A stretch of DNA of 60,265 nucleotides from NCBI RefSeq assembly GCF_927797785.1, contig NZ_CAKMLL010000070.1, positions 1 through 60,265 on the forward strand. The letters are read 5' to 3'. Source of the DNA: Candidatus Nitrotoga sp. BS. Its GTDB lineage: Bacteria > Pseudomonadota > Gammaproteobacteria > Burkholderiales > Gallionellaceae. Each line of letters begins with the position of its first letter. The first letter of the stretch is position 1. Shown here in pieces: positions 1 through 60,265 of this stretch. The translations under genes and the position numbers were made by a program. The notes under the pieces were generated by a model. That model did no database searches. It was not told where the DNA came from and worked only from the letters and a program-made list of their open reading frames with translations.

Positions 1-55
1 TGTTAAATTGTTAAATTGTTAAATTGTTAAATTGTTAAATTGTTAAATTGTTAAA
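1..55. repeat. 8-bp tandem repeat (TGTTAAAT x ~7)
   Basis: Seven consecutive 8-bp units TGTTAAAT, the last ending in G instead of T. The array begins at or before the window edge. It is AT-rich and has no spacer, so it is a simple microsatellite-like array, not CRISPR. The rest of the stretch to 311 shows no gene and is the leader of the OLD-family gene. Confidence 0.95.
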
Positions 56-311
56 GTAATATCTTTAATGAAACGTCTAATCCTGACGATCTTATCTAGC
101 ACTAACTTATGCGAAAGGGCCTTGGCATATTGTTACTATAGTAAAGACACGTTATATATGTTATACCAATTTGTTTTAATTAGAGTTATTCGTAAATGCA
201 GTACGTTAAAATGAAGTCCTGTCACGACTGGAAATCAGCGGGAGTAAATCTGTCTGCGCACTATGCGCCGATACCTTCAGTTAAGAAATAGTCAAATTTA
301 CAGAGGTAAAT

Positions 312-2399
312 ATGAAGTTAAAGCGTTATCAGGTTTTCAATTTTCGGTCGGTCAAGGAAAGTGGTTGGATTGACTCTGACGGAGTCACAGCATTAATCGG
401 CGTTAACGAGTCCGGAAAGACTAATTTGCTTCTCCCTCTCTGGAAACTAAATCCCGCGCGCGAAGGCGAAATCCAGCCAACGTCTGACTTTCCAAAACGG
501 ATGTTTGGCGAAATCCGTGAAAATCCAGCGGAATATTGCTTTATCACCGCTGAATTTGAGGTAAACGAACTGGCGAATGATCTGTCTGCAATAACCAATG
601 CGCCACGGGATCAGGTTAGTCTAATTCACGTAACACGATACTTCGACAGTCATTATGAGATCACCTTTCCCAACCACAGAACAAAACGATCAATTTCATT
701 TGATGAAGTGAAAATAACCATTTCGGACCTTAAGCAAGCTATTGACCAGATTGAGCCTTTTAAGCAGGAAGATTCTCTTAAAACGTTAGTCATTCAAGCC
801 GCGAGCAAAATGGCCACTGATTTGCAGAAGAGCGGATGGGTTGATGAGCATGTTGCGAATGCCATTGAAACTTTGAAAAAACTGCTTCCTGAAAATCCCG
901 CAAAAACCTCAACACTCGTTCCTCGCGTCAGTCAGACTTTAGAGCTGATGGAATCATGGCTGTCAGAGATTAGATCCCCAGCCCCTCAGGAGGATCCTAG
1001 AGTAGAGGATTTAGTGCTCGCGGCGTTACCTAAGTTTGTCTACTATTCAAATTACGGGAATCTGGATTCAGAAATATATCTGCCTCATGTTGTTGAAAAC
1101 CTGAAAAGGGAAGATCTCGGCGCAAAAGAATCTGCAAAGGCTCGTACATTACGCGTACTGTTCAACTTTGTTCGACTTCAACCTGAAGAAATTTTAGAGT
1201 TAGGTCAAGATTTTCAAGATCAAAGTCGTTCACCCACAACAGCGGAAGTAGCGATCATTACGGAGAAGAAGCGCGAGCGATCGATTCTTTTGCAGTCTGC
1301 GGGAACAACACTAACTGAAAGTTTTAAGGACTGGTGGAAGCAAGGCGATTATCGATTCAGATTTGAAGCGGACGGTAATCACTTTCGAATTTGGGTCTCC
1401 GACCATCGTCGGCCCGAAGAAGTTGAATTGGAGAGTCGCAGCACTGGGCTTCAATGGTTCTTGAGCTTCTATTTAGTTTTTCTAGTGGAGAGTCAGCGTG
1501 ACCATCAAGGCGCTATTCTCCTGCTCGATGAACCTGGATTGTCGCTTCATCCTTTGGCGCAGCGGGATCTGTCGGCGTTCTTTGATGGACTTGTTCAGAG
1601 TAATCAAATCATCTACACGACCCATTCGCCGTTCCTTGTTGATGCGGATCGATTAGATCGTGTGCGAAAGGTTTTTGTGGCGGAAGACGGTACTACAAAA
1701 TCCTCGTCGAACTTACGCCAGTCCGGCTCAGATGTAGCACAAGCTGGCGCAGCTTACGCTGTTTATTCCGCACTAAATTTGAGCGTTACTGAGAGCCTTT
1801 TGCTTGGGTGTACGCCCGTAGTTGTTGAAGGTCAGTCGGACCAGCACTACCTCACCTTGATTAAAGCCTTACTCATCGGCGCCGGGAAAATTTCACCATG
1901 TCGAGAGCTGGTTTTTCCACCGGCGGGCGGTACAAAAACTCTAAGAATGACTGCGGCCATTCTCACGGGACGCGACGAAAGGTTGCCAGTGGTGCTTTTG
2001 GATGGTGATGAAATGGGGGCTCGTATGGCTAAGGAGTTGACCACAAGCTTGTACGATTCCGAAAGAGAAAAAGTTCTTTCGACGGACAGCTACGCAGGAT
2101 TTAAGGGGTCCGAACTTGAGGATCTCATTCCTTTGAATCGATTTAGCGAGGCCATAGACCGGATTTTTCGCGAGCCGGAACGCTCATTTTCCGAAGTTGC
2201 GAAACCGGGATTACCCATTATTCCTCAAGTGGAAGATTGGGCGAAAAACGAATCGGTTGATCTTCCTAAGGGCTGGAAGGTTGATGTAGCAAGACGGGTT
2301 AAAACTGCAACACTAATGCGCGGCATCCAAGACGTTGAGGAGAAATTGGTCAACAAATGGGTTCAAATGTTCGAGACGTTTGATCAGAGACCAGACTAA
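312..2399 (+). CDS. OLD-family ATP-dependent nuclease (AAA ATPase + TOPRIM)
   Basis: This 695-residue protein has the architecture of the OLD (overcoming lysogenization defect) family: an N-terminal SMC/RecF-like ATPase and a C-terminal TOPRIM nuclease. Seen directly: Walker A GVNESGKT at residues 30-37, Walker B ILLLDEPGLSLHP near 400-412, the following TTHSPF switch motif, then TOPRIM acidic motifs VVVEGQSD (about 503) and VLLDGDE (about 562). The start is supported by AGAGG seven bases upstream of the ATG. No UvrD-like helicase follows, so this is a stand-alone (class 1-like) OLD protein, not a Gabija pair. Family members act on DNA and several are anti-phage. Its neighbours, a cas7 stump and a decayed toxin-antitoxin pair, fit a degraded defence island. 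The anti-phage role is inference. Confidence 0.85.
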   Translation: MKLKRYQVFNFRSVKESGWIDSDGVTALIGVNESGKTNLLLPLWKLNPAREGEIQPTSDFPKRMFGEIRENPAEYCFITAEFEVNELANDLSAITNAPRDQVSLIHVTRYFDSHYEITFPNHRTKRSISFDEVKITISDLKQAIDQIEPFKQEDSLKTLVIQAASKMATDLQKSGWVDEHVANAIETLKKLLPENPAKTSTLVPRVSQTLELMESWLSEIRSPAPQEDPRVEDLVLAALPKFVYYSNYGNLDSEIYLPHVVENLKREDLGAKESAKARTLRVLFNFVRLQPEEILELGQDFQDQSRSPTTAEVAIITEKKRERSILLQSAGTTLTESFKDWWKQGDYRFRFEADGNHFRIWVSDHRRPEEVELESRSTGLQWFLSFYLVFLVESQRDHQGAILLLDEPGLSLHPLAQRDLSAFFDGLVQSNQIIYTTHSPFLVDADRLDRVRKVFVAEDGTTKSSSNLRQSGSDVAQAGAAYAVYSALNLSVTESLLLGCTPVVVEGQSDQHYLTLIKALLIGAGKISPCRELVFPPAGGTKTLRMTAAILTGRDERLPVVLLDGDEMGARMAKELTTSLYDSEREKVLSTDSYAGFKGSELEDLIPLNRFSEAIDRIFREPERSFSEVAKPGLPIIPQVEDWAKNESVDLPKGWKVDVARRVKTATLMRGIQDVEEKLVNKWVQMFETFDQRPD

Positions 2400-2485
2400 G
2401 GCTTTCTCCATTGTTCTCTATCGGATAGCCAGATTCAATTATGAAATGTGTCATGGTCTAATTGCGCTGAGTAAATGGGTAAATT

Positions 2486-2540
2486 GGGGCCAGACTCGAA
2501 TGCCACTATGTTAAGCCTTTTTAACAAGGTTAGACTATAA
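2486..2540. repeat. Dispersed intergenic repeat, copy 1 (GGSTCAGA...CCACTAAGTTAAGCC type)
   Basis: This copy resembles 4046-4150 and 7151-7265: a GGGTCAGA start, then GAATKCCACTA, TTAAGCCTTTTTA and AAGGTTAGACTA. The shared order of blocks shows one repeat family of roughly 100 bp dispersed between genes in this region. Function unknown. Confidence 0.7.
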
Positions 2541-2549
2541 CCCGCGTAA

Positions 2550-2626
2550 GGCGCAATGCGCTTTGCTTATTGACGCCCTACATTGTTGAAATGACGTAGG
2601 GCGCAATAACCAACGGGCATTGCGCC
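2550..2626. repeat. Pair of inverted REP elements (BIME-like)
   Basis: Two REP units face each other. On the + strand 2596-2626 starts with GTAG followed by GGCGCAATAACC...GGCATTGCGCC. On the - strand 2581-2550 starts with GTAG followed by GGCGTCAATAAGC...GCATTGCGCC. A GTAG tetranucleotide next to an imperfect palindrome is the hallmark of REPs mobilised by RAYT transposases, and a RAYT remnant starts six bases further on. A further half-copy lies at about 5060-5090. Confidence 0.8.
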
Positions 2627-2631
2627 GGATG

Positions 2632-2934
2632 CTAATCATCGCATTTCACCTCATCTTCATTACCACCCGCCCAATTCTTCTGGTAGATTCCCTTTTCGAC
2701 CTGTTGATGAAAAGTTGAATAAGGCCAATTCGCAACACATTTGACCAAGCCGTGCTTCACCGGGTTGATATGCACGTAATCCATATTCGCCCGATAATCT
2801 CGCTCATTCCGAATCAGGTTTTCCCAATATCGCCATTACCATATTCCCCGTTCGCCGCGTTAAGCGCACAAGGTGGATATACTTTCGGTTGGTGGAATCG
2901 CCTTGGAGAAATTAATTTTGAAGCATAGGGTCAT
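2632..2934 (-). pseudogene. REP-associated tyrosine transposase (RAYT), C-terminal remnant
   Basis: Reading the minus strand from 2934 gives a RAYT-like C-terminal half: NFSKAIPPTES, then RGERGIW, RYWENLIRNERDY, MDYVHINPVKHGLVKC, WPYSTFHQ and a tail ending at the TAG at 2632-2634. Two in-frame stops interrupt it, one before RGERGIW and one where GIWQ-type sequences normally carry Gln. The N-terminal HUH (His-hydrophobic-His) part is missing. It sits directly beside a REP pair, the usual RAYT arrangement. It is too short and broken to be active; REPs here could only be moved in trans. Confidence 0.85.
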
Positions 2935-3004
2935 GAAACAGTAAATTTGAAAAAATAATGGGTCAAGTTGCTTCATTAATAAATTTACAGACCTCTTTTT
3001 CTTC

Positions 3005-3068
3005 ATTCGTCAATTCGATATCCCTGCTTATATTTACTGATCAAGCGACTTGCCCCGTCACGCGTTAC
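3005..3068 (+). repeat. Dispersed ~64-bp repeat, copy 1 (copy 2 at 28496-28561)
   Basis: About 85% identical over 64 bases to 28496-28561 downstream of yebC; shared blocks include AATTCGATATCC and GATCAAGCGACTTG. It ends just where homology to Cas7 begins, so it marks the breakpoint that joined foreign sequence to the cas7 stump. Confidence 0.75.
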
Positions 3069-3404
3069 TATTATTATGGCCTTTATGCCGCCCACGGCTT
3101 TGTGTCCTCCTTCCTCGCCAAGCAAACCGACTTCGATGGAAACGATCTGGAATTGCTCTGGCAGGCACTGGGGCAGATGTTCGAACATGACCGTTCCGCT
3201 GCCAGAGGCGAAATGACAACGCGCGGGCTGTATGTCTTCAAGCATGAAAGCGAATTGGGCAACGCCCCAGCGCACAAGTTGTTCGAGTTGATTCAGGCGA
3301 AGAAAAACACTGATGAACCTGCGCGCGACTTTGCCGATTACACCGTTTTAGTGAAAGAAGCTGCTATACCTGCGGGAGTCACGTTGCAGCGGAAAGTCGG
3401 CTGA
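3066..3404 (+). pseudogene. cas7c: Type I-C Cas7 (Csd2), C-terminal fragment
   Basis: An open frame from 2958 encodes 148 residues, but only the part after about residue 36 looks like a real family. It contains YGLYAAHGFVSSFLAKQT, the signature block MFEHDRSAARGEM followed by RGLYVFKHESELGNAPAHKL, and a FADYTV segment, all characteristic of the C-terminal half of Csd2/Cas7 of type I-C CRISPR-Cas. Cas7 forms the backbone of Cascade along crRNA. The first about 36 residues come from the dispersed repeat and flanking DNA. No other cas gene and no repeat-spacer array is present, so this is a relic of a lost CRISPR-Cas locus. Confidence 0.85.
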
Positions 3405-3457
3405 TTGCAATTGTCGTGAGGTTGTGCACGATCATGGTCAAAGATAATGCCGGAATC

Positions 3458-3750
3458 TCAACGTCGACCAAGCCAATACCCGGGTCGGCGGCTTTGATGA
3501 GCAATTGCGATCACTCTGACGGATGCGCTTTGAATTCGAAAAGCCAATGTGTATGGGAACGCTTGAAATACAGACGAACCGTTCCATGCAGTCCAGCATT
3601 GCCAACACCGGGTTGCTCGGCGGCCAGACAGACGACGCGCTGCAATTCTTGGGTGAAAGTGCGGCTGGGTGATGATCCGCCATTATCTCGATACCCACGG
3701 GTCGCTTCTTCTGCTTCAGCGAGCGCCTCTGAATTGAACGAGACGTGCAT
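3458..3750 (-). pseudogene. ParE/RelE-superfamily toxin, frameshifted
   Basis: ATG at 3748-3750 lies three bases after the antitoxin stop, the usual tight antitoxin-toxin coupling. The first frame reads MHVSFNSEALAEAEEATR...GTVRLYFKR and then stops early at 3511. Shifting by one base at about 3570 restores a typical ParE tail: FPYTLAFRIQSASVRVIAIA followed by HQSRRPGYWLGRR and a TGA at 3458-3460. A single-base deletion therefore breaks the toxin. ParE-family toxins inhibit gyrase or cleave mRNA; which one cannot be told here. Loss of the toxin with retention of an intact antitoxin is the tolerated direction of decay. Confidence 0.8.
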
Positions 3751-3753
3751 CAA

Positions 3754-4002
3754 TCAGCGAGCGCTATCAATAATGGCGTCGAGCCGGGCGAAAACTTTTT
3801 CTGCTGGAATCCAGACCGTTTTTCCAGCTTCCATGTCTGCCACACGGCGGGCGATTTCTTCGTCCCATGCTTTGGCGATGGCTTCGGGTGAGTCTTCTGC
3901 TTCGCCTTCCAGGCTGACGATTAGGCGGTGGATCAATTCGCCTCGCTCCTTGGGCGTTAGACTTAATGCTTGGTCTGCAATTTCTTTCAATATCGCTGCC
4001 AT
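3754..4002 (-). CDS. Addiction-module antitoxin (TIGR02574-like)
   Basis: An 82-residue acidic helical protein starting MAAILKEIADQALSLTPKER and containing GELIHRLIVSLEG and a WDEEIARRVADMEAG segment, the pattern of the putative addiction-module component family that pairs with ParE/RelE-like toxins. The start chosen (ATG at 4000-4002) has AAGGA eight bases upstream; an upstream in-frame ATG at 4074 lacks one and runs through a dispersed repeat. It would bind and neutralise the toxin encoded immediately downstream, which is frameshifted. Confidence 0.8.
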   Translation of the reverse strand: MAAILKEIADQALSLTPKERGELIHRLIVSLEGEAEDSPEAIAKAWDEEIARRVADMEAGKTVWIPAEKVFARLDAIIDSAR

Positions 4003-4045
4003 GATGCCGTCCTTAAATTCAAATGCTATGCAGTGTATTAGGGTC

Positions 4046-4150
4046 AGTGTATTAGGGTCAGACTCGAATTCCACTAAGTTAAGCCTTTTAGCAAAGTTAG
4101 ACTATTGTGAAATCCACGCCAATAATTTCTTAACTTATTGTTTTAGCTAT
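4046..4150. repeat. Dispersed intergenic repeat, copy 2
   Basis: Same family as 2486-2540 and 7151-7265: GGGTCAGACTCGAATTCCAC, then TAAGTTAAGCC, TTAGACTAT, and a 3' part ending near TTGTTTTAGCTATGCTGA. The gap from 4003 to 4341 otherwise shows nothing recognisable. Confidence 0.7.
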
Positions 4151-4341
4151 GCTGATACTAATAAATCTGTCCCGATGGTTTTTTACAATATCGTTCTTGT
4201 GAGATTAAATGAGTGTAAGTCATCGTAGGCTCCTGATTTTAAATTTTGGTGATTTAAATTTATCAGATTCTTACGATGCTTTCCTCTTTTCTGAAGCTGT
4301 TGTTCTTAAAACTTGAATTTACCCAATTTGTAAATCTAACT

Positions 4342-4995
4342 ATGGTTGTTCAAACAAACTTGCCGATTCTTTATAGTTTCAGAAGATGCCCCTACGCAAT
4401 TCGGGCGCGGCTAGCAATTGAGGCCAGTGGGGTTATGGTTGAGCTGCGAGAAATCTTGCTTAGGGACAAGCCTGTTCAAATGACATCTATTTCAGAGAAA
4501 GCAACGGTACCTGTTTTGGTTTTGCCAGACGGGAAGTTCCTTGATGAAAGCCTCGATATCATATATTGGGCTCTGGAGCAGAATGATCCACAAAATTTGC
4601 TCTTAATTGAGCGCCAACAAGATATCAGCCAGTTGATATTAAAGAATGATTCTCAATTCAAACTGAAACTCGATAAATATAAATATGCTGTGAGGTCTCC
4701 TGAAAAAAGTGTGCAAGAGCACCGTGCCGAGTGCGAGTTTTTTCTCATGGAGCTCGAAGAAAGATTGATGTCTAATAGCTACTTGTTGGGTGCTCAATTA
4801 AGTGTTGCTGACATCGCGATTTTTCCTTTTATCAGGCAGTTCGCATCGGTAGATACTAATTGGTTCGACGCTTCGCAATTCGTTTTCTTGAGAAGTTGGT
4901 TAAGAAGCTGTGTCGAGAGTTCGGCATTTGAACGTATTATGAAAAAATATATACCCTGGAAACAGGGTTTAGATAAAGTAATTGTGTATCTATAG
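4342..4995 (+). CDS. Glutathione S-transferase family protein
   Basis: A 217-residue protein from the chosen ATG (MVVQTNLPILYSFRRCPYAI). It has an N-terminal thioredoxin-like GST domain with an RRCPYAIRARLAI motif, where the Cys-Pro-Tyr-Ala resembles the active-site cysteine of Omega/YfcF-like GSTs, then KATVPVLVLPDGK (cis-Pro) and LDESLDIIYWAL (the E-S pair that binds glutathione). The C-terminal helical domain includes LSVADIAIFPFIRQF. An earlier ATG at 4276 would add a hydrophobic 22-residue stretch not expected in GSTs; neither start has a clear ribosome site. It stands alone between repeats. Substrate unknown. Confidence 0.8.
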   Translation: MVVQTNLPILYSFRRCPYAIRARLAIEASGVMVELREILLRDKPVQMTSISEKATVPVLVLPDGKFLDESLDIIYWALEQNDPQNLLLIERQQDISQLILKNDSQFKLKLDKYKYAVRSPEKSVQEHRAECEFFLMELEERLMSNSYLLGAQLSVADIAIFPFIRQFASVDTNWFDASQFVFLRSWLRSCVESSAFERIMKKYIPWKQGLDKVIVYL

Positions 4996-5023
4996 GTAAA
5001 GGCTAGAAAGCTTGAGTGAACCT

Positions 5024-5090
5024 GCGTAAGGCGGTACATTGTGGAAATGACGTAACCCGCGTAAGGCGCAATGCGCTTTTCTTATCTTGA
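5024..5090. repeat. Degenerate REP copies
   Basis: Two partial copies of the GCGTAAGGCGCAATGCGCTTT-type REP half seen at 2540-2570, separated by TACATTGTGGAAATGACGTA, which also occurs (with changes) between the two REPs at 2579-2598. This looks like an eroded BIME of the same family. Confidence 0.65.
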
Positions 5091-5254
5091 TTAGTTACAT
5101 GCCTCAGCTGGGTACAATTTTTTACTTCTAGGCTCATGTGGTGAGCTACTGAGGGGGTAATAATAGGCGCATCTATCCAAGGAGATGCGTCATGGAATGA
5201 ATCGAGTTCTGTTTCAAAAGGGTCTGTCGATGTCTGAGTTTCTGAAGCAGTACG

Positions 5255-5287
5255 GTAGATTGGGCTGAATGAAATAAAACCCAACAT
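5255..5287 (+). repeat. REP element, second family (GTAG-ATTGGGCTGAATGA)
   Basis: GTAG followed by a palindrome with arms TTGGGCT and AACCCAA around GAATGAAATAAA. This is a different REP family from the one at 2550-2626. A related copy without intact GTAG is at 6938-6967. It directly abuts the truncated end of a RAYT N-terminal remnant. Confidence 0.75.
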
Positions 5288-5297
5288 CTCACCGCTC

Positions 5298-5477
5298 ATC
5301 ATAACCATCACCAGAATAGCAAACGGATGTGCGTCTTTCACCGTTTTCATGGCTGCACGCAACTCATTGATAATGCTGCACCAATAAATCGAAACGTTGT
5401 TCAGCCAGATTAGCAGTAAAAAAGTTTGTGCCTCCCGCTGCATCGGCACGTCGATAACGTATGTATTCATCCCCCAT
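5298..5477 (-). pseudogene. REP-associated tyrosine transposase (RAYT), N-terminal remnant
   Basis: From the ATG at 5475-5477 the minus strand reads MGDEYIRYRRADAAGGTNFF and TANLAEQRFDLLVQHYQ, then a stop. In another frame it continues INELRAAMKTVKDAHPFAIL and VMVMM. This is the start of a RAYT (RYRR...GGTYFFT, then HPF..A.VVMPDH), truncated just before the catalytic HUH motif and frameshifted. It is cut by the second-family REP. The C-terminal remnant at 2632-2934 sits beside the first REP family, so these may be two different RAYTs. Confidence 0.75.
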
Positions 5478-5782
5478 TCGATGTTGGACTTCATTACATT
5501 CAGCCAAACCTATCGCGCTGAGAATGCAACATTCGTGCGACGTATTACGTTTCTGGCCAAGTAGTTAGTTCGAATACAAAAGGATATTGACGCGCATATC
5601 GACAAGCATTCAGATCTTCAGAAAGATAGGGCATTGCTACAGAGTATTACAGCAATTGGCCTACAGATGGGGAGTAATATACTCATCTGTGATGCACAGC
5701 CATGATTATGCGTTTGGCTGAACAGTTAGCGGCATATCTGGATTCGTTCCAGTGGATCGACAGTCGGATAGTTGGGTAATGG

Positions 5783-5986
5783 GACGCGCGCTACAACCCA
5801 CGTGTCAAAGCTGTTTATGAATGCCTGCTTGCCCGAGGTAAGTCCAAGATGGCCTTCCTCGGTGCCGCAATGCGTAAGCGGGTACATTTGTTCTTTGGCG
5901 TACTTTAAACTGAGCAGCCATATCAACACGATTATCTGAAAAAACTTGATGTTAAAGACGATATTTACTGGCCTTTCGCCTGCTAA
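5783..5986 (+). pseudogene. IS110-family transposase C-terminal remnant, copy A
   Basis: The + strand encodes ARYNPRVKAVYECLLARGKS, KMAFLGAAMRK and VHLFFGVL, an in-frame TAA, then TEQPYQHDYLKKLD. This is the Transposase_20-type C-terminus of IS110-family DEDD transposases. It is highly similar to 10033-10263. Only the last about 65 codons survive. Its 3' end overlaps the stop of the convergent PEP-CTERM gene. Confidence 0.8.
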
Positions 5987-6749
5987 ATCCAAGTCCAGTT
6001 AGGCCGAGCCCGAGAAGGGCAAGGGTGCCGGGTTCGGGAACAGTGGTAAGGGGAAATTTTAAAGCTGTGAACACAACCATGTCTTGCGTATTGTTAACAG
6101 TGCCGTCATTCAAGTACGTGAGGCTGTAGTTCCCAGTATAGATTGTTGAATTCAAGTTCTGCAGCCACGTGTCGGCCAGGACTCCATAGGTCGAAGTCGC
6201 TGTACCGCTGTCTACCTTGAAACCCGAGTTCCCCGTGTTGATGCGATAGAACCCGCTTTCAGTCTCCCCGTAAGTGATCGCCCATACGGCCAATTGAAAG
6301 GCCGCTGACTCTTCTTTAGTGTCAACAATGCTATACACTTGATTGGCCAATTGCCCCAATTGGCTCACTCTCGTTGCTCCATCTGGAGTCCCAGGACGCA
6401 AAGTACTTAATGAAGCTGCAAGATCAGCTCCAGTACCCACTGTATAGGTAACGCTGCCACCGATCAGCCAATGGTAAATGTCAACGCACCATGTATTGAA
6501 TTGGCCAGTGGCGGAGAAGTCATATGTAAGATTTGTCGTCGAAAAACTGTCACCGCCAATTCCAACACCGACCAAATTCGTACCGGAGGATGGATTGGGA
6601 GCGATTTGACCGTTGTAATAGCCCACGCCTCCGCTGCCGAAGTTAGCTGAATTTGCATAGGTGACATCAATCGTTCCCGCCAAAGCTGAGTGACTCCCCA
6701 TCACAACACTGATTAAGCTGATTACCGCTGGGATTTGTTTATATTTCAT
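5952..6749 (-). CDS. PEP-CTERM sorting domain protein
   Basis: A 265-residue secreted protein. It has a signal peptide (MKYKQIPAVISLISVVMGSH, then SALAG), a low-homology body rich in T/S/G/N with one Cys, and the C-terminal sorting signal VPEPGTLALLGLGLTGLGFS followed by RRK. PEP-CTERM tails are recognised and cut by exosortase in the inner membrane; no exosortase gene is in the window. GAGGAGA seven bases before the ATG fixes the start. A strong sigma-54 match lies 40-56 bases upstream. The last codons after RRK are read from DNA shared with the IS110 remnant, so IS insertion probably replaced the original stop. Confidence 0.85.
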   Translation of the reverse strand: MKYKQIPAVISLISVVMGSHSALAGTIDVTYANSANFGSGGVGYYNGQIAPNPSSGTNLVGVGIGGDSFSTTNLTYDFSATGQFNTWCVDIYHWLIGGSVTYTVGTGADLAASLSTLRPGTPDGATRVSQLGQLANQVYSIVDTKEESAAFQLAVWAITYGETESGFYRINTGNSGFKVDSGTATSTYGVLADTWLQNLNSTIYTGNYSLTYLNDGTVNNTQDMVVFTALKFPLTTVPEPGTLALLGLGLTGLGFSRRKASKYRL

Positions 6750-6789
6750 AATTATTCTCCTCAAAAATTTATTGTACCCAATCAACTTA

Positions 6790-6805
6790 AGCATATATCG
6801 TGCCA
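6790..6805 (-). promoter_or_regulatory. Sigma-54 (-24/-12) promoter of PEP-CTERM gene
   Basis: On the minus strand TGGCAC-N5-ATGCT matches the TGGCAC-N5-TTGCW consensus except for one base, with GG and GC at the correct 10-base spacing. Transcription would begin about 30 bases before the ATG at 6749. PEP-CTERM genes in betaproteobacteria are known to be controlled by RpoN and PrsK/PrsR-type regulators, which fits. Confidence 0.7.
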
Positions 6806-6937
6806 TAATATTTATATAAATTAATTCAAGTAGTTATATTATTGATAATCAATTTTTAACCAGCGATGTAAAACTTTCCGACAAATTCAACTGCCAACTG
6901 ACTTACCTTAAACCATATCCCTTTGGTACAGCGCGGA

Positions 6938-6967
6938 AGGTTGGTCTGAATGAAATGAAGCCCAACA
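6938..6967 (+). repeat. Degenerate REP, second family
   Basis: AAGGTTGGTCTGAATGAAAT followed by GAAGCCCAACA: same palindrome as 5255-5287 with GAAG-type divergence at the conserved tetranucleotide. No RAYT is adjacent. Confidence 0.6.
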
Positions 6968-7150
6968 TTTCACTCACACTTGGCCTGGTGGCAGACACGA
7001 TTGTGAATTTTTTCAGTCGCAGCGAGAACCAAGTCTTATCAATGGATCAATCATTTGTCTGAGCAAGATTGTTCATGCTGAGTAACCATCCCGTTGCAAT
7101 ATCGCCCGTAAGGTTCTACTGTTTGGGTAGACTAATAATTGGAAATAATT

Positions 7151-7420
7151 GGGGTCAGAGTAGAATGCCACTAAGATAAGCCTTTTTAGCAAGGTTAAAC
7201 CATTTTGAAATCTGCACTAATACTGGCTTAAGTTATTGTTTTAGAAATGCTGAAGCTCCTTAGCTTATTGTTTAGCTATGCTGAAGTCCCTTAACTTAGT
7301 GGCATTCGGGTCAGAGTACGATAATTGGGGTCAGAGTAATATTAATTATGCCAAGAAAGGCAGGGCGACCACAAAGTAAAGTAGACATTACCAATCAATA
7401 CTACTCTGACCCTAATTATT
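7151..7420. repeat. Composite intergenic repeat with inverted ends, copy 3
   Basis: Two units in tandem. 7151-7318 begins GGGGTCAGAGTAGAATGCCA and ends with the inverted GAATGCCACTAAG block (CTTAGTGGCATTC). 7333-7418 runs from GGGGTCAGAGTAATATTAAT to an inverted TACTCTGACCC and is nearly repeated at 14105-14200. Inside the second unit a short frame reads MPRKAGRPQSK. The rest of 6807-7551 shows no gene. Confidence 0.7.
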
Positions 7421-7551
7421 TCCTACATGACGATTCAATTTTTATAGCAAGGTCGGCACCTTCCTCGCGAGTTGCCTAACCGTAACAGTTTGTAAATAGG
7501 GTTGTCGGGTGGGTACCTCGCGGGAAACAAGCGAATTGTGTGGCAGTATGA

Positions 7552-9504
7552 TTACCCGTTTTTTTTGATTTTTTCCCGCATCATCGTCACCGCTGCCTTG
7601 CAGCCGTCGCCACGATCGGTCTCACCGAAATCGACAAGTGCTAATATGGCGGCAGCCGGCGTAATGGCCGCTAGGGCAAGGCCTCCCAGGATCTTCATGG
7701 CAATAGGCGCGGCATCGATAGCCACTGAAGGATCGGCAAATTGACCGCTGATCGTGATGGGAGAACGCAGACTTACGGGACTCCAGTCTTTGGGCGCAGG
7801 CACTAGACGTAGATCCAGCTTCTCACTGTCGAGTGCCACAGATCCGGTCATAAAGAAAAGAGTGTCGGTCGTGTCGAGCAAGAATAGTTTAGATTTAACC
7901 TGCCCCTTGTGGATCGGAAGATCAATCATGGCACAATTAAGCGGTAGAGGCTTTTTGGCGCTGATGGCCACACCGATCGCCTGAGCCAGGTCCAGGCCAC
8001 CCAACTCCATCACTAGGTGTGACAATGTTCCATGGCGGATCTGGCCATGAAGCTGACCATCCAGCGTGCCCAGGATGGCTGCAACAGAGCGCCCGGTACC
8101 TGTAACGCGGACATTGCCTGTAAATCGTCCCGAGATCATGTCCTCGCCATTGATCTTGTCACCGTTCACCCATTGCGCCAGATCGACATTTTTTAGCCTG
8201 AGATCCGCTTCGAAGATAGGTTTAGCGTTGTTTGTTTCGGCATCCAGTTTAAACATGCCGGCCAGGCTGCCCTTAGCAATCGTAGCCTCAATGTCGTTGA
8301 GCGCCAAGCGACCGTCTTTTAGCACCAACTGCGTCGCCAGAGCTTGCAGAGGAAGCAACGCATTAGTACCCAGATCAAGTTTGTCAATATCGAGTCTGAT
8401 ATCGGCGTCCATTGCGTGTAATGAGGGAATGTCAAATTCTTTAGCAGGCAGGACGCGCCCTCCTGGTGTACTTGGTTTCCGCTTGCCTTTTTTCGGTTCA
8501 GGTTTAGCGCCGACAGATGGCGCCAAGTCTTGCAACACTAGTTTTTTGGCATTGATATTCCCACTGAGCATTGGCGGTTCGGGCTGTACATCAAACTTCA
8601 GGTTGGCGGAAAGGTCGCTATGACCAATTTTTACCGTCTCTAGCTTGAGGGTAACTACCTGTCCTTCCCGCGTGATGTCGCCCTCCAATAGGTAGGGCGG
8701 CGTCGCTGGCAAAGTGACGCCGGGAATAGCCGTCATTACGCCCAGGCTTGGACCTTCAGCCCGCACCTGGCCTTTGATGCCATCGGCCGCGAACAGATTT
8801 TCAACGCTGCCAGTGAAAAAAAACTTAGTTTCACCGAGGGAACTTTTGACGCGAAAGAGCTTGGTTGAATCGCCGGCATCGGTACTGAGAATATTTGACG
8901 CTTCAATCTCTGCGGTTACCGGATCGTTGCGTAAACTCCCATCCGCGATAATGGATAATACTTTGCCGTCGGATGATTCACTTGTATGTGCGACGATATT
9001 GAGACGTAGATCATTCACATTGTCACCGAGTACGATCTTAATCAGTCCGAGTTCGACCTTTTTGACAACCGGCAGCGGAAGTGATTTGTCCACTTCGTTG
9101 GGCGCTGCTTCCTTGTAGTCTGTGAACTGCCAGGTGGCCTTGTCGAGGCTGGACCTGATCAGCCGTACTTCACCTTTATCAATAGCGACAAGTGGCAGCG
9201 AGACCGGGCCACCAAACAGACTTTTCCATGCTGCCCTTATTTCGAATGTTTTCAGGCTCAGAAATGGCTTTTCTCCAGCCCATTCTGGCGCAGCAATCGA
9301 CAAGCCCCCAGCACTTATCTGGATAGTCGATCGAAAGTGCAATCGAAACGGAGGGTCGATTTGAACCTCACGGTTCAGGGCGGAGCTTGCAAACGTGGCT
9401 ATCGGGGATCGCAAATATCGCCACCCCAGCAGTTCACTGACAACCACACCAACCAGCAACAACAATATCAGCACGAACAAGCTTGAGCGAAAGTTACGTG
9501 ACAC
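7552..9504 (-). CDS. AsmA family protein
   Basis: A 650-residue protein with one N-terminal membrane anchor (SSLFVLILLLLVGVVVSELL) and a long beta-rich periplasmic body, ending in the AsmA C-terminal region with LDGQLHGQIRHGTLSHLVME, LPLNCAMIDLPI and a SPITISGQFADPSV block. AsmA-like proteins are predicted inter-membrane lipid-transfer or outer-membrane assembly factors. I chose the GTG at 9502-9504 because GGGAG lies six bases upstream and the anchor follows directly; an ATG at 9576 would add 24 residues without a ribosome site. A Lys/Pro-rich linker lies near residue 345. Isolated gene, no operon partners. Confidence 0.85.
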   Translation of the reverse strand: MSRNFRSSLFVLILLLLVGVVVSELLGWRYLRSPIATFASSALNREVQIDPPFRLHFRSTIQISAGGLSIAAPEWAGEKPFLSLKTFEIRAAWKSLFGGPVSLPLVAIDKGEVRLIRSSLDKATWQFTDYKEAAPNEVDKSLPLPVVKKVELGLIKIVLGDNVNDLRLNIVAHTSESSDGKVLSIIADGSLRNDPVTAEIEASNILSTDAGDSTKLFRVKSSLGETKFFFTGSVENLFAADGIKGQVRAEGPSLGVMTAIPGVTLPATPPYLLEGDITREGQVVTLKLETVKIGHSDLSANLKFDVQPEPPMLSGNINAKKLVLQDLAPSVGAKPEPKKGKRKPSTPGGRVLPAKEFDIPSLHAMDADIRLDIDKLDLGTNALLPLQALATQLVLKDGRLALNDIEATIAKGSLAGMFKLDAETNNAKPIFEADLRLKNVDLAQWVNGDKINGEDMISGRFTGNVRVTGTGRSVAAILGTLDGQLHGQIRHGTLSHLVMELGGLDLAQAIGVAISAKKPLPLNCAMIDLPIHKGQVKSKLFLLDTTDTLFFMTGSVALDSEKLDLRLVPAPKDWSPVSLRSPITISGQFADPSVAIDAAPIAMKILGGLALAAITPAAAILALVDFGETDRGDGCKAAVTMMREKIKKNG

Positions 9505-9792
9505 GATTTTCTCCCGGGGTATTAGGAAAAACAATGTACCTTTTCCATGAGCATTGAGTATAGGACATGACGTCATGTCACTCTTAAAAGCTTTACTCGG
9601 ATTACATTAACTTGGCTAACCCTTAAATATTAAGAATAACAAAGCATTTTGGACAGGGTCTGTGCGCGATCGCGCTTAGTCGATTATAAATATCGGAGCC
9701 GTTATCAGTTCTTGGAGTCAAATCAGTACCGCGGCCACAAAATTCATATCGTATATCGACTGATGCAGATAATATTTCGCTATAACTCTAAA

Positions 9793-9933
9793 GGGCGCCT
9801 CTAAAAATTCAATTTTCTAGACAAGACAAGACGCGAGTAAAAAATTTGAGCGCGGCATATGGTTGATATGTAAGCGATAATTTTTTTCGAGTAACGCAGT
9901 ATTGTGACGAAAATTGGATTTTTAGAGGTGCCC
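9793..9933. repeat. MITE-like element, copy 1 (141 bp)
   Basis: Terminal inverted repeats GGGCGCCTCTAAAAATTCAA and, inverted, GGGCACCTCTAAAAATCCAA enclose an AT-rich non-coding core. The same ends occur at 35651-35832 and 52978-53153. No coding capacity, so it would need a transposase in trans. Confidence 0.85.
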
Positions 9934-10032
9934 TAAAATGTAGTGGTCTAATAGAAACGTACACCTCGATAGGATCATTATTCAGCTAGAGAGACAAGTC
10001 CAAGGAACAAGCAACGCACGCATTACGAAGCC

Positions 10033-10263
10033 GCATTTAAATTAAAGGCCGGCTCCGCCAGAATATGTGCCGTGTTATATATGGCTGCCGTCGCAGGAAC
10101 ACGCTACAACCCACACGTCAAAGCTGTTTATGACCGCCTGCTTGCCCGAGGCAAGTCAAAGACGTCCTCCCTCGGTGCCGCAATGCGCAAGCTGGTGCAT
10201 TTATGCTTTGGCGTACTCAAAACTCAACAGCCATATCAACACAATTATCTGAAAAATGTTTGA
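10033..10263 (+). pseudogene. IS110-family transposase C-terminal remnant, copy B
   Basis: The frame reads KAGSARICAVLYMAAVAGTR followed by YNPHVKAVYDRLLARGKSK and VHLCFGVLKTQQPYQHNYLK, then a stop. This is the C-terminal domain of an IS110-type transposase with the conserved catalytic-Ser region (KAGSARIRAVLY type). The N-terminal RuvC-like DEDD domain is absent. Copy A at 5783 lacks the first 16 residues and carries a stop. Confidence 0.8.
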
Positions 10264-10314
10264 CTTTAAAGACGGTATCTACTCGCTAGCCAGCCATTCA
10301 TAAAAGCCAGCTAC

Positions 10315-10406
10315 TTATCCCGCCAATCCCGCATAAACATTCTGCACATCGTCATCCGCATCGACCGCTTCCAGGAACGCTTCCACTTTTTCGCGCTCGG
10401 CGACAA
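10315..10406 (-). pseudogene. yebC 3'-end duplicate
   Basis: The minus strand encodes [20 protein letters not shown] followed by NVYAGLAG and a stop, which differs by only a few residues from the C-terminus of the intact yebC at 28562-29263 (about 88% DNA identity). The fragment ends abruptly next to a truncated group II intron, so a second yebC copy was probably destroyed here. Confidence 0.85.
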
Positions 10407-10431
10407 CTAGCCTGACACAGGGGGTAAAGGG

Positions 10432-10800
10432 TTGAAGACGGGCAAAAGCTATCCGCATGTCTGCCCGTCAGCTAAATCTCTTGTAAAAATCAAAGAGCGT
10501 ATAACGCAACTGACTGCACGGGAACGAGCGCCGATACTGCTGGAAAATATAGTTGGGAGCATGAATGCCAGCCTTCGCGGGTGGTCGAACTACTTCCACT
10601 ACCGTAATTCCAATGGTGTGCTGGAGAAGATGAAGACGCATGCGGAAGAACGTTTGCGAAAGCATCTGATGAAACGGCACAAGGTCAAAGATCGAGGGAT
10701 CGGCCTTGGCCGTTTCCCGAGCCAGCAGCTTTATACGAAATATGGGCTATACAAGGTTCCAACAACGGCAGGCTGGAAATCGGCGCATGCCTCGGTGTGA
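10432..10800 (+). pseudogene. Group II intron reverse transcriptase/maturase, C-terminal fragment
   Basis: 122 residues covering only the maturase (GIIM) X domain and tail: LENIVGSMNASLRGWSNYFH followed by YRNSNGVLEKMKTHAEERLR and LYTKYGLYKVPT. The motif GWxNYF is diagnostic of group II intron-encoded proteins. The seven RT motifs are absent, so it cannot support retrohoming. It is not the C-terminus of the downstream RT, which has its own GWVNYF. Confidence 0.85.
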
Positions 10801-10811
10801 AGAACATCGGA

Positions 10812-10843
10812 AAGCCGTATGCGTTAGTAGCGCACGTACGGTT
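10812..10843 (+). ncRNA. Group II intron domain V (intron A)
   Basis: AAGCCGTATGCG, loop TTAGTA, then GCGCACGTACGGTT folds as the conserved domain V hairpin with the AGC catalytic triad at the 5' side and a two-base bulge on the 3' side. It follows the maturase stop by about 10 bases as expected. Confidence 0.75.
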
Positions 10844-11356
10844 GTGCGTCCAGCGAAGGCTGGCGTGTTCAGCAGGAGATAGACCTGCCGGGGAAAGAGT
10901 CAGAAACCCCGTAGCTTGGATAGCAGGGTAGCGGGTAACCAAAACTCTGAAGCCTATCGACAAAGCTTTCCTTGGGGAAGCGCGAGTCACTGGGCCGTAA
11001 CGAAAGTGAACGCAGAACTAGCCTCGAAAATGCTAATTCCAAAGGCCGAACCTCTAACCGTAAGGTGAAGGCAGCATGGGTAGACGAAATCTGACCGATA
11101 CGACTATTTCACTTTGGCGGGGTTAAAGCGACAGCACGGAGACAAAGGACATGCTAAGCAACTGGAGAAACCCTACTCGCCCCGACGCGAAATCGCTGGA
11201 GCAAGGTAGACCTTATAACCGGTAAATCCGGGAAATGGGTTGAAGGCGGGAGGGAGGCGGACGGGTTAGTAGTAGCGATAAAGCGGAGTAATGTCCGTGG
11301 AGCGAAGGTACCCTGCTGCATTGTAATTTCTCTGACACAAGAAAGGCAGGGACGAA

Positions 11357-12656
11357 ATGATAAAAACGTCCGTTAGTTTGCAAGATCTGAGAAGGAGAAT
11401 ATACGTCAAGGCGAAGGCAGAACCGTCATGGCGTTTTTGGGGGCTGTACGTTCACGTCTGCAAGATGGAAACACTGGTCATGGCGTATGAGATGGCTCGG
11501 AAAAATGACGGGGCACCGGGAATAGACGGGGTCACGTTCGAGGACATTGAGGCGTTGGGGGTGGCGACATTTTCGGGCAGATACAAGACGAACTTACAGA
11601 GAGAACCTACGTACCGTTACCGGCGCGCAAGCAGGAAATATCGAAGGGAGATGGAAAGTTCAGAACCCTGTCGATACCGGCTATACGTGATCGGGTGGTG
11701 GCAGGTGCGCTCAAGCTGATATTGGAACCAGTCTTCGAGGCTGATTTCCAGGAAGGGTCATTTGGCTACCGACCCAAACGGACAGCGCATGAAGCGGTGA
11801 ACCGGGTAGCAAAAGCAATTGCTCAGTACAAGACACGCGTGATTGACTTTGATCTGCGCGCCTATTTTGATACGGTTCGGCATGAACTGCTATTGAAGAA
11901 AGTGGCGCTACGCATCGATGACTGTGACGTGATGCACTTGTTGAAAGTGATGCTGAAAGCTTCCGGCAAACAAGGCGTACCGCAAGGTGGTGTGATTTCA
12001 CCGTTACTCAGCAATATTTACCTCAACGAGGTAGATAAAATGTTGGAACGGGCAAAGGAAGTTACACGCAACAGCAAGTACACCTATGTTGAGTATGCAA
12101 GATTCGCAGACGATCTGGTTATATTGATCGATGCGCATCCGCGCAATGCATGGCTAGTGAAGGCGGTAGAAAAGCGACTACGAGAGGAATTCGCCAAGCT
12201 ACAGGTTGAAGTGAATGAAGAGAAAAGCAGCATGGTGGACTTGAGTCGCGGGGAAAGTTTCGGATTCCTCGGATTTGACTTTCGACGCATCCGCAGCAAA
12301 AAAGGGGTGTGGCGACCACACTATGCACCGAAGCTGAAAAAGCGGACGGGGCTATTGGAGAAACTCAGGGAGGTGTTCCGCAGACATCAGTCGCAACCGG
12401 TTGATCGCGTAGTAGCATTGATCAACCCGATGATACGTGGTTGGGTGAACTACTTCGCAGTTGGGGACTCGGGCAAGTGCTTTAACTTTATCCAAGACTG
12501 GGTAGAAAAGAAGGTAAGGCGGCATATGATGCGATCCCGGAAACGCAAGGGCGCAGGCGTCAGCGGTGGAGTAGGCAATGGTTGTATGAGACGCTGGAGC
12601 TGTTTAAAGGCTACCGTATTTCAGGATCAAGGTTGAAAGCAACGCCAGCAGGATAG
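11357..12656 (+). pseudogene. ltrA: Group II intron reverse transcriptase/maturase, two frameshifts
   Basis: The N-terminal frame from ATG 11357 reads ...MARKNDGAPGIDGVTFEDIE and fails near 11570. One base over, the frame continues IFGQIQDELTERTYVPLPAR, GDGKFRTLSIPAIRDRVVAG and all RT motifs: FDLRAYFDTVRH, QGGVISPLLSNIYL, YARFADDLVIL (FADD replacing the common YADD) and GFLGFDFRRI. The maturase motif INPMIRGWVNYF follows. A second shift near 12555 leads to RQRWSRQWLYETLELFKGYR and the TAG at 12654. With two shifts it is unlikely to be functional. Confidence 0.85.
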
Positions 12657-12688
12657 GTCACATAACCCTTGGGGTGAAACATGCAGGA

Positions 12689-12760
12689 GAGCGTAGTGCG
12701 GGAATTGGGGTTAGCAGGGCTTTTGCGAAGCAAAAACTCGCAAATCCGCCTGCTGCGTTC
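12689..12760 (+). ncRNA. Domain V of group II intron B with expanded terminal loop
   Basis: GAGCGTAGT-GCGG pairs with CCGC-CT-GCTGCGTTC: a nine-pair stem with wobbles, a two-base CT bulge and a four-pair upper stem, plus the AGC triad, as in canonical domain V. The usual four-base GAAA loop is instead about 44 bases, containing an internal hairpin TTTTGC-GAA-GCAAAA. Pairing was worked out by eye. Confidence 0.6.
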
Positions 12761-13133
12761 GACGTGGCGGGAGCTGGAAACGTGACGATTGTGCGCGCGC
12801 CTGTTCTCGACCCTACTGATGAGGGAGGGCAGGCGAGAACCTGTTCTCTACTCTACCTCATGGTGCTGCTGTTAACTGCTTGTTAAAGTAAATAAATAAA
12901 ACCAGCTGCGCCGAGAAGCGGATACCCTGAAGTCGGCATCGCCCCATGCTCGCAATGTTTCGTCGAGCCGGATTATGAGATCAGATTGATCTTTCGTACT
13001 TGGCAGTGGCGCTGTAGCCGACAGATGAGTAAAAACTCACGTCTTGAGTGCCACCTGTAATTGTTGTCAAGGAAGATTAAAGAATCAAACGGAGCGGCTC
13101 AAGTCCATCCCTTAAATTCTGTTTATCCGCGTT

Positions 13134-13619
13134 TCAATAGCGTCCCTGTGTTTTGTTGATGTAATTGGAAAGCTGCTGGGTTTCCTGGTTCATTCGCATT
13201 AAGTTGGAGTGGGTAACCCTGAACAGTGCGCGCATCACTTTATAGGCTAGGCGAGGGTGGGCGTCCACCACTGTGTCAAAGTCCTCCGGGGTGAGCGTGT
13301 AGACCGTGGCATCGCCTACCGCACGCAGAGTCGCCTTGCGCGGCGTCTGGTCTACAAATGCGCGAGTACCGGCGCACTCGCCGGCAGTCATTGTGTATAT
13401 CGAATTCTGCATGCCACTAATGTCGGCGCTGAAAACGGCAAGCTTGCCGGAGGCGAGAATAAAAAGTGACTGGACGGCTTCGCCCTCGCTGACGAGCAAT
13501 TCGCCATCCTTTAACTGGCGTACACCCATTTTCTCCGCCAGAATCTTGGCTTCGTCTTCTGTGATTTCCGAACATACCGCTGATTTGCCGATTAGCTTGT
13601 AGTCTGCCTCATTTCTCAT
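13134..13619 (-). CDS. Cyclic nucleotide-binding domain protein (no HTH)
   Basis: 161 residues that form a single cNMP-binding/Crp-like beta-barrel: LKDGELLVSEGEAVQSLFIL, ASGKLAVFS, TMTAGECAGTRAFVDQTPRK and ATVYTLTPEDF. It then has the C helix (RALFRVTHSNLMRMNQ) and ends without a DNA-binding helix-turn-helix, so it is not a Crp-type activator by itself. The phosphate-binding cassette is degenerate (GECAGTRAFVDQTPRKAT, with no canonical RxA pattern around Glu), so ligand binding is uncertain. AAGGAG lies ten bases before the ATG. Monocistronic; no clear partner among neighbours. Confidence 0.8.
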   Translation of the reverse strand: MRNEADYKLIGKSAVCSEITEDEAKILAEKMGVRQLKDGELLVSEGEAVQSLFILASGKLAVFSADISGMQNSIYTMTAGECAGTRAFVDQTPRKATLRAVGDATVYTLTPEDFDTVVDAHPRLAYKVMRALFRVTHSNLMRMNQETQQLSNYINKTQGRY

Positions 13620-13756
13620 TTCAAGATGCTCCTTTTCTTCTATGCCGTCGAGTCAGTAATGTTGCACGGTTTTATTATAGCTTAAGGGCATCCTCATGGC
13701 GTGGTGACAGAAAAATGTCACTTTGCATGCTCGACATTCAAGACCGAGCCAACACT

Positions 13757-13920
13757 AGCAGCCTGTCGGACTTAAAGGAAATCGGCTGCAAATTGAGCTG
13801 AGCGGTGTATATTTCGCCGCTTTTTTGGGCAATAGAACAACTATTACCCTGCAAAATCGTCAAAATCTGCCCTCGCTCAGCTCAATTTTCGCTACGATTC
13901 TTTAAGTCCGACAGGCTGCT
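13757..13920. repeat. MITE-like palindromic element, 21-bp perfect terminal inverted repeats
   Basis: AGCAGCCTGTCGGACTTAAA plus G at the left end and its exact reverse complement at the right end. The inner arms (AATTGAGCTGAGCG) are also inverted, giving a 164-bp long imperfect hairpin with no coding capacity. Only one copy is in the window. Confidence 0.85.
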
Positions 13921-13924
13921 TGTC

Positions 13925-14100
13925 TGTAGTGGACCCTGTTTCCCGGACAGTGAATTAAGATGGTAGCCTGCTGTAAAAAGGAGCGGGTTGCGAGTGAATC
14001 GAACCGTAAGAATTTCAGTGGTAAATTTAAGGTCAAAGTGGCCATCGAAGGGATTCGTGGCATCAAAACGGTGAATGAGATTGGTCAGGAGTTTGGGGGA
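13925..14100 (+). pseudogene. IS3-family element, left end and orfA remnant
   Basis: The left end TGTAGTGGACCC...TTTCCCGGACAGTGA is typical of IS3-family termini. The following frame reads NRKNFSGKFKVKVAIEGIRG and IKTVNEIGQEFGG, the N-terminal helix-turn-helix of OrfA (KTVNEIAQEFGV type). It is cut after about 35 codons by the repeat at 14105. orfB and the right end are missing. Confidence 0.8.
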
Positions 14101-14104
14101 AGAA

Positions 14105-14245
14105 TAGATAGAGTCAGAGTAATATTAATTACTCCAAGAAAGGCAGGGCGCCCACAAAATAAAATAGACCTTACCAATCAATACTACTCTGACCCCATTA
14201 ATTCCTCTGACCTCATTAATTCTCATTAATTCTGACCCCATTAAT
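14105..14245. repeat. Intergenic repeat related to 7333-7418
   Basis: About 85% identical to 7333-7418: GTCAGAGTAATATTAATTAC, then AAGAAAGGCAGGGCG and CAATACTACTCTGACCCC, followed by three short tandem ATTAATTCTGACC-type blocks. It separates the IS3 remnant from the cbpM tail. Confidence 0.75.
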
Positions 14246-14246
14246 T

Positions 14247-14372
14247 CGTAAGGCTTTGCGCTTGCAGCGCGATCTGGATATTGGTCTCGCCGGGGCGGTA
14301 TTGGCGATGCAATTAATGGATGAGATCGAATTGCTGCGCACTCGTTTGCGGACGGTGGGTGGCGAGTACTGA
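14247..14372 (+). pseudogene. CbpM-like chaperone modulator, C-terminal remnant
   Basis: The + strand encodes RKALRLQRDLDIGLAGAVLA followed by MQLMDEIELLRTRLRTVGGE and a stop. This matches the C-terminal coiled part of CbpM/MerR-like modulators of the DnaJ homologue CbpA (LRLRRDLDVNLAGAALVLDLL pattern). The MerR-like N-terminus and any cbpA are missing, and a repeat abuts the 5' side. The identification rests on about 40 residues. Confidence 0.6.
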
Positions 14373-14615
14373 GCGATTAATCGCTCGGCATCGGAATTTT
14401 TCCGCTGGAGTATTGTGTTTTGAGAAGTGTGAGTTAAAAAAATTGACTGCAATTACAAGCGGGTTATTCGATTTTTAAATTTTGGTGTTGTAATGATTGC
14501 AGACTCAAAAAGGTTTTGAGGTAGTTAAAATACATCTACCTCAAAACCAAACACATTGGAGTAAAGAACTACTACGCCAGATGTCTAAATTTAGAATAAC
14601 TTGTTGATTAAGTAA

Positions 14616-15431
14616 TTATATTTTGCGACGACGAGAAACTGCAAAACCTGCAAGACCCAAACCTAATAATGCCAGAGTTGCTGGTTCAGGCACGCCACTC
14701 ACCGCGCTGACTGAAGCATTTGAGACCAGATAGCCTGGGGTGCCTGAGACATAATTTGATAGCGTATCGCCGAATACCCAGTTTACTCCGTAGGCCTTAT
14801 TGGTAACCAACTCATCCGGTGCACCGGTCCCCAGACCAGCCCAGCCAGCAGTTAGCTGAGCAGGCGTAGGTGCCTGAATAACAAAGCTTGCGAGATCCGC
14901 GAAGGTGAGCCCGACGCCCGCATTCGGCAACCAACTTTTGTCAGTGACTTCAAAAATTTTTGCCACCTTGTCTGAGAGATCAGCAAAGCTCAAATCGTAA
15001 CCATTGCTGTACAGCGGTTGAAAATTAACGTCTGAAGGTTCATTTGCTACTACTGCAAAGTTGCCAGCGCCATCAGTAATCCAGAAATTAAGATAGGGTG
15101 CCACTTGAGGTCCTGAACCAGCAGTGAACCGAGTCACGTCGTCTAGCCGTGTTATAGCGACACTTTGCAAACTTCCCAGCGTTTGCCCGTTAATGTCATT
15201 CGAACCTAAAGCAGCCTTTTGGCCAGCCACTGTGATTAAAAAATCTGTTTGACCAACAGCTGGATAACTTATCGTTGGCGTACCACGAATAATAAAGTCG
15301 ACAAACCCAGCATGAGCCACAGTGGACATCAACAGACCTACAACAATGCTCATTGAACGAATCAAATTAATATTGATTACTAAAGAAGCCTTGGTTGCTG
15401 GCTCTGTTGCCTTCGAACTTATAGATCGCAT
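14616..15431 (-). CDS. PEP-CTERM sorting domain protein
   Basis: 271 residues. An N-terminal signal segment (SMSIVVGLLMSTVAHA) is preceded by a long positively charged n-region. The body has no cysteines and no recognised domain. The C-terminal exosortase signal is VPEPATLALLGLGLAGFAVS followed by RRRK. AGGAGG lies close before the ATG at 15429-15431. It has no strong sequence relation to the other PEP-CTERM protein at 5952. A clear sigma-54 promoter like the one at 6790 is not seen. The function of the exported part is unknown; such proteins are usually linked to extracellular polysaccharide or surface structures. Confidence 0.85.
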   Translation of the reverse strand: MRSISSKATEPATKASLVININLIRSMSIVVGLLMSTVAHAGFVDFIIRGTPTISYPAVGQTDFLITVAGQKAALGSNDINGQTLGSLQSVAITRLDDVTRFTAGSGPQVAPYLNFWITDGAGNFAVVANEPSDVNFQPLYSNGYDLSFADLSDKVAKIFEVTDKSWLPNAGVGLTFADLASFVIQAPTPAQLTAGWAGLGTGAPDELVTNKAYGVNWVFGDTLSNYVSGTPGYLVSNASVSAVSGVPEPATLALLGLGLAGFAVSRRRKI

Positions 15432-15895
15432 TTCAACCTCCTAAAAAATTAAGGGTTATAGATAATTGGCACAATATGTTTGCCTTCAATCTAAATAACC
15501 TCGTTGGACTTAAAAGATAAAAATGCCACACGAAGTGCTAAATTGAAGCGTATTTAAAACAAGCATGAAATATGCCATAAATAGATGTGTTGGTTTATAT
15601 ATATGATTTAAAATGAATAAAAATAACTCGCTAAAATTATTTCATAATTGATGGCTTAAAATTTTCAGGAACTGTAAAGAAATTCGACATGGGTTACATA
15701 GGTGGGCAGTCTCTAATAAAACTATTCTTCAGATTGAATAACCAATCACAACCGCTTATTTTTTAATCGTGGATTTAGAATCGTAGGGATTAGATCTGCA
15801 CACAATTTTTTCCCTTTCAGGTAATTGCGTTGATACGGCTGTTGATTTTTAAGTCGGGTACCTGGTTTTATTACTTCCAAATATTGATATAGACC
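15432..15895. other. AT-rich intergenic stretch, no gene recognised
   Basis: The leader of the PEP-CTERM gene on one side and the 3' side of the dsbA-like gene on the other. It is very AT-rich with many stops in all frames. A short palindrome-like GGCACAATATGTTTGCC at about 15468-15484 is the only structured feature noticed. Confidence 0.6.
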
Positions 15896-16576
15896 CTAAC
15901 CGGGCGCAAATTTGGCCAATGTTGTTTCTCGAATAATGCGTTTTATTTCATCCCGCATTGTCTGGTGGTTCATATAGTCGATGGGAATGGGATAGTTAGA
16001 ATTATTATGCACAAGCCGCAGAGATGGATAGGAGGAAACACCGAGCTGTCGGGACTGGCGAATCTCGTGTTGCAGTAGATTATCTATTTTCGTACTGCTC
16101 AAATCTCTGGCAAATATTGCAATATCCAACCCTATCTCTTGCGCACATCCTTGCAGTGTTTCCGGTAAGGATGGATTCAATGCGTTTTGATAATAGGCTC
16201 TTTGAATAGCTCGCACCATTTCCGGTTCCGCATGTTGCTTTCTGGCTGCCAGAACTGCACGGCAAGCCGGATAGGTAGAACGGAAGGGCGTATTACGTGA
16301 CCAGAAATCATAATTAAACGATACCCCTGGCACAGTCTGCTCAATCTGCTGCCAGATATGCTGAATTGTATGTTGCATACTTAGCAACATGGGTTCTGTC
16401 GTATCGGGCGCGAGTCCACCTGCCAAATATATAATCGCAATTTGCTCAGGCAATTCGGCTTGCAGCGCAGCCCAGCTCCGACTAAATGCATAGCACCAGC
16501 TGCACATCGGGTCGTGAATATAAAAAAGACGGGTTATGGAGGAAGCGGTACTACCTGTTTGGATAATTTGTTTCAT
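15896..16576 (-). CDS. DsbA-family thioredoxin-fold protein, copy 1
   Basis: 226 residues with the DsbA/FrnE-like fold: beta strand LFYIHDPM, active site CSWC at residues 25-28, an inserted helical domain (YPACRAVLAARKQ), and the cis-Pro loop GVSSYPSLRLV. No signal peptide is visible, so it is probably cytoplasmic, like FrnE/YwbO-type oxidoreductases. A paralogue about 85% similar lies at 27746-28435 in the same orientation. DNA similarity extends into the 5' leader (TACTCAAG just before both ATGs), so this is a segmental duplication. No strong ribosome site. Substrate unknown. Confidence 0.85.
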   Translation of the reverse strand: MKQIIQTGSTASSITRLFYIHDPMCSWCYAFSRSWAALQAELPEQIAIIYLAGGLAPDTTEPMLLSMQHTIQHIWQQIEQTVPGVSFNYDFWSRNTPFRSTYPACRAVLAARKQHAEPEMVRAIQRAYYQNALNPSLPETLQGCAQEIGLDIAIFARDLSSTKIDNLLQHEIRQSRQLGVSSYPSLRLVHNNSNYPIPIDYMNHQTMRDEIKRIIRETTLAKFAPG

Positions 16577-17176
16577 TGCTTGAGTAGAAGTCTTACGGCT
16601 TGAGATGCGCGTGTCAAAAGTGAGTTTATCAGGTTAAATAGGGATAGCGCTCGTCCCTTGGGGCGATCGATTGATGGGTTTCGGTCCCCGCTTAGCATCG
16701 AATAGATTCCTGTCTGTTCCTTTAAAGTTAACGCCATTTTTTTTCAGTAGCGCATCATCAGAAATCTCCCTGTTAAACCGCCCAGATGGACCAAATGCGT
16801 CACGCTGCCATGCAAAAACGTCACGATTGCTTGAACAATCCGTAGAGTACCTTTTTCTGCGGAACTTCGTGAATTGTCCACTGATCTTAACTTGTAATTT
16901 TCTGCCCCGTTACGAGATTTTATATTCAGGCAGCATCCGCAGTTTCTATTAATAAATATTGCGCTTAACCGTATCCAAAAAAGATGTTCACAACAATATG
17001 TAAGTGCGAAAAAATGTCGATCCGGCTATTCTTGTTGGCCGTCTGCGATCACTTCGCAATCGAAAAAGCGAGTGCCGAGCATAGTTCTGGTCGAGTATTT
17101 TTTGCGCTCAGTACGACTGTGAAGCCCCTGTTGCCTGCTGAATCTACGATTCAACTTCAAAAAGGAGATAGTTATA
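16577..17176. other. Intergenic region upstream of moxR-bat operon
   Basis: A 600-base divergent gap between the dsbA-like gene and moxR. No gene or RNA was recognised. It must hold the promoter of the moxR-bat operon; AAGGAG at about 17161-17166 is the moxR ribosome site. Base composition shifts from AT-rich to GC-rich at its right end. Confidence 0.6.
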
Positions 17177-18178
17177 ATGAACAAACCTGCGGCTGATTCA
17201 ATCAGCTCAAACGGCAACGCCCTCGCTGTCTTCAAAGAACTGCGCCGCTACCTCAATACTCAGATTCTCGGCCAGCCTGGCCTGGTCGAAAGCTTGCTGG
17301 TCGCTTTGCTGGCAGAAGGCCATTTGCTTATTGAAGGTCCGCCCGGTCTGGCCAAGACGCGCGCCATCAAGGCGCTGGCACACGGCCTGGAGTGTGACTT
17401 CCAGCGTGTTCAGTTTACTCCCGACATGTTACCGGCTGATCTTACCGGATCGGACATCTACCGGCCGGAGGATGGCGGTTTCCGTTTTCAGCGCGGCCCG
17501 CTGTTTCACAATTTGATACTGGCCGACGAGATCAACCGTGCGCCTGCCAAGGTGCAATCTGCGCTGCTGGAAGCGATGGCCGAACGCCAGATCAGCGTGG
17601 GTCTGACCACCTATGCATTGCCGCGCCTCTTTCTGGTGATGGCGACCCAGAACCCGATCGAGCATGAGGGCACTTATCCGCTGCCCGAAGCCCAGCTTGA
17701 CCGCTTCATGCTGCACACGCTCATCGATTATCCGGACCGTGAAACCACTCGCTTGATTATGGACCTGGCGCGACGTGAAGCGCTGGAAGGGCGTGAGTTG
17801 ACGCCGCCGGCTCAGACCATGCCTCAGGAATTAGTATTTGCCGCGCGCGCTGAAGCGTTGAATCTCACCCTCGCTCCTTCCGTCGCCGACTATATTGCTG
17901 CGCTGGTCGATGCAACCCGGCGGCCTGAACCCTACAGCGGCAAACTGAAAGAATGGTTGCGCTGGGGCGCCAGCCCGCGCGCGGCCATCGCCATCGAGCG
18001 CGGTGCGCGCGCGCTGGCCTGGCTGGACGGACGCGACTACGTCAGCCCGGAGGATGTTCAGGCCATCGCGCCGGATGCGTTGCGCCACCGCCTGCTGCTC
18101 GACTACACCGCACAGGCGCGCGGCATTGTCGCGCAGGATTGCGTGAATGCATTGCTGCAGAAGGTGCCCGCACCATGA
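17177..18178 (+). CDS. MoxR family AAA+ ATPase
   Basis: 333 residues. Walker A GPPGLAKT at 54-61, Walker B LILADEINRAPAKVQ near 113, sensor region MATQNPIEHEGTYPLPEAQL and the C-terminal lid with SPRAAIAIERGARALAWL. MoxR ATPases act as chaperones that load metal or cofactors or assemble complexes together with VWA proteins encoded next door. It is the first gene of a seven-gene run in which each start overlaps the preceding stop as ATGA. AAGGAG stands 11 bases upstream of ATG. Confidence 0.93.
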   Translation: MNKPAADSISSNGNALAVFKELRRYLNTQILGQPGLVESLLVALLAEGHLLIEGPPGLAKTRAIKALAHGLECDFQRVQFTPDMLPADLTGSDIYRPEDGGFRFQRGPLFHNLILADEINRAPAKVQSALLEAMAERQISVGLTTYALPRLFLVMATQNPIEHEGTYPLPEAQLDRFMLHTLIDYPDRETTRLIMDLARREALEGRELTPPAQTMPQELVFAARAEALNLTLAPSVADYIAALVDATRRPEPYSGKLKEWLRWGASPRAAIAIERGARALAWLDGRDYVSPEDVQAIAPDALRHRLLLDYTAQARGIVAQDCVNALLQKVPAP

Positions 18179-19077
18179 TCCTTCCCGATCTTGCAGAGCT
18201 TTCGGCCTTGCGCGGCGCAGCTCGCGGATTAAGTTTGCGGGCGCGCCGTCCGGCAATGGCGCAGTTGCAGGGGGGGCATCGCAGCGCCCAGCGCGGGCGC
18301 GGGCTGGAATTCGAAGAGGTGCGCCTCTACGCCCCCGGCGATGATGCGCGCAATATCGACTGGCGCGTCACCGCACGGCGCGGGCGGACACATACCAAGC
18401 TGTACCGGGAAGAACGCGAGCGCCCCGTCTGGCTGGTTGCAGATCTGCATCCGGGTCTTTATTTCGGCAGCCGCCGCCAGTTTAAATCGGCCGTACTGTT
18501 GCGCACCGCAGCCATGCTTGCCTGGGCGGCGGCACTCGGCGGCGATCGTGTCGGTGCGGTGATTGCCGTCGGCAATGACGAACCCCTGATTTTTCCACCG
18601 CGTGCCCGTGAAGCGGGCGTACTGCCCATTCTGCAAGCGCTGGTGGAAGCGCAACCGCTCGCTCCCGGTCTGCCGGTAAACGGCGGCTTGCACAATGCCG
18701 TTGCGACACTGCGCCCGTTGCTGCAACCGGGCAGCATGATTCTGCTGCTGAGCGATTTTGCCGGGCTGGATTCCTCTAGCGAAGATATCCTCGCCAGTGC
18801 GACCCTGCATAGCGAGGGCCGCCTGTTATGGATTACCGATCCGCTCGAAAGCGGTGGTCTGCCGTCCGGCACTTACCGTGTCGGTTTGCCTGGCCGCCTG
18901 TGGTGGATGAATGGCGAAGATACGCACGTCCAATGGCAAAACACCTGGCGCGCGCGCGAACAGAATATGAACGATTTGGCCATGCGTCTCAATCTTCCGC
19001 TTAGCCGCGTGAATACGCACGATGCCGTAATCGACAGCATGGTCGCGTTGTTGAAGGAACCGGCATGGGCAACATGA
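18175..19077 (+). CDS. DUF58 domain protein (bat operon)
   Basis: A 300-residue protein whose central signature LEFEEVRLYAPGDDARNIDW followed by RVTARRG defines DUF58. The C-terminal half has a degenerate VWA-like fold (LIL-LSDFAGLD). It starts at the ATG inside the moxR stop (ATGA). DUF58 proteins are constant partners of MoxR ATPases and are thought to be substrates or adaptors linking them to the membrane VWA proteins. No membrane segment is evident. The larger open frame beginning at 17953 is antisense-free but overlaps moxR and is not a realistic start. Confidence 0.9.
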   Translation: MILPDLAELSALRGAARGLSLRARRPAMAQLQGGHRSAQRGRGLEFEEVRLYAPGDDARNIDWRVTARRGRTHTKLYREERERPVWLVADLHPGLYFGSRRQFKSAVLLRTAAMLAWAAALGGDRVGAVIAVGNDEPLIFPPRAREAGVLPILQALVEAQPLAPGLPVNGGLHNAVATLRPLLQPGSMILLLSDFAGLDSSSEDILASATLHSEGRLLWITDPLESGGLPSGTYRVGLPGRLWWMNGEDTHVQWQNTWRAREQNMNDLAMRLNLPLSRVNTHDAVIDSMVALLKEPAWAT

Positions 19078-19526
19078 CCCCGGATTGGATCACCCGGCTT
19101 GCACCGGCCCATGCACCGCCGCCGCCCGGCTGGTGGCCGCTCGCACCGGGCTGGTGGGGGTTGCTGATTCTGCTGGCTGTGATGGTTGCAGGTTACATTT
19201 ACTGGCAGCGCCGTCCGGCTGTTCGCCTGCGCCGCATCGCCTTGCGCGAACTGAAAAATCTGCAAGCCACCATAATCGACGACATCATTTTGGCGCGAGA
19301 GCTTGAGCTTCTGCTGCGCCGTTACGCGGTGGCGCGTTTCGGACGCGACACGGTGGCAAATTTAAGCGGAGAGCGCTGGATCGCTTTCGTCGTCAAACAC
19401 GGCGGTGCCGCATGGTCCGGAAAGAGCGGAACCAGCCTGCTGCGCGCAGCCTACGGCGGCGCAGTGAATGCAGACCGCAGCGGCTGGCTGAAAGGTGCGC
19501 ATGGTTTTATCAGGGGGCGGTCATGA
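19074..19526 (+). CDS. DUF4381 membrane protein
   Basis: 150 residues: a proline-rich N-terminus (APAHAPPPPGWWPLAPGWW), one transmembrane helix (GLLILLAVMVAGYIYW), then a basic cytoplasmic domain containing RRIALRELKNLQ and LELLLRRYAVARFGR and the typical LSGERWIAFV, as in DUF4381. The ATG at 19074 gives the ATGA overlap seen throughout this operon; an ATG three codons earlier (19065) is also possible. It sits between DUF58 and batA, its usual place. Confidence 0.88.
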   Translation: MTPDWITRLAPAHAPPPPGWWPLAPGWWGLLILLAVMVAGYIYWQRRPAVRLRRIALRELKNLQATIIDDIILARELELLLRRYAVARFGRDTVANLSGERWIAFVVKHGGAAWSGKSGTSLLRAAYGGAVNADRSGWLKGAHGFIRGRS

Positions 19527-20491
19527 TCCATATCGCCTGGCCCTGGATGATTTTATTCCTGCCGCTGCCCTGGTTGCTGCGCCGCTGGCTGCCTCCGGCA
19601 ACTGTGCAAGGCAGCGCATTGTTCCTGCCGTTCGCAGCTTTGGTGCCGATAGACAAGATACCTGCCCTGCAGGTGAATTCGCGCAAACGCAGTATGCTGT
19701 TTGCACTGGCATGGCTGTTGTTGGTCGCTGCCACCATGCGCCCGCAGTGGCTGGATGATCCGCTGCCGGTTCCGACCACCGGGCGGCGGATTTTGCTGGC
19801 AGTCGACGTATCCGGCTCGATGGCGACGCCGGACATGGCCGGCAATTATTCTCGCCTCAATGTCGTTCAAAAAGTGGCGGGCGATTTTATACAACACCGC
19901 CATGGCGACCAGGTCGGCCTGATCCTGTTCGGCACGCGGCCTTATCTGCAGGCACCCCTGACAGCCGACCTAGACACGGTCAGCCAGTTTTTGCGCGAGT
20001 CGGTAGTCGGCGAGGCAGGGACCCAGACAGCGATAGGCGACGCCATCGGGCTCGCGCTCAAGCGTCTGCAAAGCAATCAAGCAGACCCGGGCAAACAGGG
20101 GGAAATGGTGTTGATCCTGCTCACCGACGGCGGCAACAATGCCGGGCTGATGGGTCCGCTGGCGGCTGCCAAAATTGCTGTAAGCACCGGCCTGCGCATC
20201 TATACCATCGGCGTGGGTGCCGAGGTCGAGCAAAGCATATTATTCGGTACACGCGGCAACACCGACCTCGACGAGGACACTCTCAAGTCCATCGCGCGCA
20301 TCAGCAACGGTGAATATTTCCGTGCCACTGACGCAGACGCACTGCAAGAGGTTTACGCACGCATCGACAAACTCGAACCGAGCGCCGGACGCGAACAATG
20401 GTACCGACCGCACAGCGAATGGTTTATCTGGCCGCTGGCGCTGGCACTATTGCTCAGTATACCCGCCGTGATGATCAGGAAACGGGTATGA
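19523..20491 (+). CDS. batA: BatA-type VWA domain membrane protein
   Basis: 322 residues. Two N-terminal membrane segments (WPWMILFLPLPWLL and MLFALAWLLLVAA) precede a von Willebrand A domain with an intact MIDAS: DVSGS near 95, then AIGDAIGLA and LLTDGGNNAG. A C-terminal membrane helix (WFIWPLALALLLSIPAVMI) ends the protein. AGGGGG before the ATG supports the start, which overlaps the previous stop. Bat (Bacteroides aerotolerance) proteins are thought to form an inner-membrane complex with MoxR; the precise role is unsettled. Confidence 0.92.
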   Translation: MIHIAWPWMILFLPLPWLLRRWLPPATVQGSALFLPFAALVPIDKIPALQVNSRKRSMLFALAWLLLVAATMRPQWLDDPLPVPTTGRRILLAVDVSGSMATPDMAGNYSRLNVVQKVAGDFIQHRHGDQVGLILFGTRPYLQAPLTADLDTVSQFLRESVVGEAGTQTAIGDAIGLALKRLQSNQADPGKQGEMVLILLTDGGNNAGLMGPLAAAKIAVSTGLRIYTIGVGAEVEQSILFGTRGNTDLDEDTLKSIARISNGEYFRATDADALQEVYARIDKLEPSAGREQWYRPHSEWFIWPLALALLLSIPAVMIRKRV

Positions 20492-21492
20492 ACATCAGTA
20501 CCTACATACATGCTTTCCATTTCTTGCGTCCGCTCTGGCTGATCGCTTTGCCTCTGCTGTGGATGCTGGTGTTCTGGTTGGCGCGGCGGCACAAAGGTGA
20601 CGGCGACTGGTCCGGCTTCATCGACGCCGATCTGCTGCCGGAGCTGCGCATGGACGCTGCCAGTGCTACCAGCATGCGCCCCTGGCCGTGGCTGGCGCTG
20701 CTGTGGAGCCTTGCCGCGCTGGCTCTGGCCGGCCCCAGCTGGGAGCGTAACCAGACCGCAGCCTTTCGTGCTCCGGCTGACTTGGTTTTTGTGCTCGATC
20801 TTTCACCCTCTATGATGGCGGCAGATGTTGCGCCGGATCGTGTCACGCGCGCACGGTACGCGCTGGACGACCTGCTGGCTGCGGCTCGTGACTCTCGTGC
20901 AGGGCTGGTCGTATTCTGCGAAGAGCCTTATACCGTAACACCGCTGACGCAGGACGTTGCCACTATACAGGCGCTGCTGCCTCCGCTCGTACCCGGCATC
21001 ATGCCCAGTGCAGGCGATCATCTCGCACCCGCACTCAATCGTGCGGAAAAACTGCTGCAAGCGGGTGGCATGAAAGATCAACGCATCGTGTTGCTGACAG
21101 ACGGCTTCGATGACCCTGCCGCCGCGCTTTCGGCTGCCGCAGCGCTCAAGGCGCGCGGTGTGACGCTGAGCGTGGTGGGTATAGGCACGCCGGGCGGCGC
21201 CCCGTTGCAAAACGCGGAAGGGCATTTCGCGAAGGACGCACAGGGCAGGTCTCAACTGGCCCGTCTCGACATCGATCAACTTCAGCAGTTAGCCAAAGCC
21301 GGGGGAGGCAGCTACGTCGATCTTGCACAATTGGCCAACCTGGTCACTTACCTGCAAGCGGCGCAGCATTCGACCGGCAGCGCAATTGCGGCACAGGGTA
21401 TTGAAGTTTCGCATTGGCGCGACGAGGGTGTGTGGCTGTTGCCCGTACTGTTGCTGCTGGCGAGCCTGCTGGCGCGGAGGAGCTGGCTATGA
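20488..21492 (+). CDS. batB: BatB-type VWA domain membrane protein
   Basis: 334 residues with the same plan as BatA: N-terminal membrane segments (RPLWLIALPLLWMLVFWLAR and WPWLALLWSLAALALA), a VWA domain with MIDAS residues DLSPS, SAGDHLAPALN and LLTDGFDD, and a C-terminal membrane helix (VWLLPVLLLLASLLA). The Gly of the DxSxS core is Pro here, which does not remove a metal ligand. The start overlaps the batA stop. BatA and BatB are the paired VWA subunits in Bat systems. Confidence 0.9.
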   Translation: MNISTYIHAFHFLRPLWLIALPLLWMLVFWLARRHKGDGDWSGFIDADLLPELRMDAASATSMRPWPWLALLWSLAALALAGPSWERNQTAAFRAPADLVFVLDLSPSMMAADVAPDRVTRARYALDDLLAAARDSRAGLVVFCEEPYTVTPLTQDVATIQALLPPLVPGIMPSAGDHLAPALNRAEKLLQAGGMKDQRIVLLTDGFDDPAAALSAAAALKARGVTLSVVGIGTPGGAPLQNAEGHFAKDAQGRSQLARLDIDQLQQLAKAGGGSYVDLAQLANLVTYLQAAQHSTGSAIAAQGIEVSHWRDEGVWLLPVLLLLASLLARRSWL

Positions 21493-22493
21493 TGCGCATT
21501 GCACTCGCACTTATCCTGCTTGTATTTATGCTGCCTGTAAAGGCCAGCGAGTTCTGGTCAAAGCTGTGGCTTAACGCCGACCAGCGGGGCGAAGCGTTGT
21601 TACAGGAGGGCGACGCAAGCAACGCGGCCAAGGAGTACGCCGACCCGAGGCGCAAAGCTTACGCCAAACTGAAAGCAGGTGACTATCAAGGCGCCGCGCA
21701 TGATCTGGAAAATCTGCACGATAGCGAAGCTGATTACAACCGTGGTAATGCACTCGCGCATGCGGGTGATCTGCATCGTGCACTCGAAGCATACGATGCC
21801 GCATTGAAGAGCGATCCAGACAATCAGGATGCACGTCATAACCGCGAACTGGTGGCCAAGGCTCTGGAACAGCCGCCGCCGCAACAACAGAATGACGACG
21901 GCAAAAAATCACAAGATGGCAAAAAGGAAGGCCAGCAGGACAAGCAGGGTGAGCAGAACAGCCAGGGCAAGGATAGCCAGGGCAAGAATAGCCAGGAGGG
22001 AAAATCAAGCCAGTCCGATAATAAACCGGGTAAGGGTCAGAATTCTTCCGCACAGAACAAGCCAGAACAACCGGGCAAAGCAGGCGGAAAAACTCAGGAC
22101 GGCAAAAAACAGAACGACCAGGCTCAGCATGGAAAGCCCCAGGATGGAAAGCAGACAAAAAAAGAGGAAAGCGGCCAGCAGGCGCAATCGCCTGAAAAAA
22201 GTGCTGCGCAATCCGGACAGGCAGGCAAGCAAACCCGGGCAAAAGATGATGCCGAACGCGCCCGGCGCGATGCCGAAGCGAGCTTCGCCAGGCCTGCAGC
22301 CGATGGAAAAAATGGCGCGAAAATGGGCGATGAAGCAAACACTACCAGCGCAAAGCCAGCCACTGCTCGCAAGACCGAACAGCAGATTGCACAGGAGCAA
22401 TGGCTGCGCAGTATCCCGGACAACCCGGGCGGCCTGCTGCAACGCAAATTTATGATTCAACACCTGATGAGACAACGGGAAGCACAACAATGA
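21489..22493 (+). CDS. batC: BatC-type TPR protein with Lys/Gln-rich tail
   Basis: 334 residues. A signal peptide/anchor (IALALILLVFMLPVKA) is followed by TPR-like repeats (KLKAGDYQGAAHDLENLHDS, YNRGNALAHAGDLHRALEAY). From about residue 135 to 290 it becomes a low-complexity segment rich in K, Q, G, S and N (GEQNSQGKDSQGKNSQ type). A conserved end EQQIAQEQWLRSIPDNPGGL followed by LQRKF is characteristic of Bat TPR proteins. Overlaps batB and batD by ATGA. Confidence 0.9.
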   Translation: MMRIALALILLVFMLPVKASEFWSKLWLNADQRGEALLQEGDASNAAKEYADPRRKAYAKLKAGDYQGAAHDLENLHDSEADYNRGNALAHAGDLHRALEAYDAALKSDPDNQDARHNRELVAKALEQPPPQQQNDDGKKSQDGKKEGQQDKQGEQNSQGKDSQGKNSQEGKSSQSDNKPGKGQNSSAQNKPEQPGKAGGKTQDGKKQNDQAQHGKPQDGKQTKKEESGQQAQSPEKSAAQSGQAGKQTRAKDDAERARRDAEASFARPAADGKNGAKMGDEANTTSAKPATARKTEQQIAQEQWLRSIPDNPGGLLQRKFMIQHLMRQREAQQ

Positions 22494-24265
22494 AAAATAG
22501 GTATCTCATTCCTGCCGCCCTGATTGCCTGCTGTATCAGCCTGTCCGCATGGGCGGCAGTGACGGCGTCGGTGGAAAGGAGCCGCGTTGCATCCGGTGAA
22601 ACGGTACAGTTGCTTCTTCAACATGACGGCAGCACCGGCAAACAGCCCGATCTCGGCCCGCTCAAGCGCGATTTCGACATCCTTAGCAGCAGCAGCGGCT
22701 CCAAAGTTCAGATCATAAACGGGCATATGTCTTCCCTGTCCCAGGTCAATGTCCTGCTCGCGCCCAAACACGATGGCAAGATTCAGATACCGCCGCTGGA
22801 CTGGGACGGTCAGCAATCTGCGGCGCTCGAACTGACGGTGGGCGGAAGCGGCGGCGCAACTCGAGAAGGTGCTGAAGCGGCAAGCGATACATCGCAGCAT
22901 GTTTTCCTCACTTCAACGCTGGACCAGAAGCAACCTTATGTTCAGGCAGCTGTTGTGCTGACGGTTCGGCTCTACACGGATCAAACCCTCTATCAGGCCA
23001 GCATGGATTTACAGGCCAGCGCCAATGTGCTCGTCAAGCAACTTGGCAAGGACAGGCAGACGGATGAAGTGCGCAATGACCGCAGCTACCATGTTGTTGA
23101 ACGCAAATATCTGTTGTTTCCGCAGCGCAGCGGCAAACTCAGCCTGGACGGGCCGGTGCTCAACGCCCAAGTGCAGGATACTGGCAGCAACAACCCGATG
23201 TTCGGAAATCTGTTCAGTCAAACGCCTTTCGGCGGCATTATGGATACGACACGTCCCCTACGTCTGCATGCCAAGCCCGTCGAATTAAACGTTCTGCCGC
23301 GCCCGGACAGCGCGGATGGCGCATACTGGCTGCCCGCGCAAAAAGTGAAACTCGAAGAAACCTGGCGCCCGGATGTGACACAGATCCATGTGGGTGAACC
23401 GCTCACGCGCCATCTGCATCTCGAAGCATTGGGGCTAACCGGTGAACAATTGCCGGAGCTCAATACCATCATGTCCGTGCCCGACGGCATCAAGGCCTAT
23501 CCGGACCGATCCATTGCAGCAGACAGCCCCCAGGGCGAAACGGTGCTCGGTAGACGCGACCAGGATATCGCGCTGATAGCCATGCGTCCGGGCCACTATG
23601 AGCTGCCAGCCATACGGCTTGGCTGGTGGGACACGCAGCACAACACCCGGCACGAAGCAATGCTGCCAGCGCGCTCCCTTGATATTCTCCCTGCTCTCGC
23701 CGGTTCGACCGGTGCGGCGATACCACCGCCGGCAAAACAGGAAACGTTGATTCAGGCTGAGTCTGCTGCTCAGGCTAGCCCTATTGAACAGTCAATCAAG
23801 ATTCCCAATACCCATACATGGAGGTGGGTCAGCCTGGCGCTGGGCCTGCTCTGGGTGGGCACAGCTGCGGCTTGGTGGCGAGAACGCCAGCGCGTCCAGC
23901 ATGCGCAGCCAGCAAATCACGTTGCTAAAAACCAGCCGGGCAATGTTCAGGCCGCCAGCATTCATGCTGCCAGCGCCTTCAAGGCTTTTAAACGTGCCTG
24001 CAGCGACAACGATCCGCATGCTGCGCGCCAGCAACTGCTTGCGTGGGCCAGCACGGTATGGCCTGCGGACACACCATCCGGACTCAATGCGTTATCCCGC
24101 CGCCTGGATGATCCCAAACTCACCCAGGCGCTCCGGAAACTGGATCGCGCCTGCTATACGGGCAGTGCGTGGCATGGTGAAGACCTTGCGCTGTCCCTAC
24201 CCGCACCCCTTGCACAAACGACTGCTCCGAAGAACAAAAACACACTACCGGAGCTGTACCCTTAA
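22490..24265 (+). CDS. batD: BatD family protein (oxygen tolerance)
   Basis: 591 residues. Signal peptide (LIPAALIACCISLSAWAA), then tandem Ig-like periplasmic domains with SVERSRVASGETVQLLLQHD, DFDILSSSSGSKVQIING, QPYVQAAVVLTVRLYTDQTL and YHVVERKYLLFPQRSGKL, one membrane helix near 480 (WVSLALGLLWVGTAAAWW) and a cytoplasmic tail. This is the BatD (formerly DUF) layout. It is the last gene of the ATGA-coupled operon; 24266-24388 has no further gene. Confidence 0.9.
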   Translation: MKNRYLIPAALIACCISLSAWAAVTASVERSRVASGETVQLLLQHDGSTGKQPDLGPLKRDFDILSSSSGSKVQIINGHMSSLSQVNVLLAPKHDGKIQIPPLDWDGQQSAALELTVGGSGGATREGAEAASDTSQHVFLTSTLDQKQPYVQAAVVLTVRLYTDQTLYQASMDLQASANVLVKQLGKDRQTDEVRNDRSYHVVERKYLLFPQRSGKLSLDGPVLNAQVQDTGSNNPMFGNLFSQTPFGGIMDTTRPLRLHAKPVELNVLPRPDSADGAYWLPAQKVKLEETWRPDVTQIHVGEPLTRHLHLEALGLTGEQLPELNTIMSVPDGIKAYPDRSIAADSPQGETVLGRRDQDIALIAMRPGHYELPAIRLGWWDTQHNTRHEAMLPARSLDILPALAGSTGAAIPPPAKQETLIQAESAAQASPIEQSIKIPNTHTWRWVSLALGLLWVGTAAAWWRERQRVQHAQPANHVAKNQPGNVQAASIHAASAFKAFKRACSDNDPHAARQQLLAWASTVWPADTPSGLNALSRRLDDPKLTQALRKLDRACYTGSAWHGEDLALSLPAPLAQTTAPKNKNTLPELYP

Positions 24266-24388
24266 GTGTAGTAGTGCAGGCTTGAGCTGGCAGAAGGTAA
24301 CCCAACTTTTATGCTTCCTCTCTTACCTGAAATACCTCACAGAATGAAGTCACGGATTCAAGCTCTAATTTTGTATGGGAAATATTTC

Positions 24389-24417
24389 TTGACAGAATAG
24401 ACGACTGGTCGTATCCT
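24389..24417 (+). promoter_or_regulatory. tetR promoter with operator in the spacer (O1)
   Basis: TTGACA at 24389-24394 and TATCCT at 24412-24417 with 17-base spacing. The palindrome AGACGAC-TG-GTCGTAT (24399-24414) fills the spacer. Related sites lie at 25089-25106 and 25609-25626. Transcription would begin about five bases before the tetR ATG, so the mRNA would be almost leaderless; no ribosome site is visible. This fits negative autoregulation. Confidence 0.75.
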
Positions 24418-24428
24418 TCATATTAACT

Positions 24429-25016
24429 ATGATAAACAAGTTATCTAAACGCACAAAATTACTCGACCAAGGGGTCTATCTATTGATGAACCAGGGTTAT
24501 CATGCGACCGGTATTAATGAAATTGTAAACGCCGTACATGTGCCTAAAGGTTCGTTTTATAGCTATTTCGAGAGTAAAGAAAATTTTGCTGCTCAAGCCA
24601 TTTGCCATTATATCGAACCGTTTATCGAGCGATTAACGAGGCATCTACAACACCCACAAGTTGACTCACTCACTGCTTTAAAAAATTACTATGCAGAACT
24701 TATTGTTGAATTAGAAAATAATGAATACAAAGGCGGATGTTTATTGGGCAACCTGATGGGTGAAATTGGTGATACCAGTGAACTGTGCAATCAGGCGCTA
24801 AAGTCTGCTGTTGAACGTTACAAATTGCTGCAATATAAGGCTTTACTGCAAGCACAAAAAGAGGGCACGGTGCGTACTGATAGGGATGCCGAATTTATGG
24901 CTAACTTGTTGGTAAATAATTGGCAAGGTGCGTTGTTACGGATGAAAGTTGAACAGTCCGTGCAACCTTTGCAAGAGTTTTGCGATACGTTACTGAATGA
25001 TTATTTTGTTGCTTAG
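24429..25016 (+). CDS. TetR/AcrR family transcriptional repressor
   Basis: 195 residues with an N-terminal TetR helix-turn-helix: GVYLLMNQGYHATGINEIVN followed by VPKGSFYSYFESKENFA. The C-terminal ligand-binding half contains GGCLLGNLMGEIGDTSE, like TetR proteins that respond to electrophiles (the AcuR/NemR side of the family); one Cys precedes LLGNL. Codon use is AT-rich, unlike the GC-rich bat operon upstream. Its own promoter carries an operator-like palindrome, and similar palindromes precede the rhodanese and DUF4242 genes. I infer it represses the whole cassette. Confidence 0.88.
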   Translation: MINKLSKRTKLLDQGVYLLMNQGYHATGINEIVNAVHVPKGSFYSYFESKENFAAQAICHYIEPFIERLTRHLQHPQVDSLTALKNYYAELIVELENNEYKGGCLLGNLMGEIGDTSELCNQALKSAVERYKLLQYKALLQAQKEGTVRTDRDAEFMANLLVNNWQGALLRMKVEQSVQPLQEFCDTLLNDYFVA

Positions 25017-25088
25017 TTGATCATAGATTAGGAACAAGGCAAGACGAGATATCTGCTAGTTGTTTGGGTCTTTTTATGACCAATTAAA

Positions 25089-25106
25089 AGACGACCGATC
25101 ATATAT
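25089..25106 (+). promoter_or_regulatory. TetR operator-like site O2
   Basis: AAGACGAC-CG-ATCATATA. The left half equals the left half of O1 and O3 (AAGAYGAC); the right half is degenerate. It lies about 55 bases before the first ATG of the rhodanese unit. Confidence 0.6.
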
Positions 25107-25210
25107 GAACCATGGATGGTTGATATGAGTGAAGAAAAAACTTAATGGATTTTGTTCAATAAGCAAAATCGCAAATACACGAAATAGAGGTATCAAATGT
25201 TAAATCACTA

Positions 25211-25519
25211 TTGGATGAAGGCTATGTCGTACTAGATGTGCGAGAACCTGCTGAATTTATGTTAGGTACTATTGAGGGCGCGTTAAATATTCCTCGTGGA
25301 ATACTTGAAGTGGCGGCAGACCGTCAATATACAGGTCGTCGTGAAGAGTTAATGGATCGCGATAAAAAATGGTTATTACTTTGCGCCAGTTCGGGGCGCT
25401 CTGCGATGGCTGCGGCTGTGATGCAACAAATGGGCTTTAAAAACATCAAGAATATTAATGGTGGCATTGCTGCCTGGAAAGCTGCTGGATTAGCAGTGAA
25501 AGTTCCACCACAGACATAA
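25211..25519 (+). CDS. Rhodanese-like sulfurtransferase (5' end disrupted)
   Basis: A single rhodanese domain: YVVLDVREPAEFMLGTIEGA, INIPRGIL-type block, active-site loop CASSGRSA with the catalytic Cys near residue 58 of the longer frame, and GGIAAWKAAG. Rhodaneses move sulfane sulfur to thiols or cyanide. The coding sequence really begins at ATG 25145 (MDFVQ), but an in-frame TAA at 25160 interrupts it; downstream the same frame reads AKSQIHEIEVSNVKSLLDEG, clearly part of the protein. Translation could restart at TTG 25211. An ATG at 25197 with AGAGG before it is out of frame. Preceding this, MSEEKT then stop (25125-25145) resembles the start of the DUF1641 gene. Confidence 0.65.
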   Translation: MDEGYVVLDVREPAEFMLGTIEGALNIPRGILEVAADRQYTGRREELMDRDKKWLLLCASSGRSAMAAAVMQQMGFKNIKNINGGIAAWKAAGLAVKVPPQT

Positions 25520-25608
25520 GTGTTACTTTTAAAAGCTGTGTAACTAAAAAAGTTTTAATCGATGTGGCCACAATGGCCTATATCGTTTTTTTTTTTACAA
25601 CTCATCAA

Positions 25609-25626
25609 AAGATGACTGGTCATCTT
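25609..25626 (+). promoter_or_regulatory. TetR operator-like site O3 (perfect palindrome)
   Basis: AAGATGAC-TG-GTCATCTT: eight-base perfect arms with a two-base centre, 18 bases before the GTG start of the DUF4242 gene. It is the best of three related sites in the cassette and probably the primary operator for the downstream genes. Confidence 0.75.
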
Positions 25627-25643
25627 ATTGCATAGGAGGCAAT

Positions 25644-25928
25644 GTGCCTAAATATATTATTGAACGAGGAATCCCTAACGCAGGCCAATTAACCGCAGCA
25701 GAATTGCAACAAATATCACAAAAATCCTGCTGTATTTTGAACGATATGGGACCGCAAATTCAGTGGGTAGAAAGTTATGTAACGGACGACAAAATCTATT
25801 GCATTTACATTGCACCCGATAAACAAAGCATTAAAACACATGCAGAACGTGGTGAATTTCCGGCAAATTCTATTGCCGAAGTAAAAGCCATAATCAATCC
25901 AACAACAGCAGAACATAGGGGAGGTTAA
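25644..25928 (+). CDS. DUF4242 domain protein
   Basis: A 94-residue small ferredoxin-fold-like protein: PKYIIERGIPNAGQLTAAEL, VESYVTDDKIYCIYIAPDK and HAERGEFPANSIAEVKAII, the DUF4242 pattern (nickel-responsive or metal-associated in some annotations; function unproven). The start is GTG with an excellent AGGAGG five bases upstream. It follows O3 and precedes the SQR-like gene by 70 bases, so they are probably co-transcribed. Confidence 0.85.
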   Translation: MPKYIIERGIPNAGQLTAAELQQISQKSCCILNDMGPQIQWVESYVTDDKIYCIYIAPDKQSIKTHAERGEFPANSIAEVKAIINPTTAEHRGG

Positions 25929-25997
25929 GCACCATGAAAATACAATAGGGTAAACAATGATTCTTCCATTAATTAATAACCTATTTAAGGAGTCATT

Positions 25998-27197
25998 ATG
26001 ACTAGCGCAACAAAACGTATTATTGTTGTTGGCGGTGGGATTGGCGGCACGATGACCGCTAACAACTTAGTCGCTAAGCTTTATCCTGAAATTTTAAATG
26101 GTGAAATTGAGATTATGATGCTCTCAAATTCCCCCAACCATATTTACAAGCCAGCCAATATGTATGTGGCTTTTAATACTTATCATCCTCATGAATTAGT
26201 CCGCAAACAACGTTCATTATTACGCCCTGAAATTATTTTTCATGTAGATGGTGTTGAAGGCTTTGAATTTGAGAAAAATCGCGTCCTCTGTGAAAGTGGC
26301 AAGCGATACGAATATGAGTATCTTGTTATTTCAACAGGCTGTGTGCCCGCGCCAGAACGCATTGAAGGCTTGAAGGAGGCAGGTGATCATTTTTATCAGA
26401 CTAAAGCGGCGCAACAACTCGCTCAAAAATTACGAACCATTGAAGAGGGTCGTATATTTATAACAGTCAATTTCCCCAAAACCCCTAACGTACCTCATCA
26501 ATGTGGTATTGCCCCTATCGAAACCACGTTAATGCTTGATGAATATTTACGTAACCGGGGTGTGCGAGACCGTATAGAGATTATTTATAGCTATCCTACC
26601 GTCTCTCAATTATTGCGTAATTGTTTATTTTTACAAAAACCAACGTGTGATGTGTTGCCTACCATTTTTGATAGTAAAGACATTAAATATCAACGTGGTT
26701 TTACTTTAGATAAGGTTGATCCCGAAGCAAAAATAGCTTATTCGGAAGAAGGCAACTCTCAAGAATTTGATATTTTAATGGCCACTCCCCCTATCCGCGC
26801 GGTAGATGCCGTAATTAATTCAGGAAAATCAGAAGCACAAAATAATGAAGGCTGGTTACCCACTGACTTTGAAACCTTGAAAATGTACGGTACTGATAAT
26901 GTCTATGTGATGGGAGATACCGTTGATTTACCAGTAAGTAAAGCAGGAGGCAGCTGTCATAACCAGTCACCTGTCGTCGTGGAAAATATCGCTTCGGAAA
27001 TTCGTCGCGGTTATACCTCTGCCATTTATGATGGAAAAGTTCAAGCAATCGCTCAAATGGGATTGGAAGCCGGCATGCCACTCTGGTATGACTATAAGAG
27101 TGATGTCCAGGTCGCACCACCTACCAAGCTCGGGGGATTAATGCGTAAAACGTTTAATCGCGGTATTTATTGGGCTGTTGCGCGCGGGATAGTTTGA
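25998..27197 (+). CDS. SQR-like FAD/NAD(P)-dependent oxidoreductase
   Basis: 399 residues with the FAD-binding Rossmann motif VVGGGIGGTMTANNL at 10-24, the second dinucleotide block YEYLVISTGCVPAPE and the C-terminal FAD motif DNVYVMGDTVDLPVSKAGG. It resembles sulfide:quinone oxidoreductases and relatives. Cysteines occur at ISTGC (about 115), PHQCG (about 168), RNC and PTC (about 210-217) and GGSCHN (about 316); three cysteines at comparable places are catalytic in SQR. A C-terminal amphipathic segment (LMRKTFNRGIYWAVARG) may dock to the membrane. AAGGAG precedes the ATG. Neighbouring rhodanese and DUF1641 fit sulfur metabolism. Confidence 0.85.
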   Translation: MTSATKRIIVVGGGIGGTMTANNLVAKLYPEILNGEIEIMMLSNSPNHIYKPANMYVAFNTYHPHELVRKQRSLLRPEIIFHVDGVEGFEFEKNRVLCESGKRYEYEYLVISTGCVPAPERIEGLKEAGDHFYQTKAAQQLAQKLRTIEEGRIFITVNFPKTPNVPHQCGIAPIETTLMLDEYLRNRGVRDRIEIIYSYPTVSQLLRNCLFLQKPTCDVLPTIFDSKDIKYQRGFTLDKVDPEAKIAYSEEGNSQEFDILMATPPIRAVDAVINSGKSEAQNNEGWLPTDFETLKMYGTDNVYVMGDTVDLPVSKAGGSCHNQSPVVVENIASEIRRGYTSAIYDGKVQAIAQMGLEAGMPLWYDYKSDVQVAPPTKLGGLMRKTFNRGIYWAVARGIV

Positions 27198-27213
27198 TTA
27201 AAGGGGAATGCAT

Positions 27214-27627
27214 ATGTCTGAAGAAAAGCAGTTAAATATAATTGAAAAAAAACTCATGTCGGATACGGCCCTTAATGACCCCGCAACTATCGAAGGCATT
27301 AAGAACTTAATCGAAAAAACGGCGCCATTAGTACAAGCCGGTCGGTTCAACAACATCATCGATTTATTGTCACTCATATCGGACAATATTCAATTTCTTG
27401 ATGAAGCGGCTCTGGAAAAAACCACTAAAGTCGGCGAGGAAATTTTAGCACTGGGCTGGACAACCGGTAATGCTGTTCGTATGGCGAACGCTCAAACGGC
27501 AGCATTAGAAAAACCACCCGGCTTGTTTCAATTGATGAGCTCCCTAAACGATCCCGATGTTCGTCGTTCATTACATTTTTTTATTGGTACGATGCGAATT
27601 ATTGGCCGACAGATGAAAAATGACTAA
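27214..27627 (+). CDS. DUF1641 domain protein
   Basis: 137 residues, helical, with the DUF1641 core NNIIDLLSLISDNIQFLDEA and the C-terminal PPGLFQLMSSLNDPDVRRSL followed by HFFIGTMRIIGRQM. The ATG at 27214 is preferred because AAGGGG is seven bases upstream; another ATG two codons earlier overlaps that site. It lies 16 bases after the SQR-like stop. DUF1641 proteins commonly accompany such flavoproteins and are thought to be accessory subunits, possibly membrane-linked; function is not established. Confidence 0.88.
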   Translation: MSEEKQLNIIEKKLMSDTALNDPATIEGIKNLIEKTAPLVQAGRFNNIIDLLSLISDNIQFLDEAALEKTTKVGEEILALGWTTGNAVRMANAQTAALEKPPGLFQLMSSLNDPDVRRSLHFFIGTMRIIGRQMKND

Positions 27628-27745
27628 TCAGTAAATTTTAGGATGCCCGCTTATTTCGCTGAAAATCAGGGAAACAGAGGCTAAACGAAGTGATGGTTTT
27701 GAGTCCCTGATTAGCATCATCCGGACAGACGTATGGTCGACACCT

Positions 27746-28435
27746 TTAGTTTTCTGGCGCAGATTTGGTCAAAGCTGCTTCCCGGATAATGCGGTTTACT
27801 TCATCTCGCATAGACCGGTGATTCAGATAGTCGATGGGAATGGGAAAGATGGCATTATTGTGCACAAGCCGCAGAGATGGATAGGAGCAAACACCGAGCT
27901 GCCGTGACTGGCGAATCTCATGTTGCAGGTCATCATCTATTTCCAGACTGATCGAATCTCTGCCAAATACTGCCACATCCAGTCCAATCTCTTGCGCACA
28001 TTCTTGTAGCGTTTCCGGCAAGGATGGATTCAACGCTTTCTGATAATAGGCCCTATGAATGGCGTGCACCATTTCCGGTTCCGATTCCGCCTGTTGCTTT
28101 CTGGCTGCCAGAACGGCACGGCATGCCGGATAGGTTGAACGGATGGGCGTATTACGTGACCAGAAATCATAATTAAATGATACGCCGGGCACTGTCTGCT
28201 CAATCCGCTGCCAGATCTGCTGAATTGTATGCCGCATACTCAGCGGCATGGGTTCTGTCGTATCGGATGCTAGCCCACCTGCTAAATAAATAATCGCAAC
28301 ATCTTCAGACAATTCGGCTTGCAGTGCGGCCCAGCTTCGACTAAACGCATAGCACCAGCTGCACATCGGGTCGTGAATATAGAAAAGACGGGTTATCGGG
28401 GAAGCCGTGCTACCTGATTGGATAATTTTTCCCAT
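27746..28435 (-). CDS. DsbA-family thioredoxin-fold protein, copy 2
   Basis: 229 residues (MGKIIQSGSTASPITRLFYI) with the CSWC active site at 25-28, the helical insertion and the cis-Pro loop GVCSYPSLRLV, which has Cys where copy 1 has Ser. It carries one extra SE pair in the helical domain. I start at ATG 28433-28435 because homology with copy 1 (15896-16576) begins there; an upstream ATG at 28471 adds 12 unmatched residues. The gene converges on the TetR cassette. Confidence 0.85.
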   Translation of the reverse strand: MGKIIQSGSTASPITRLFYIHDPMCSWCYAFSRSWAALQAELSEDVAIIYLAGGLASDTTEPMPLSMRHTIQQIWQRIEQTVPGVSFNYDFWSRNTPIRSTYPACRAVLAARKQQAESEPEMVHAIHRAYYQKALNPSLPETLQECAQEIGLDVAVFGRDSISLEIDDDLQHEIRQSRQLGVCSYPSLRLVHNNAIFPIPIDYLNHRSMRDEVNRIIREAALTKSAPEN

Positions 28436-28495
28436 TTCTTGAGTACAAGGCTGGCGGTTGTGTATGTACATGTCAAACCTGAATTCACCAAGTTT

Positions 28496-28561
28496 ATTCG
28501 TTAATTCGATATCCTTGCTCAGATTTACGGATCAAGCGACTTGAACCGTCACTCCCGTTAC
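28496..28561 (+). repeat. Dispersed ~64-bp repeat, copy 2
   Basis: See copy 1 at 3005-3068. Here it fills the space between the 5' side of the dsbA-like gene and the yebC stop. In this position it may be the original sequence from which the copy at the cas7 stump derives. Confidence 0.7.
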
Positions 28562-29263
28562 TTATCCCGCCAATCCCACATAAACATTCTGCACATCGTC
28601 ATCCGCGTCTACCGCTTCCAGGAACGCTTCTACTTCTTCGCGTTCTGCATCGCTTAACGTGACCGGATTTTTCGGGCGGTAACCCAGTTGAGCGGAAGTT
28701 ACGGTGTAGCCCTGTTCTGGCAGTGCCTTGCACACGGCATCCAGGTCGGTAGTGTCGGTGATGAACAGTGTTGTGCCTTCGTCGGCGGGTTCAAAGTCCT
28801 GCGCGCCTGCTTCGATGGCAGCGACTTCGGCATCTGCATCTTTAGAATTAGGCGTTGCTTCGATCATGCCCACATGGTCGAAGTCCCACGAGACGGAACC
28901 GGCAGCTCCCAGTAGACCCTTGCGAAACAGCACGCGGATGTTGGGGTAGGTACGATTGGCGTTGTCGGTTAGACATTCGACGATCACCGGGACTTTATGC
29001 GGCGCGAAGCCCTCGTAGGTTAGCCGCTCCAGGCTTGCACCGCCGTCTAGCAGACCCGCACCTTTCTTGATCGCGCGCTCCAGTGTTTCCTTGGGCATGG
29101 ATACTTTTTTGGCCTGTTCGATCACCAGTCGCAAACGCGAGTTCAGATCCGGGTCAGCACCGCCTTTTGCTGCGACCATAATTTCCTTGGACAGCTTGCC
29201 GAAGATCTTGCCCTTGGCATTCGCTGCAACTTCTTTATGTCTGGCTTTCCATTGTGCACCCAT
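28562..29263 (-). CDS. yebC: YebC/PmpR family DNA-binding regulator (YeeN-type)
   Basis: 233 residues. The N-terminus [20 protein letters not shown] followed by [15 protein letters not shown] belongs to the YeeN-like branch of the YebC/TACO1 family. The middle contains [19 protein letters not shown] and [17 protein letters not shown], and the acidic end [16 protein letters not shown]. Family members were called transcription regulators; recent work links them to relief of ribosome stalling on proline stretches. A 3'-end duplicate sits at 10315-10406. Confidence 0.93.
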
Positions 29264-29558
29264 GTTTGCTCTCTATATTCGTTGGTTATTCAATATCTCC
29301 CGCATCTTGCCTCAAGTACGGAGTTGCATCAATCACAGCGCTGATAATATCTCCCTTCGACACGCTTGGGGCGAGTGGCGTAATGTATTCAACTCTCTAC
29401 GCCATTCGCCGCCCTTCGGCAGCGGGCTAGCCCGACGATTAAGCTGTGCTTCGATTCTATATCGATTGTCAAAGCTACACCTGAAAACAAAGATGCCACT
29501 TATTGCTGAGAGATAAAATCCGGGTTGGTCATGTCGCCTATCTCATGACGGGTTAATT
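29264..29558. other. Intergenic; palindrome GAGTGGCGTA...TACGCCATTC
   Basis: Imperfect inverted repeat at about 29371-29405 (GAGTGGCGTA, then ATGTATTCAACTCTC, then TACGCCATTC) resembling a REP-type palindrome but without clear relatives in the window. No gene was recognised. Confidence 0.45.
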
Positions 29559-31103
29559 TTAAATTAGATTGGTCGATTCAGTCGTTCCAGAAATTTGTGT
29601 CACCACATCTAGCTCGTCTGCACTCAATACCTGAGCAGTTTCGATCTGGTGTTGCAGGACATGCAAATTAGCCTCCGAAGCGTCTTTCCCCTGTTCCGCA
29701 CGGTGGCGGATGCGTTCGCGTAGGGTGGCGGGGTCCACCTCTATATCCAGTATTCGAAAACACACACCGAGCCGTTGTGCAGTTTTTCTTAATAAGTCCC
29801 GTTGCCAGCATGCGAGGAAAGCAGCATCGACAATCACCGGATAGCCAGCACATAGCAATTTTTCCGCTAGACGCGCCAAGTGGGTATATGTGCGGAAGGT
29901 AGCTTCCTCCGAATAAAGTACTTCTCCTATTTCACTGCAACTACGTGCCAGAGCGTCTAAACCGGCCAGACGCTTGCGTTCGATATCGGAACGCAGGCGG
30001 ATCATTCCTTTATCTTGCAGCATTAATTGTGTGAGCGTGGTTTTACCGGAACCGGACAGACCGTGCGTAATACAGAGTTGAACCGGTATATTTTGAGACA
30101 GATTCTCGGCTAGTTGCAAAAAAGAACTCACTTCGGCGCTGCTAGTTTCGGTATTGCCGTCATCCGAGTGCTTGGCGCGTAGAGCAGCGATTTTTGCGCG
30201 CACCAATGCGCGATACACGGCGTAATAACGCAACAGCGCCAGGCCATCATAGTCGCCACTGACCTCCAGCCAGGCATTGAGAAAACGCATGGCTAAATCA
30301 CGATGCTGGCGATGCAGCAAATCCATAAAACAAAAGGCAACTTCCGAGATGACATCAATCCAGCGCAAGGATGAATTAAATTCTATGCAGTCGAAAATCA
30401 GTAACTGTCCGTTCACCCAGGCCAGATTGCCCAAATGCAGATCGCCATGGCACTCACGGATCCAGCCATCGCGCTTGCGTTCGCGCATCAATGGTGTGAG
30501 TCGGCTGTGTTCAGCAATACTCCAGCATTGCAACTCAGCCAAACCTTGTTTTTCTGCTTTAACCGTCAATACTCCGTCCAGGAGTTGAAAATTTTCTACG
30601 ACTGATTGTGCTATCGCGTCCGGCTCACCCCACGGACTATGTACGGAGGCACGGGCACATTCAGTAAGGTGGAAATGTGCCAACCGCCCGGCGAGTTGGT
30701 CTATATGTTCAGCAGCCAGTTTACCGCGGTCATCAATAGAATCAAGGGTTGAACCGCAAGGAAACTGGCGCATTTTCACGGCATATTCGATGATCTTGCC
30801 TTGGCCGTTGATATGCGGAGCGTCCGTGTTGCCGGTGATTGCAACCACGTCAATATAAGTCTCTGCTGCCAGCCGACAGTTCAAACGTACCTCGTCGGCA
30901 CAAGCTTGCTGCCGTTGCTCCAGCGTGCTGAAATTCAGAAAACCAAGATTCAACGGTTTTTTTAGCTTGTAAGCATACTTTCCAGTGAGTAATACCCAGG
31001 AAATATGCGTTTCAATCAACTGTATCTTTTCAACTGCGTGGTCATAGCAGGCCGGGCTGATCAGCGCACGAATAAGAGTTGGCAGATTCTCTAATTTACT
31101 CAT
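29559..31103 (-). CDS. Aminoglycoside-phosphotransferase-like / P-loop kinase fusion
   Basis: 514 residues in two parts. The N-terminal APH/choline-kinase-like domain (about 1-330) has the catalytic loop ECHGDLHLGNL and metal motif IFDCIEFNSSLRWIDV. The C-terminal AAA_33-type P-loop kinase domain (about 340-500) has Walker A GLSGSGKTTL, IVDAAFL and RIRHRAEQGKDASEA. This fusion is widespread in proteobacteria and annotated as a bifunctional aminoglycoside phosphotransferase/ATP-binding protein. Its substrate is unknown; antibiotic resistance should not be assumed. Confidence 0.85.
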   Translation of the reverse strand: MSKLENLPTLIRALISPACYDHAVEKIQLIETHISWVLLTGKYAYKLKKPLNLGFLNFSTLEQRQQACADEVRLNCRLAAETYIDVVAITGNTDAPHINGQGKIIEYAVKMRQFPCGSTLDSIDDRGKLAAEHIDQLAGRLAHFHLTECARASVHSPWGEPDAIAQSVVENFQLLDGVLTVKAEKQGLAELQCWSIAEHSRLTPLMRERKRDGWIRECHGDLHLGNLAWVNGQLLIFDCIEFNSSLRWIDVISEVAFCFMDLLHRQHRDLAMRFLNAWLEVSGDYDGLALLRYYAVYRALVRAKIAALRAKHSDDGNTETSSAEVSSFLQLAENLSQNIPVQLCITHGLSGSGKTTLTQLMLQDKGMIRLRSDIERKRLAGLDALARSCSEIGEVLYSEEATFRTYTHLARLAEKLLCAGYPVIVDAAFLACWQRDLLRKTAQRLGVCFRILDIEVDPATLRERIRHRAEQGKDASEANLHVLQHQIETAQVLSADELDVVTQISGTTESTNLI

Positions 31104-31879
31104 CGTCTATACAGTAGGGAGCTATTTAATTGTTCAGATTTCGTTTTATCTGCAATGGCCAAACTGCTAAGTACCTGTGTCTTGATGAGGGCTAGGTTTT
31201 CAGTGGGAGCCGGAAAAATTCTTGCCATTATGAGTGTGGGTGAGGCGAAATTCGGATTCTTTTTGGGATATCAACAATAAAAATTGGCATCGATCGGAAT
31301 GCGGCGGTTCTATGCATTTTAATTTGCTCGGTCGGATTTTCTATCCTTGCTTTTGAGGCGTATGCAACAAATAAACAGGGTCAGTATATGACACTTCGAA
31401 CTTTACAACGCGGCCATGCGGGAATGTGCAATATCCTGATGTCAGTACAGAACGCGCTGATAATAGCCAAGCTGACTACCGAATAAGGGTAAGTCGTGTG
31501 TGCGATGCGAGGCCATGGTCTGAATAGTTTGTAGAATCAGCCTGCTGTGTTGATAAAGATGGGCAGTACAAAAATTAAGCTAAACATTAACAAAAGTGCT
31601 TGACATTATGCTGGTTGCCCACAGGATGGATAAGTATTTGGCAACCAGATGTATTGTATCGTTTTTATTTGAATGATAAACTAAGTGATTGTTTTTATTT
31701 AAATTAAAATATGCCTATGAAATGAGCAGCTAGATAAAACTGTATGTAATATGAATAGTTAGCCTGGTTTTATTAAAAACACTCACAATGTTATCCACAG
31801 TTTATGTGGACAATAAAATACTTAATTAAATCCATTTGATTCGTTGGCGGGTTCAAGTTCGAAGTGCAACACGGCTTGC
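31104..31879. other. Intergenic, no gene recognised; one hairpin
   Basis: AT-rich stretch with a nine-base inverted repeat CTGGTTGCC / GGCAACCAG at 31611-31619 and 31640-31648, preceded by TTGACA at 31600. A 32-codon frame at 31388 matches nothing I know. Probably non-coding debris beside an IS remnant. Confidence 0.5.
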
Positions 31880-32130
31880 AACAGGCATGTACGGTGTAAT
31901 GCAAGGTGCTGCGCGCATTGGACGCCCACGCACGGCGCGCCAAGCAGCCAAGGAAGAGCTGGCGCGAGTCACGCTTGAAGGGACTCCTGAGGGCGCGATA
32001 ATGGATCAAGCCGCATCGGACCGTATCTTTTCTATAGCCCCTCATTTTACCGAGAAGCTCGAAGACATCGCCGACCTGTATTTCGATCCTCCCGCTAGAT
32101 CTTTTTTGGACGTCAATAATCACTTTCCCT
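31880..32130 (+). pseudogene. IS630-family transposase, internal remnant
   Basis: The + strand encodes RPRTARQAAKEELARVTLEG then, after a gap relative to intact transposases, APHFTEKLEDIADLYFDPPA. The block HFxEKLEDxxxLYxxPP immediately precedes the first catalytic Asp of IS630/Tc1-like transposases (VDEKSQ), but here the sequence diverges before that point. No start, DDE motif or termini are present. Confidence 0.6.
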
Positions 32131-32207
32131 TTATGTCAATCGGAGCACCGTTCGCGGCATACTGTCGCGACTTACAGTACCCTGCGAGGTTGAAAGTCTC
32201 TTCGGCG

Positions 32208-32696
32208 TCAATTGAATCGCTGGTTAGTTAGCGGTAAAGTTGTAGGCCTTTGAATTGATATAAAATCATACCCATAAGTAGTGTGGCAAGCGTTACATGC
32301 ATTGGACACTCCATCAAACGATTTTTTGAATGCAGCTTTATCTTTTGCCTCGATTGCTTGCTCCAACTTACTAATGGGATCCGATGTGATTAGGGCAATC
32401 ATTTCTGCAATTGGTTTACCCTTAAAGTCTGGTTGATATTTTTTAGCATCCTCAAATCCTTCTAAGATCTCATCAAGCTCATATTTCGCCAACCTCCAAT
32501 TACGGGCTAACCCTGCGTACCAAAGTTTTGCATGGCGAATTTGTATTCCTACCATTATCTCGCCAATGCCTGGGGTGTATGTTTGACTAACATCGGGCAA
32601 CTTTTGTTTCGCACCTGCTGTTTCATCATGGGACGCTTGTGCCAAATTTGTGTATAACAGTAAAAACACCGATAAAACTTTAAGAAAAAAATTCAT
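32208..32696 (-). CDS. Secreted monohaem c-type cytochrome
   Basis: 162 residues. A signal peptide (FFLKVLSVFLLLYTNLAQAS) directs export to the periplasm. The mature protein is mostly helical with one CxxCH haem site, CNACH, near residue 136, followed by TTYGYDFISIQRP. The position of the haem motif near the C-terminus is as in class II-like four-helix cytochromes (cytochrome c' type). GGAG seven bases upstream supports the ATG. No redox operon surrounds it, so its partner is unknown. Confidence 0.8.
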   Translation of the reverse strand: MNFFLKVLSVFLLLYTNLAQASHDETAGAKQKLPDVSQTYTPGIGEIMVGIQIRHAKLWYAGLARNWRLAKYELDEILEGFEDAKKYQPDFKGKPIAEMIALITSDPISKLEQAIEAKDKAAFKKSFDGVSNACNACHTTYGYDFISIQRPTTLPLTNQRFN

Positions 32697-33375
32697 TCAG
32701 TACTCCATCGCGATTGATAAATTAAATTTTATGACTCTTCAGACGCATGACTCATCACCAAATTTTCGATACACATTGTAATTCTATGTAGCAGTTTTAT
32801 GCCACCTTGTTTTCTTTCATAGAGTTTTGGCTGGGCAACAGCCGTTCTGCGTTGGAAGCTGTTGGGCGAGCCCCCTTGGTTTCTCGCATACCGTTTGCCC
32901 CGGACGCGCCGCGTCGCGAAAGTTAGCAAAAGCACCGGGTGGCGGGTACAAAAATCAGAGTTTGAGTGCGGAGTTCGCGAGGTAATTGAACCAAGCCCGG
33001 AAATCGGCCGAAGATTACGCCAGGCTGTAATTTATAAAATTATTTATAAATTTAGTGACTTGATAGAATACGTTACTCACAGGTAAGAGCAAGCTGTGGA
33101 GCGTATGGTATATTGCATTCGTAAGTTAGTAGATCAATATATCTAAAAACTCTGGCCTTCTGGGGTTACAGATTCAAACTCATCGCTATAGTGTACAAAC
33201 CGTTTCTTCCCTCCGGCAGAAGGATGATCGTTTCTTGATCTATAGGTGGCTGCCCGATTCAAGGAGAGGCATGGTTAATTATAGGCATAAAATTCAGTTT
33301 CCTGCTATCGAAGTACATGATTTGCGGCAGGATGAGACGTTTTTTTATTTACTTGAGTAAAGAGAATAAAAGAAA
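32697..33375. other. Intergenic, no gene recognised
   Basis: The first part (32760-33010) is GC-richer and contains fragmentary frames without family resemblance. The rest is AT-rich. No RNA gene, terminator or repeat was identified beyond the cytochrome promoter region. Confidence 0.5.
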
Positions 33376-33918
33376 AATACGATTCCACGACTACGATGAC
33401 ATTTATAAAGTTCCGGGGTTGTACGAGCAGTAGTTTTACGACAGTTAAAATGCCAATCCCCTGCAAAAGTAGCAGAAGTCCTCAGTTCTTCAATCGCACA
33501 GTCTCAGCAAAACTTCTCTGAGCTTCGCGTGTTGTATCTCGGTGCCGGTAATGGGATATTGGATGAGGAATTAAAGAAATATGGTGTTTCACGAATTGTC
33601 GGTGTCGATATCCTTCCTGAAGCGTTTTCCGCATCTGAAAGAGATCGGCCTGGCGTCTATGACGCTTACTATGTTGAAGATTTCTGTAATTTAAATGACG
33701 ATAAACGAAATGAAATTGCATCGTGCTAATTAAATTGTTTGGTAACCGTTGCTGCTCTCGGTTTTGGCGATATTCCACCTAAATCCTTTATCACATGACG
33801 CGCTATAGGCATCGTCTTTCAATAAAAGGCGAGCTGCTATACTACTATGCAATTGCTGGGCGAAAAAATGCAGATATACCACAGAGTTTCTTAAGCCAAT
33901 TTGGCTATGAAGCCTGAG
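33376..33918 (+). pseudogene. Class I SAM-dependent methyltransferase, multiply frameshifted
   Basis: Pieces in successive frames join into one protein: RFHDYDDIYKVPGLYEQ then a TAG; LKCQSPAKVAEVLSSSIAQS; VLYLGAGNGILDEELKKYGV with SAM motif I (normally E/D-x-G-x-G); IVGVDILPEAF; then, after a shift near 33725, NCLVTVAALGFGDIPPKSF; and finally RHRLSIKGELLYYYAIAGRK to a TGA at 33916-33918. At least three lesions plus a missing segment show it is dead. Only its middle (33529-33729) gives a continuous frame. Confidence 0.85.
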
Positions 33919-34052
33919 TATCAATTCATTTCAGGCGGTGTTTATCAAACGAATTGTTGCCTGAATGTTTTTGTTCACGCTGCTATTTTGTGCTCTAAAC
34001 CCCCCTTCGTTTGTTCGTTATTAACAAACTGTTTTTACACGAATTCTCATAA

Positions 34053-34553
<501 letters not shown>

Positions 34554-34676
34554 CCATTTTTAAAAGCAGTAAGGAATGAGTCGCGCAAATTCAATATCTT
34601 TTTCCTGCTTTCCTCTCACACAATTTATCCATTTAAAAAATGGGAGACTATTTTTTTCAACGACTTGTAAGGGTAT

Positions 34677-35159
34677 ATGATAAAAATTAACATTCATATC
34701 GCCACGCAGACACTTGAGTTACTCGACGATGCAGGCGCGCTGTTGCATCGTTATCCGGTTTCTACAGCTGCTAATGGAGTCGGTGAAAAATTCGGCAGTT
34801 ATTGCACGCCGCGCGGAAAGCACAGTATCCGCGCCAAAATTGGTGCAAGCCAGCCGCTCAATACCGTGTTTGTTAGACGCCGTCCTACCGGTGAAATTTA
34901 TACGCCGGAACTTGGTGTGCAGTATCCGGGCCGTGACTGGATACTGACGCGCATATTGTGGTTGTCTGGTAGTGAAATCGGTTTTAACCGCTTGGGTACC
35001 TGTGACACTATGCGCCGCTATATATATATTCACGGTACGCCGGATAGTACGAAACTTAATCAACCTGGTTCAAAGGGCTGTGTGCGCATGCGCAACGCCG
35101 ACCTTGTGGAGCTGTTCGACCTTGTTTTGGTACATACCGAAGTTTACATTGGCATGTGA
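34677..35159 (+). CDS. L,D-transpeptidase (YkuD) domain protein
   Basis: 160 residues covering a YkuD domain: INIHIATQTLELLDDAGALL at the start and the active site YIYIHGTPDSTKLNQPGSKG followed by CVRMRNADLVELFD (His about 119, Cys about 137). There is no signal peptide, so the protein appears cytoplasmic or is exported by an unusual route; such short versions are common in betaproteobacteria. Periplasmic YkuD enzymes cross-link peptidoglycan. Confidence 0.88.
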   Translation: MIKINIHIATQTLELLDDAGALLHRYPVSTAANGVGEKFGSYCTPRGKHSIRAKIGASQPLNTVFVRRRPTGEIYTPELGVQYPGRDWILTRILWLSGSEIGFNRLGTCDTMRRYIYIHGTPDSTKLNQPGSKGCVRMRNADLVELFDLVLVHTEVYIGM

Positions 35160-35200
35160 TCTGCAGTGTTTATCTTGTTGCTAGATAATGAGGGACTAAT

Positions 35201-35638
35201 ATAAGCAATTTTTTTAGCGTACAACTGCTTACTTGGCATAAAGGCCAAACTTTATTGCGCGAGGTGCGCGAAGCCGTATTCATGGATGAGCAGGGCGTTT
35301 CTGCCGAGATGGAATGGGACGGGCTGGATGGAGTCTGTTATCACGCGCTGGCTTTAAGTTCCACTGGTGATGCGATTGGGTGCGGGCGCATTTCTCCTGA
35401 TGGCCATATTGGACGCATAGCTGTGTTGTCAGCATGGCGTGGCAAGCGGGTCGGTAGTTCATTGCTGGAGTCTCTGCTCGGTTATGCGCGCAGTCAGCAT
35501 TATTCACAGGTGGATCTAGGCGCTCAGATGCATGCTGTGCCGTTTTATCAGCGTTTTAACTTTATAGCGGTTGGCGAGATTTTCATCGACGCCAATATGC
35601 CACACATCAAGATGCAGCTAAGCTTAAAAAATTCCTAA
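35201..35638 (+). CDS. GNAT family N-acetyltransferase (apparent AUA start)
   Basis: GNAT core: REVREAVFMDEQGVSAEMEW (typical of the ElaA/YjcF-like subgroup), ALSSTGDAIGCGRI, IGRIAVLSAWRGKRVGSSLL with the acetyl-CoA loop R-G-x-x-V/G, and AQMHAVPFYQRFNF. The subgroup's N-terminus (SNFFSVQLLTWHKGQTLLRE) is in frame and complete, but its first codon is ATA at 35201, with GAGGGA five bases upstream; no ATG or GTG exists upstream before a TGA. TTG at 35255 would remove the first beta strand. Substrate unknown. It follows the YkuD gene by 41 bases. Confidence 0.8.
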   Translation: MSNFFSVQLLTWHKGQTLLREVREAVFMDEQGVSAEMEWDGLDGVCYHALALSSTGDAIGCGRISPDGHIGRIAVLSAWRGKRVGSSLLESLLGYARSQHYSQVDLGAQMHAVPFYQRFNFIAVGEIFIDANMPHIKMQLSLKNS

Positions 35639-35650
35639 AACATGCCTGTA

Positions 35651-35832
35651 AGGCACCTCTAAAAATCCAATTTTTGCGTGCAGGCGCTTTGCGGCTTGGT
35701 TGCTCACATTGTTTCGCCACAATTCGGTACTTTTCGCAAAAAATTAGCGCTTACATATTAACTATAATGTTGCGCTAAAATTTTTTACTTGTGCCTTGTC
35801 TTGCCTCCCAGCCTGAATTTTTAGAGGCACCT
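35651..35832. repeat. MITE-like element, copy 2 (182 bp)
   Basis: The left end AGGCACCTCTAAAAATCCAA and right end (inverted) AGGTGCCTCTAAAAATTCAG are inverted repeats of the type at 9793-9933. The core shares GCGCTTACATATTAACTATA-type sequence with copy 3 and is non-coding. Confidence 0.85.
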
Positions 35833-35898
35833 TTCACATTTTTTGATTCATAAAATTAATGTTGTCCGTTTTTTTATAGTCAAATAGATGACAGGCTG

Positions 35899-36981
35899 CT
35901 AGTAGATCGGATAAGGCAATCTCAAGAATCGTAGCGCAGCGCCTTGCAGAGATTTCCAATGTACAGTTTGGTCTTTGTGGCTGCTGATTTGCACCACAGC
36001 AAGCATGTCGTAACCGCCGTCCGCGGCAGGTGAGACGTTGACTATCATGCCGCTGGCCTGTCCTTCCATATCCGCGCTGAAGAGTTCGTCACCGGGTTGT
36101 GGAGGGGTGTCGCTTTCGATATGCGCAAGATACATGCGACGTTTGAGTTTACCGAGATATTGCATGCGCGCCACAATTTCCTGGCCGGGATAGCAACCCT
36201 TTTTGAAGTTCACTGCACCAACCAGCTCCATGTTCGCCATTTGCGGCACGAATTGCTCTTGGGTAGCCGGCAGAATCACCGGAATACCATCATGGATCGT
36301 GAGCAAGTCCCAGCATGGTGATCCAACTGGGCGTCCGGTGACGACGAGTTTTTGCCATAGCCCGGATGCGTGCTCGATAGTTGTGTTGATTTGAAAACGT
36401 TGTTCTCCGAGACGAATGACACCAGTGTCATTGTGTGCCGATACGCGATTGCCTACTTCTTCTGCTCCCCAAGATTCTGCCGGAACCGAGCCCAGGCATT
36501 CCCGCAACTGCTCCTCCGAACCCTCTCCGGCACAACCAAAGCTTAGCTGTCGATCGCTCACATCCTCAATTTTTACTTTGGCACGCAGGATGTATTTAGA
36601 TAGGCGTTGCTGAATGTCAGCACACAAACTAAGCGGCAGTTGCAGGAAAAAAGCCTTGTCTATGTCATCAAGTACGCCTTTTCGCCAGATAAGGATGCTT
36701 GCCAGCATTCGCCCTTTTGGATTGCTAAGACTGCTGAATTGGGCATGCCACGGGGTGACTTCACGAATATCGCTGCTAAGCAGGTTTTGTAGGAAAGTTT
36801 CAGCATCCTCACCAGAAACTTTGAGTACGCTAAATTGGCTTAAATAGCACAGTACCATGCCATTTTGTGCGGCAGCGAGTTCGCCTTGCCCAGCACCAAA
36901 ATATTGCACTATGCCATCTTTTATTTCAGCACCTTGTTCCCGTAAAAAATCTTGCCAAGTCGAATTCATCCTGCTGCCCAT
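35899..36981 (-). CDS. ygfZ: YgfZ/GcvT-fold iron-sulfur cluster protein
   Basis: 360 residues (356 from the second ATG at 36967-36969, which has AGCAGG before it). It has the aminomethyltransferase-like fold with the YgfZ signature VNFKKGCYPGQEIVARMQYL followed by GKLKRRMY; the Cys of KGCYxGQE is essential in E. coli YgfZ. N-terminal landmarks are LSQFSVLKVSGEDAETFLQN and LSNPKGRMLAS. YgfZ uses tetrahydrofolate in repair or assembly of Fe-S enzymes such as MiaB. It is transcribed divergently from the ABC lipoprotein gene. Confidence 0.92.
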   Translation of the reverse strand: MGSRMNSTWQDFLREQGAEIKDGIVQYFGAGQGELAAAQNGMVLCYLSQFSVLKVSGEDAETFLQNLLSSDIREVTPWHAQFSSLSNPKGRMLASILIWRKGVLDDIDKAFFLQLPLSLCADIQQRLSKYILRAKVKIEDVSDRQLSFGCAGEGSEEQLRECLGSVPAESWGAEEVGNRVSAHNDTGVIRLGEQRFQINTTIEHASGLWQKLVVTGRPVGSPCWDLLTIHDGIPVILPATQEQFVPQMANMELVGAVNFKKGCYPGQEIVARMQYLGKLKRRMYLAHIESDTPPQPGDELFSADMEGQASGMIVNVSPAADGGYDMLAVVQISSHKDQTVHWKSLQGAALRFLRLPYPIY

Positions 36982-37047
36982 TCGTTAAGTATAAAAACAA
37001 TTGCAACTTTACCACGAATAGCGGTATTTCGGATAAACTCTCTTGCC

Positions 37048-39186
37048 ATGAAATACGTATATTACTTACCGCTGCTCCTAATGCTTGTGGCCTGCGACGG
37101 CGGTTTGTGGAACAATCCTTACCCAGTAAGTGATCAAGGTAAATCGATTTATTATTCTGCTTTTACGGAACGGCCTAAACATCTTGATCCGGCGTCTGCA
37201 TATAGCGAAAATGAATATATATTCCTTGCGCAGATATATCAGCCGCCGCTGCAATATCACTTCCTGAAGCGTCCATACACACTGGTGCCGCAGGCAGCCA
37301 GTGAAATGCCGACAGTGAGTTATCTGGACAAAGATAATCAATTGTTACCAGCCGATGCGCCTGCCGAGAAGGTGGCTTTCAGTGTTTACGAAATTCATTT
37401 GCGTAGTGGTTTGAATTACCAGCCGCATCCGGCTTTTGCACGCAATGCCAAAGGCGAATTGGAATATCATGCGCTTGCGAGCAATGATTTACTCAATATT
37501 CATGCACTGAATGATTTCCCGCATAGTGGCACGCGGGAAGTGAGAGCGGAAGATTATGTATATCAGATAAAACGGCTAGCTCACCCGAACATTCATTCGC
37601 CAATTGTAGGACTTATGGTGGATTACATCGTTGGTCTTAAAGAATACATTGCAACTTTGCAGCTTGCTAAAAAAAAGAGCCCCAATACTTTCCTTGATCT
37701 CCACGACTATCCGCTGGAAGGTGCACAGATAGTGGACGACCGCACTTACCGTATCAAGATTTACGGTAAGTATCCGCAGTTTTCTTATTGGTTGGCGATG
37801 ACATTTTTTTCGCCCATGCCGGTGGAGGCTGAACGCTTTTATGCGCAGGAAGGAATGTCCGAGCGCAATCTGATTCTGGATTGGTGGCCTGTGGGTAGTG
37901 GGCCATATTATCTGTCGGAAAACAATCCCAATCAGCGCATGGTGCTGACGCACAATCCGCATTTCTCTGGCGAAGTTTATCCGGCGGAAGGTGAGGCTGG
38001 GGATAAAGAAGCTGGGTTGCTGGTTGATGCGGGTAAACCTCTACCTTTAATCAGCAAAGTAGTGTTTAGCCTAGAGAAGGAAACCATTCCCTACTGGAAT
38101 AAATTTCTGCAAGGATATTATGATGCTGCTGGCATCAGTTCCGATAGTTTTGATCAGGCGGTACAGGTGAGTGTAGGTGGTGAGACTAACGTTACAAACG
38201 AGATGAAAGTGCAAGGCATTAAGCTTTCAACATCGGTAGCCACCTCCACTATGTATATGGGTTTCAACTGGCTCGATCCGGTTGTGGGCGGAGCGAGTGA
38301 ACGTGCTACCAAGTTACGGCGTGCCATTTCCATCGCGGTGGATTTCGAGGAGTTTATTTCCATTTTTGCTAACGGCCGTGGCATTAGCGCGCAATCACCT
38401 ATTCCGCCTGGCATTTTCGGTTACCGCGAAGGCGAGGCCGGTATCAACCATTACGTGTATGACTGGGTCAACGGCGCACCTCAACGTAAGTCAATTAATG
38501 AGGCGAAAAAATTGCTGGCCGAAGCTGGCTACCCCGATGGTTTGGATGAAAAAACAAAACAGCCGCTGATTATCTATCTTGATACTACCGCCACCGGTGT
38601 TGGAAGCAAGTCGCGGCTGGACTGGCTACGCAAGCAACTCGATAAACTTAATTTACAACTGGTGGCGCGCAGTACTGACTACAACCGCTTCCAGGATAAG
38701 CTACGCAAAGGTGATACACAGCTATTTTATTTTGGCTGGAACGCTGACTATCCCGACCCGGAGAATTTTTTATTTTTGCTACACGGTGCGCAAAGCAAGG
38801 TCGTAAAGGGCGGTGAGAACGCATCGAATTACAATAGCCCGGAATATGACCGTCTGTTTGAGCAAATGAAAAACATGGAAAACAGCCCAGTGCGCCAGGA
38901 AATAATTGATAAAATGTTGGAAATTTTGCGCCGCGATTCACCATGGATATGGGGACAGCATCCTAAGGATTATGTGCTGCGCAATGCTTGGTTGAACAAT
39001 AGCAAGCCCAATAAAATGGCAAATAATAATATTAAATATTTACGTATAGATGCAGCGCAACGTGATGAACTGCGTAACCGCTGGAATCAGCCGAAGCTGT
39101 GGCCATTATGGTTGATTGGTATCGGACTTGCCTTACTGGGCTGGTGGCTACGGCGAGCATTGTTGCAGCGTGAAGAAGCGCGATGA
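37048..39186 (+). CDS. ABC transporter substrate-binding lipoprotein (SBP_bac_5)
   Basis: 712 residues. A lipoprotein signal MKYVYYLPLLLMLVACDGG with lipobox LVAC anchors it. The body is an oligopeptide/dipeptide-type binding protein (HLDPASAYSENEYIFLAQIY, LAEAGYPDGLDE, FFYFGWNADYPDPENFL-type cleft residues). Unusually, it also ends in a transmembrane helix (LWPLWLIGIGLALLGWWLRR). The start is placed by homology to a lipoprotein signal; the frame is open further upstream but would overlap ygfZ. The matching permeases and ATPase lie 1.3 kb downstream. Confidence 0.88.
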   Translation: MKYVYYLPLLLMLVACDGGLWNNPYPVSDQGKSIYYSAFTERPKHLDPASAYSENEYIFLAQIYQPPLQYHFLKRPYTLVPQAASEMPTVSYLDKDNQLLPADAPAEKVAFSVYEIHLRSGLNYQPHPAFARNAKGELEYHALASNDLLNIHALNDFPHSGTREVRAEDYVYQIKRLAHPNIHSPIVGLMVDYIVGLKEYIATLQLAKKKSPNTFLDLHDYPLEGAQIVDDRTYRIKIYGKYPQFSYWLAMTFFSPMPVEAERFYAQEGMSERNLILDWWPVGSGPYYLSENNPNQRMVLTHNPHFSGEVYPAEGEAGDKEAGLLVDAGKPLPLISKVVFSLEKETIPYWNKFLQGYYDAAGISSDSFDQAVQVSVGGETNVTNEMKVQGIKLSTSVATSTMYMGFNWLDPVVGGASERATKLRRAISIAVDFEEFISIFANGRGISAQSPIPPGIFGYREGEAGINHYVYDWVNGAPQRKSINEAKKLLAEAGYPDGLDEKTKQPLIIYLDTTATGVGSKSRLDWLRKQLDKLNLQLVARSTDYNRFQDKLRKGDTQLFYFGWNADYPDPENFLFLLHGAQSKVVKGGENASNYNSPEYDRLFEQMKNMENSPVRQEIIDKMLEILRRDSPWIWGQHPKDYVLRNAWLNNSKPNKMANNNIKYLRIDAAQRDELRNRWNQPKLWPLWLIGIGLALLGWWLRRALLQREEAR

Positions 39187-39418
39187 TTTTTTCGGGTATT
39201 TCCCCACTGCTTGTGGCAAGGTTGGCGGTAGACAAGAGTTTGAAGAGTGGTGTAGATATCCCCTAGCTTGCTATGGGGGGTGCTTTAATTTTAGATTAAG
39301 TGTTAAAGTGAAAGGCAGTTTAATAAGTGTGCTTAATGAAACGTTAAGGTTTTTTAGATAAACATGCGGGTGTGCGGTAACACTTTTTTTGCCGCAATTC
39401 TTTAAAGAAAGGGCAGTT
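39187..39418. other. Short intergenic, no gene recognised
   Basis: Separates the ABC binding protein from a small secreted protein. Contains a plausible ribosome site (GAAAGGGC) for the TTG start at 39419; nothing else is visible. Confidence 0.5.
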
Positions 39419-39814
39419 TTGAATACTTTTAAAAAAACAGCATCTGGGGTCGCGTTGGTAGCAATATTGGCTGGTGTACCAATTATTAGCCATGCTTACC
39501 CTGCGAATCCAGAGGAATGCAAGGCAGCAGAAGGAATATGGATAGATTTTAAAACTACACCTCCTGATGGCTGGTGCCGTGGTCCTAAAGCAACACTTCT
39601 AGGCCCTATAATGGTCTGTGCATTGGTTAAGGGGATTGAACGGAAAATAGATTCGGAAATGGTGTGCTTCCCACGTGATGCAGCTAGACTGAAACTGTTG
39701 CAGGAGCATGACGTTTCAGCCAATGCTAATGAAAATAAAGAAAGCAAAATGGACGCTAAGCCAGAAAAAAGTAATGGCTCAACTTCACAAAGTTATTACC
39801 AAACATCCAAGTGA
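39419..39814 (+). CDS. Small secreted protein of unknown function
   Basis: 131 residues starting at TTG with GAAAGGG upstream. Signal peptide: NTFKKTASGVALVAILAGVP followed by IISHAY. The mature part has four cysteines (EECKAAEGIW, DGWCRGPK, MVCALVKG, MVCFPRD) that could form two disulfides in the periplasm, then an acidic/Lys/Ser-rich disordered tail. I do not recognise the family. It interrupts what would otherwise be a contiguous ABC transporter operon. Confidence 0.65.
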   Translation: MNTFKKTASGVALVAILAGVPIISHAYPANPEECKAAEGIWIDFKTTPPDGWCRGPKATLLGPIMVCALVKGIERKIDSEMVCFPRDAARLKLLQEHDVSANANENKESKMDAKPEKSNGSTSQSYYQTSK

Positions 39815-40509
39815 ATTCTTAGTATTAATCGTGTTTATCTAATCAGTAGTAACTCATTGATCAGTGATCATGCTGCTGGCTTATTTGTGCGTTAAACAGG
39901 TGCTAAAAATGAGCCAGCTTAGGTTTTTGCTCAATGATCAGTGATGAATTTTTTGTCTTGATCGTAGGACTGAATAAGCAGAGGTTTGTAATTATCATTG
40001 AAAGCTGTCGAGTGCAGATTTTATGAACAATGTAGCCTCCTGAACTGAAGTAAATTCCTCTGGAGTACATGTTTCAGTAGATGTAAAATTAATTGCTGAG
40101 TTAGTACCGCACACTAAACCAATCTGCAAGCCAGATTGATCAGAATGGAAGCAGATTAACTATGTGGTGCCTTGCACATGGGAATGTTCGATCAAGCCAT
40201 CTCGGTCGATGGATGATAGAGGGAGTGCTTAATACCTTGCCGTGCTGAGACATCCAACCTGTGCAATATTCTGCACTAATGCTTGCTTTTTTTCGCCAAC
40301 AATTGAGCAACTACCACCATGCTTGGTGCAACAGAAAAACTCAAAGTACTATCAACAGTTAACGGCTAAACCATGAAATGTTGTTTTCAGGGATAACATC
40401 TGTAAATTTAAAATTTGTGGCTCATTTTCTCGGGCAAACTATAGATACATCATGTACCGTCTCTTCTAATCTATTCTGGTATACAAGCGTTTCCTACAGT
40501 TACCCCTAA
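39815..40509. other. Long intergenic gap inside the ABC transporter locus
   Basis: About 700 bases with no gene. Several GATCAGTGATCA-type short inverted and direct repeats occur at 39860-39950 (TTGATCAGTGATCATG; CAATGATCAGTGATGA). It separates the binding protein from its permeases, so the latter probably have their own promoter here. Confidence 0.55.
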
Positions 40510-41487
40510 ATGATCGCTTACCTTATCCGTCGCATTCTGTATGCTATCCCGATTTTGATCGGTGTAAATCTGCTCACCTTTTCTCTTTTTTTCGTGGTAA
40601 ATACTGCAGACGATATGGCGCGGATGCAATTGGGTATGAAGCGTGTGACGCCTGAAGCGATTGAAAAGTGGAAGCAGCAGCATGGTTATGACAAACCGCT
40701 GCTATTTAATGCTTCTGCAGAGGGTGCGAAAAAAATTAGCGATACGATTTTTTTTCAGAAGTCAGCCAGGATGTTTGTATTTGATTTTGGTTCATCCAAC
40801 GACGGGCGTAATGTTGCACGTGAAATCCAGACCCGTATGATGCCCAGTCTCGCCATCGCGCTGCCGACTTTTCTTATTGGCCTGCTCATTTACATTACTT
40901 TCGCGTTGCTGATGACATTGTTCAGAGCGACTGCGCTGGATATGCTAGGCGTGTCGCTTTGTGTTTTGCTGATGTCCATCTCCGGTCTGTTTTACATTAT
41001 TGGCGGTCAGTTCGTGGCGAGTAAATTGTGGCACTGGGTACCGATCTCGGGTTATGCGGGCGGTATAGACAGTATCAAGTTTGTACTATTACCTGTGTTG
41101 ATTGGTGTAATGGGTAGTGTCGGTGCCAGTAGCCGTTGGTATCGAACGATTTTTTTGGAAGAGATAGGTAAGGACTACGTGCGAACCGCTCGCGCCAAAG
41201 GCTTGTCGGAATTACGCGTGTTATTCCGGCATGTACTGAAGAATGCAATGATCCCGATTTTAACTGGTGTGGTGGTAGTCATTCCGCTGCTGTTCATGGG
41301 CAGCTTGCTGACCGAATCATTCTTCGGTATCCCCGGTCTGGGCAGTTACACAATAGACGCAATCAATGCACAGGACTTTGGTGTGGTGCGTGCCATGGTA
41401 TTTCTTGGTTCGATGTTGTATATAACTGGTTTAGTTTTGACCGATATTTCATATACCATCGTTGACCCGCGTGTGAGATTGCAATGA
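40510..41487 (+). CDS. ABC transporter permease, OppB/YejB type
   Basis: 325 residues with an N-terminal helix (AYLIRRILYAIPILIGVNLL) and five more membrane segments. The inner-membrane permease EAA loop is RTARAKGLSELRVLFRHVLK followed by NAMIP, and the C-terminus is the standard SYTIVDPRVRLQ. A long periplasmic segment (about 40-110) is typical of the YejB branch. It forms the channel with the OppC-like protein encoded at 41788. Confidence 0.92.
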   Translation: MIAYLIRRILYAIPILIGVNLLTFSLFFVVNTADDMARMQLGMKRVTPEAIEKWKQQHGYDKPLLFNASAEGAKKISDTIFFQKSARMFVFDFGSSNDGRNVAREIQTRMMPSLAIALPTFLIGLLIYITFALLMTLFRATALDMLGVSLCVLLMSISGLFYIIGGQFVASKLWHWVPISGYAGGIDSIKFVLLPVLIGVMGSVGASSRWYRTIFLEEIGKDYVRTARAKGLSELRVLFRHVLKNAMIPILTGVVVVIPLLFMGSLLTESFFGIPGLGSYTIDAINAQDFGVVRAMVFLGSMLYITGLVLTDISYTIVDPRVRLQ

Positions 41488-41518
41488 GTGCCGTTACAAG
41501 GGATGAGGAAATAGCCGA

Positions 41519-41659
41519 TGTTCTATCTTTTGGGGTGCTGGCTAGTTGTAGTGCTATGCATTTCGAGTGCTGTGTGGCTAGCCACAGAAGCGTGGCACAG
41601 CACCGCGATTTGCCCGTCAGCGCATCCAAAAATTGGATGTTGGTTGCCTCTTCTTACCT
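41519..41659 (+). CDS. Possible 46-residue membrane peptide (doubtful)
   Basis: ATG with GAGG nine bases upstream encodes MFYLLGCWLVVVLCISSAVW followed by LATEAWHSTAICPSAH and a Trp-rich end: one predicted membrane helix and four cysteines. It lies between the two permease genes. A competing 103-codon frame (41484-41795) overlaps in another register and looks less protein-like. Neither matches a known family. Confidence 0.3.
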
Positions 41660-41684
41660 AAGCATATTTCCCGTTCGAAATGAG

Positions 41685-41719
41685 TCATACCTTAAGCTCA
41701 GATCGAGCTTAAGGTATGA
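41685..41719. terminator. Perfect 15-bp palindromic hairpin between permease genes
   Basis: TCATACCTTAAGCTC - AGATC - GAGCTTAAGGTATGA: fully complementary arms around a five-base loop, without a following T-run. It may attenuate or process the transcript between the oppB- and oppC-like genes, or be a protein-binding site. Confidence 0.5.
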
Positions 41720-41787
41720 GGCAAGCCGCCTATGTTTTAATTTCATTTTGTGCTTAGAACGCGCGATTTTTAGTAATCGATGTCGGG

Positions 41788-43245
41788 ATGAGTAATATGC
41801 CCGTTATTCTTTGGACGGATGCGATGATTTTCCTGCTGCTCGCAACGGTTCTTGCTGCGGCATTGTGGATACGGAAGCGTCCCCATCTTGTTTTGCCATG
41901 GCAGCGTGTGGCAAAGGGCAGTGTGGGTATGGTATCGCTGCTGGTGTTGTCGTTATTCGTGTTGGTGGGCTTACTCGATACCATGCACTACCGCGCGGCG
42001 CTGCCGGAAAAAAGCAATGGCCAGACAGTTTATTCGGCCGAGGTGTTGAGTGTCTTTGATGCACTTGCAATAGGCTTAAGAAGCCGTACCGAAAAGACAT
42101 ATTCTGCACCACTGGCGGCGTATTTGTATGCCAAGGAAAGTATTGAAACGACAGATGGCAAGATACGACGGGATTATCCTCGCTTGCTTTATGGTGGCGC
42201 CCATCTGGCTGATCCACAGCGCGAACTTCAAGGTGATGTGCTTAAACGCACAGTGGTCGGTGCTTTAGTGGGGTTGCTAATTGGTATATTCTTAATTGTA
42301 GTTGGTAATACGGTAATCCGTTTTTTCGTCAAATCCAGGATAGACCGGTCATCGACCGGACAAGAAATCAGTAAAGATGGCAGCGGGATTTTCACCTTTA
42401 CGAAAGCAATGAAAAATAAGCCGTTCAGAGCATTACTGATAACGGCTTTGTTAATGGCCATGCTGCTTGGCGTTACTGCCAATCTGGCTGCGGTTTATCA
42501 CGTGCTAGGTACCGACAAAGTAGGGCAGGATGTGCTGTATCTCGCGCTGAAAAGTATTCGCACCGGGCTTGTGATCGGCACTGTCACAACGCTGGTGATG
42601 TTGCCGTTTGCGTTGCTGTTGGGTATTGCTGCAGGATACATGCGTGGCTGGGTGGATGATGTGATCCAGTATCTTTATACCGTACTAAGTTCTATTCCTA
42701 GCGTATTGTTGATTGCGGCTGCAGTGTTAATGATGCAGGTTTATATTGAGATGCATCCCGAGTGGTTTGAAACTTCTGCTGCACGTGCAGATTTACGCTT
42801 GTTGTTTTTGTGTCTGATTCTCGGTGTGACCAGTTGGACCGGGCTATGTCGCCTACTTCGTGGCGAGACACTTAAACTGCGAGAGATGGAATACATCCAG
42901 GCGGCGCAGGCATTTGGCGTTTCATCTTCTCGCATCCTTACTCGCCACATCGTGCCTAATGTGATGCACATCGTACTGATTGCGGTGGTGATGGATTTCA
43001 GCAGCCTGGTACTGGCTGAAGCTGTGTTGTCTTATGTTGGAGTGGGAGTTGACCCTAGTACGATGAGTTTTGGCACTTTGATAAACTCCGCCCGTATGGA
43101 GATGGGCCGTGAGCCGATGGTGTGGTGGACGTTGGCGGCTGCGTTCGGGTTTATGCTGGTGCTGGTGTTGGCTGCCAATCTGTTTGCGGATGCGGTACGT
43201 GATGCGTTTGATCCGCGCTTGAATCGGACGGAAGCGGTTGCATGA
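41788..43245 (+). CDS. ABC transporter permease, OppC/YejE type
   Basis: 485 residues, longer than usual OppC (about 300) because of an N-terminal extension with two membrane helices (ILWTDAMIFLLLATVLAAAL; VGMVSLLVLSLFVLVGLLDT) and a 100-residue periplasmic region. The core contains GTDKVGQDVLYLALKSIRTG, the EAA loop EYIQAAQAFGVSSSRILTRH followed by IVPNVMH, and the end DGVRDAFDPR-like ADAVRDAFDPRLNRT. Stop and next start overlap (ATGA). Confidence 0.9.
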   Translation: MSNMPVILWTDAMIFLLLATVLAAALWIRKRPHLVLPWQRVAKGSVGMVSLLVLSLFVLVGLLDTMHYRAALPEKSNGQTVYSAEVLSVFDALAIGLRSRTEKTYSAPLAAYLYAKESIETTDGKIRRDYPRLLYGGAHLADPQRELQGDVLKRTVVGALVGLLIGIFLIVVGNTVIRFFVKSRIDRSSTGQEISKDGSGIFTFTKAMKNKPFRALLITALLMAMLLGVTANLAAVYHVLGTDKVGQDVLYLALKSIRTGLVIGTVTTLVMLPFALLLGIAAGYMRGWVDDVIQYLYTVLSSIPSVLLIAAAVLMMQVYIEMHPEWFETSAARADLRLLFLCLILGVTSWTGLCRLLRGETLKLREMEYIQAAQAFGVSSSRILTRHIVPNVMHIVLIAVVMDFSSLVLAEAVLSYVGVGVDPSTMSFGTLINSARMEMGREPMVWWTLAAAFGFMLVLVLAANLFADAVRDAFDPRLNRTEAVA

Positions 43246-45314
43246 CATCTAACCACTCTATTAATCAGCTTCGTCCTCTCCCCAACGCTCTTCCGGAAAA
43301 AGCAGAATTCCTACTGAATGTAGATGGATTGGTGACAAACCTGAACAATGGTGCGCGCATTGTAGACGACATTTCGTTCAGCATTAAACAGGGCGAGACC
43401 TTTGCACTGCTTGGTGAATCCGGCTGTGGAAAATCCATGACGGCATTATCACTCATGCGGTTGCTACCGGATGGGATACGCATCGCAAGCGGTGATATTA
43501 AACTTGACGAAGAAGATATTTTGGCGCTTCCAGAATATGCCATGCGCAGGGTGCGTGGTGGTCAGATGGCAATGATTTTTCAGGAGCCTGGTTTAAGTTT
43601 GAACCCAGTGATGACGGTGGGTGATCAGATTGCAGAAACATTGAAATTACATCAGGAATTGGGTAGTGATGCAATTCGCTCGCGATGTGTTGAACTGCTG
43701 GAGCAAGTGGGTATTTCTGACGCGCCACGCCGTGCGTATGAATATCCATTTCAGCTTTCCGGTGGCATGAAACAACGCGTGATGATTGCAATGGCACTGG
43801 CCGGACAACCAAAGTTGTTGATCGCAGACGAACCAACTACCGCTCTGGACGTCACCATTCAAGCGCAGGTTCTTAAACTGTTGCGCGATACGCAGCAGAA
43901 AACCGGTATGACGTTGTTACTGATAACTCATGATCTGGGCGTGGTAGCTCAAATGGCGCATCAGGTTGGGGTGATGTATGCCGGACAAATTATCGAGCAG
44001 GCACCGCGTGAGCAATTGTTCGCGCGTCCCGCTCATCCCTATACGCAAAAACTCTTTGCCGCATTGCCGGATGCTGGACGCAGTGGGCAACCATTAGCGG
44101 CCATCCCGGGCAATGTACCTTCATTGGGTGCATCACTGGCAGCTTGCAGATTTGCTCCGCGCTGCGATAAAGCGTGGGCACTGTGCCACGACAAGGTGCC
44201 AGAGTGGACGCAGTTGGAAAACGGGCAGAGGGTAAAGTGCCATCTATACACATCGCAAATGGGGAGTGAGGAATCCAACTTGAAAGTACCTCTCTCCCCC
44301 GAGCCTTCTACCGCAAGCGGGGAAGGATCTGGGGAAGAAGGGAGGGACTCTCCACTTTTGCAAGTTGACAATCTGCAAGTCTACTTTCCCATCCACAAAG
44401 GTATATTGCAGCGCACGGTAGGTTACGTTAAAGCGGTAGATGGCGTGTCAATGAACATTCCAGCGGGACGCACGCTGGCGCTGGTAGGCGAATCAGGATG
44501 TGGCAAAACAACAGTGGGCAAGGCGCTGCTGCAACTTATTACACCTACCGCAGGCAGCGTGCGTTTTGCGGGCCATGAACTCATAGGCATCAATGCGAGG
44601 CAATTGCGCAAACAGCGCGCCGGAATGCAAATGATATTTCAGGATCCCTATGCATCTTTGAACCCCAAGATGCGCATAGCGGAAATTTTACAAGAGGGTA
44701 TGGATGCACTGTCTATTGCTAAAAATAGTGATGAGCGGCAACGTCGCATAGACGAATTGCTGGAACAGGTTGGCCTGGAGAAATCTTCAAAGTGGCGATA
44801 TCCGCACGAGTTTTCCGGCGGGCAACGGCAGCGTATAGCTATCGCACGGGTGTTGGCAGTCAATCCGAATTTGCTGATTTGCGATGAGCCGACCAGCGCG
44901 CTGGATGTTTCGGTGCAGGCGCAAATTTTAAATTTGCTGAAATCATTGCAGCAGCAACTAAAATTAAGCTATCTGTTTATTTCGCACAATCTGGCGGTGG
45001 TGGAATATCTCGCACACGAAGTATATGTAATGTATTTGGGACGTATCGTCGAGCGCGGCACGGTGGAGGAGGTATTGCATGCCCCTAAACATCCTTATAC
45101 TCGGGCACTGCTGTCTGCAGTACCGAGAATAGATGGACAGGTCATGCAAACTGTTCGTCTGTCTGGGGAAACGCCTTCTCCTTCGCATCCACCTCAGGGC
45201 TGCCATTTCCACACGCGTTGCGTTCATGCTATAGCGGAATGTAGTGCGATTTATCCAGGAGAGACCATAATTAGCGCCACACATCGCGTGCATTGTCATC
45301 GTGCGGCGGAGTAA
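43242..45314 (+). CDS. ABC transporter ATP-binding protein, DppD-DppF fusion (YejF type)
   Basis: 690 residues with two complete ABC ATPase domains. Domain 1: Walker A GESGCGKS near 58, signature LSGGMKQR, Walker [13 protein letters not shown]. Domain 2: Walker A GESGCGKT near 410, signature FSGGQRQR, Walker [13 protein letters not shown]. Each is followed by the oligopeptide-ATPase zinc/Cys motif ([29 protein letters not shown]). The linker near 345-365 ([20 protein letters not shown]) is low complexity. ATGA-coupled to the OppC-like permease. It energises uptake of peptides or similar substrates. Confidence 0.93.
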
Positions 45315-45371
45315 TGGCTGCGCAATTCTCACCAGTATAAGTTTGCCGTAGCTTCTATCAATACTGGATAA

Positions 45372-46754
45372 TTAATACGACTTGTTGAGTTGCCTGATGA
45401 AAATGTGCTGACCTGGGTTGAGTACTCTTACGTTGTTATTCCAGCTTTGCAGTTTTTCCACACTCACTTTGTAGAGGCGAGAAATAGTACTCAGTGTGTC
45501 ACCTTTACGCACCGTGTGTTTAATAGTCTTCCCAGGCAACTGATTGGCAAGGGCAGGGCGATTATTGAGTGATTCAAATTTATTTTCTGCAATTTGACCA
45601 TTGAGTGGTACCAGTAGCATCTGACCGGTATTTACTTTAAGACGCGTTGACAGGCCGTTGACAGATCGCAGTGTCTCTGGTGACAGGCCGAAGCGTGTCG
45701 CGAGCTCGTTCAAGTGTTCCCCTTTTCTGATCTTGTAAGCTTGCCATGATACGAGTGGCAGGCTGTTGCTTGCCAGATTAGCGCGAAAGGTTTCCGCTTT
45801 GTCCACGGGTAACAATAGTACTTCTGAATTTTCTTGCAGAATAACCGGACGGCTGTGGGCGGGATTCAGCGCACGGAATTCATCCAGCGTAACATCCGCC
45901 AACCCTGCGGCAAGCTCCATGTCAATATTGTTTGACGTACTGACAGCAACGAAATACGGTTGATCCGCAACAGGATGTAGCGCCAGGCCAAAGTTGGCAG
46001 GATTGTCAATAATGTTCTTTATCGCTTGCAGTTTGGGTAGGTAGTTGCGTGTTTCGGATGGCATTTTAAGGTTGGCATAATTTGCCGGTAAACCTAGTTT
46101 GCGGTTATGAGCAAGAGCGCGTTGTACTGCCCCTTCTCCCCAGTTGTATGCGGCAAGTGCCAACTCCCAATCACCGAACATGCCATGCAACTTTTGCAGG
46201 TAGTCGAGTGCGGCGGTGGTCGCGCTGATAATATTCCGCCGCCCGTCATACCACCAATTCTGCCGCATGCCGAAATGTTTGCCAGTAGACGGGATGAACT
46301 GCCAGATGCCAGAGGCGCTAGATGTTGAATAACTACTTGGATTAAAAGCACTTTCTATCATCGGTAGCAGTGCGATTTCCGATGGCATTCCGCGTCGCTC
46401 GACTTCCTCCACAATAAAGTGGAGATAGCGCTCTCCACGCTCCGTCATTCGTTGCATATAGTCTGGACGTTTTGCGTACCATTGCTCGTGGTTCGCCACG
46501 AGCGGGCTATTCAATTTGCGCAGCGCGTAACCATTTCGGATGCGTTGCCATAAGTCATTTTGTGAAAAGCTAAGGTCGGCCGTAAGTGCCAGATCGAGGC
46601 CAGCGGAAGTAGCAGCTGGTTGTGGTGTGGAATCTGCTTGTAAGGCATCGAGCGAGCTATCAGGATAAATATTTTCCTCTGCATGAACCACAGTCACTGC
46701 GTTCAGCGCAATGCAAGCAGAGAAAGCGAATATGTATAATTTGTTTAACAGCAC
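45372..46754 (-). CDS. mltD: Membrane-bound lytic murein transglycosylase D
   Basis: 460 residues. Signal peptide (KLYIFAFSACIALNAVTVVH), a lysozyme-like SLT domain with catalytic Glu in LLPMIESAFNPSSYSTSSAS, then GIWQFIPSTGKHFGM and ALAAYNWGEGAVQ. Two C-terminal LysM modules (YKIRKGEHLNELATRFGLSP and HTVRKGDTLSTISRLYKVSV) bind glycan. The signal lacks the lipobox Cys of E. coli MltD. The start is GTG. It cleaves murein to 1,6-anhydro products. Confidence 0.93.
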   Translation of the reverse strand: MLLNKLYIFAFSACIALNAVTVVHAEENIYPDSSLDALQADSTPQPAATSAGLDLALTADLSFSQNDLWQRIRNGYALRKLNSPLVANHEQWYAKRPDYMQRMTERGERYLHFIVEEVERRGMPSEIALLPMIESAFNPSSYSTSSASGIWQFIPSTGKHFGMRQNWWYDGRRNIISATTAALDYLQKLHGMFGDWELALAAYNWGEGAVQRALAHNRKLGLPANYANLKMPSETRNYLPKLQAIKNIIDNPANFGLALHPVADQPYFVAVSTSNNIDMELAAGLADVTLDEFRALNPAHSRPVILQENSEVLLLPVDKAETFRANLASNSLPLVSWQAYKIRKGEHLNELATRFGLSPETLRSVNGLSTRLKVNTGQMLLVPLNGQIAENKFESLNNRPALANQLPGKTIKHTVRKGDTLSTISRLYKVSVEKLQSWNNNVRVLNPGQHIFIRQLNKSY

Positions 46755-46875
46755 TTAATGATGCCCTACAGAAATAAAATTATGTCGATGGTAACCGAGG
46801 GTGCAAAGAGCTTCAATGATTGGTCAAGCCAGATTTTCAAGGCAGTATCACTTGGCAAAGAAGTTTTTGAGACGG

Positions 46876-47787
46876 CTATTCGCATGAATCGGTTATATTT
46901 GAAGCTTGCTCCCTTACTTTAATAGCTGCTTGTTCGGCAATCATTATATTGCGACTTTTTGGTGTTTCCAGACTGATACGTCCAAGTGCTCCAGTGCGGT
47001 AATCCTGTAGTAGCATGAGAGCAGCTTTTTCCAGATTTGGAACGCCTCCCTTGAGCAAAAACCCGCGCCGTTTAGCGACTGCTTCGACAATGCCCACCCC
47101 ATCCAGACCTTCAACGGAGAATCCGTAACGGTTTGCCAGGAAGTGGGGATAGCATGCTAGCAGGATGTCACCCAGAAAACTGGCCACTTCTTCGTCAATT
47201 ATGGCATTTCGCCCAACCGCGTGGCTTGCGGCCAGCATGAAGCCGTCGCTGTCATACTCAATCTTTGGCCACATTAGCCCTGGCGTATCTATCAGCGTCA
47301 TCCGCTCATTCAAATCGAATCCCTGCTGGTTTTTGGTCACTGCGGGCTCGTCGCCTACAGCAGCCACTCGGCGCTTCAGTAGCGCATTCATCAGTGTAGA
47401 TTTTCCTACATTAGGGATGCCCATGATCATCATGCGTAGTGGCTTAAGTCTGTTATCACGATGCGGGGCAAGCATCTCGCATAAACCAGGAACCTTGGCG
47501 ACATCTCCCGGTTTTTTGCAGGATAGCGCTATGGCTTTAATTCCTTTTTGTTCATTGTAGAAATTCAGCCAGGCTTTAGTGGCCGCCGGATCAGCCAGAT
47601 CGGCTTTATTGAGGATTTTTAAACAGGGCCGCTGGCGATGCACGCGCAGCTCTGTAATGACTGGATTGCTGCCCGCTTCCGGCACGCGTGCATCTAATAC
47701 CTCTATTATCATATCGACGCGTTCCATGGTTTCGGCTGCCTTTTTGCGCGCCGAAACCATGTGGCCGGGGAACCACTGAATGGACAT
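46876..47787 (-). CDS. rbgA: Ribosome biogenesis GTPase RbgA/YlqF
   Basis: 303 residues with circularly permuted GTPase motifs: G4 NKADL near 60, then G1 GIPNVGKSTLMNALL near 123, G3 DTPGLMWPK. The N-terminus SIQWFPGHMVSARKKAAETM is the RbgA/YlqF hallmark, and the C-terminus has the RNA-binding ANTAR-like helices (GVGIVEAVAKRRGFLLKGG). Members assist late assembly of the 50S subunit. Confidence 0.93.
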   Translation of the reverse strand: MSIQWFPGHMVSARKKAAETMERVDMIIEVLDARVPEAGSNPVITELRVHRQRPCLKILNKADLADPAATKAWLNFYNEQKGIKAIALSCKKPGDVAKVPGLCEMLAPHRDNRLKPLRMMIMGIPNVGKSTLMNALLKRRVAAVGDEPAVTKNQQGFDLNERMTLIDTPGLMWPKIEYDSDGFMLAASHAVGRNAIIDEEVASFLGDILLACYPHFLANRYGFSVEGLDGVGIVEAVAKRRGFLLKGGVPNLEKAALMLLQDYRTGALGRISLETPKSRNIMIAEQAAIKVREQASNITDSCE

Positions 47788-48130
47788 TCGTAATCAACTA
47801 TCTAGATAAAGGTGCATTTTACTCTTCGCTGATTGATACGTCATGTATGTCGTTGCTGAGGGTACATCTAAAATCCAGATTCCATCCAATATCCTGAGTT
47901 AGGAGCATTCGAAGCCACCTCATTTGATCAGCAGAGAGTTGCTTCTCAATGGTCTTTCCTACTTATTAATATACCTATCTCAAAACAATTTTTACTCACT
48001 TCGAAAGTAATTATTATTTGGTTCAGACCAGCGGATGCTGTGTTTGGACGAATACTGAAGTGATCATCCCAGTGATGTTGAAGAAGGCTTAGAAGTGTCA
48101 AGTTTGAATGGTTCATCGATGATGTTTTTA
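47788..48130. other. Intergenic, no gene recognised
   Basis: AT-rich. GGTACATCTAAAATCCAGAT at 47858-47877 weakly resembles one end of the 9793/35651/52978 MITE family but no partner end is seen. Otherwise nothing recognisable before the IS200-type element. Confidence 0.5.
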
Positions 48131-48213
48131 TTGAAAGTTAAAAAACCACGTCCTATGGACGTGGTCATCACCTGATTGGCTTTGCCTGTCAGAGTACCTG
48201 CCCATACAGTTAT

Positions 48214-48249
48214 CTTTCGGAGTGTTGTCCCCGCAACACTTAACGAAAG
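48214..48249 (+). promoter_or_regulatory. Translation-inhibitory stem-loop upstream of tnpA
   Basis: CTTTCG / CGAAAG outer stem and AGTGTTG / CAACACT inner stem around a CCCCG-type loop. The outer 3' strand covers the AAAGG ribosome site of tnpA (ATG 48258), so it should hide it. IS200 elements are known to limit TnpA with such a structure. Confidence 0.7.
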
Positions 48250-48257
48250 GAAAAGAT

Positions 48258-48719
48258 ATGAGCAGGTTTTCAAGAGCATCGCACGTTATCTGGCATTGTC
48301 AATATCATTTGGTATGGGTTCCGAAGTACAGATTTCGGATACTCCAAGGGCCGGTAGGTCGAGAGGTCTATAAATGCGTGATGATACTCAGCCAGCAGTT
48401 AGGGTGCGAAGTAGTGGAATTGAATGTGCAGGCGGATCACGTACACTTGTTGGTAAAGGTGCCACCGAAATTATCGGTATCGGGCTTGATGGGTATATTG
48501 AAAGGTCGGACGGCGATAAGGTTGTTCAGCGTATTTCCGTTTCTCAAGAAACGGCCCTATTGGGGCAATCATTTCTGGGCGAAGGGCTACTGTGTTGACA
48601 CGGTGGGACTGAACGGAGAGATGATACAAAAGTACGTGCGGTTTCAAGAGAAGGAAGAGCAGCATCAGGAGCAATTGCAACTGGAACCTGGCAGAGCGCC
48701 TTCTCGGAAGGCGCGATAG
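48258..48719 (+). CDS. tnpA: IS200/IS605 family transposase TnpA (Y1 HUH)
   Basis: 153 residues: HVIWHCQYHLVWVPKYRFRI, HUH motif DHVHLLVKVPP, and the catalytic tyrosine in the C-terminal helix GEMIQKYVRFQEKEEQ. All catalytic parts are intact, so it may be active. Start chosen at ATG 48258 with AAAGGA eight bases upstream; an earlier in-frame ATG lies inside the stem-loop. A strong hairpin GCCCCCC-TCT-GGGGGGC (48724-48740) follows the stop. Confidence 0.93.
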   Translation: MSRFSRASHVIWHCQYHLVWVPKYRFRILQGPVGREVYKCVMILSQQLGCEVVELNVQADHVHLLVKVPPKLSVSGLMGILKGRTAIRLFSVFPFLKKRPYWGNHFWAKGYCVDTVGLNGEMIQKYVRFQEKEEQHQEQLQLEPGRAPSRKAR

Positions 48720-48723
48720 GTGT

Positions 48724-48740
48724 GCCCCCCTCTGGGGGGC
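48724..48740 (+). terminator. GC hairpin after tnpA
   Basis: GCCCCCC-TCT-GGGGGGC immediately after the tnpA stop codon. It has no T-run, but the right-end hairpin with TTTGTTT follows at 48752-48777 and could complete termination, also for the convergent amt gene. Confidence 0.55.
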
Positions 48741-48868
48741 ATTGGGCAATACCACGTTCTACGAACGTGGTTTGTTTACTTGCCGGATCAATAGTTGCCT
48801 TAAATATCATAATGATGGTGCACAGCTCGTTTTTGCTCAAGCAATTTATGCTTGAAACAGGCTCGACG

Positions 48869-50080
48869 CTACCACCCCGATTCTCGTTCCGGTGTTGCCG
48901 TAATTTTGTGTATGCTCAAATCCGAACCATTGAATTCTTCTTCCGCACTCAGTCGAATACCGACTGTTTTCTTCAAAATAAAATAGACTAAAAAACCGCC
49001 GCCGAAAGCAATCGCTATACCCAGCAGCGTACCGATTGTCTGCGCCATAAAACTGACCCCACCAAGCCCCCCCCAAGCCTTCAGCCCGAAGATACCTGCT
49101 GCTATACCACCCCATGCGCCGCATAATCCATGGAGCGGCCAGACGCCGAGTACGTCATCTATTTTCCAACGGTTCTGCGTTAAGGTGAACATCCATACAA
49201 ACAGCCCACCCGCAATGCCGCCGGTCACCAATGCGCCAAGGGGGTGCATCACATCGGAGCCAGCGCATACGGCTACCAGCCCGGCCAAGGGGCCGTTATG
49301 TACGAAGCCGGGGTCATTTTTGCCAACAAAAAGTGCAACCAGTGTGCCGCCCACCATCGCCATGAGGGAGTTAACTGCAACCAGGCCACTGATCTTGCCA
49401 ATTTCTTGCGCTGACATGACATTAAAGCCGAACCAGCCAACGGTGAGTATCCATGCGCCTAGTGCAAGAAAGGGAATGCTGGAAGGTGGGTGCGCCGCGA
49501 CGCGACCTTCTTTGGTATAGCGTCCACGCCTCGCACCAAGCAGTAAAACGGCCGCGAGTGCTATCCAGCCACCTACTGCATGCACCACAACAGAACCGGC
49601 AAAATCGTGAAATTCCGCGCCGAATTTGGATTGTAGCCAACTTTGCACACCAAAGCGGTGGTTCCAGGCGATGCCCTCGAAAAAGGGATAAATAAAACCG
49701 ACCAGTATAAAGGTGGCGGCTAACTGCGGATTGAATTTGGCACGCTCTGCCATACCTCCGGAAACAATAGCGGGAATGGCCGCAGCAAAGGTCAGGAGGA
49801 AGAAAAATTTGATCAGTTCATAGCCATTTTTCTGTGCCAAATGTTCAGCATCGGTGAAAAAATTAACGCCGTAGGCGATGCCGTAGCCGATAAAAAAATA
49901 TGCCAGCGTGGAGATGCCGAAGTCGGTGAGAATTTTCACCAACGCGTTCACCTGATTTTTCTTACGAACCGTACCCAATTCAAGAAAAGCAAACCCTGCG
50001 TGCATCGCCAGAACCATGATAGCGCCGAGCAGTATAAACAGTGCGTCACTGCCTGTTTTCAGGTTTCCAATATTTTCCAT
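48869..50080 (-). CDS. amt: Ammonium transporter Amt
   Basis: 403 residues, eleven membrane helices. Pore landmarks: FHDFAGSVVVHAVGGWIALA with the conserved Asp and first pore His, VWPLHGLCGAWGGIAAGIFG with the second pore His, and GFNVMSAQE. It conducts ammonium/ammonia into the cell. GGAG seven bases before the ATG. Upstream are a sigma-54 promoter and an NtrC-type site, so it is nitrogen-regulated. Unusually no glnK adjoins it; the partner PII protein must be elsewhere. Confidence 0.95.
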   Translation of the reverse strand: MENIGNLKTGSDALFILLGAIMVLAMHAGFAFLELGTVRKKNQVNALVKILTDFGISTLAYFFIGYGIAYGVNFFTDAEHLAQKNGYELIKFFFLLTFAAAIPAIVSGGMAERAKFNPQLAATFILVGFIYPFFEGIAWNHRFGVQSWLQSKFGAEFHDFAGSVVVHAVGGWIALAAVLLLGARRGRYTKEGRVAAHPPSSIPFLALGAWILTVGWFGFNVMSAQEIGKISGLVAVNSLMAMVGGTLVALFVGKNDPGFVHNGPLAGLVAVCAGSDVMHPLGALVTGGIAGGLFVWMFTLTQNRWKIDDVLGVWPLHGLCGAWGGIAAGIFGLKAWGGLGGVSFMAQTIGTLLGIAIAFGGGFLVYFILKKTVGIRLSAEEEFNGSDLSIHKITATPERESGW

Positions 50081-50116
50081 TTCTTACTCCGTATATGAAC
50101 TAGCCCAGAGGTTATA

Positions 50117-50132
50117 AGCAAGTTTCGTTCCA
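50117..50132 (-). promoter_or_regulatory. Sigma-54 promoter of amt
   Basis: On the minus strand TGGAAC-GAAAC-TTGCT matches TGGCAC-N5-TTGCW with one mismatch. The predicted start of transcription lies about 25 bases before the amt ATG. An NtrC-type palindrome lies about 80 bases further upstream. Confidence 0.8.
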
Positions 50133-50194
50133 GCTTGTCTGTATCTTGATTTGTATACGTATTTCTGTTTAGTTAATATTTATACATGAATATA

Positions 50195-50211
50195 CACACC
50201 AATTTGGTGCA
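50195..50211 (-). promoter_or_regulatory. NtrC-type enhancer site upstream of amt
   Basis: Minus strand TGCACC-AAATT-GGTGTG matches the NtrC consensus TGCACC-N5-GGTGCA at 11 of 12 positions, at about -90 to -107 relative to the predicted start, the usual enhancer distance. Confidence 0.8.
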
Positions 50212-50213
50212 TT

Positions 50214-50258
50214 GTTACCTCATTGACGCTTCAAATTGGCGCGTCATCCTGAGGTAAC
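50214..50258 (-). terminator. Long imperfect palindrome after the NUDIX gene
   Basis: GTTACCTCA...TGACGC - loop - GCGTCA...TGAGGTAAC forms a two-step stem just beyond the NUDIX stop. It probably ends that transcript and insulates the amt promoter; it lacks a long T-run, so it could instead bind a protein. Confidence 0.5.
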
Positions 50259-50282
50259 GGTATGGAGACCTCCAGTCATTTA

Positions 50283-50828
50283 TTAATTTTCCCAGCCATT
50301 TAACACTTTTTCCAGCCAGAAAATGCCAATCATGGTTTTGCTGTCGTTGATTTTCCCCTGTCTTATCAAGTCCAGTGCATCGCTAAGCGATAGCTCAAAT
50401 ACTTCAAGAAACTCCCCATCGTCTAGTTGTTGACCTTGGTAGGTCAGTCCTCGTGCCAGAAAATATTCCATTCGTTCATCGGAAAAACCTATACACGGCC
50501 AAGCAGTGGTCAAATGCGTCCACTGGCTGGCAAGGTAGCCAGTTTCTTCCAATAATTCGCGTTGCGCGGTGAGCAAAATATCTTCGCCATGATCAATTTT
50601 TCCGGCAGGCAGCTCAATAAATACACGGTGCGGCGCATAGCGAAATTGCCGTTCCATTAATAGATTGCCATTATCCAGAATTGCCAACACGGCCACCGCG
50701 CCGGGATGGACTATATGTTCGCGCATGCCCGCACTGCCATCCGGCAACTTCACGTTGTCCTTGAATACCTTGATGAAATCACCTTCATACACAGGCTTCG
50801 AATCAAGACGGGTTTCTTTTAAATCCAT
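50283..50828 (-). CDS. NUDIX hydrolase, ADP-ribose pyrophosphatase type
   Basis: 181 residues with a complete Nudix box GKIDHGEDILLTAQRELLEE followed by TGY. The N-terminal VYEGDFIKVFKDNVKLPDG, HPGAVAVLAILDN and RQFRYAPHRVFIELPAG and the following MEYFLARGLTYQGQQLDDGE are typical of NudF/ADP-sugar pyrophosphatases. It hydrolyses ADP-ribose or related sugars to AMP plus sugar phosphate. AAGGAG precedes the ATG. Confidence 0.9.
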   Translation of the reverse strand: MDLKETRLDSKPVYEGDFIKVFKDNVKLPDGSAGMREHIVHPGAVAVLAILDNGNLLMERQFRYAPHRVFIELPAGKIDHGEDILLTAQRELLEETGYLASQWTHLTTAWPCIGFSDERMEYFLARGLTYQGQQLDDGEFLEVFELSLSDALDLIRQGKINDSKTMIGIFWLEKVLNGWEN

Positions 50829-50901
50829 AAATACTCCTTAAATTTTATCAACGAAGGGATGCTTCACGCAGGTGGCTATGTAAGTGTGGATCGATAATGT
50901 C

Positions 50902-52947
50902 TTAGCCCGTCTCGCCAGATTTGCATACATTTATCAAAGTTTGGCAATCTTCGATTACGGGCAAACATTGCACGCCTTGGCAGACCCACGCGCTAAGGCC
51001 TTGTGTGAGAGGCTTTGTCAGTGTTTCCGGAAGTCCGACAGGCTCGCCTTCCACAGCCAGTATCAAGGTGTCAGGCCAGTAGTGTTGAAATAATTGCTTG
51101 CACCAGGCTGCGCTTGTTCCCGGTTCACCACGCAAAATGACGATTTGCGGCGGCATAAGATATTCTTGCAAAGTCATTAACAGGCTAGTGAAGCCCATGG
51201 GTTGCTTTGCAAAAAATGGATAATAAAGTGTCAGCGTGCGCCCGGCAGCCTCAAGGTAGCGCTTCTCTCCTAAAATATGGCCGAGGCGCTGTAATGCGAG
51301 TGCTGCAATGCCATTGCCGGAAGGCATCGCATTATCATGCTCTGGCTTGGGGCGATGGATAAGCTTTTCGTGGTCGTGGCTGGTAAAGAAAAACCCACCC
51401 GCTTGCTGATCTTCGAATTGTTCCAGTAACACATCGGCTAGCGCGCGGGCAAATTCCAGATCAGTCTGTCGGAACTGCGTTTGCAGTAATTCCAGTAAAG
51501 CATCCAGCATGAATGCATAGTCATCAAGATAGGCATTCAGATGCGATTTGCCGTCCTTGCTGGTAGCAAACAGGCGACCATTTTGCCACATCGTGGCATG
51601 TATAAAATCTACCGCGCGCTGTGCCGACAATATCCACTCTGCTTCGCCCAGTCTCCTGCCAGCACGCGCCATACCTTTGATCATAAGTGCGTTCCAGCTA
51701 ACCAGTATTTTTTCGTCACGTCCTGGGCGCATCCGGCTTGCACGCGCGGCGAACATTTTTTCTTGCGCACTGGCGAGTTGCTGCGTGACTTGTTCAAGGG
51801 GAAGATGTAGTGCTTCCGCTATGCTATCTGGCGGCTGGGCAACTATCAAATTCCAATACTTATCTTCAAAATTAGGCGGCTGATCAAGTCCATAGTGAGC
51901 GGCGACGATGGCATATTCTTCCACGCTTAACAAGCTTGCGGCCTGCTCCGGCGTCCACACATAAAATTTGCCTTCCTCGTGCTCAGAATCCGCATCTAGA
52001 CTGGAGTAATAACCGCCTTGCGGTGACTGCATCTCACGCATGACCCAACCCGATATACCTTGTACAACGCGATTAAACGATGTTTCGCCTGACAGCACAT
52101 ACGCATCGCTGTAAAGTGCCAGCAATGGGCCATTGTCGTATAGCATTTTTTCAAAATGGGGAATTTCCCAGCGTTCATCCACACTATAGCGGCAAAAACC
52201 GCCGCCCAGCTGATCGTAAATCCCGCCATCCGCCATTTTTTGCAGCGTGAAGAGCACCATGCGACGCGCGTCGGGATCACCGCCACGCATCGTATACCTT
52301 AACAAAAATTCCATCTCGGTCGGGAGCGGAAATTTGGGTGCACCGCCGAAACCACCGTGAACAGGATCAAACAATCTTTGAAATCCGCTGAATGCATCTT
52401 CTAATGACGTTTTATTGAAACTAACCTGATTTTTTTCGCTCGGTTGGATGGTGCTAAATTCTTGCATCAGCGACAAACTTTGTTTGGCAATGTCATCCTG
52501 ACGCGTGCGATAAAGCTCTGCCACGCGTTCGAGTAAAGATACAAAGCCGGGCAAGTTGTAGCGTGCCTGTTTTGGGAAATAGGTACCGCCAAAAAACGGC
52601 ACTTGATCGGGCGTTAAAAATAAGGTGAGTGGCCAGCCGCCATTTCGCTGGGTCAGCATATTATGGGCGGCCTGATAAATGTGATCCAAGTCGGGCCGCT
52701 CTTCACGATCTACCTTGATATTGATGAAATATTGGTTCATCACTGCGGCGACGTCTGCATCCTCAAACGACTCGTGTGCCATGACGTGACACCAGTGGCA
52801 GGCGGAATAGCCGATGGATAACAGGATCGGCTTATTCAGTTCGCGAGCGCACTTCAGTGCTTCTTCACCCCACGGGAACCAATCTACTGGGTTGTCGGCA
52901 TGCTGCTGTAAATAGGGGCTGGTCTCTTGGGTAAGGCGATTAGGCAT
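50902..52947 (-). CDS. DUF255 thioredoxin-like / six-hairpin glycosidase-fold protein (YyaL type)
   Basis: 681 residues from ATG 52945-52947 ([20 protein letters not shown], the classical start). Thioredoxin-like N-terminus with [20 protein letters not shown] (CHWC), then [12 protein letters not shown] and [13 protein letters not shown]; the C-terminal (alpha/alpha)6 barrel includes [27 protein letters not shown] and [12 protein letters not shown]. Homologues include YyaL and spermatogenesis-associated SPATA20; function unclear. A longer reading to 52998 would start inside the MITE and is not credible. Confidence 0.92.
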
Positions 52948-52977
52948 ATTGGGCTCAATAATAAATACTTCGATTAT

Positions 52978-53153
52978 GGGCACCTCTAAATAATCCAATT
53001 CTTCAAACAGCCGCTTACCGGCTTGCCTGCTTACTTTGCATCGTTACAATACGGCTTTAATAAAAATATAGCTTATATATCAACTGTATGCTCAGCTAAA
53101 ATTTTATACTCATGCCTTACCTTGCTTAGAAACTTGAATTATTCGAGACGCCC
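52978..53153. repeat. MITE-like element, copy 3 (176 bp)
   Basis: Left end GGGCACCTCTAAATAATCCA and inverted right end GGGCGTCTCGAATAATTCAA: the same family as copies 1 and 2, with divergence at the right end. It lies 30 bases before the DUF255 start and probably separates the gene from its old promoter. Confidence 0.8.
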
Positions 53154-53538
53154 TTAGGTCAACGCGGATGCTTCCTTGACGCAGAGTTTACAGTTATACA
53201 ACATTACCATTACCATCTCTACTGAATGAGCACAATACCCACGCATGCTAAATTCAGGACTCTCTGCTGAAAGCATTTTTTAACTTGGTCAGAGTTGAAC
53301 GCTTAACGATATGTTTGGGATCAGCTATACTTAGCGAAGGTGATATTTGCGCTTCTCATGGCACTTCTAAAATTAGGTTTCAGCCCAATATTTTGTTTAT
53401 CTATATGCAGACAAATGCGCTGTCCTGAATTAATTTCATGACTTGCATTCCGGCAAACGCTGAATTTTATAAGACAACCATCAAATTCGAATTCGTTTAA
53501 TTATTTGTGCAACTTCAGTTTGAATCCACTCGTCTGCC
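53154..53538. other. Intergenic, no gene recognised
   Basis: Upstream region of the penicillin-binding protein. GGCACTTCTAAAATTAGGTT at 53361-53380 weakly resembles another MITE end. No RNA or clear promoter was recognised. Confidence 0.5.
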
Positions 53539-56500
53539 TTGTCAAAAAGAACTCAACAAGTGTTTCTCAATTATCCTGGTAACTCAATCATTAAGCGCAC
53601 TCACAAATTTTTTGCCCTTGCCATTGCTGTTCTTATCTTGCTTCTTATTGTGCTGGCATTTACTGCCTTCTTTATTTATCGAGAAACTGAAACCTCTGCA
53701 TACCAGGCACACCGCCTGTCAAAACTGGCCAATGATCTTCGCTGGGAAGTAAAAAGTGGTTCAAATGGCGGGTTACACTTACCGCAGGCAGGGCCATACG
53801 ACATGCGCCTTGGGTATGGTCGGTTACCAAATTTGCTTCAGAATTTAACCGAGCACGGCTTCCATGTGCATGCTCAGGCAAGTATTTCTCCGCGTATGAA
53901 GAAGCTTGTTGAACAGGGGTTATTCGTTCCTTACCGCGAAAAAGCACAGGCCGGTCTAGAAATTGTCGACGACAACGGTCAGTCACTTTACCGTACTGTT
54001 TTCCCGGCTCGCGTTTATGCAAACTTTAAATCGGTTCCGCCACTAGTAACGAACAGCCTGCTATTTATCGAGAATCGTGAGCTGTTGGATCCGAGCCACC
54101 CCAAAAAAAATCCGGCCATCGAGTGGACCCGTCTTGGAAAGGCTGTTCTGGACAAAACGATTCAGTTCGTTCGCCCCGAACACGACGTACCAGGTGGCAG
54201 CACGCTTGCAACTCAAATTGAGAAATACCGGCATTCTCCCCAGGGGATGACCCTCAGTCCCACTGACAAGGTGCAGCAGATCGCCTCCGCCTCTGTACGC
54301 GCTTATTTGGATGGGGAGGAAACAATGCCTGCCCGCAGGCGTATCGTAGTAGATTATCTTAATACGGTTCCACTTGCCGCTGCCTCGGGCTTCGGGGAGG
54401 TAAATGGATTGGGAGACGGGCTGTGGGCATGGTACGACCTGGATTTCGAAGTTGCAAATCGGATTCTGAAAGTTTGGTCTGCAAACAGCACAGACCTGGC
54501 CGAGACCGCACGTTACTATAAACATGTGCTAAGTCTCATGGTTGCCCAACGCAGGCCTTCCGGTTATTTAATTAGCGATCGCAAAGCACTGAATGAGCTT
54601 ACCAATAGTCACCTGCGTGTGCTGGCGCAGGCTGGCGTAATATCGCCCAGGCTAAGTGAGGCTGCGCTGAGAGTGCCACTTCGCTTCCGCGATGCTGCTG
54701 TGCCAGTGAGAACCAGAAATTTCTCTGCCTCAAAGGCTGTTAATGCGGTGCGCATGCGTCTTGCTTCCCAAATGGGTGTACAACGCCTGTATGAGTTGGA
54801 TCGTCTGGATTTATCAGTGCAAAGCACGCTCGACGGTGAGTTACAAGAAAAGACAACTGATATCTTGCGTCAGCTTAAGAACCCAGAATATGCCCGCGCT
54901 GCGGGACTCTATGGCAATCGTCTGTTGGGCGAAGCGGATCCGGGCAAAATAATTTACAGCTTCACGCTTTCAGAGTTGACGCTGCAGGGTGCAAAATCGC
55001 GAATTCAGGCCGACAATTTCGATCAACCCTTAGACATCAATAAAGGCACCAAGCTGGATCTTGGATCCACAGCAAAACTAAGGACGCTGGTCACTTATCT
55101 TGAAGTTATCGAAGAGTTGCATCAAAAATATGCTGCACTCGAGCCGGATGCGTTACATAAAGAAGAGAGTGATCCTAACGACGTCCTTAGTCGCTGGGCG
55201 ATCGAATATCTGCTGCATAGCACGGATAAAAGTTTAGCAGCCATGCTGGGCGCTGCCTTGGAACGTACATATTCTGCTAACCCTCATGAACAGTTCTTTA
55301 CCGGTGGTGGGGCGCATTATTTTAAGAATTTCAAACATGAAGACGATAGCAGGACATTAAGTGTTCGCGAAGCGACGTACAATTCCGTCAATCTCGTTTA
55401 CATCCGCCTTATGCGCGATATAGTGCGCTACCATATGCTTCATATCAAGGGTTCATCTGCCAAGATCCTCAGAGATGCTAACCATCCTGATCGCGATGTA
55501 TATCTCAGGCGATTTGCTGACAAGGAAGGAACGATATTCATCAACCGATTTTATGTTAAATACAATCATAAAACGGCAAGCGAGATTGACGAGATCTTTT
55601 TTTCCAGTTTACGACAGACGCCGCGCCGGCTTGCCGCCGCTTACCGCTATATTCACCCTGAGGCTACACTTGCTGAGTTCAATAAATTCATGAAAGCTCG
55701 TCTGCCTGGCCTCCAGGAACCAGTTGAGCGCGTTCTCCAAGAGCAGTATCAGCGCTATGAGCCAGGTAAATTTTCGCTGGCGGATCAGGGTTATATCGTC
55801 GCCGCACACCCATTGGAGCTATGGCTGGTGCGCTATTTAAATAACCACCCGAATGCGAAACATAAGGACGTGATCAAAGCCAGCGTCGAGGAGCGTGTGG
55901 CTGTTTATCGCTGGCTATTCAAGACCATCCACAAGAATGCACAGGACATTCGAATCCGCAGCCTATTGGAACTGGAAGCTTTTCTGGAGATTCATGGTAG
56001 TTGGAAACGTCTCGGTTATCCCTTCGATGCACTTATACCATCGCTCGCCACCGCTATTGGCAGTTCGGCTGACCGCCCGGCCGCACTCGCCGAACTTATG
56101 GGTATTATCTTGAATAATGGGGTTCGGGTACCCGAGATACTTATCGAACGTCTGCACTTTGCTGCAAACACTCCTTTTGAATCCATAGTGGAACGTACCC
56201 CTGACCAAGGCGAAAAAATATTTTCACCTGATTTGGCAGCTGTGGTTCGTGACGTATTGACCGGAGTAGTGGAAAAAGGCACAGCTTCACGACTCGGTCA
56301 CGCAATAGTGAAAGAGGATGGCACCTGGATTCCGATAGGCGGTAAGACTGGAACCGGCGATCATCGTTATGTCACCTTTTCATCGGCGGGTGTTATTAAG
56401 GAATCCCATGCGGTAAATCGCTCCGCAACTTTTGTGTTCTTCATCGGGGATCGATTTTACGGGACGCTTACAGCATTTGTGCCCGGTGCGGACGCGGCTA

Positions 56501-56706
56501 ATTATCAGTTTACTTCAGCACTCTCTGCGCAAGTTTTGAAATACCTCTTGCCCACTTTGAAACCACTCATTAATAAGGCTCAACCTCTGCCCGAACAAAT
56601 ATCATCGAAACCAATCGTCAAACACAGCTCGCCAAAAGAAAAAGGGGAAGATGAGGCTGTGCATTCCAGTCAACTCCCATTTCCGATAGAAGATGACTTA
56701 CCTTGA
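53539..56706 (+). CDS. Bifunctional penicillin-binding protein (GT51 + transpeptidase), divergent
   Basis: 1055 residues. TM anchor near 25-48 (FFALAIAVLILLLIVLAFTA). A GT51 transglycosylase domain has the Glu motif LLFIENRELLDPSHPKK (E-N instead of the usual E-D) and GGSTLATQIEKYRHSP. The transpeptidase domain has SxxK GSTAKLRT near 508, SxN in YNSVNLVYIRL near 614, and KTG in GGKTGTGDHRY near 934. The 320 residues between SxN and KTG are far longer than usual, suggesting an inserted domain. The start is TTG at 53539 (GTG 53560 possible); an upstream TGA excludes longer forms. It builds peptidoglycan in the periplasm. Confidence 0.85.
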   Translation: MSKRTQQVFLNYPGNSIIKRTHKFFALAIAVLILLLIVLAFTAFFIYRETETSAYQAHRLSKLANDLRWEVKSGSNGGLHLPQAGPYDMRLGYGRLPNLLQNLTEHGFHVHAQASISPRMKKLVEQGLFVPYREKAQAGLEIVDDNGQSLYRTVFPARVYANFKSVPPLVTNSLLFIENRELLDPSHPKKNPAIEWTRLGKAVLDKTIQFVRPEHDVPGGSTLATQIEKYRHSPQGMTLSPTDKVQQIASASVRAYLDGEETMPARRRIVVDYLNTVPLAAASGFGEVNGLGDGLWAWYDLDFEVANRILKVWSANSTDLAETARYYKHVLSLMVAQRRPSGYLISDRKALNELTNSHLRVLAQAGVISPRLSEAALRVPLRFRDAAVPVRTRNFSASKAVNAVRMRLASQMGVQRLYELDRLDLSVQSTLDGELQEKTTDILRQLKNPEYARAAGLYGNRLLGEADPGKIIYSFTLSELTLQGAKSRIQADNFDQPLDINKGTKLDLGSTAKLRTLVTYLEVIEELHQKYAALEPDALHKEESDPNDVLSRWAIEYLLHSTDKSLAAMLGAALERTYSANPHEQFFTGGGAHYFKNFKHEDDSRTLSVREATYNSVNLVYIRLMRDIVRYHMLHIKGSSAKILRDANHPDRDVYLRRFADKEGTIFINRFYVKYNHKTASEIDEIFFSSLRQTPRRLAAAYRYIHPEATLAEFNKFMKARLPGLQEPVERVLQEQYQRYEPGKFSLADQGYIVAAHPLELWLVRYLNNHPNAKHKDVIKASVEERVAVYRWLFKTIHKNAQDIRIRSLLELEAFLEIHGSWKRLGYPFDALIPSLATAIGSSADRPAALAELMGIILNNGVRVPEILIERLHFAANTPFESIVERTPDQGEKIFSPDLAAVVRDVLTGVVEKGTASRLGHAIVKEDGTWIPIGGKTGTGDHRYVTFSSAGVIKESHAVNRSATFVFFIGDRFYGTLTAFVPGADAANYQFTSALSAQVLKYLLPTLKPLINKAQPLPEQISSKPIVKHSSPKEKGEDEAVHSSQLPFPIEDDLP

Positions 56707-56968
56707 TGGGTGAAGCTGGCAATAAATTAATTTCTACAGGACGTCGTCATTGAGTGTGACGACGATTTCGACCTCTCTAAAAATTTGAGCTATACCAAAG
56801 TCAAAGTCAGGCGGGTAATTTAGCAGTATTTGGAGTATCACGTTGACCCTAAGCCGAATGATTACTTAGAGATAGAATCCGATTAAGACGTGTTGTTTTA
56901 GCGATATTTATCCGAACCTTCAGTCCATAATTTAAACCAACCAATTTTAGACGATAGGTGTTTAAATA
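56707..56968. other. Short convergent intergenic, no gene recognised
   Basis: Between the 3' ends of the penicillin-binding protein and the ligase-like gene. ACAGGACGTCGTCATTGAGT followed by GTGACGACGATTTC (about 56737-56770) contains an imperfect inverted repeat (CGTCGTCA / TGACGACG) that could be a bidirectional terminator. Confidence 0.5.
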
Positions 56969-59848
56969 TCATCGACTTGTATCGCGCCGCGCTTTATGTG
57001 AAGCGCCAACAAGCAGTGCTAACACAAGCATCATCGCTAACCGCGGAGCATCAAGCAAACTATCCACAAATCCAATGGTAAGCAATCCACTGATTCCAGC
57101 CAGCCATACAGTTGCAAGTGGTTCTCCAGCCCATAAACCGCGCATCAAGCGCCAAACCGCTGCGATGATCAAAGCACAAAAAATCACCAATCCTACCAAT
57201 CCTTGTTCAAAAGTCAGGTGAACCCACATATTTTTTATGTGCCAAGGAAGGTGGTCACCGGATTTAAAGAACCAATAATCACCTCCTTGCGTGAAGTCGC
57301 CATTCGAGATGAGGTTGGTGCCGCCACGATCAAGGAGGCGAATATTATCGACATCCACGACGCCCTTGTCTTGTGGATTATAGAGTGATAACTGAACTGG
57401 CCGTTTGGCCCACCACGCACCCTGTCCTATCTGTTCACTGGAAAAAGCAATGCTTCGATGCTGCCATCCCTTGCCCGGTGTAACAGCTACGCTCTCCCAT
57501 TGGCAAAGATGTGAGTTGAGCAATTTTTTCTCGCAGATGGGTACATCGAGTTGTTTGGTCTGATCGTTTGAGCGCACATCCAGTTCGAGCGTATACGGCG
57601 TATCGGGCGTTACCGCGACACTCTGTGCCATATACAGCGTGCCACCTGAATTCAAACTCAGATAACGGTTACTGCCTTCGGTTTGATAGCGATAATTCCC
57701 CAGTGACGAATCAAAATTGGCGTAAAAATACCGCCCGGGGAATGTGCCTAGCCCAGCACCGAAAAGACGTTCGCCCCAATTGTCTTGCAGTAAGTCCAAA
57801 GCATGGGTCCAGTGAGCAAATCGGGTTTGTGCATCCGTTTCGGTTTGAGTGAAGCGATGCTGCAAAAAAGTGGCACTCGAAAGTCCCGCGATGGCCAGCA
57901 GAACGCCGGCGATCAGCGCTGTACTGGCCGTGTAACGCAAATTGTGCGACATCCCCCGTGCACGCAATGTTCGATACACACCTAAAGCCAGTACTGCAAA
58001 AACCACCGCGAGTGCCACGATTCCGCCTCGCGCTACAGTTGTAATCAATGCATAGATGGCAAGGAAAAATACGCTCAAGGCGACTGCCCTAATCCAGATT
58101 TTTTGTTCCTGCAAAAGCAATGTCCATGTGAAAGGCAGAGCAAAAACCAGATACGCTTCAATATGCCCGCCGCCAGTATGCATACTGGAAAAAGTTGACG
58201 TTACACGATAATCGGTAGCACTGCTGCCGCTGAAAAGCCAATACTCCCACAGCGCTGATATAGCTACGCCTGCCAAACCTATGAGCATACTGGCTGACCA
58301 CAGCTTCATGGGTCGCACCTCATTGAGATATGGCCTCAACATAGCGAACAAAACCATGCCCCACAGAAAACCTTTTGCCACGCGCAGACTATTGTACTGG
58401 CTAAAATAGGAAGTAAAAGCATTGGCATCCAATGGCTGCAACGGCAACAAACCTGTCAGCCCGCTGATCAGAACGGAAGCCATTAATAGTGTAGCAAGCA
58501 TGAGAGGGGCGACGTGGCTAGAATCAGTGCGATTATTATCAGGCGTACGCCAAAGCAGGGCTGCTAGCGTGACCGCCAGTAGCAAATCGAATTCATCGAG
58601 AAAAAATCGACCGGTCCAGAATGCAAGATCCAATACTGGCAACGCTGCCGGAACAATCACTAGCCATGCTTTGGGATAACGCCAAAGAAGCGCGAGATAC
58701 AGCACAAATCCGCCAGCCAGCAGCTCATTCCAACGCGGAAAATCAAGCAACGCCCACCCGGTCGCACCGATCATAATCAATGCAAATGCGCGACGAGTAA
58801 GGAGCGCCGCAGCTGATAGAGGGCGAGGTGGGGATTCTGCTGCATCCTGAGATGCGTAGCGGGACTTATTATCGAGGCGGGTACGGTGCGGTAGCGTGGT
58901 TCGGCCATCACTCGAAGCACTGTCGCCGTGTCGCAGGTTGCTTTCGATTGCAAGCTTGCCAGTTCTTGCTGGGGGCGACACCGCTTTACCTGGGTTAGCC
59001 GCCGCAAGCGGACTGGATGCCGGACTGAATGCCTCGGATTGCGCAAACTTGCCTGCTAACCGGGAACGTTCGCCAAGCCAGAGACCCATTGCCAAACCCG
59101 GCAGCAGAGCTATGACTTCAACAACATCATCAAACCGAAAATTCTCTGCGGCAAGGGATGCGCAGACCATGAAGCCAAAGGCGCATGCGCCCCCCCATAC
59201 CCTTGCCTGCCGCCCGTACCCGGCAAATCCACAGATCAGACCCAGAGCTCCCCAAAGTATGGACGGTTTAAGTAATTGATACACTCTATCCAGAATATTC
59301 CAATGGGCGAATGCCGTTTGACTAAGTGTGGCATTGGTATCTAGCGGCAAAAGCGCTAAAACAACTGCAGAAAAAACGGAGATACCCCACAGCGCAGGCA
59401 ACCCGCGCGCGCTCGCCTGAACCCAGGTCGCCAATTGCAAAGCCGCAAACCAGCCTACAATACTACCCAGCACCAGCCCGGCGATAAGCCCTGTGATAGG
59501 CCAAAATTCATAACGGACAGTGGCTCCATGCATGAGGCTGAGAAAAAGGATGGCAAGGATTAAAGCGACTCCAAGGTAGAAACTCCACGAGCGGCTCGGC
59601 TGCGAAGGCCATCGGTAACGGGCGAAAGATTGCCAAAACGTCCCGACCAGCAGTATCAGTATAAATTGAGGGAGGAATTCGCTGCCACCCGACCATCCTG
59701 TTGCCAGATCAAGGCGGTGCAGGTGAGCGTTTTCTGGCACATGGAAAGGCAACCCAGCCTGCAGGTAAGCGGCCCAGATTGTTAATGAAATTGCGAGTGG
59801 TAAGAATTGAACCCGGCCAGAGGCCGGGTTAGGGATGAGCGATTTCAC
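56969..59848 (-). CDS. O-antigen ligase/polymerase-like membrane protein with extra periplasmic domain
   Basis: 959 residues with at least 14 predicted membrane helices. The Wzy_C region is around 560-710 (HTGGGHIEAYLVFALPFTWT, ARGGIVALAVVFAVLALGVY, LFGAGLGTFPGRYF). A block of about 150 residues at 710-855 looks like a jelly-roll carbohydrate-binding module: SGGTLYMAQSVAVTPDTPYT, LELDVRSND, CEKKLLNSHLCQW and TNLISNGDFTQGGDYWFF. Membrane helices then resume (FEQGLVGLVIFCALIIAAVW). Such enzymes join or polymerise glycans. The first codons coincide with a strong hairpin at 59810-59830. Confidence 0.8.
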   Translation of the reverse strand: MKSLIPNPASGRVQFLPLAISLTIWAAYLQAGLPFHVPENAHLHRLDLATGWSGGSEFLPQFILILLVGTFWQSFARYRWPSQPSRSWSFYLGVALILAILFLSLMHGATVRYEFWPITGLIAGLVLGSIVGWFAALQLATWVQASARGLPALWGISVFSAVVLALLPLDTNATLSQTAFAHWNILDRVYQLLKPSILWGALGLICGFAGYGRQARVWGGACAFGFMVCASLAAENFRFDDVVEVIALLPGLAMGLWLGERSRLAGKFAQSEAFSPASSPLAAANPGKAVSPPARTGKLAIESNLRHGDSASSDGRTTLPHRTRLDNKSRYASQDAAESPPRPLSAAALLTRRAFALIMIGATGWALLDFPRWNELLAGGFVLYLALLWRYPKAWLVIVPAALPVLDLAFWTGRFFLDEFDLLLAVTLAALLWRTPDNNRTDSSHVAPLMLATLLMASVLISGLTGLLPLQPLDANAFTSYFSQYNSLRVAKGFLWGMVLFAMLRPYLNEVRPMKLWSASMLIGLAGVAISALWEYWLFSGSSATDYRVTSTFSSMHTGGGHIEAYLVFALPFTWTLLLQEQKIWIRAVALSVFFLAIYALITTVARGGIVALAVVFAVLALGVYRTLRARGMSHNLRYTASTALIAGVLLAIAGLSSATFLQHRFTQTETDAQTRFAHWTHALDLLQDNWGERLFGAGLGTFPGRYFYANFDSSLGNYRYQTEGSNRYLSLNSGGTLYMAQSVAVTPDTPYTLELDVRSNDQTKQLDVPICEKKLLNSHLCQWESVAVTPGKGWQHRSIAFSSEQIGQGAWWAKRPVQLSLYNPQDKGVVDVDNIRLLDRGGTNLISNGDFTQGGDYWFFKSGDHLPWHIKNMWVHLTFEQGLVGLVIFCALIIAAVWRLMRGLWAGEPLATVWLAGISGLLTIGFVDSLLDAPRLAMMLVLALLVGASHKARRDTSR
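59810..59830 (-). other. Perfect hairpin within the first codons of the ligase-like gene
   Basis: AACCCGGCC-TCT-GGCCGGGTT on the minus strand spans codons 7-13 after the ATG at 59846-59848. It could repress translation or act as an intergenic hairpin if the true start is downstream. No T-run follows. Confidence 0.6.
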
Positions 59849-59900
59849 AATGCTTGCTATTCCGGATTACGCAGTCGCGATGTGCCGGCAAGGGGTGAAA

Positions 59901-59920
59901 CCTGATTACCCGAATCAGGC
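59901..59920 (-). terminator. Hairpin after the PEP-CTERM gene
   Basis: Minus strand CCTGATT-CGGGT-AATCAGG followed by TTTC lies just after the PEP-CTERM stop codon. The stem is seven base pairs; a weak intrinsic terminator or attenuator before the ligase-like gene. Confidence 0.5.
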
Positions 59921-59925
59921 TTCTC

Positions 59926-60265
59926 TTACGCCGATGCACCGTGTGCCTGACGCTTTCGAGTCATGTTCAGCCAGCCAAGCCCCAAAAAGCCGATCAGAAA
60001 CAAGAACATTGTTCCTGGCTCGGGGATGCCATTCGTAACATTCCAAAAATTATACGCACTGATGCCCGGTACGGTGACAAAACTACCGACGGCACTAGTA
60101 TCTTTGTTACCATCATTGTTCTTATCTTTGTCGTCGCGGCTGTTCTTATCTTTGTTGTCGCCGCTGTTCTTATCTTTGTTGTCGCCGCTGTTCTTATCTT
60201 TGCTGTCGCGGCTGTTCTTATCTTTGTTGTCGCCGCTGTTCTTATCTTTGCTGTCGCGGCTGTTC
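59926..60265 (-). CDS. PEP-CTERM protein with 8-residue repeats (partial, 5' end outside window)
   Basis: The C-terminal 112 codons are present. A repeat array of S-G/R-D-N/S-K-D-K-N units (at least six) is followed by a Thr/Val segment (VGSFVTVPGISAYNFWNVTN) and the sorting signal GIPEPGTMFLFLIGFLGLGW followed by LNMTRKRQ. The membrane segment and basic tail are those of an exosortase substrate; the repeat region is charged and likely extended. Stop TAA at 59926-59928. It is the nearest gene upstream of the ligase-like glycan gene, which supports a surface-polysaccharide context. Confidence 0.85.
   Translation of the reverse strand, partial: NSRDSKDKNSGDNKDKNSRDSKDKNSGDNKDKNSGDNKDKNSRDDKDKNNDGNKDTSAVGSFVTVPGISAYNFWNVTNGIPEPGTMFLFLIGFLGLGWLNMTRKRQAHGASA
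60118..60265 (-). repeat. 24-bp coding tandem repeat (~6.2 copies)
   Basis: Units of the form GTTCTTATCTTTGYTGTCGC plus SGCT, read on the + strand; on the coding strand each gives eight residues. Units alternate between two types differing at the N/S and G/R codons. The array continues past the window end. Confidence 0.9.

Follow-up and report, generated by a model that had tools for sequence, protein, structure and literature searches.

A TetR repressor and three related operators in a putative sulfur-oxidation cassette of Candidatus Nitrotoga sp. BS

Introduction

A 60,265-nucleotide stretch of DNA from Candidatus Nitrotoga sp. BS (hereafter the window) carries one tetR gene and three related operators together with genes for a DUF4242 protein, a flavoprotein resembling sulfide quinone oxidoreductase (SQR) and a DUF1641 protein, all on the plus strand, on which every gene, promoter and terminator named below lies. 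The question raised by this locus is what its repressor senses and what its enzymes act upon. In the literature searched, no paper names both mtoX and TetR as whole words, none joins a TetR repressor, persulfide and sulfide quinone oxidoreductase, and none combines DUF4242 with rhodanese; DUF1641 and sulfide occur together in two. The gene content, operators, conservation, neighbours, tree position and gene decay reported here are read from DNA sequence.

Results

The genes do share one strand, and Pfam searches bore out the families of the initial annotation, with matches to TetR_N and TetR_C_13, rhodanese, DUF4242, Pyr_redox_2 (the SQR-like protein) and DUF1641; the rhodanese gene had passed for intact, however, and a sixth gene had been overlooked. 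The former (25125–25519) has an early frameshift followed soon after by an in-frame stop, with the domain found in the frame starting at 25163, and it is intact in relatives. The sixth gene, encoding a Fer4_19 ferredoxin, survives only as a remnant at about 25934–25963, several relatives having intact copies. Several Nitrotoga have lost these two genes or carry them in broken form. The dN/dS of the broken rhodanese gene (0.24–0.27 relative to two Nitrotoga) does not clearly exceed that of the DUF4242 gene (0.18–0.24) and hence does not demonstrate relaxed selection. An intrinsic-terminator-like stem with a T run lies 3' of the rhodanese gene (25560–25596) and was recognisable by eye in the aligned relatives, a Thiomargarita MAG excepted. 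The DUF4242 gene (25644–25928, GTG start) encodes a member of PF14026 (E 9.7e-28; 96.6 bits against a cut-off of 28.5), a family now named SCO4226-like in Pfam; a phmmer search of the protein against solved structures gave no match at E 0.001. For the nickel-binding protein SCO4226, the excerpt of PMC4186839 gives Asp43, Ser46 and His76 as Ni-1 ligands.

The tetR gene (24429–25016) is preceded by a sigma70-type promoter, TTGACA-17-TATCCT (24389–24417), of which the −35 element and the spacer are kept across the aligned Nitrotoga and methanotrophs and the sequence farther upstream is not. Operator O1 (24398–24415) occupies the 17-bp spacer, and O3 (25609–25626), upstream of the DUF4242 gene, has perfect 8-bp arms, in keeping with the initial annotation. 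The palindrome noted between them corresponds to O2 (25088–25105), a related but imperfect site upstream of the rhodanese gene, with three of five inner pairs by visual count. Fifteen operators, all from other loci (those of L097 and the one on the tetR side of L077 were excluded), served to train a symmetrised matrix, which ranked O1, O3 and O2 at the top of the 60 kb with scores of 24.1, 23.6 and 19.7, the next place scoring 10.4. With an earlier, unsymmetrised matrix the window sites scored 23.4, 21.6 and 18.0 (20.0 on the other strand), and in 50 first-order random windows the maxima averaged 13.0 and peaked at 19.1, so that the site at 25609 is just marginal by that matrix.

When the IUPAC motif was searched with zero mismatches, exclusively the three window sites were found in the 3.1-Mb genome. 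Allowing one mismatch across the genome brought in two unrelated places and gave fewer matches than the backwards motif used as control (7 vs 12), nor was the two-mismatch scan above chance (6 found vs 4.65 expected, its three no-mismatch matches being the operators). Across 13 genome handles (12 distinct genomes) the no-mismatch motif occurred at 28 sites, 26 of them inside the SQR cassette and the other two at a second tetR–DUF4242 pair followed by SBP56/mtoX. Conservation of the motif in homologous cassettes was evident from O1, present in 9/9 relatives aligned at tetR, and from O3, present in 13/13 aligned before the DUF4242 gene (CP45 and G002 among these being apparently one genome), which supports the proposal of an autoregulated local regulon with these predicted operators. 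Among 13 cassettes scored, O1 (10 scorable) and O3 (13) always reached at least 17. Scores for O2 were 21.6–25.6 in five methanotroph-type cassettes. Two Nitrotoga that retain an intact rhodanese gene gave 11.9 and 8.8, and four Nitrotoga that have lost the gene stayed at 2.4 or below; in these four the other operators persist. This loss of the rhodanese gene together with decay of its operator constitutes non-experimental evidence that the operators are functional units.

The repressor is of the NemR/AcuR type and has the domains of NemR-type proteins (TetR_N, E 5.4e-11; TetR_C_13, E 2.3e-18). In NemR, Cys106 and Lys175 have a redox role. Their equivalents here are C104 and K173, found in 60 and 59 of 60 aligned TetR rows, respectively, and an additional cysteine, C120, is near-invariant (59/60); L012, a 100-residue fragment, was left out of this count and of the tree. 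Since C120 also occurs in distant relatives standing before genes of the Old Yellow Enzyme (OYE) kind, it is no sulfur-specific mark. The tree placed the window protein within a 13-row clade (100/99), nested in a 22-row clade (97/88) whose remaining nine rows have no SQR gene adjoining.

Of 151 genomes in the Methylomicrobium order, 110 carry a repressor of this type, as does 1 of 121 genomes in the order of G245. From the 121 TetR places in the former order, 40 were sampled for neighbours, with L138 (at a contig edge, no neighbour visible) counted as a miss. The operator was present upstream of TetR in 38 of the 40, L151 and L165 being without it; downstream lay the methanethiol oxidase gene mtoX in 29 and a YncE-like propeller in 10, and an SQR gene was near TetR in two. 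In the stretches fetched, the mtoX places often contained DUF4242 and sometimes SCO1/mauG. That close relatives of the repressor and its operator in methanotrophs stand mostly beside methanethiol-breakdown genes suggests what the switch may sense. Neither SBP56/mtoX nor the propeller was found in the seven Nitrotoga genomes (0/7 for each), and the methanethiol link in Nitrotoga thus rests on kinship of the switch. More distant TetR relatives with the same operator (L093, L094) precede genes reading as OYEs, so that an electrophile origin of the switch remains plausible.

The SQR-like gene (25998–27197) adjoins the DUF1641 gene (27208–27627), as it does in distant lineages, where the pair stands under unrelated regulators and, in Halomonas (L030), without tetR or DUF4242. 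At L136, DUF1641 was present without SQR. The structure model of the flavoprotein (pLDDT 88.5) has the SQR fold, with human SQR as the best Foldseek match (E 4.9e-32, TM 0.83); the DUF1641 model was poor (pLDDT 56). The first catalytic Cys is C169, which we take to be the position of human SQR C201, and was found in 20/20 rows. The canonical second catalytic Cys, presumably at the position of human C379, is present in L015 and L016; in the window protein Ala350 stands at YDG+4, and there is no Cys after residue 320. The only SQR model matched in NCBIfam was of type III (NF049943, selenoprotein subtype), at 248.8 bits, under its cut-off of 525. Values of dN/dS for SQR were 0.03–0.11 overall.

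Cassettes with an SQR-like protein 94–96% identical to that of the window were found in Methylococcales, in unrelated surroundings. Lateral transfer of the cassette is thereby well supported, and methanotrophs are probably the source, the direction being one that we infer. The earlier claim of horizontal acquisition holds on these grounds rather than on the drop in GC content first adduced, which we rejected as proof: the adjacent bat operon is a GC-rich outlier (55–64%), and an AT content as high as that of the cassette recurs in other 1-kb stretches of the window. A control with the neighbouring gene at 28562–29263 gave 85–93% for two Nitrotoga and no more than 41% for methanotrophs and Halomonas, but it is weak because paralogues confuse the comparison.

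Discussion

On balance, we think it somewhat probable that Nitrotoga obtained the cassette laterally as a sulfur-oxidation module, since partly eroded, in which a NemR-type repressor senses methanethiol, a related volatile thiol or sulfide, and the SQR-like protein and DUF1641 carry out the oxidation. For the TetR protein itself, the best reading that sequence comparison affords is a NemR-type repressor that works by a cysteine switch and controls volatile-thiol/sulfide oxidation modules. Without inducer, a TetR dimer would occupy O1, O2 and O3 and shut off tetR, the rhodanese unit and the DUF4242–SQR–DUF1641 unit. A reactive sulfur species arising from one of the compounds named above would modify Cys104, perhaps with Cys120, and TetR would leave the DNA. 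The SQR-like flavoprotein, putatively membrane-associated and with DUF1641 as partner, could then oxidise the sulfur compound, with quinone as the electron acceptor. A repressor and operator of this kind stand mostly before mtoX in Methylococcales; Nitrotoga would have taken the SQR-type version and would now be losing the accessory rhodanese and ferredoxin genes. A more specific proposal, which we hold to be unlikely, is that SQR-like/DUF1641 works as a thiol:quinone oxidoreductase on methanethiol or its persulfide, the second redox Cys having shifted from its canonical C-terminal position to the GGSCH loop (C320); if so, the pair, controlled by the same sensor, would have given nitrite oxidisers a respiratory alternative to MtoX.

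The likelihoods given for this explanation and its rivals are not mutually exclusive. Plain sulfide detoxification, with TetR responding to sulfide or polysulfide, the SQR-like protein acting as a type III SQR as in Methylacidiphilum, and no role for methanethiol, is possible if doubtful. It would accommodate the SQR fold, the type III model as sole NCBIfam match, the lack of mtoX in 7/7 Nitrotoga genomes and the upregulation of a type III SQR by H2S in Methylacidiphilum (excerpt of PMC10205796), but it leaves the pairing of switch and mtoX in most sampled methanotroph places unexplained, and the canonical second Cys is absent.

The initial annotation proposed an undescribed sulfur or electrophile detoxification system. 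Its sulfur theme is supported. Its other half, detoxification of electrophiles (quinone, hypochlorite or aldehyde) under a NemR-type sensor, with the SQR-like protein as a general quinone or disulfide reductase, now appears fairly unlikely, and less likely than volatile thiol or sulfide oxidation, because close TetR relatives have mtoX (29/40) or the propeller (10/40) downstream; the cassette proteins, too, are of sulfur type. The conserved Cys106/Lys175 pair, the OYE-like genes behind the operator in distant relatives and the related palindrome of E. coli nemR, with a half site before nemA (low matrix scores, 5.2 and 8.6), speak for such chemistry, and the OYE-like genes leave room for an electrophile as inducer.

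The broken or lost rhodanese and ferredoxin genes, the unrelated surroundings and the occurrence of the cassette-type SQR in just 7 of 19 genus genomes (some incomplete) would fit a mobile passenger in decay that now does little in Nitrotoga. We consider this quite unlikely, since the SQR frame is open in 7/7 genus genomes having it, with dN/dS of 0.07–0.11 within Nitrotoga, tetR, DUF4242 and DUF1641 still give full-length or nearly full-length matches in those Nitrotoga loci that extend far enough, and O3 is intact, as is O1 wherever contained. Acrylate/DMSP-type regulation is highly improbable: AcuR is the top NCBIfam model for TetR, but at 146.7 bits against the curated cut-off of 247 bits (NF051457) this identity was rejected, and Pfam revealed no acrylate/DMSP family among the cassette proteins or the DsbA-like and AAA_33 neighbours.

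These results provide a candidate regulator and operator for methanotroph methanethiol oxidation, and one shared switch ties DUF4242, DUF1641, the Fer4_19 ferredoxin and the YncE-like propeller to volatile-sulfur chemistry. They also suggest that nitrite oxidisers received this switch from methane oxidisers.

Among known systems, E. coli NemR (nemRA-gloA) is alike in being a TetR_C_13-type repressor with Cys106/Lys175, and the palindrome before its own gene has CGACTGGTC in common with O1, with AGACGACCGG before nemA; unlike the Nitrotoga repressor, to which it is 29% identical, it lacks Cys120, its palindrome TAGACC-N4-GGTCTA reaches a matrix score of only 5.2, and it controls an OYE and a glyoxalase rather than sulfur oxidation. 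AltR of Pantoea ananatis, as presented in the available part of PMC13178969, where the NemR Cys is also cited, is NemR-type and autoregulated, has operator-like repeats at several places in one cluster and responds to sulfur electrophiles through one essential Cys, but its operator is CAATCTAC-N6-GTAGATTG and it controls thiosulfinate tolerance genes. The mtoX-SCO1-mauG operons (PMC5739008) resemble the methanotroph places in which a TetR relative and the same operator have mtoX downstream; in Ruegeria, according to the passages available from that paper, methanethiol enhances mtoX transcription and the upstream regulator is of the IclR family, and the seven Nitrotoga genomes are without mtoX. 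The Methylacidiphilum type III SQR shares the fold and the model match, whereas its operon, in the portion of PMC10205796 at hand, has TusA and DsrE2 where Nitrotoga has DUF1641, and the Nitrotoga protein is without the canonical second Cys. Finally, the integrative element pKLC102 and other lineages carry an adjoining SQR-like and DUF1641 pair with no comparable tetR–DUF4242 head; the pairs in other lineages are preceded by a response regulator at L037 and L038, and by a TetR that matches TetR_C_10 weakly at L032, L034 and L040.

Cassette Composition and Context

The cassette lies on the forward strand of the window (positions 24389–27627), in a genome of 3.1 Mb assembled in 121 contigs. It consists of tetR, a rhodanese frame, DUF4242, an SQR-like flavoprotein and DUF1641, flanked on one side by GC-rich genes which, following the initial annotation, we take to be bat, and on the other by a DsbA-like gene on the opposite strand. 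The five genes had been described as lying on one strand. Their order and strand hold, but the rhodanese gene carries an early frameshift plus an in-frame stop, and a short remnant of a ferredoxin gene (Fer4_19) between DUF4242 and SQR had been overlooked. Since the rhodanese and ferredoxin genes are both intact in several relatives, the complete cassette has six members: TetR, rhodanese, DUF4242, ferredoxin, SQR-like and DUF1641.

In composition it is the bat genes (17000–24265) that stand out, at 55–64% GC vs roughly 40–53% in the remaining window. A gene at 28562–29263 reads, from its sequence, as a YebC-like paralogue; fragments of it were observed at window positions 10318–10431 (81%) and on contig C115 (78%).

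Operators

Three putative operators were localized: O1 (24398–24415) inside the spacer of the tetR promoter, O2 (25088–25105) upstream of the rhodanese gene, and O3 (25609–25626) upstream of DUF4242 and downstream of a terminator-like stem. With no mismatches allowed, the first motif matched the whole genome solely at these three places. The initial annotation had proposed a motif search near homologous cassettes. A second, related motif was scanned with no mismatches in 13 genome handles representing 12 distinct genomes (G002 and G458, Candidatus Nitrotoga sp. CP45, gave identical places). As G002 belongs to the genus of the window genome, this agreement places the window in Nitrotoga (Gallionellaceae). 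A total of 28 sites resulted, 26 within SQR cassettes (including one cassette divided between two contigs) and two at a paralogous tetR-DUF4242 pair; the same motif written backwards gave 0 to 2 matches per strand per genome. The window O2 does not match this second motif.

A symmetrised matrix trained on 15 operators from other loci scored at most 10.4 elsewhere in the 60-kb window. Among four Nitrotoga lacking the rhodanese gene, the O2 position scored no higher than 2.4, vs 24.5–25.6 for O1 and 22.0–24.3 for O3. Across all cassettes scored, three loci truncated at their ends gave no O1 score. O2 was weakened in two Nitrotoga with intact rhodanese (11.9 and 8.8) and scored 21.6–25.6 in five methanotroph-type cassettes, one from a gammaproteobacterial MAG; in the window it still scored 19.7 despite the broken rhodanese gene. 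Decay of O2 alongside rhodanese loss provides an independent test of the operators.

Distribution of the Repressor

The TetR alignment matched 110 of 151 genomes in the order of Methylomicrobium sp. wino1 (Methylococcales; wino1 included; E ≤ 1e-60), 5 of 398 in the phylum sample (own genome counted; E ≤ 1e-50) and 1 of 121 in the order of G245, a genome from another class of the same phylum, which carries tetR-mtoX-SCO1-mauG with two operators. Forty of the 121 TetR places in the wino1 order, spaced along the ranking, were surveyed. An operator stood 5′ of tetR in 38 (matrix score at least 13, within 200 bp) and a downstream operator in 20. On the same strand downstream of tetR, mtoX was found in 29 (within 2.2 kb; called from a tblastn identity of at least 72% to MtoX of Methylobacter luteus rather than from Pfam) and a YncE-like β-propeller, at distances up to 3.3 kb, in 10; the one place with neither was a contig edge. 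DUF4242 was present in 31, ferredoxin in 11 and SQR in two.

The propeller, exemplified at L023 8711–9958, L136 2756–3925 and L029 3–488, matches Pfam YNCE weakly, under the cut-off. None of its 10 places among the 40 sampled also held a full mtoX, and the protein is possibly another thiol oxidase. Its N-terminus resembles a signal peptide, and the L135 copy gave a 28% local match to mtoX. The methanotroph locus L136 retains rhodanese, propeller, DUF4242, ferredoxin and DUF1641 without SQR; DUF1641 appears to start in odd sequence (L136 4346–4988), hence SQR seems either to have been lost recently or to be missing through an assembly fault.

The paralogous tetR-DUF4242 pair noted above has, in Methylobacter luteus and Methylomonas lenta, SBP56 (the family of methanethiol oxidase) and a fused SCO1/MauG gene downstream, which is the gene arrangement reported for mtoX (PMC5739008). 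Three genomes (G454, G455 and G457) possess the SQR cassette plus, elsewhere, tetR-DUF4242-mtoX-SCO1/mauG, whose operators fail the strict pattern yet are visible in the sequence.

Transfer of the Cassette

The window SQR-like protein is 94–96% identical to copies from Methylococcales (Gammaproteobacteria) and 96–97% identical to those of other Nitrotoga (Betaproteobacteria); the former are as close to it as the latter. Synonymous distances to four methanotroph cassettes were 0.5–0.9, and nonsynonymous distances 0.02–0.07. Ten cassette loci, including five from Nitrotoga, were compared with the window: next to the cassette none had any of seven window flank proteins, or flank DNA (L025, among the ten, is almost without a left flank). 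These Nitrotoga loci have almost no common flank among themselves, save L020 with L027. Within the genus, 7 of 19 genomes, the window's own among them, carry a cassette-type SQR.

In a 60-row TetR tree, with a midpoint root only and unsettled bootstrap, the TetRs of the twelve cassettes group with that of L136 in one clade (100/99) nested within a 22-row clade (97/88) whose remaining nine rows lack SQR; the twelve SQR-row TetRs by themselves are weakly supported (44/70). Because this TetR is widespread in methanotrophs and patchy in Nitrotoga, we infer the former to be the probable donor, a direction that the tree leaves unproven.

The SQR-like Enzyme and Its Candidate Signal

The predicted model of the SQR-like protein (pLDDT 88.5) best matched SQR structures. 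Cys169 corresponds to the universal SQR cysteine (20/20 rows). At the canonical position of the second cysteine (YDG+4), Ala is found in all 15 subfamily rows (at least 58% identity) and Cys in two relatives at 38–39% identity. Subfamily cysteines include C115 (15/15) and C209, C217 and C320 (13/15 each). In the A1 alignment, the Campylobacterota homologues L037 and L038 lack C320 and have a Cys in MGLxCGMPLW instead, which suggests that the second cysteine of the subfamily may have moved. The subfamily is rare (one of 397 other genomes of the phylum sample besides our own; E ≤ 1e-90). SQR-DUF1641 pairs also occur in other lineages beside other regulators, in Halomonas without tetR or DUF4242, and on the integrative element pKLC102 (L043 5962–7594) within a conjugation gene block near a gene annotated as DsbA family.

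Searches of seven Nitrotoga genomes matched neither SBP56 (0/7) nor the propeller (0/7), so sulfide or sulfane sulfur may act as inducer in this genus in place of methanethiol. Sulfane sulfur has been reported as the direct product of methanethiol oxidase (PMC10936201) and, by extension, could be a signal common to the mtoX and SQR settings. A pangenome study described sqr as common in Nitrotoga and iron-oxidising relatives (PMC10734462); a sulfite oxidoreductase is named in the publication on Ca. Nitrotoga fabula, the main text of which does not contain the term "quinone oxidoreductase" (PMC6050957).

Comparison with NemR

More distant TetRs with this operator (L093 and L094) precede genes that read, from their translations and not by Pfam, as Old Yellow Enzymes. 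The window TetR is 29% identical to E. coli NemR and, like it, retains the equivalents of Cys106 and Lys175; unlike NemR, 59 of 60 TetR rows possess Cys120. In E. coli, TAGACCGACTGGTCTA precedes nemR, and the half site AGACGACCGG, which resembles the cassette operator, stands immediately before nemA (L099 2142–2151, K-12). The nem sites are related to the cassette operator, yet their matrix scores are low (5.2 and 8.6).
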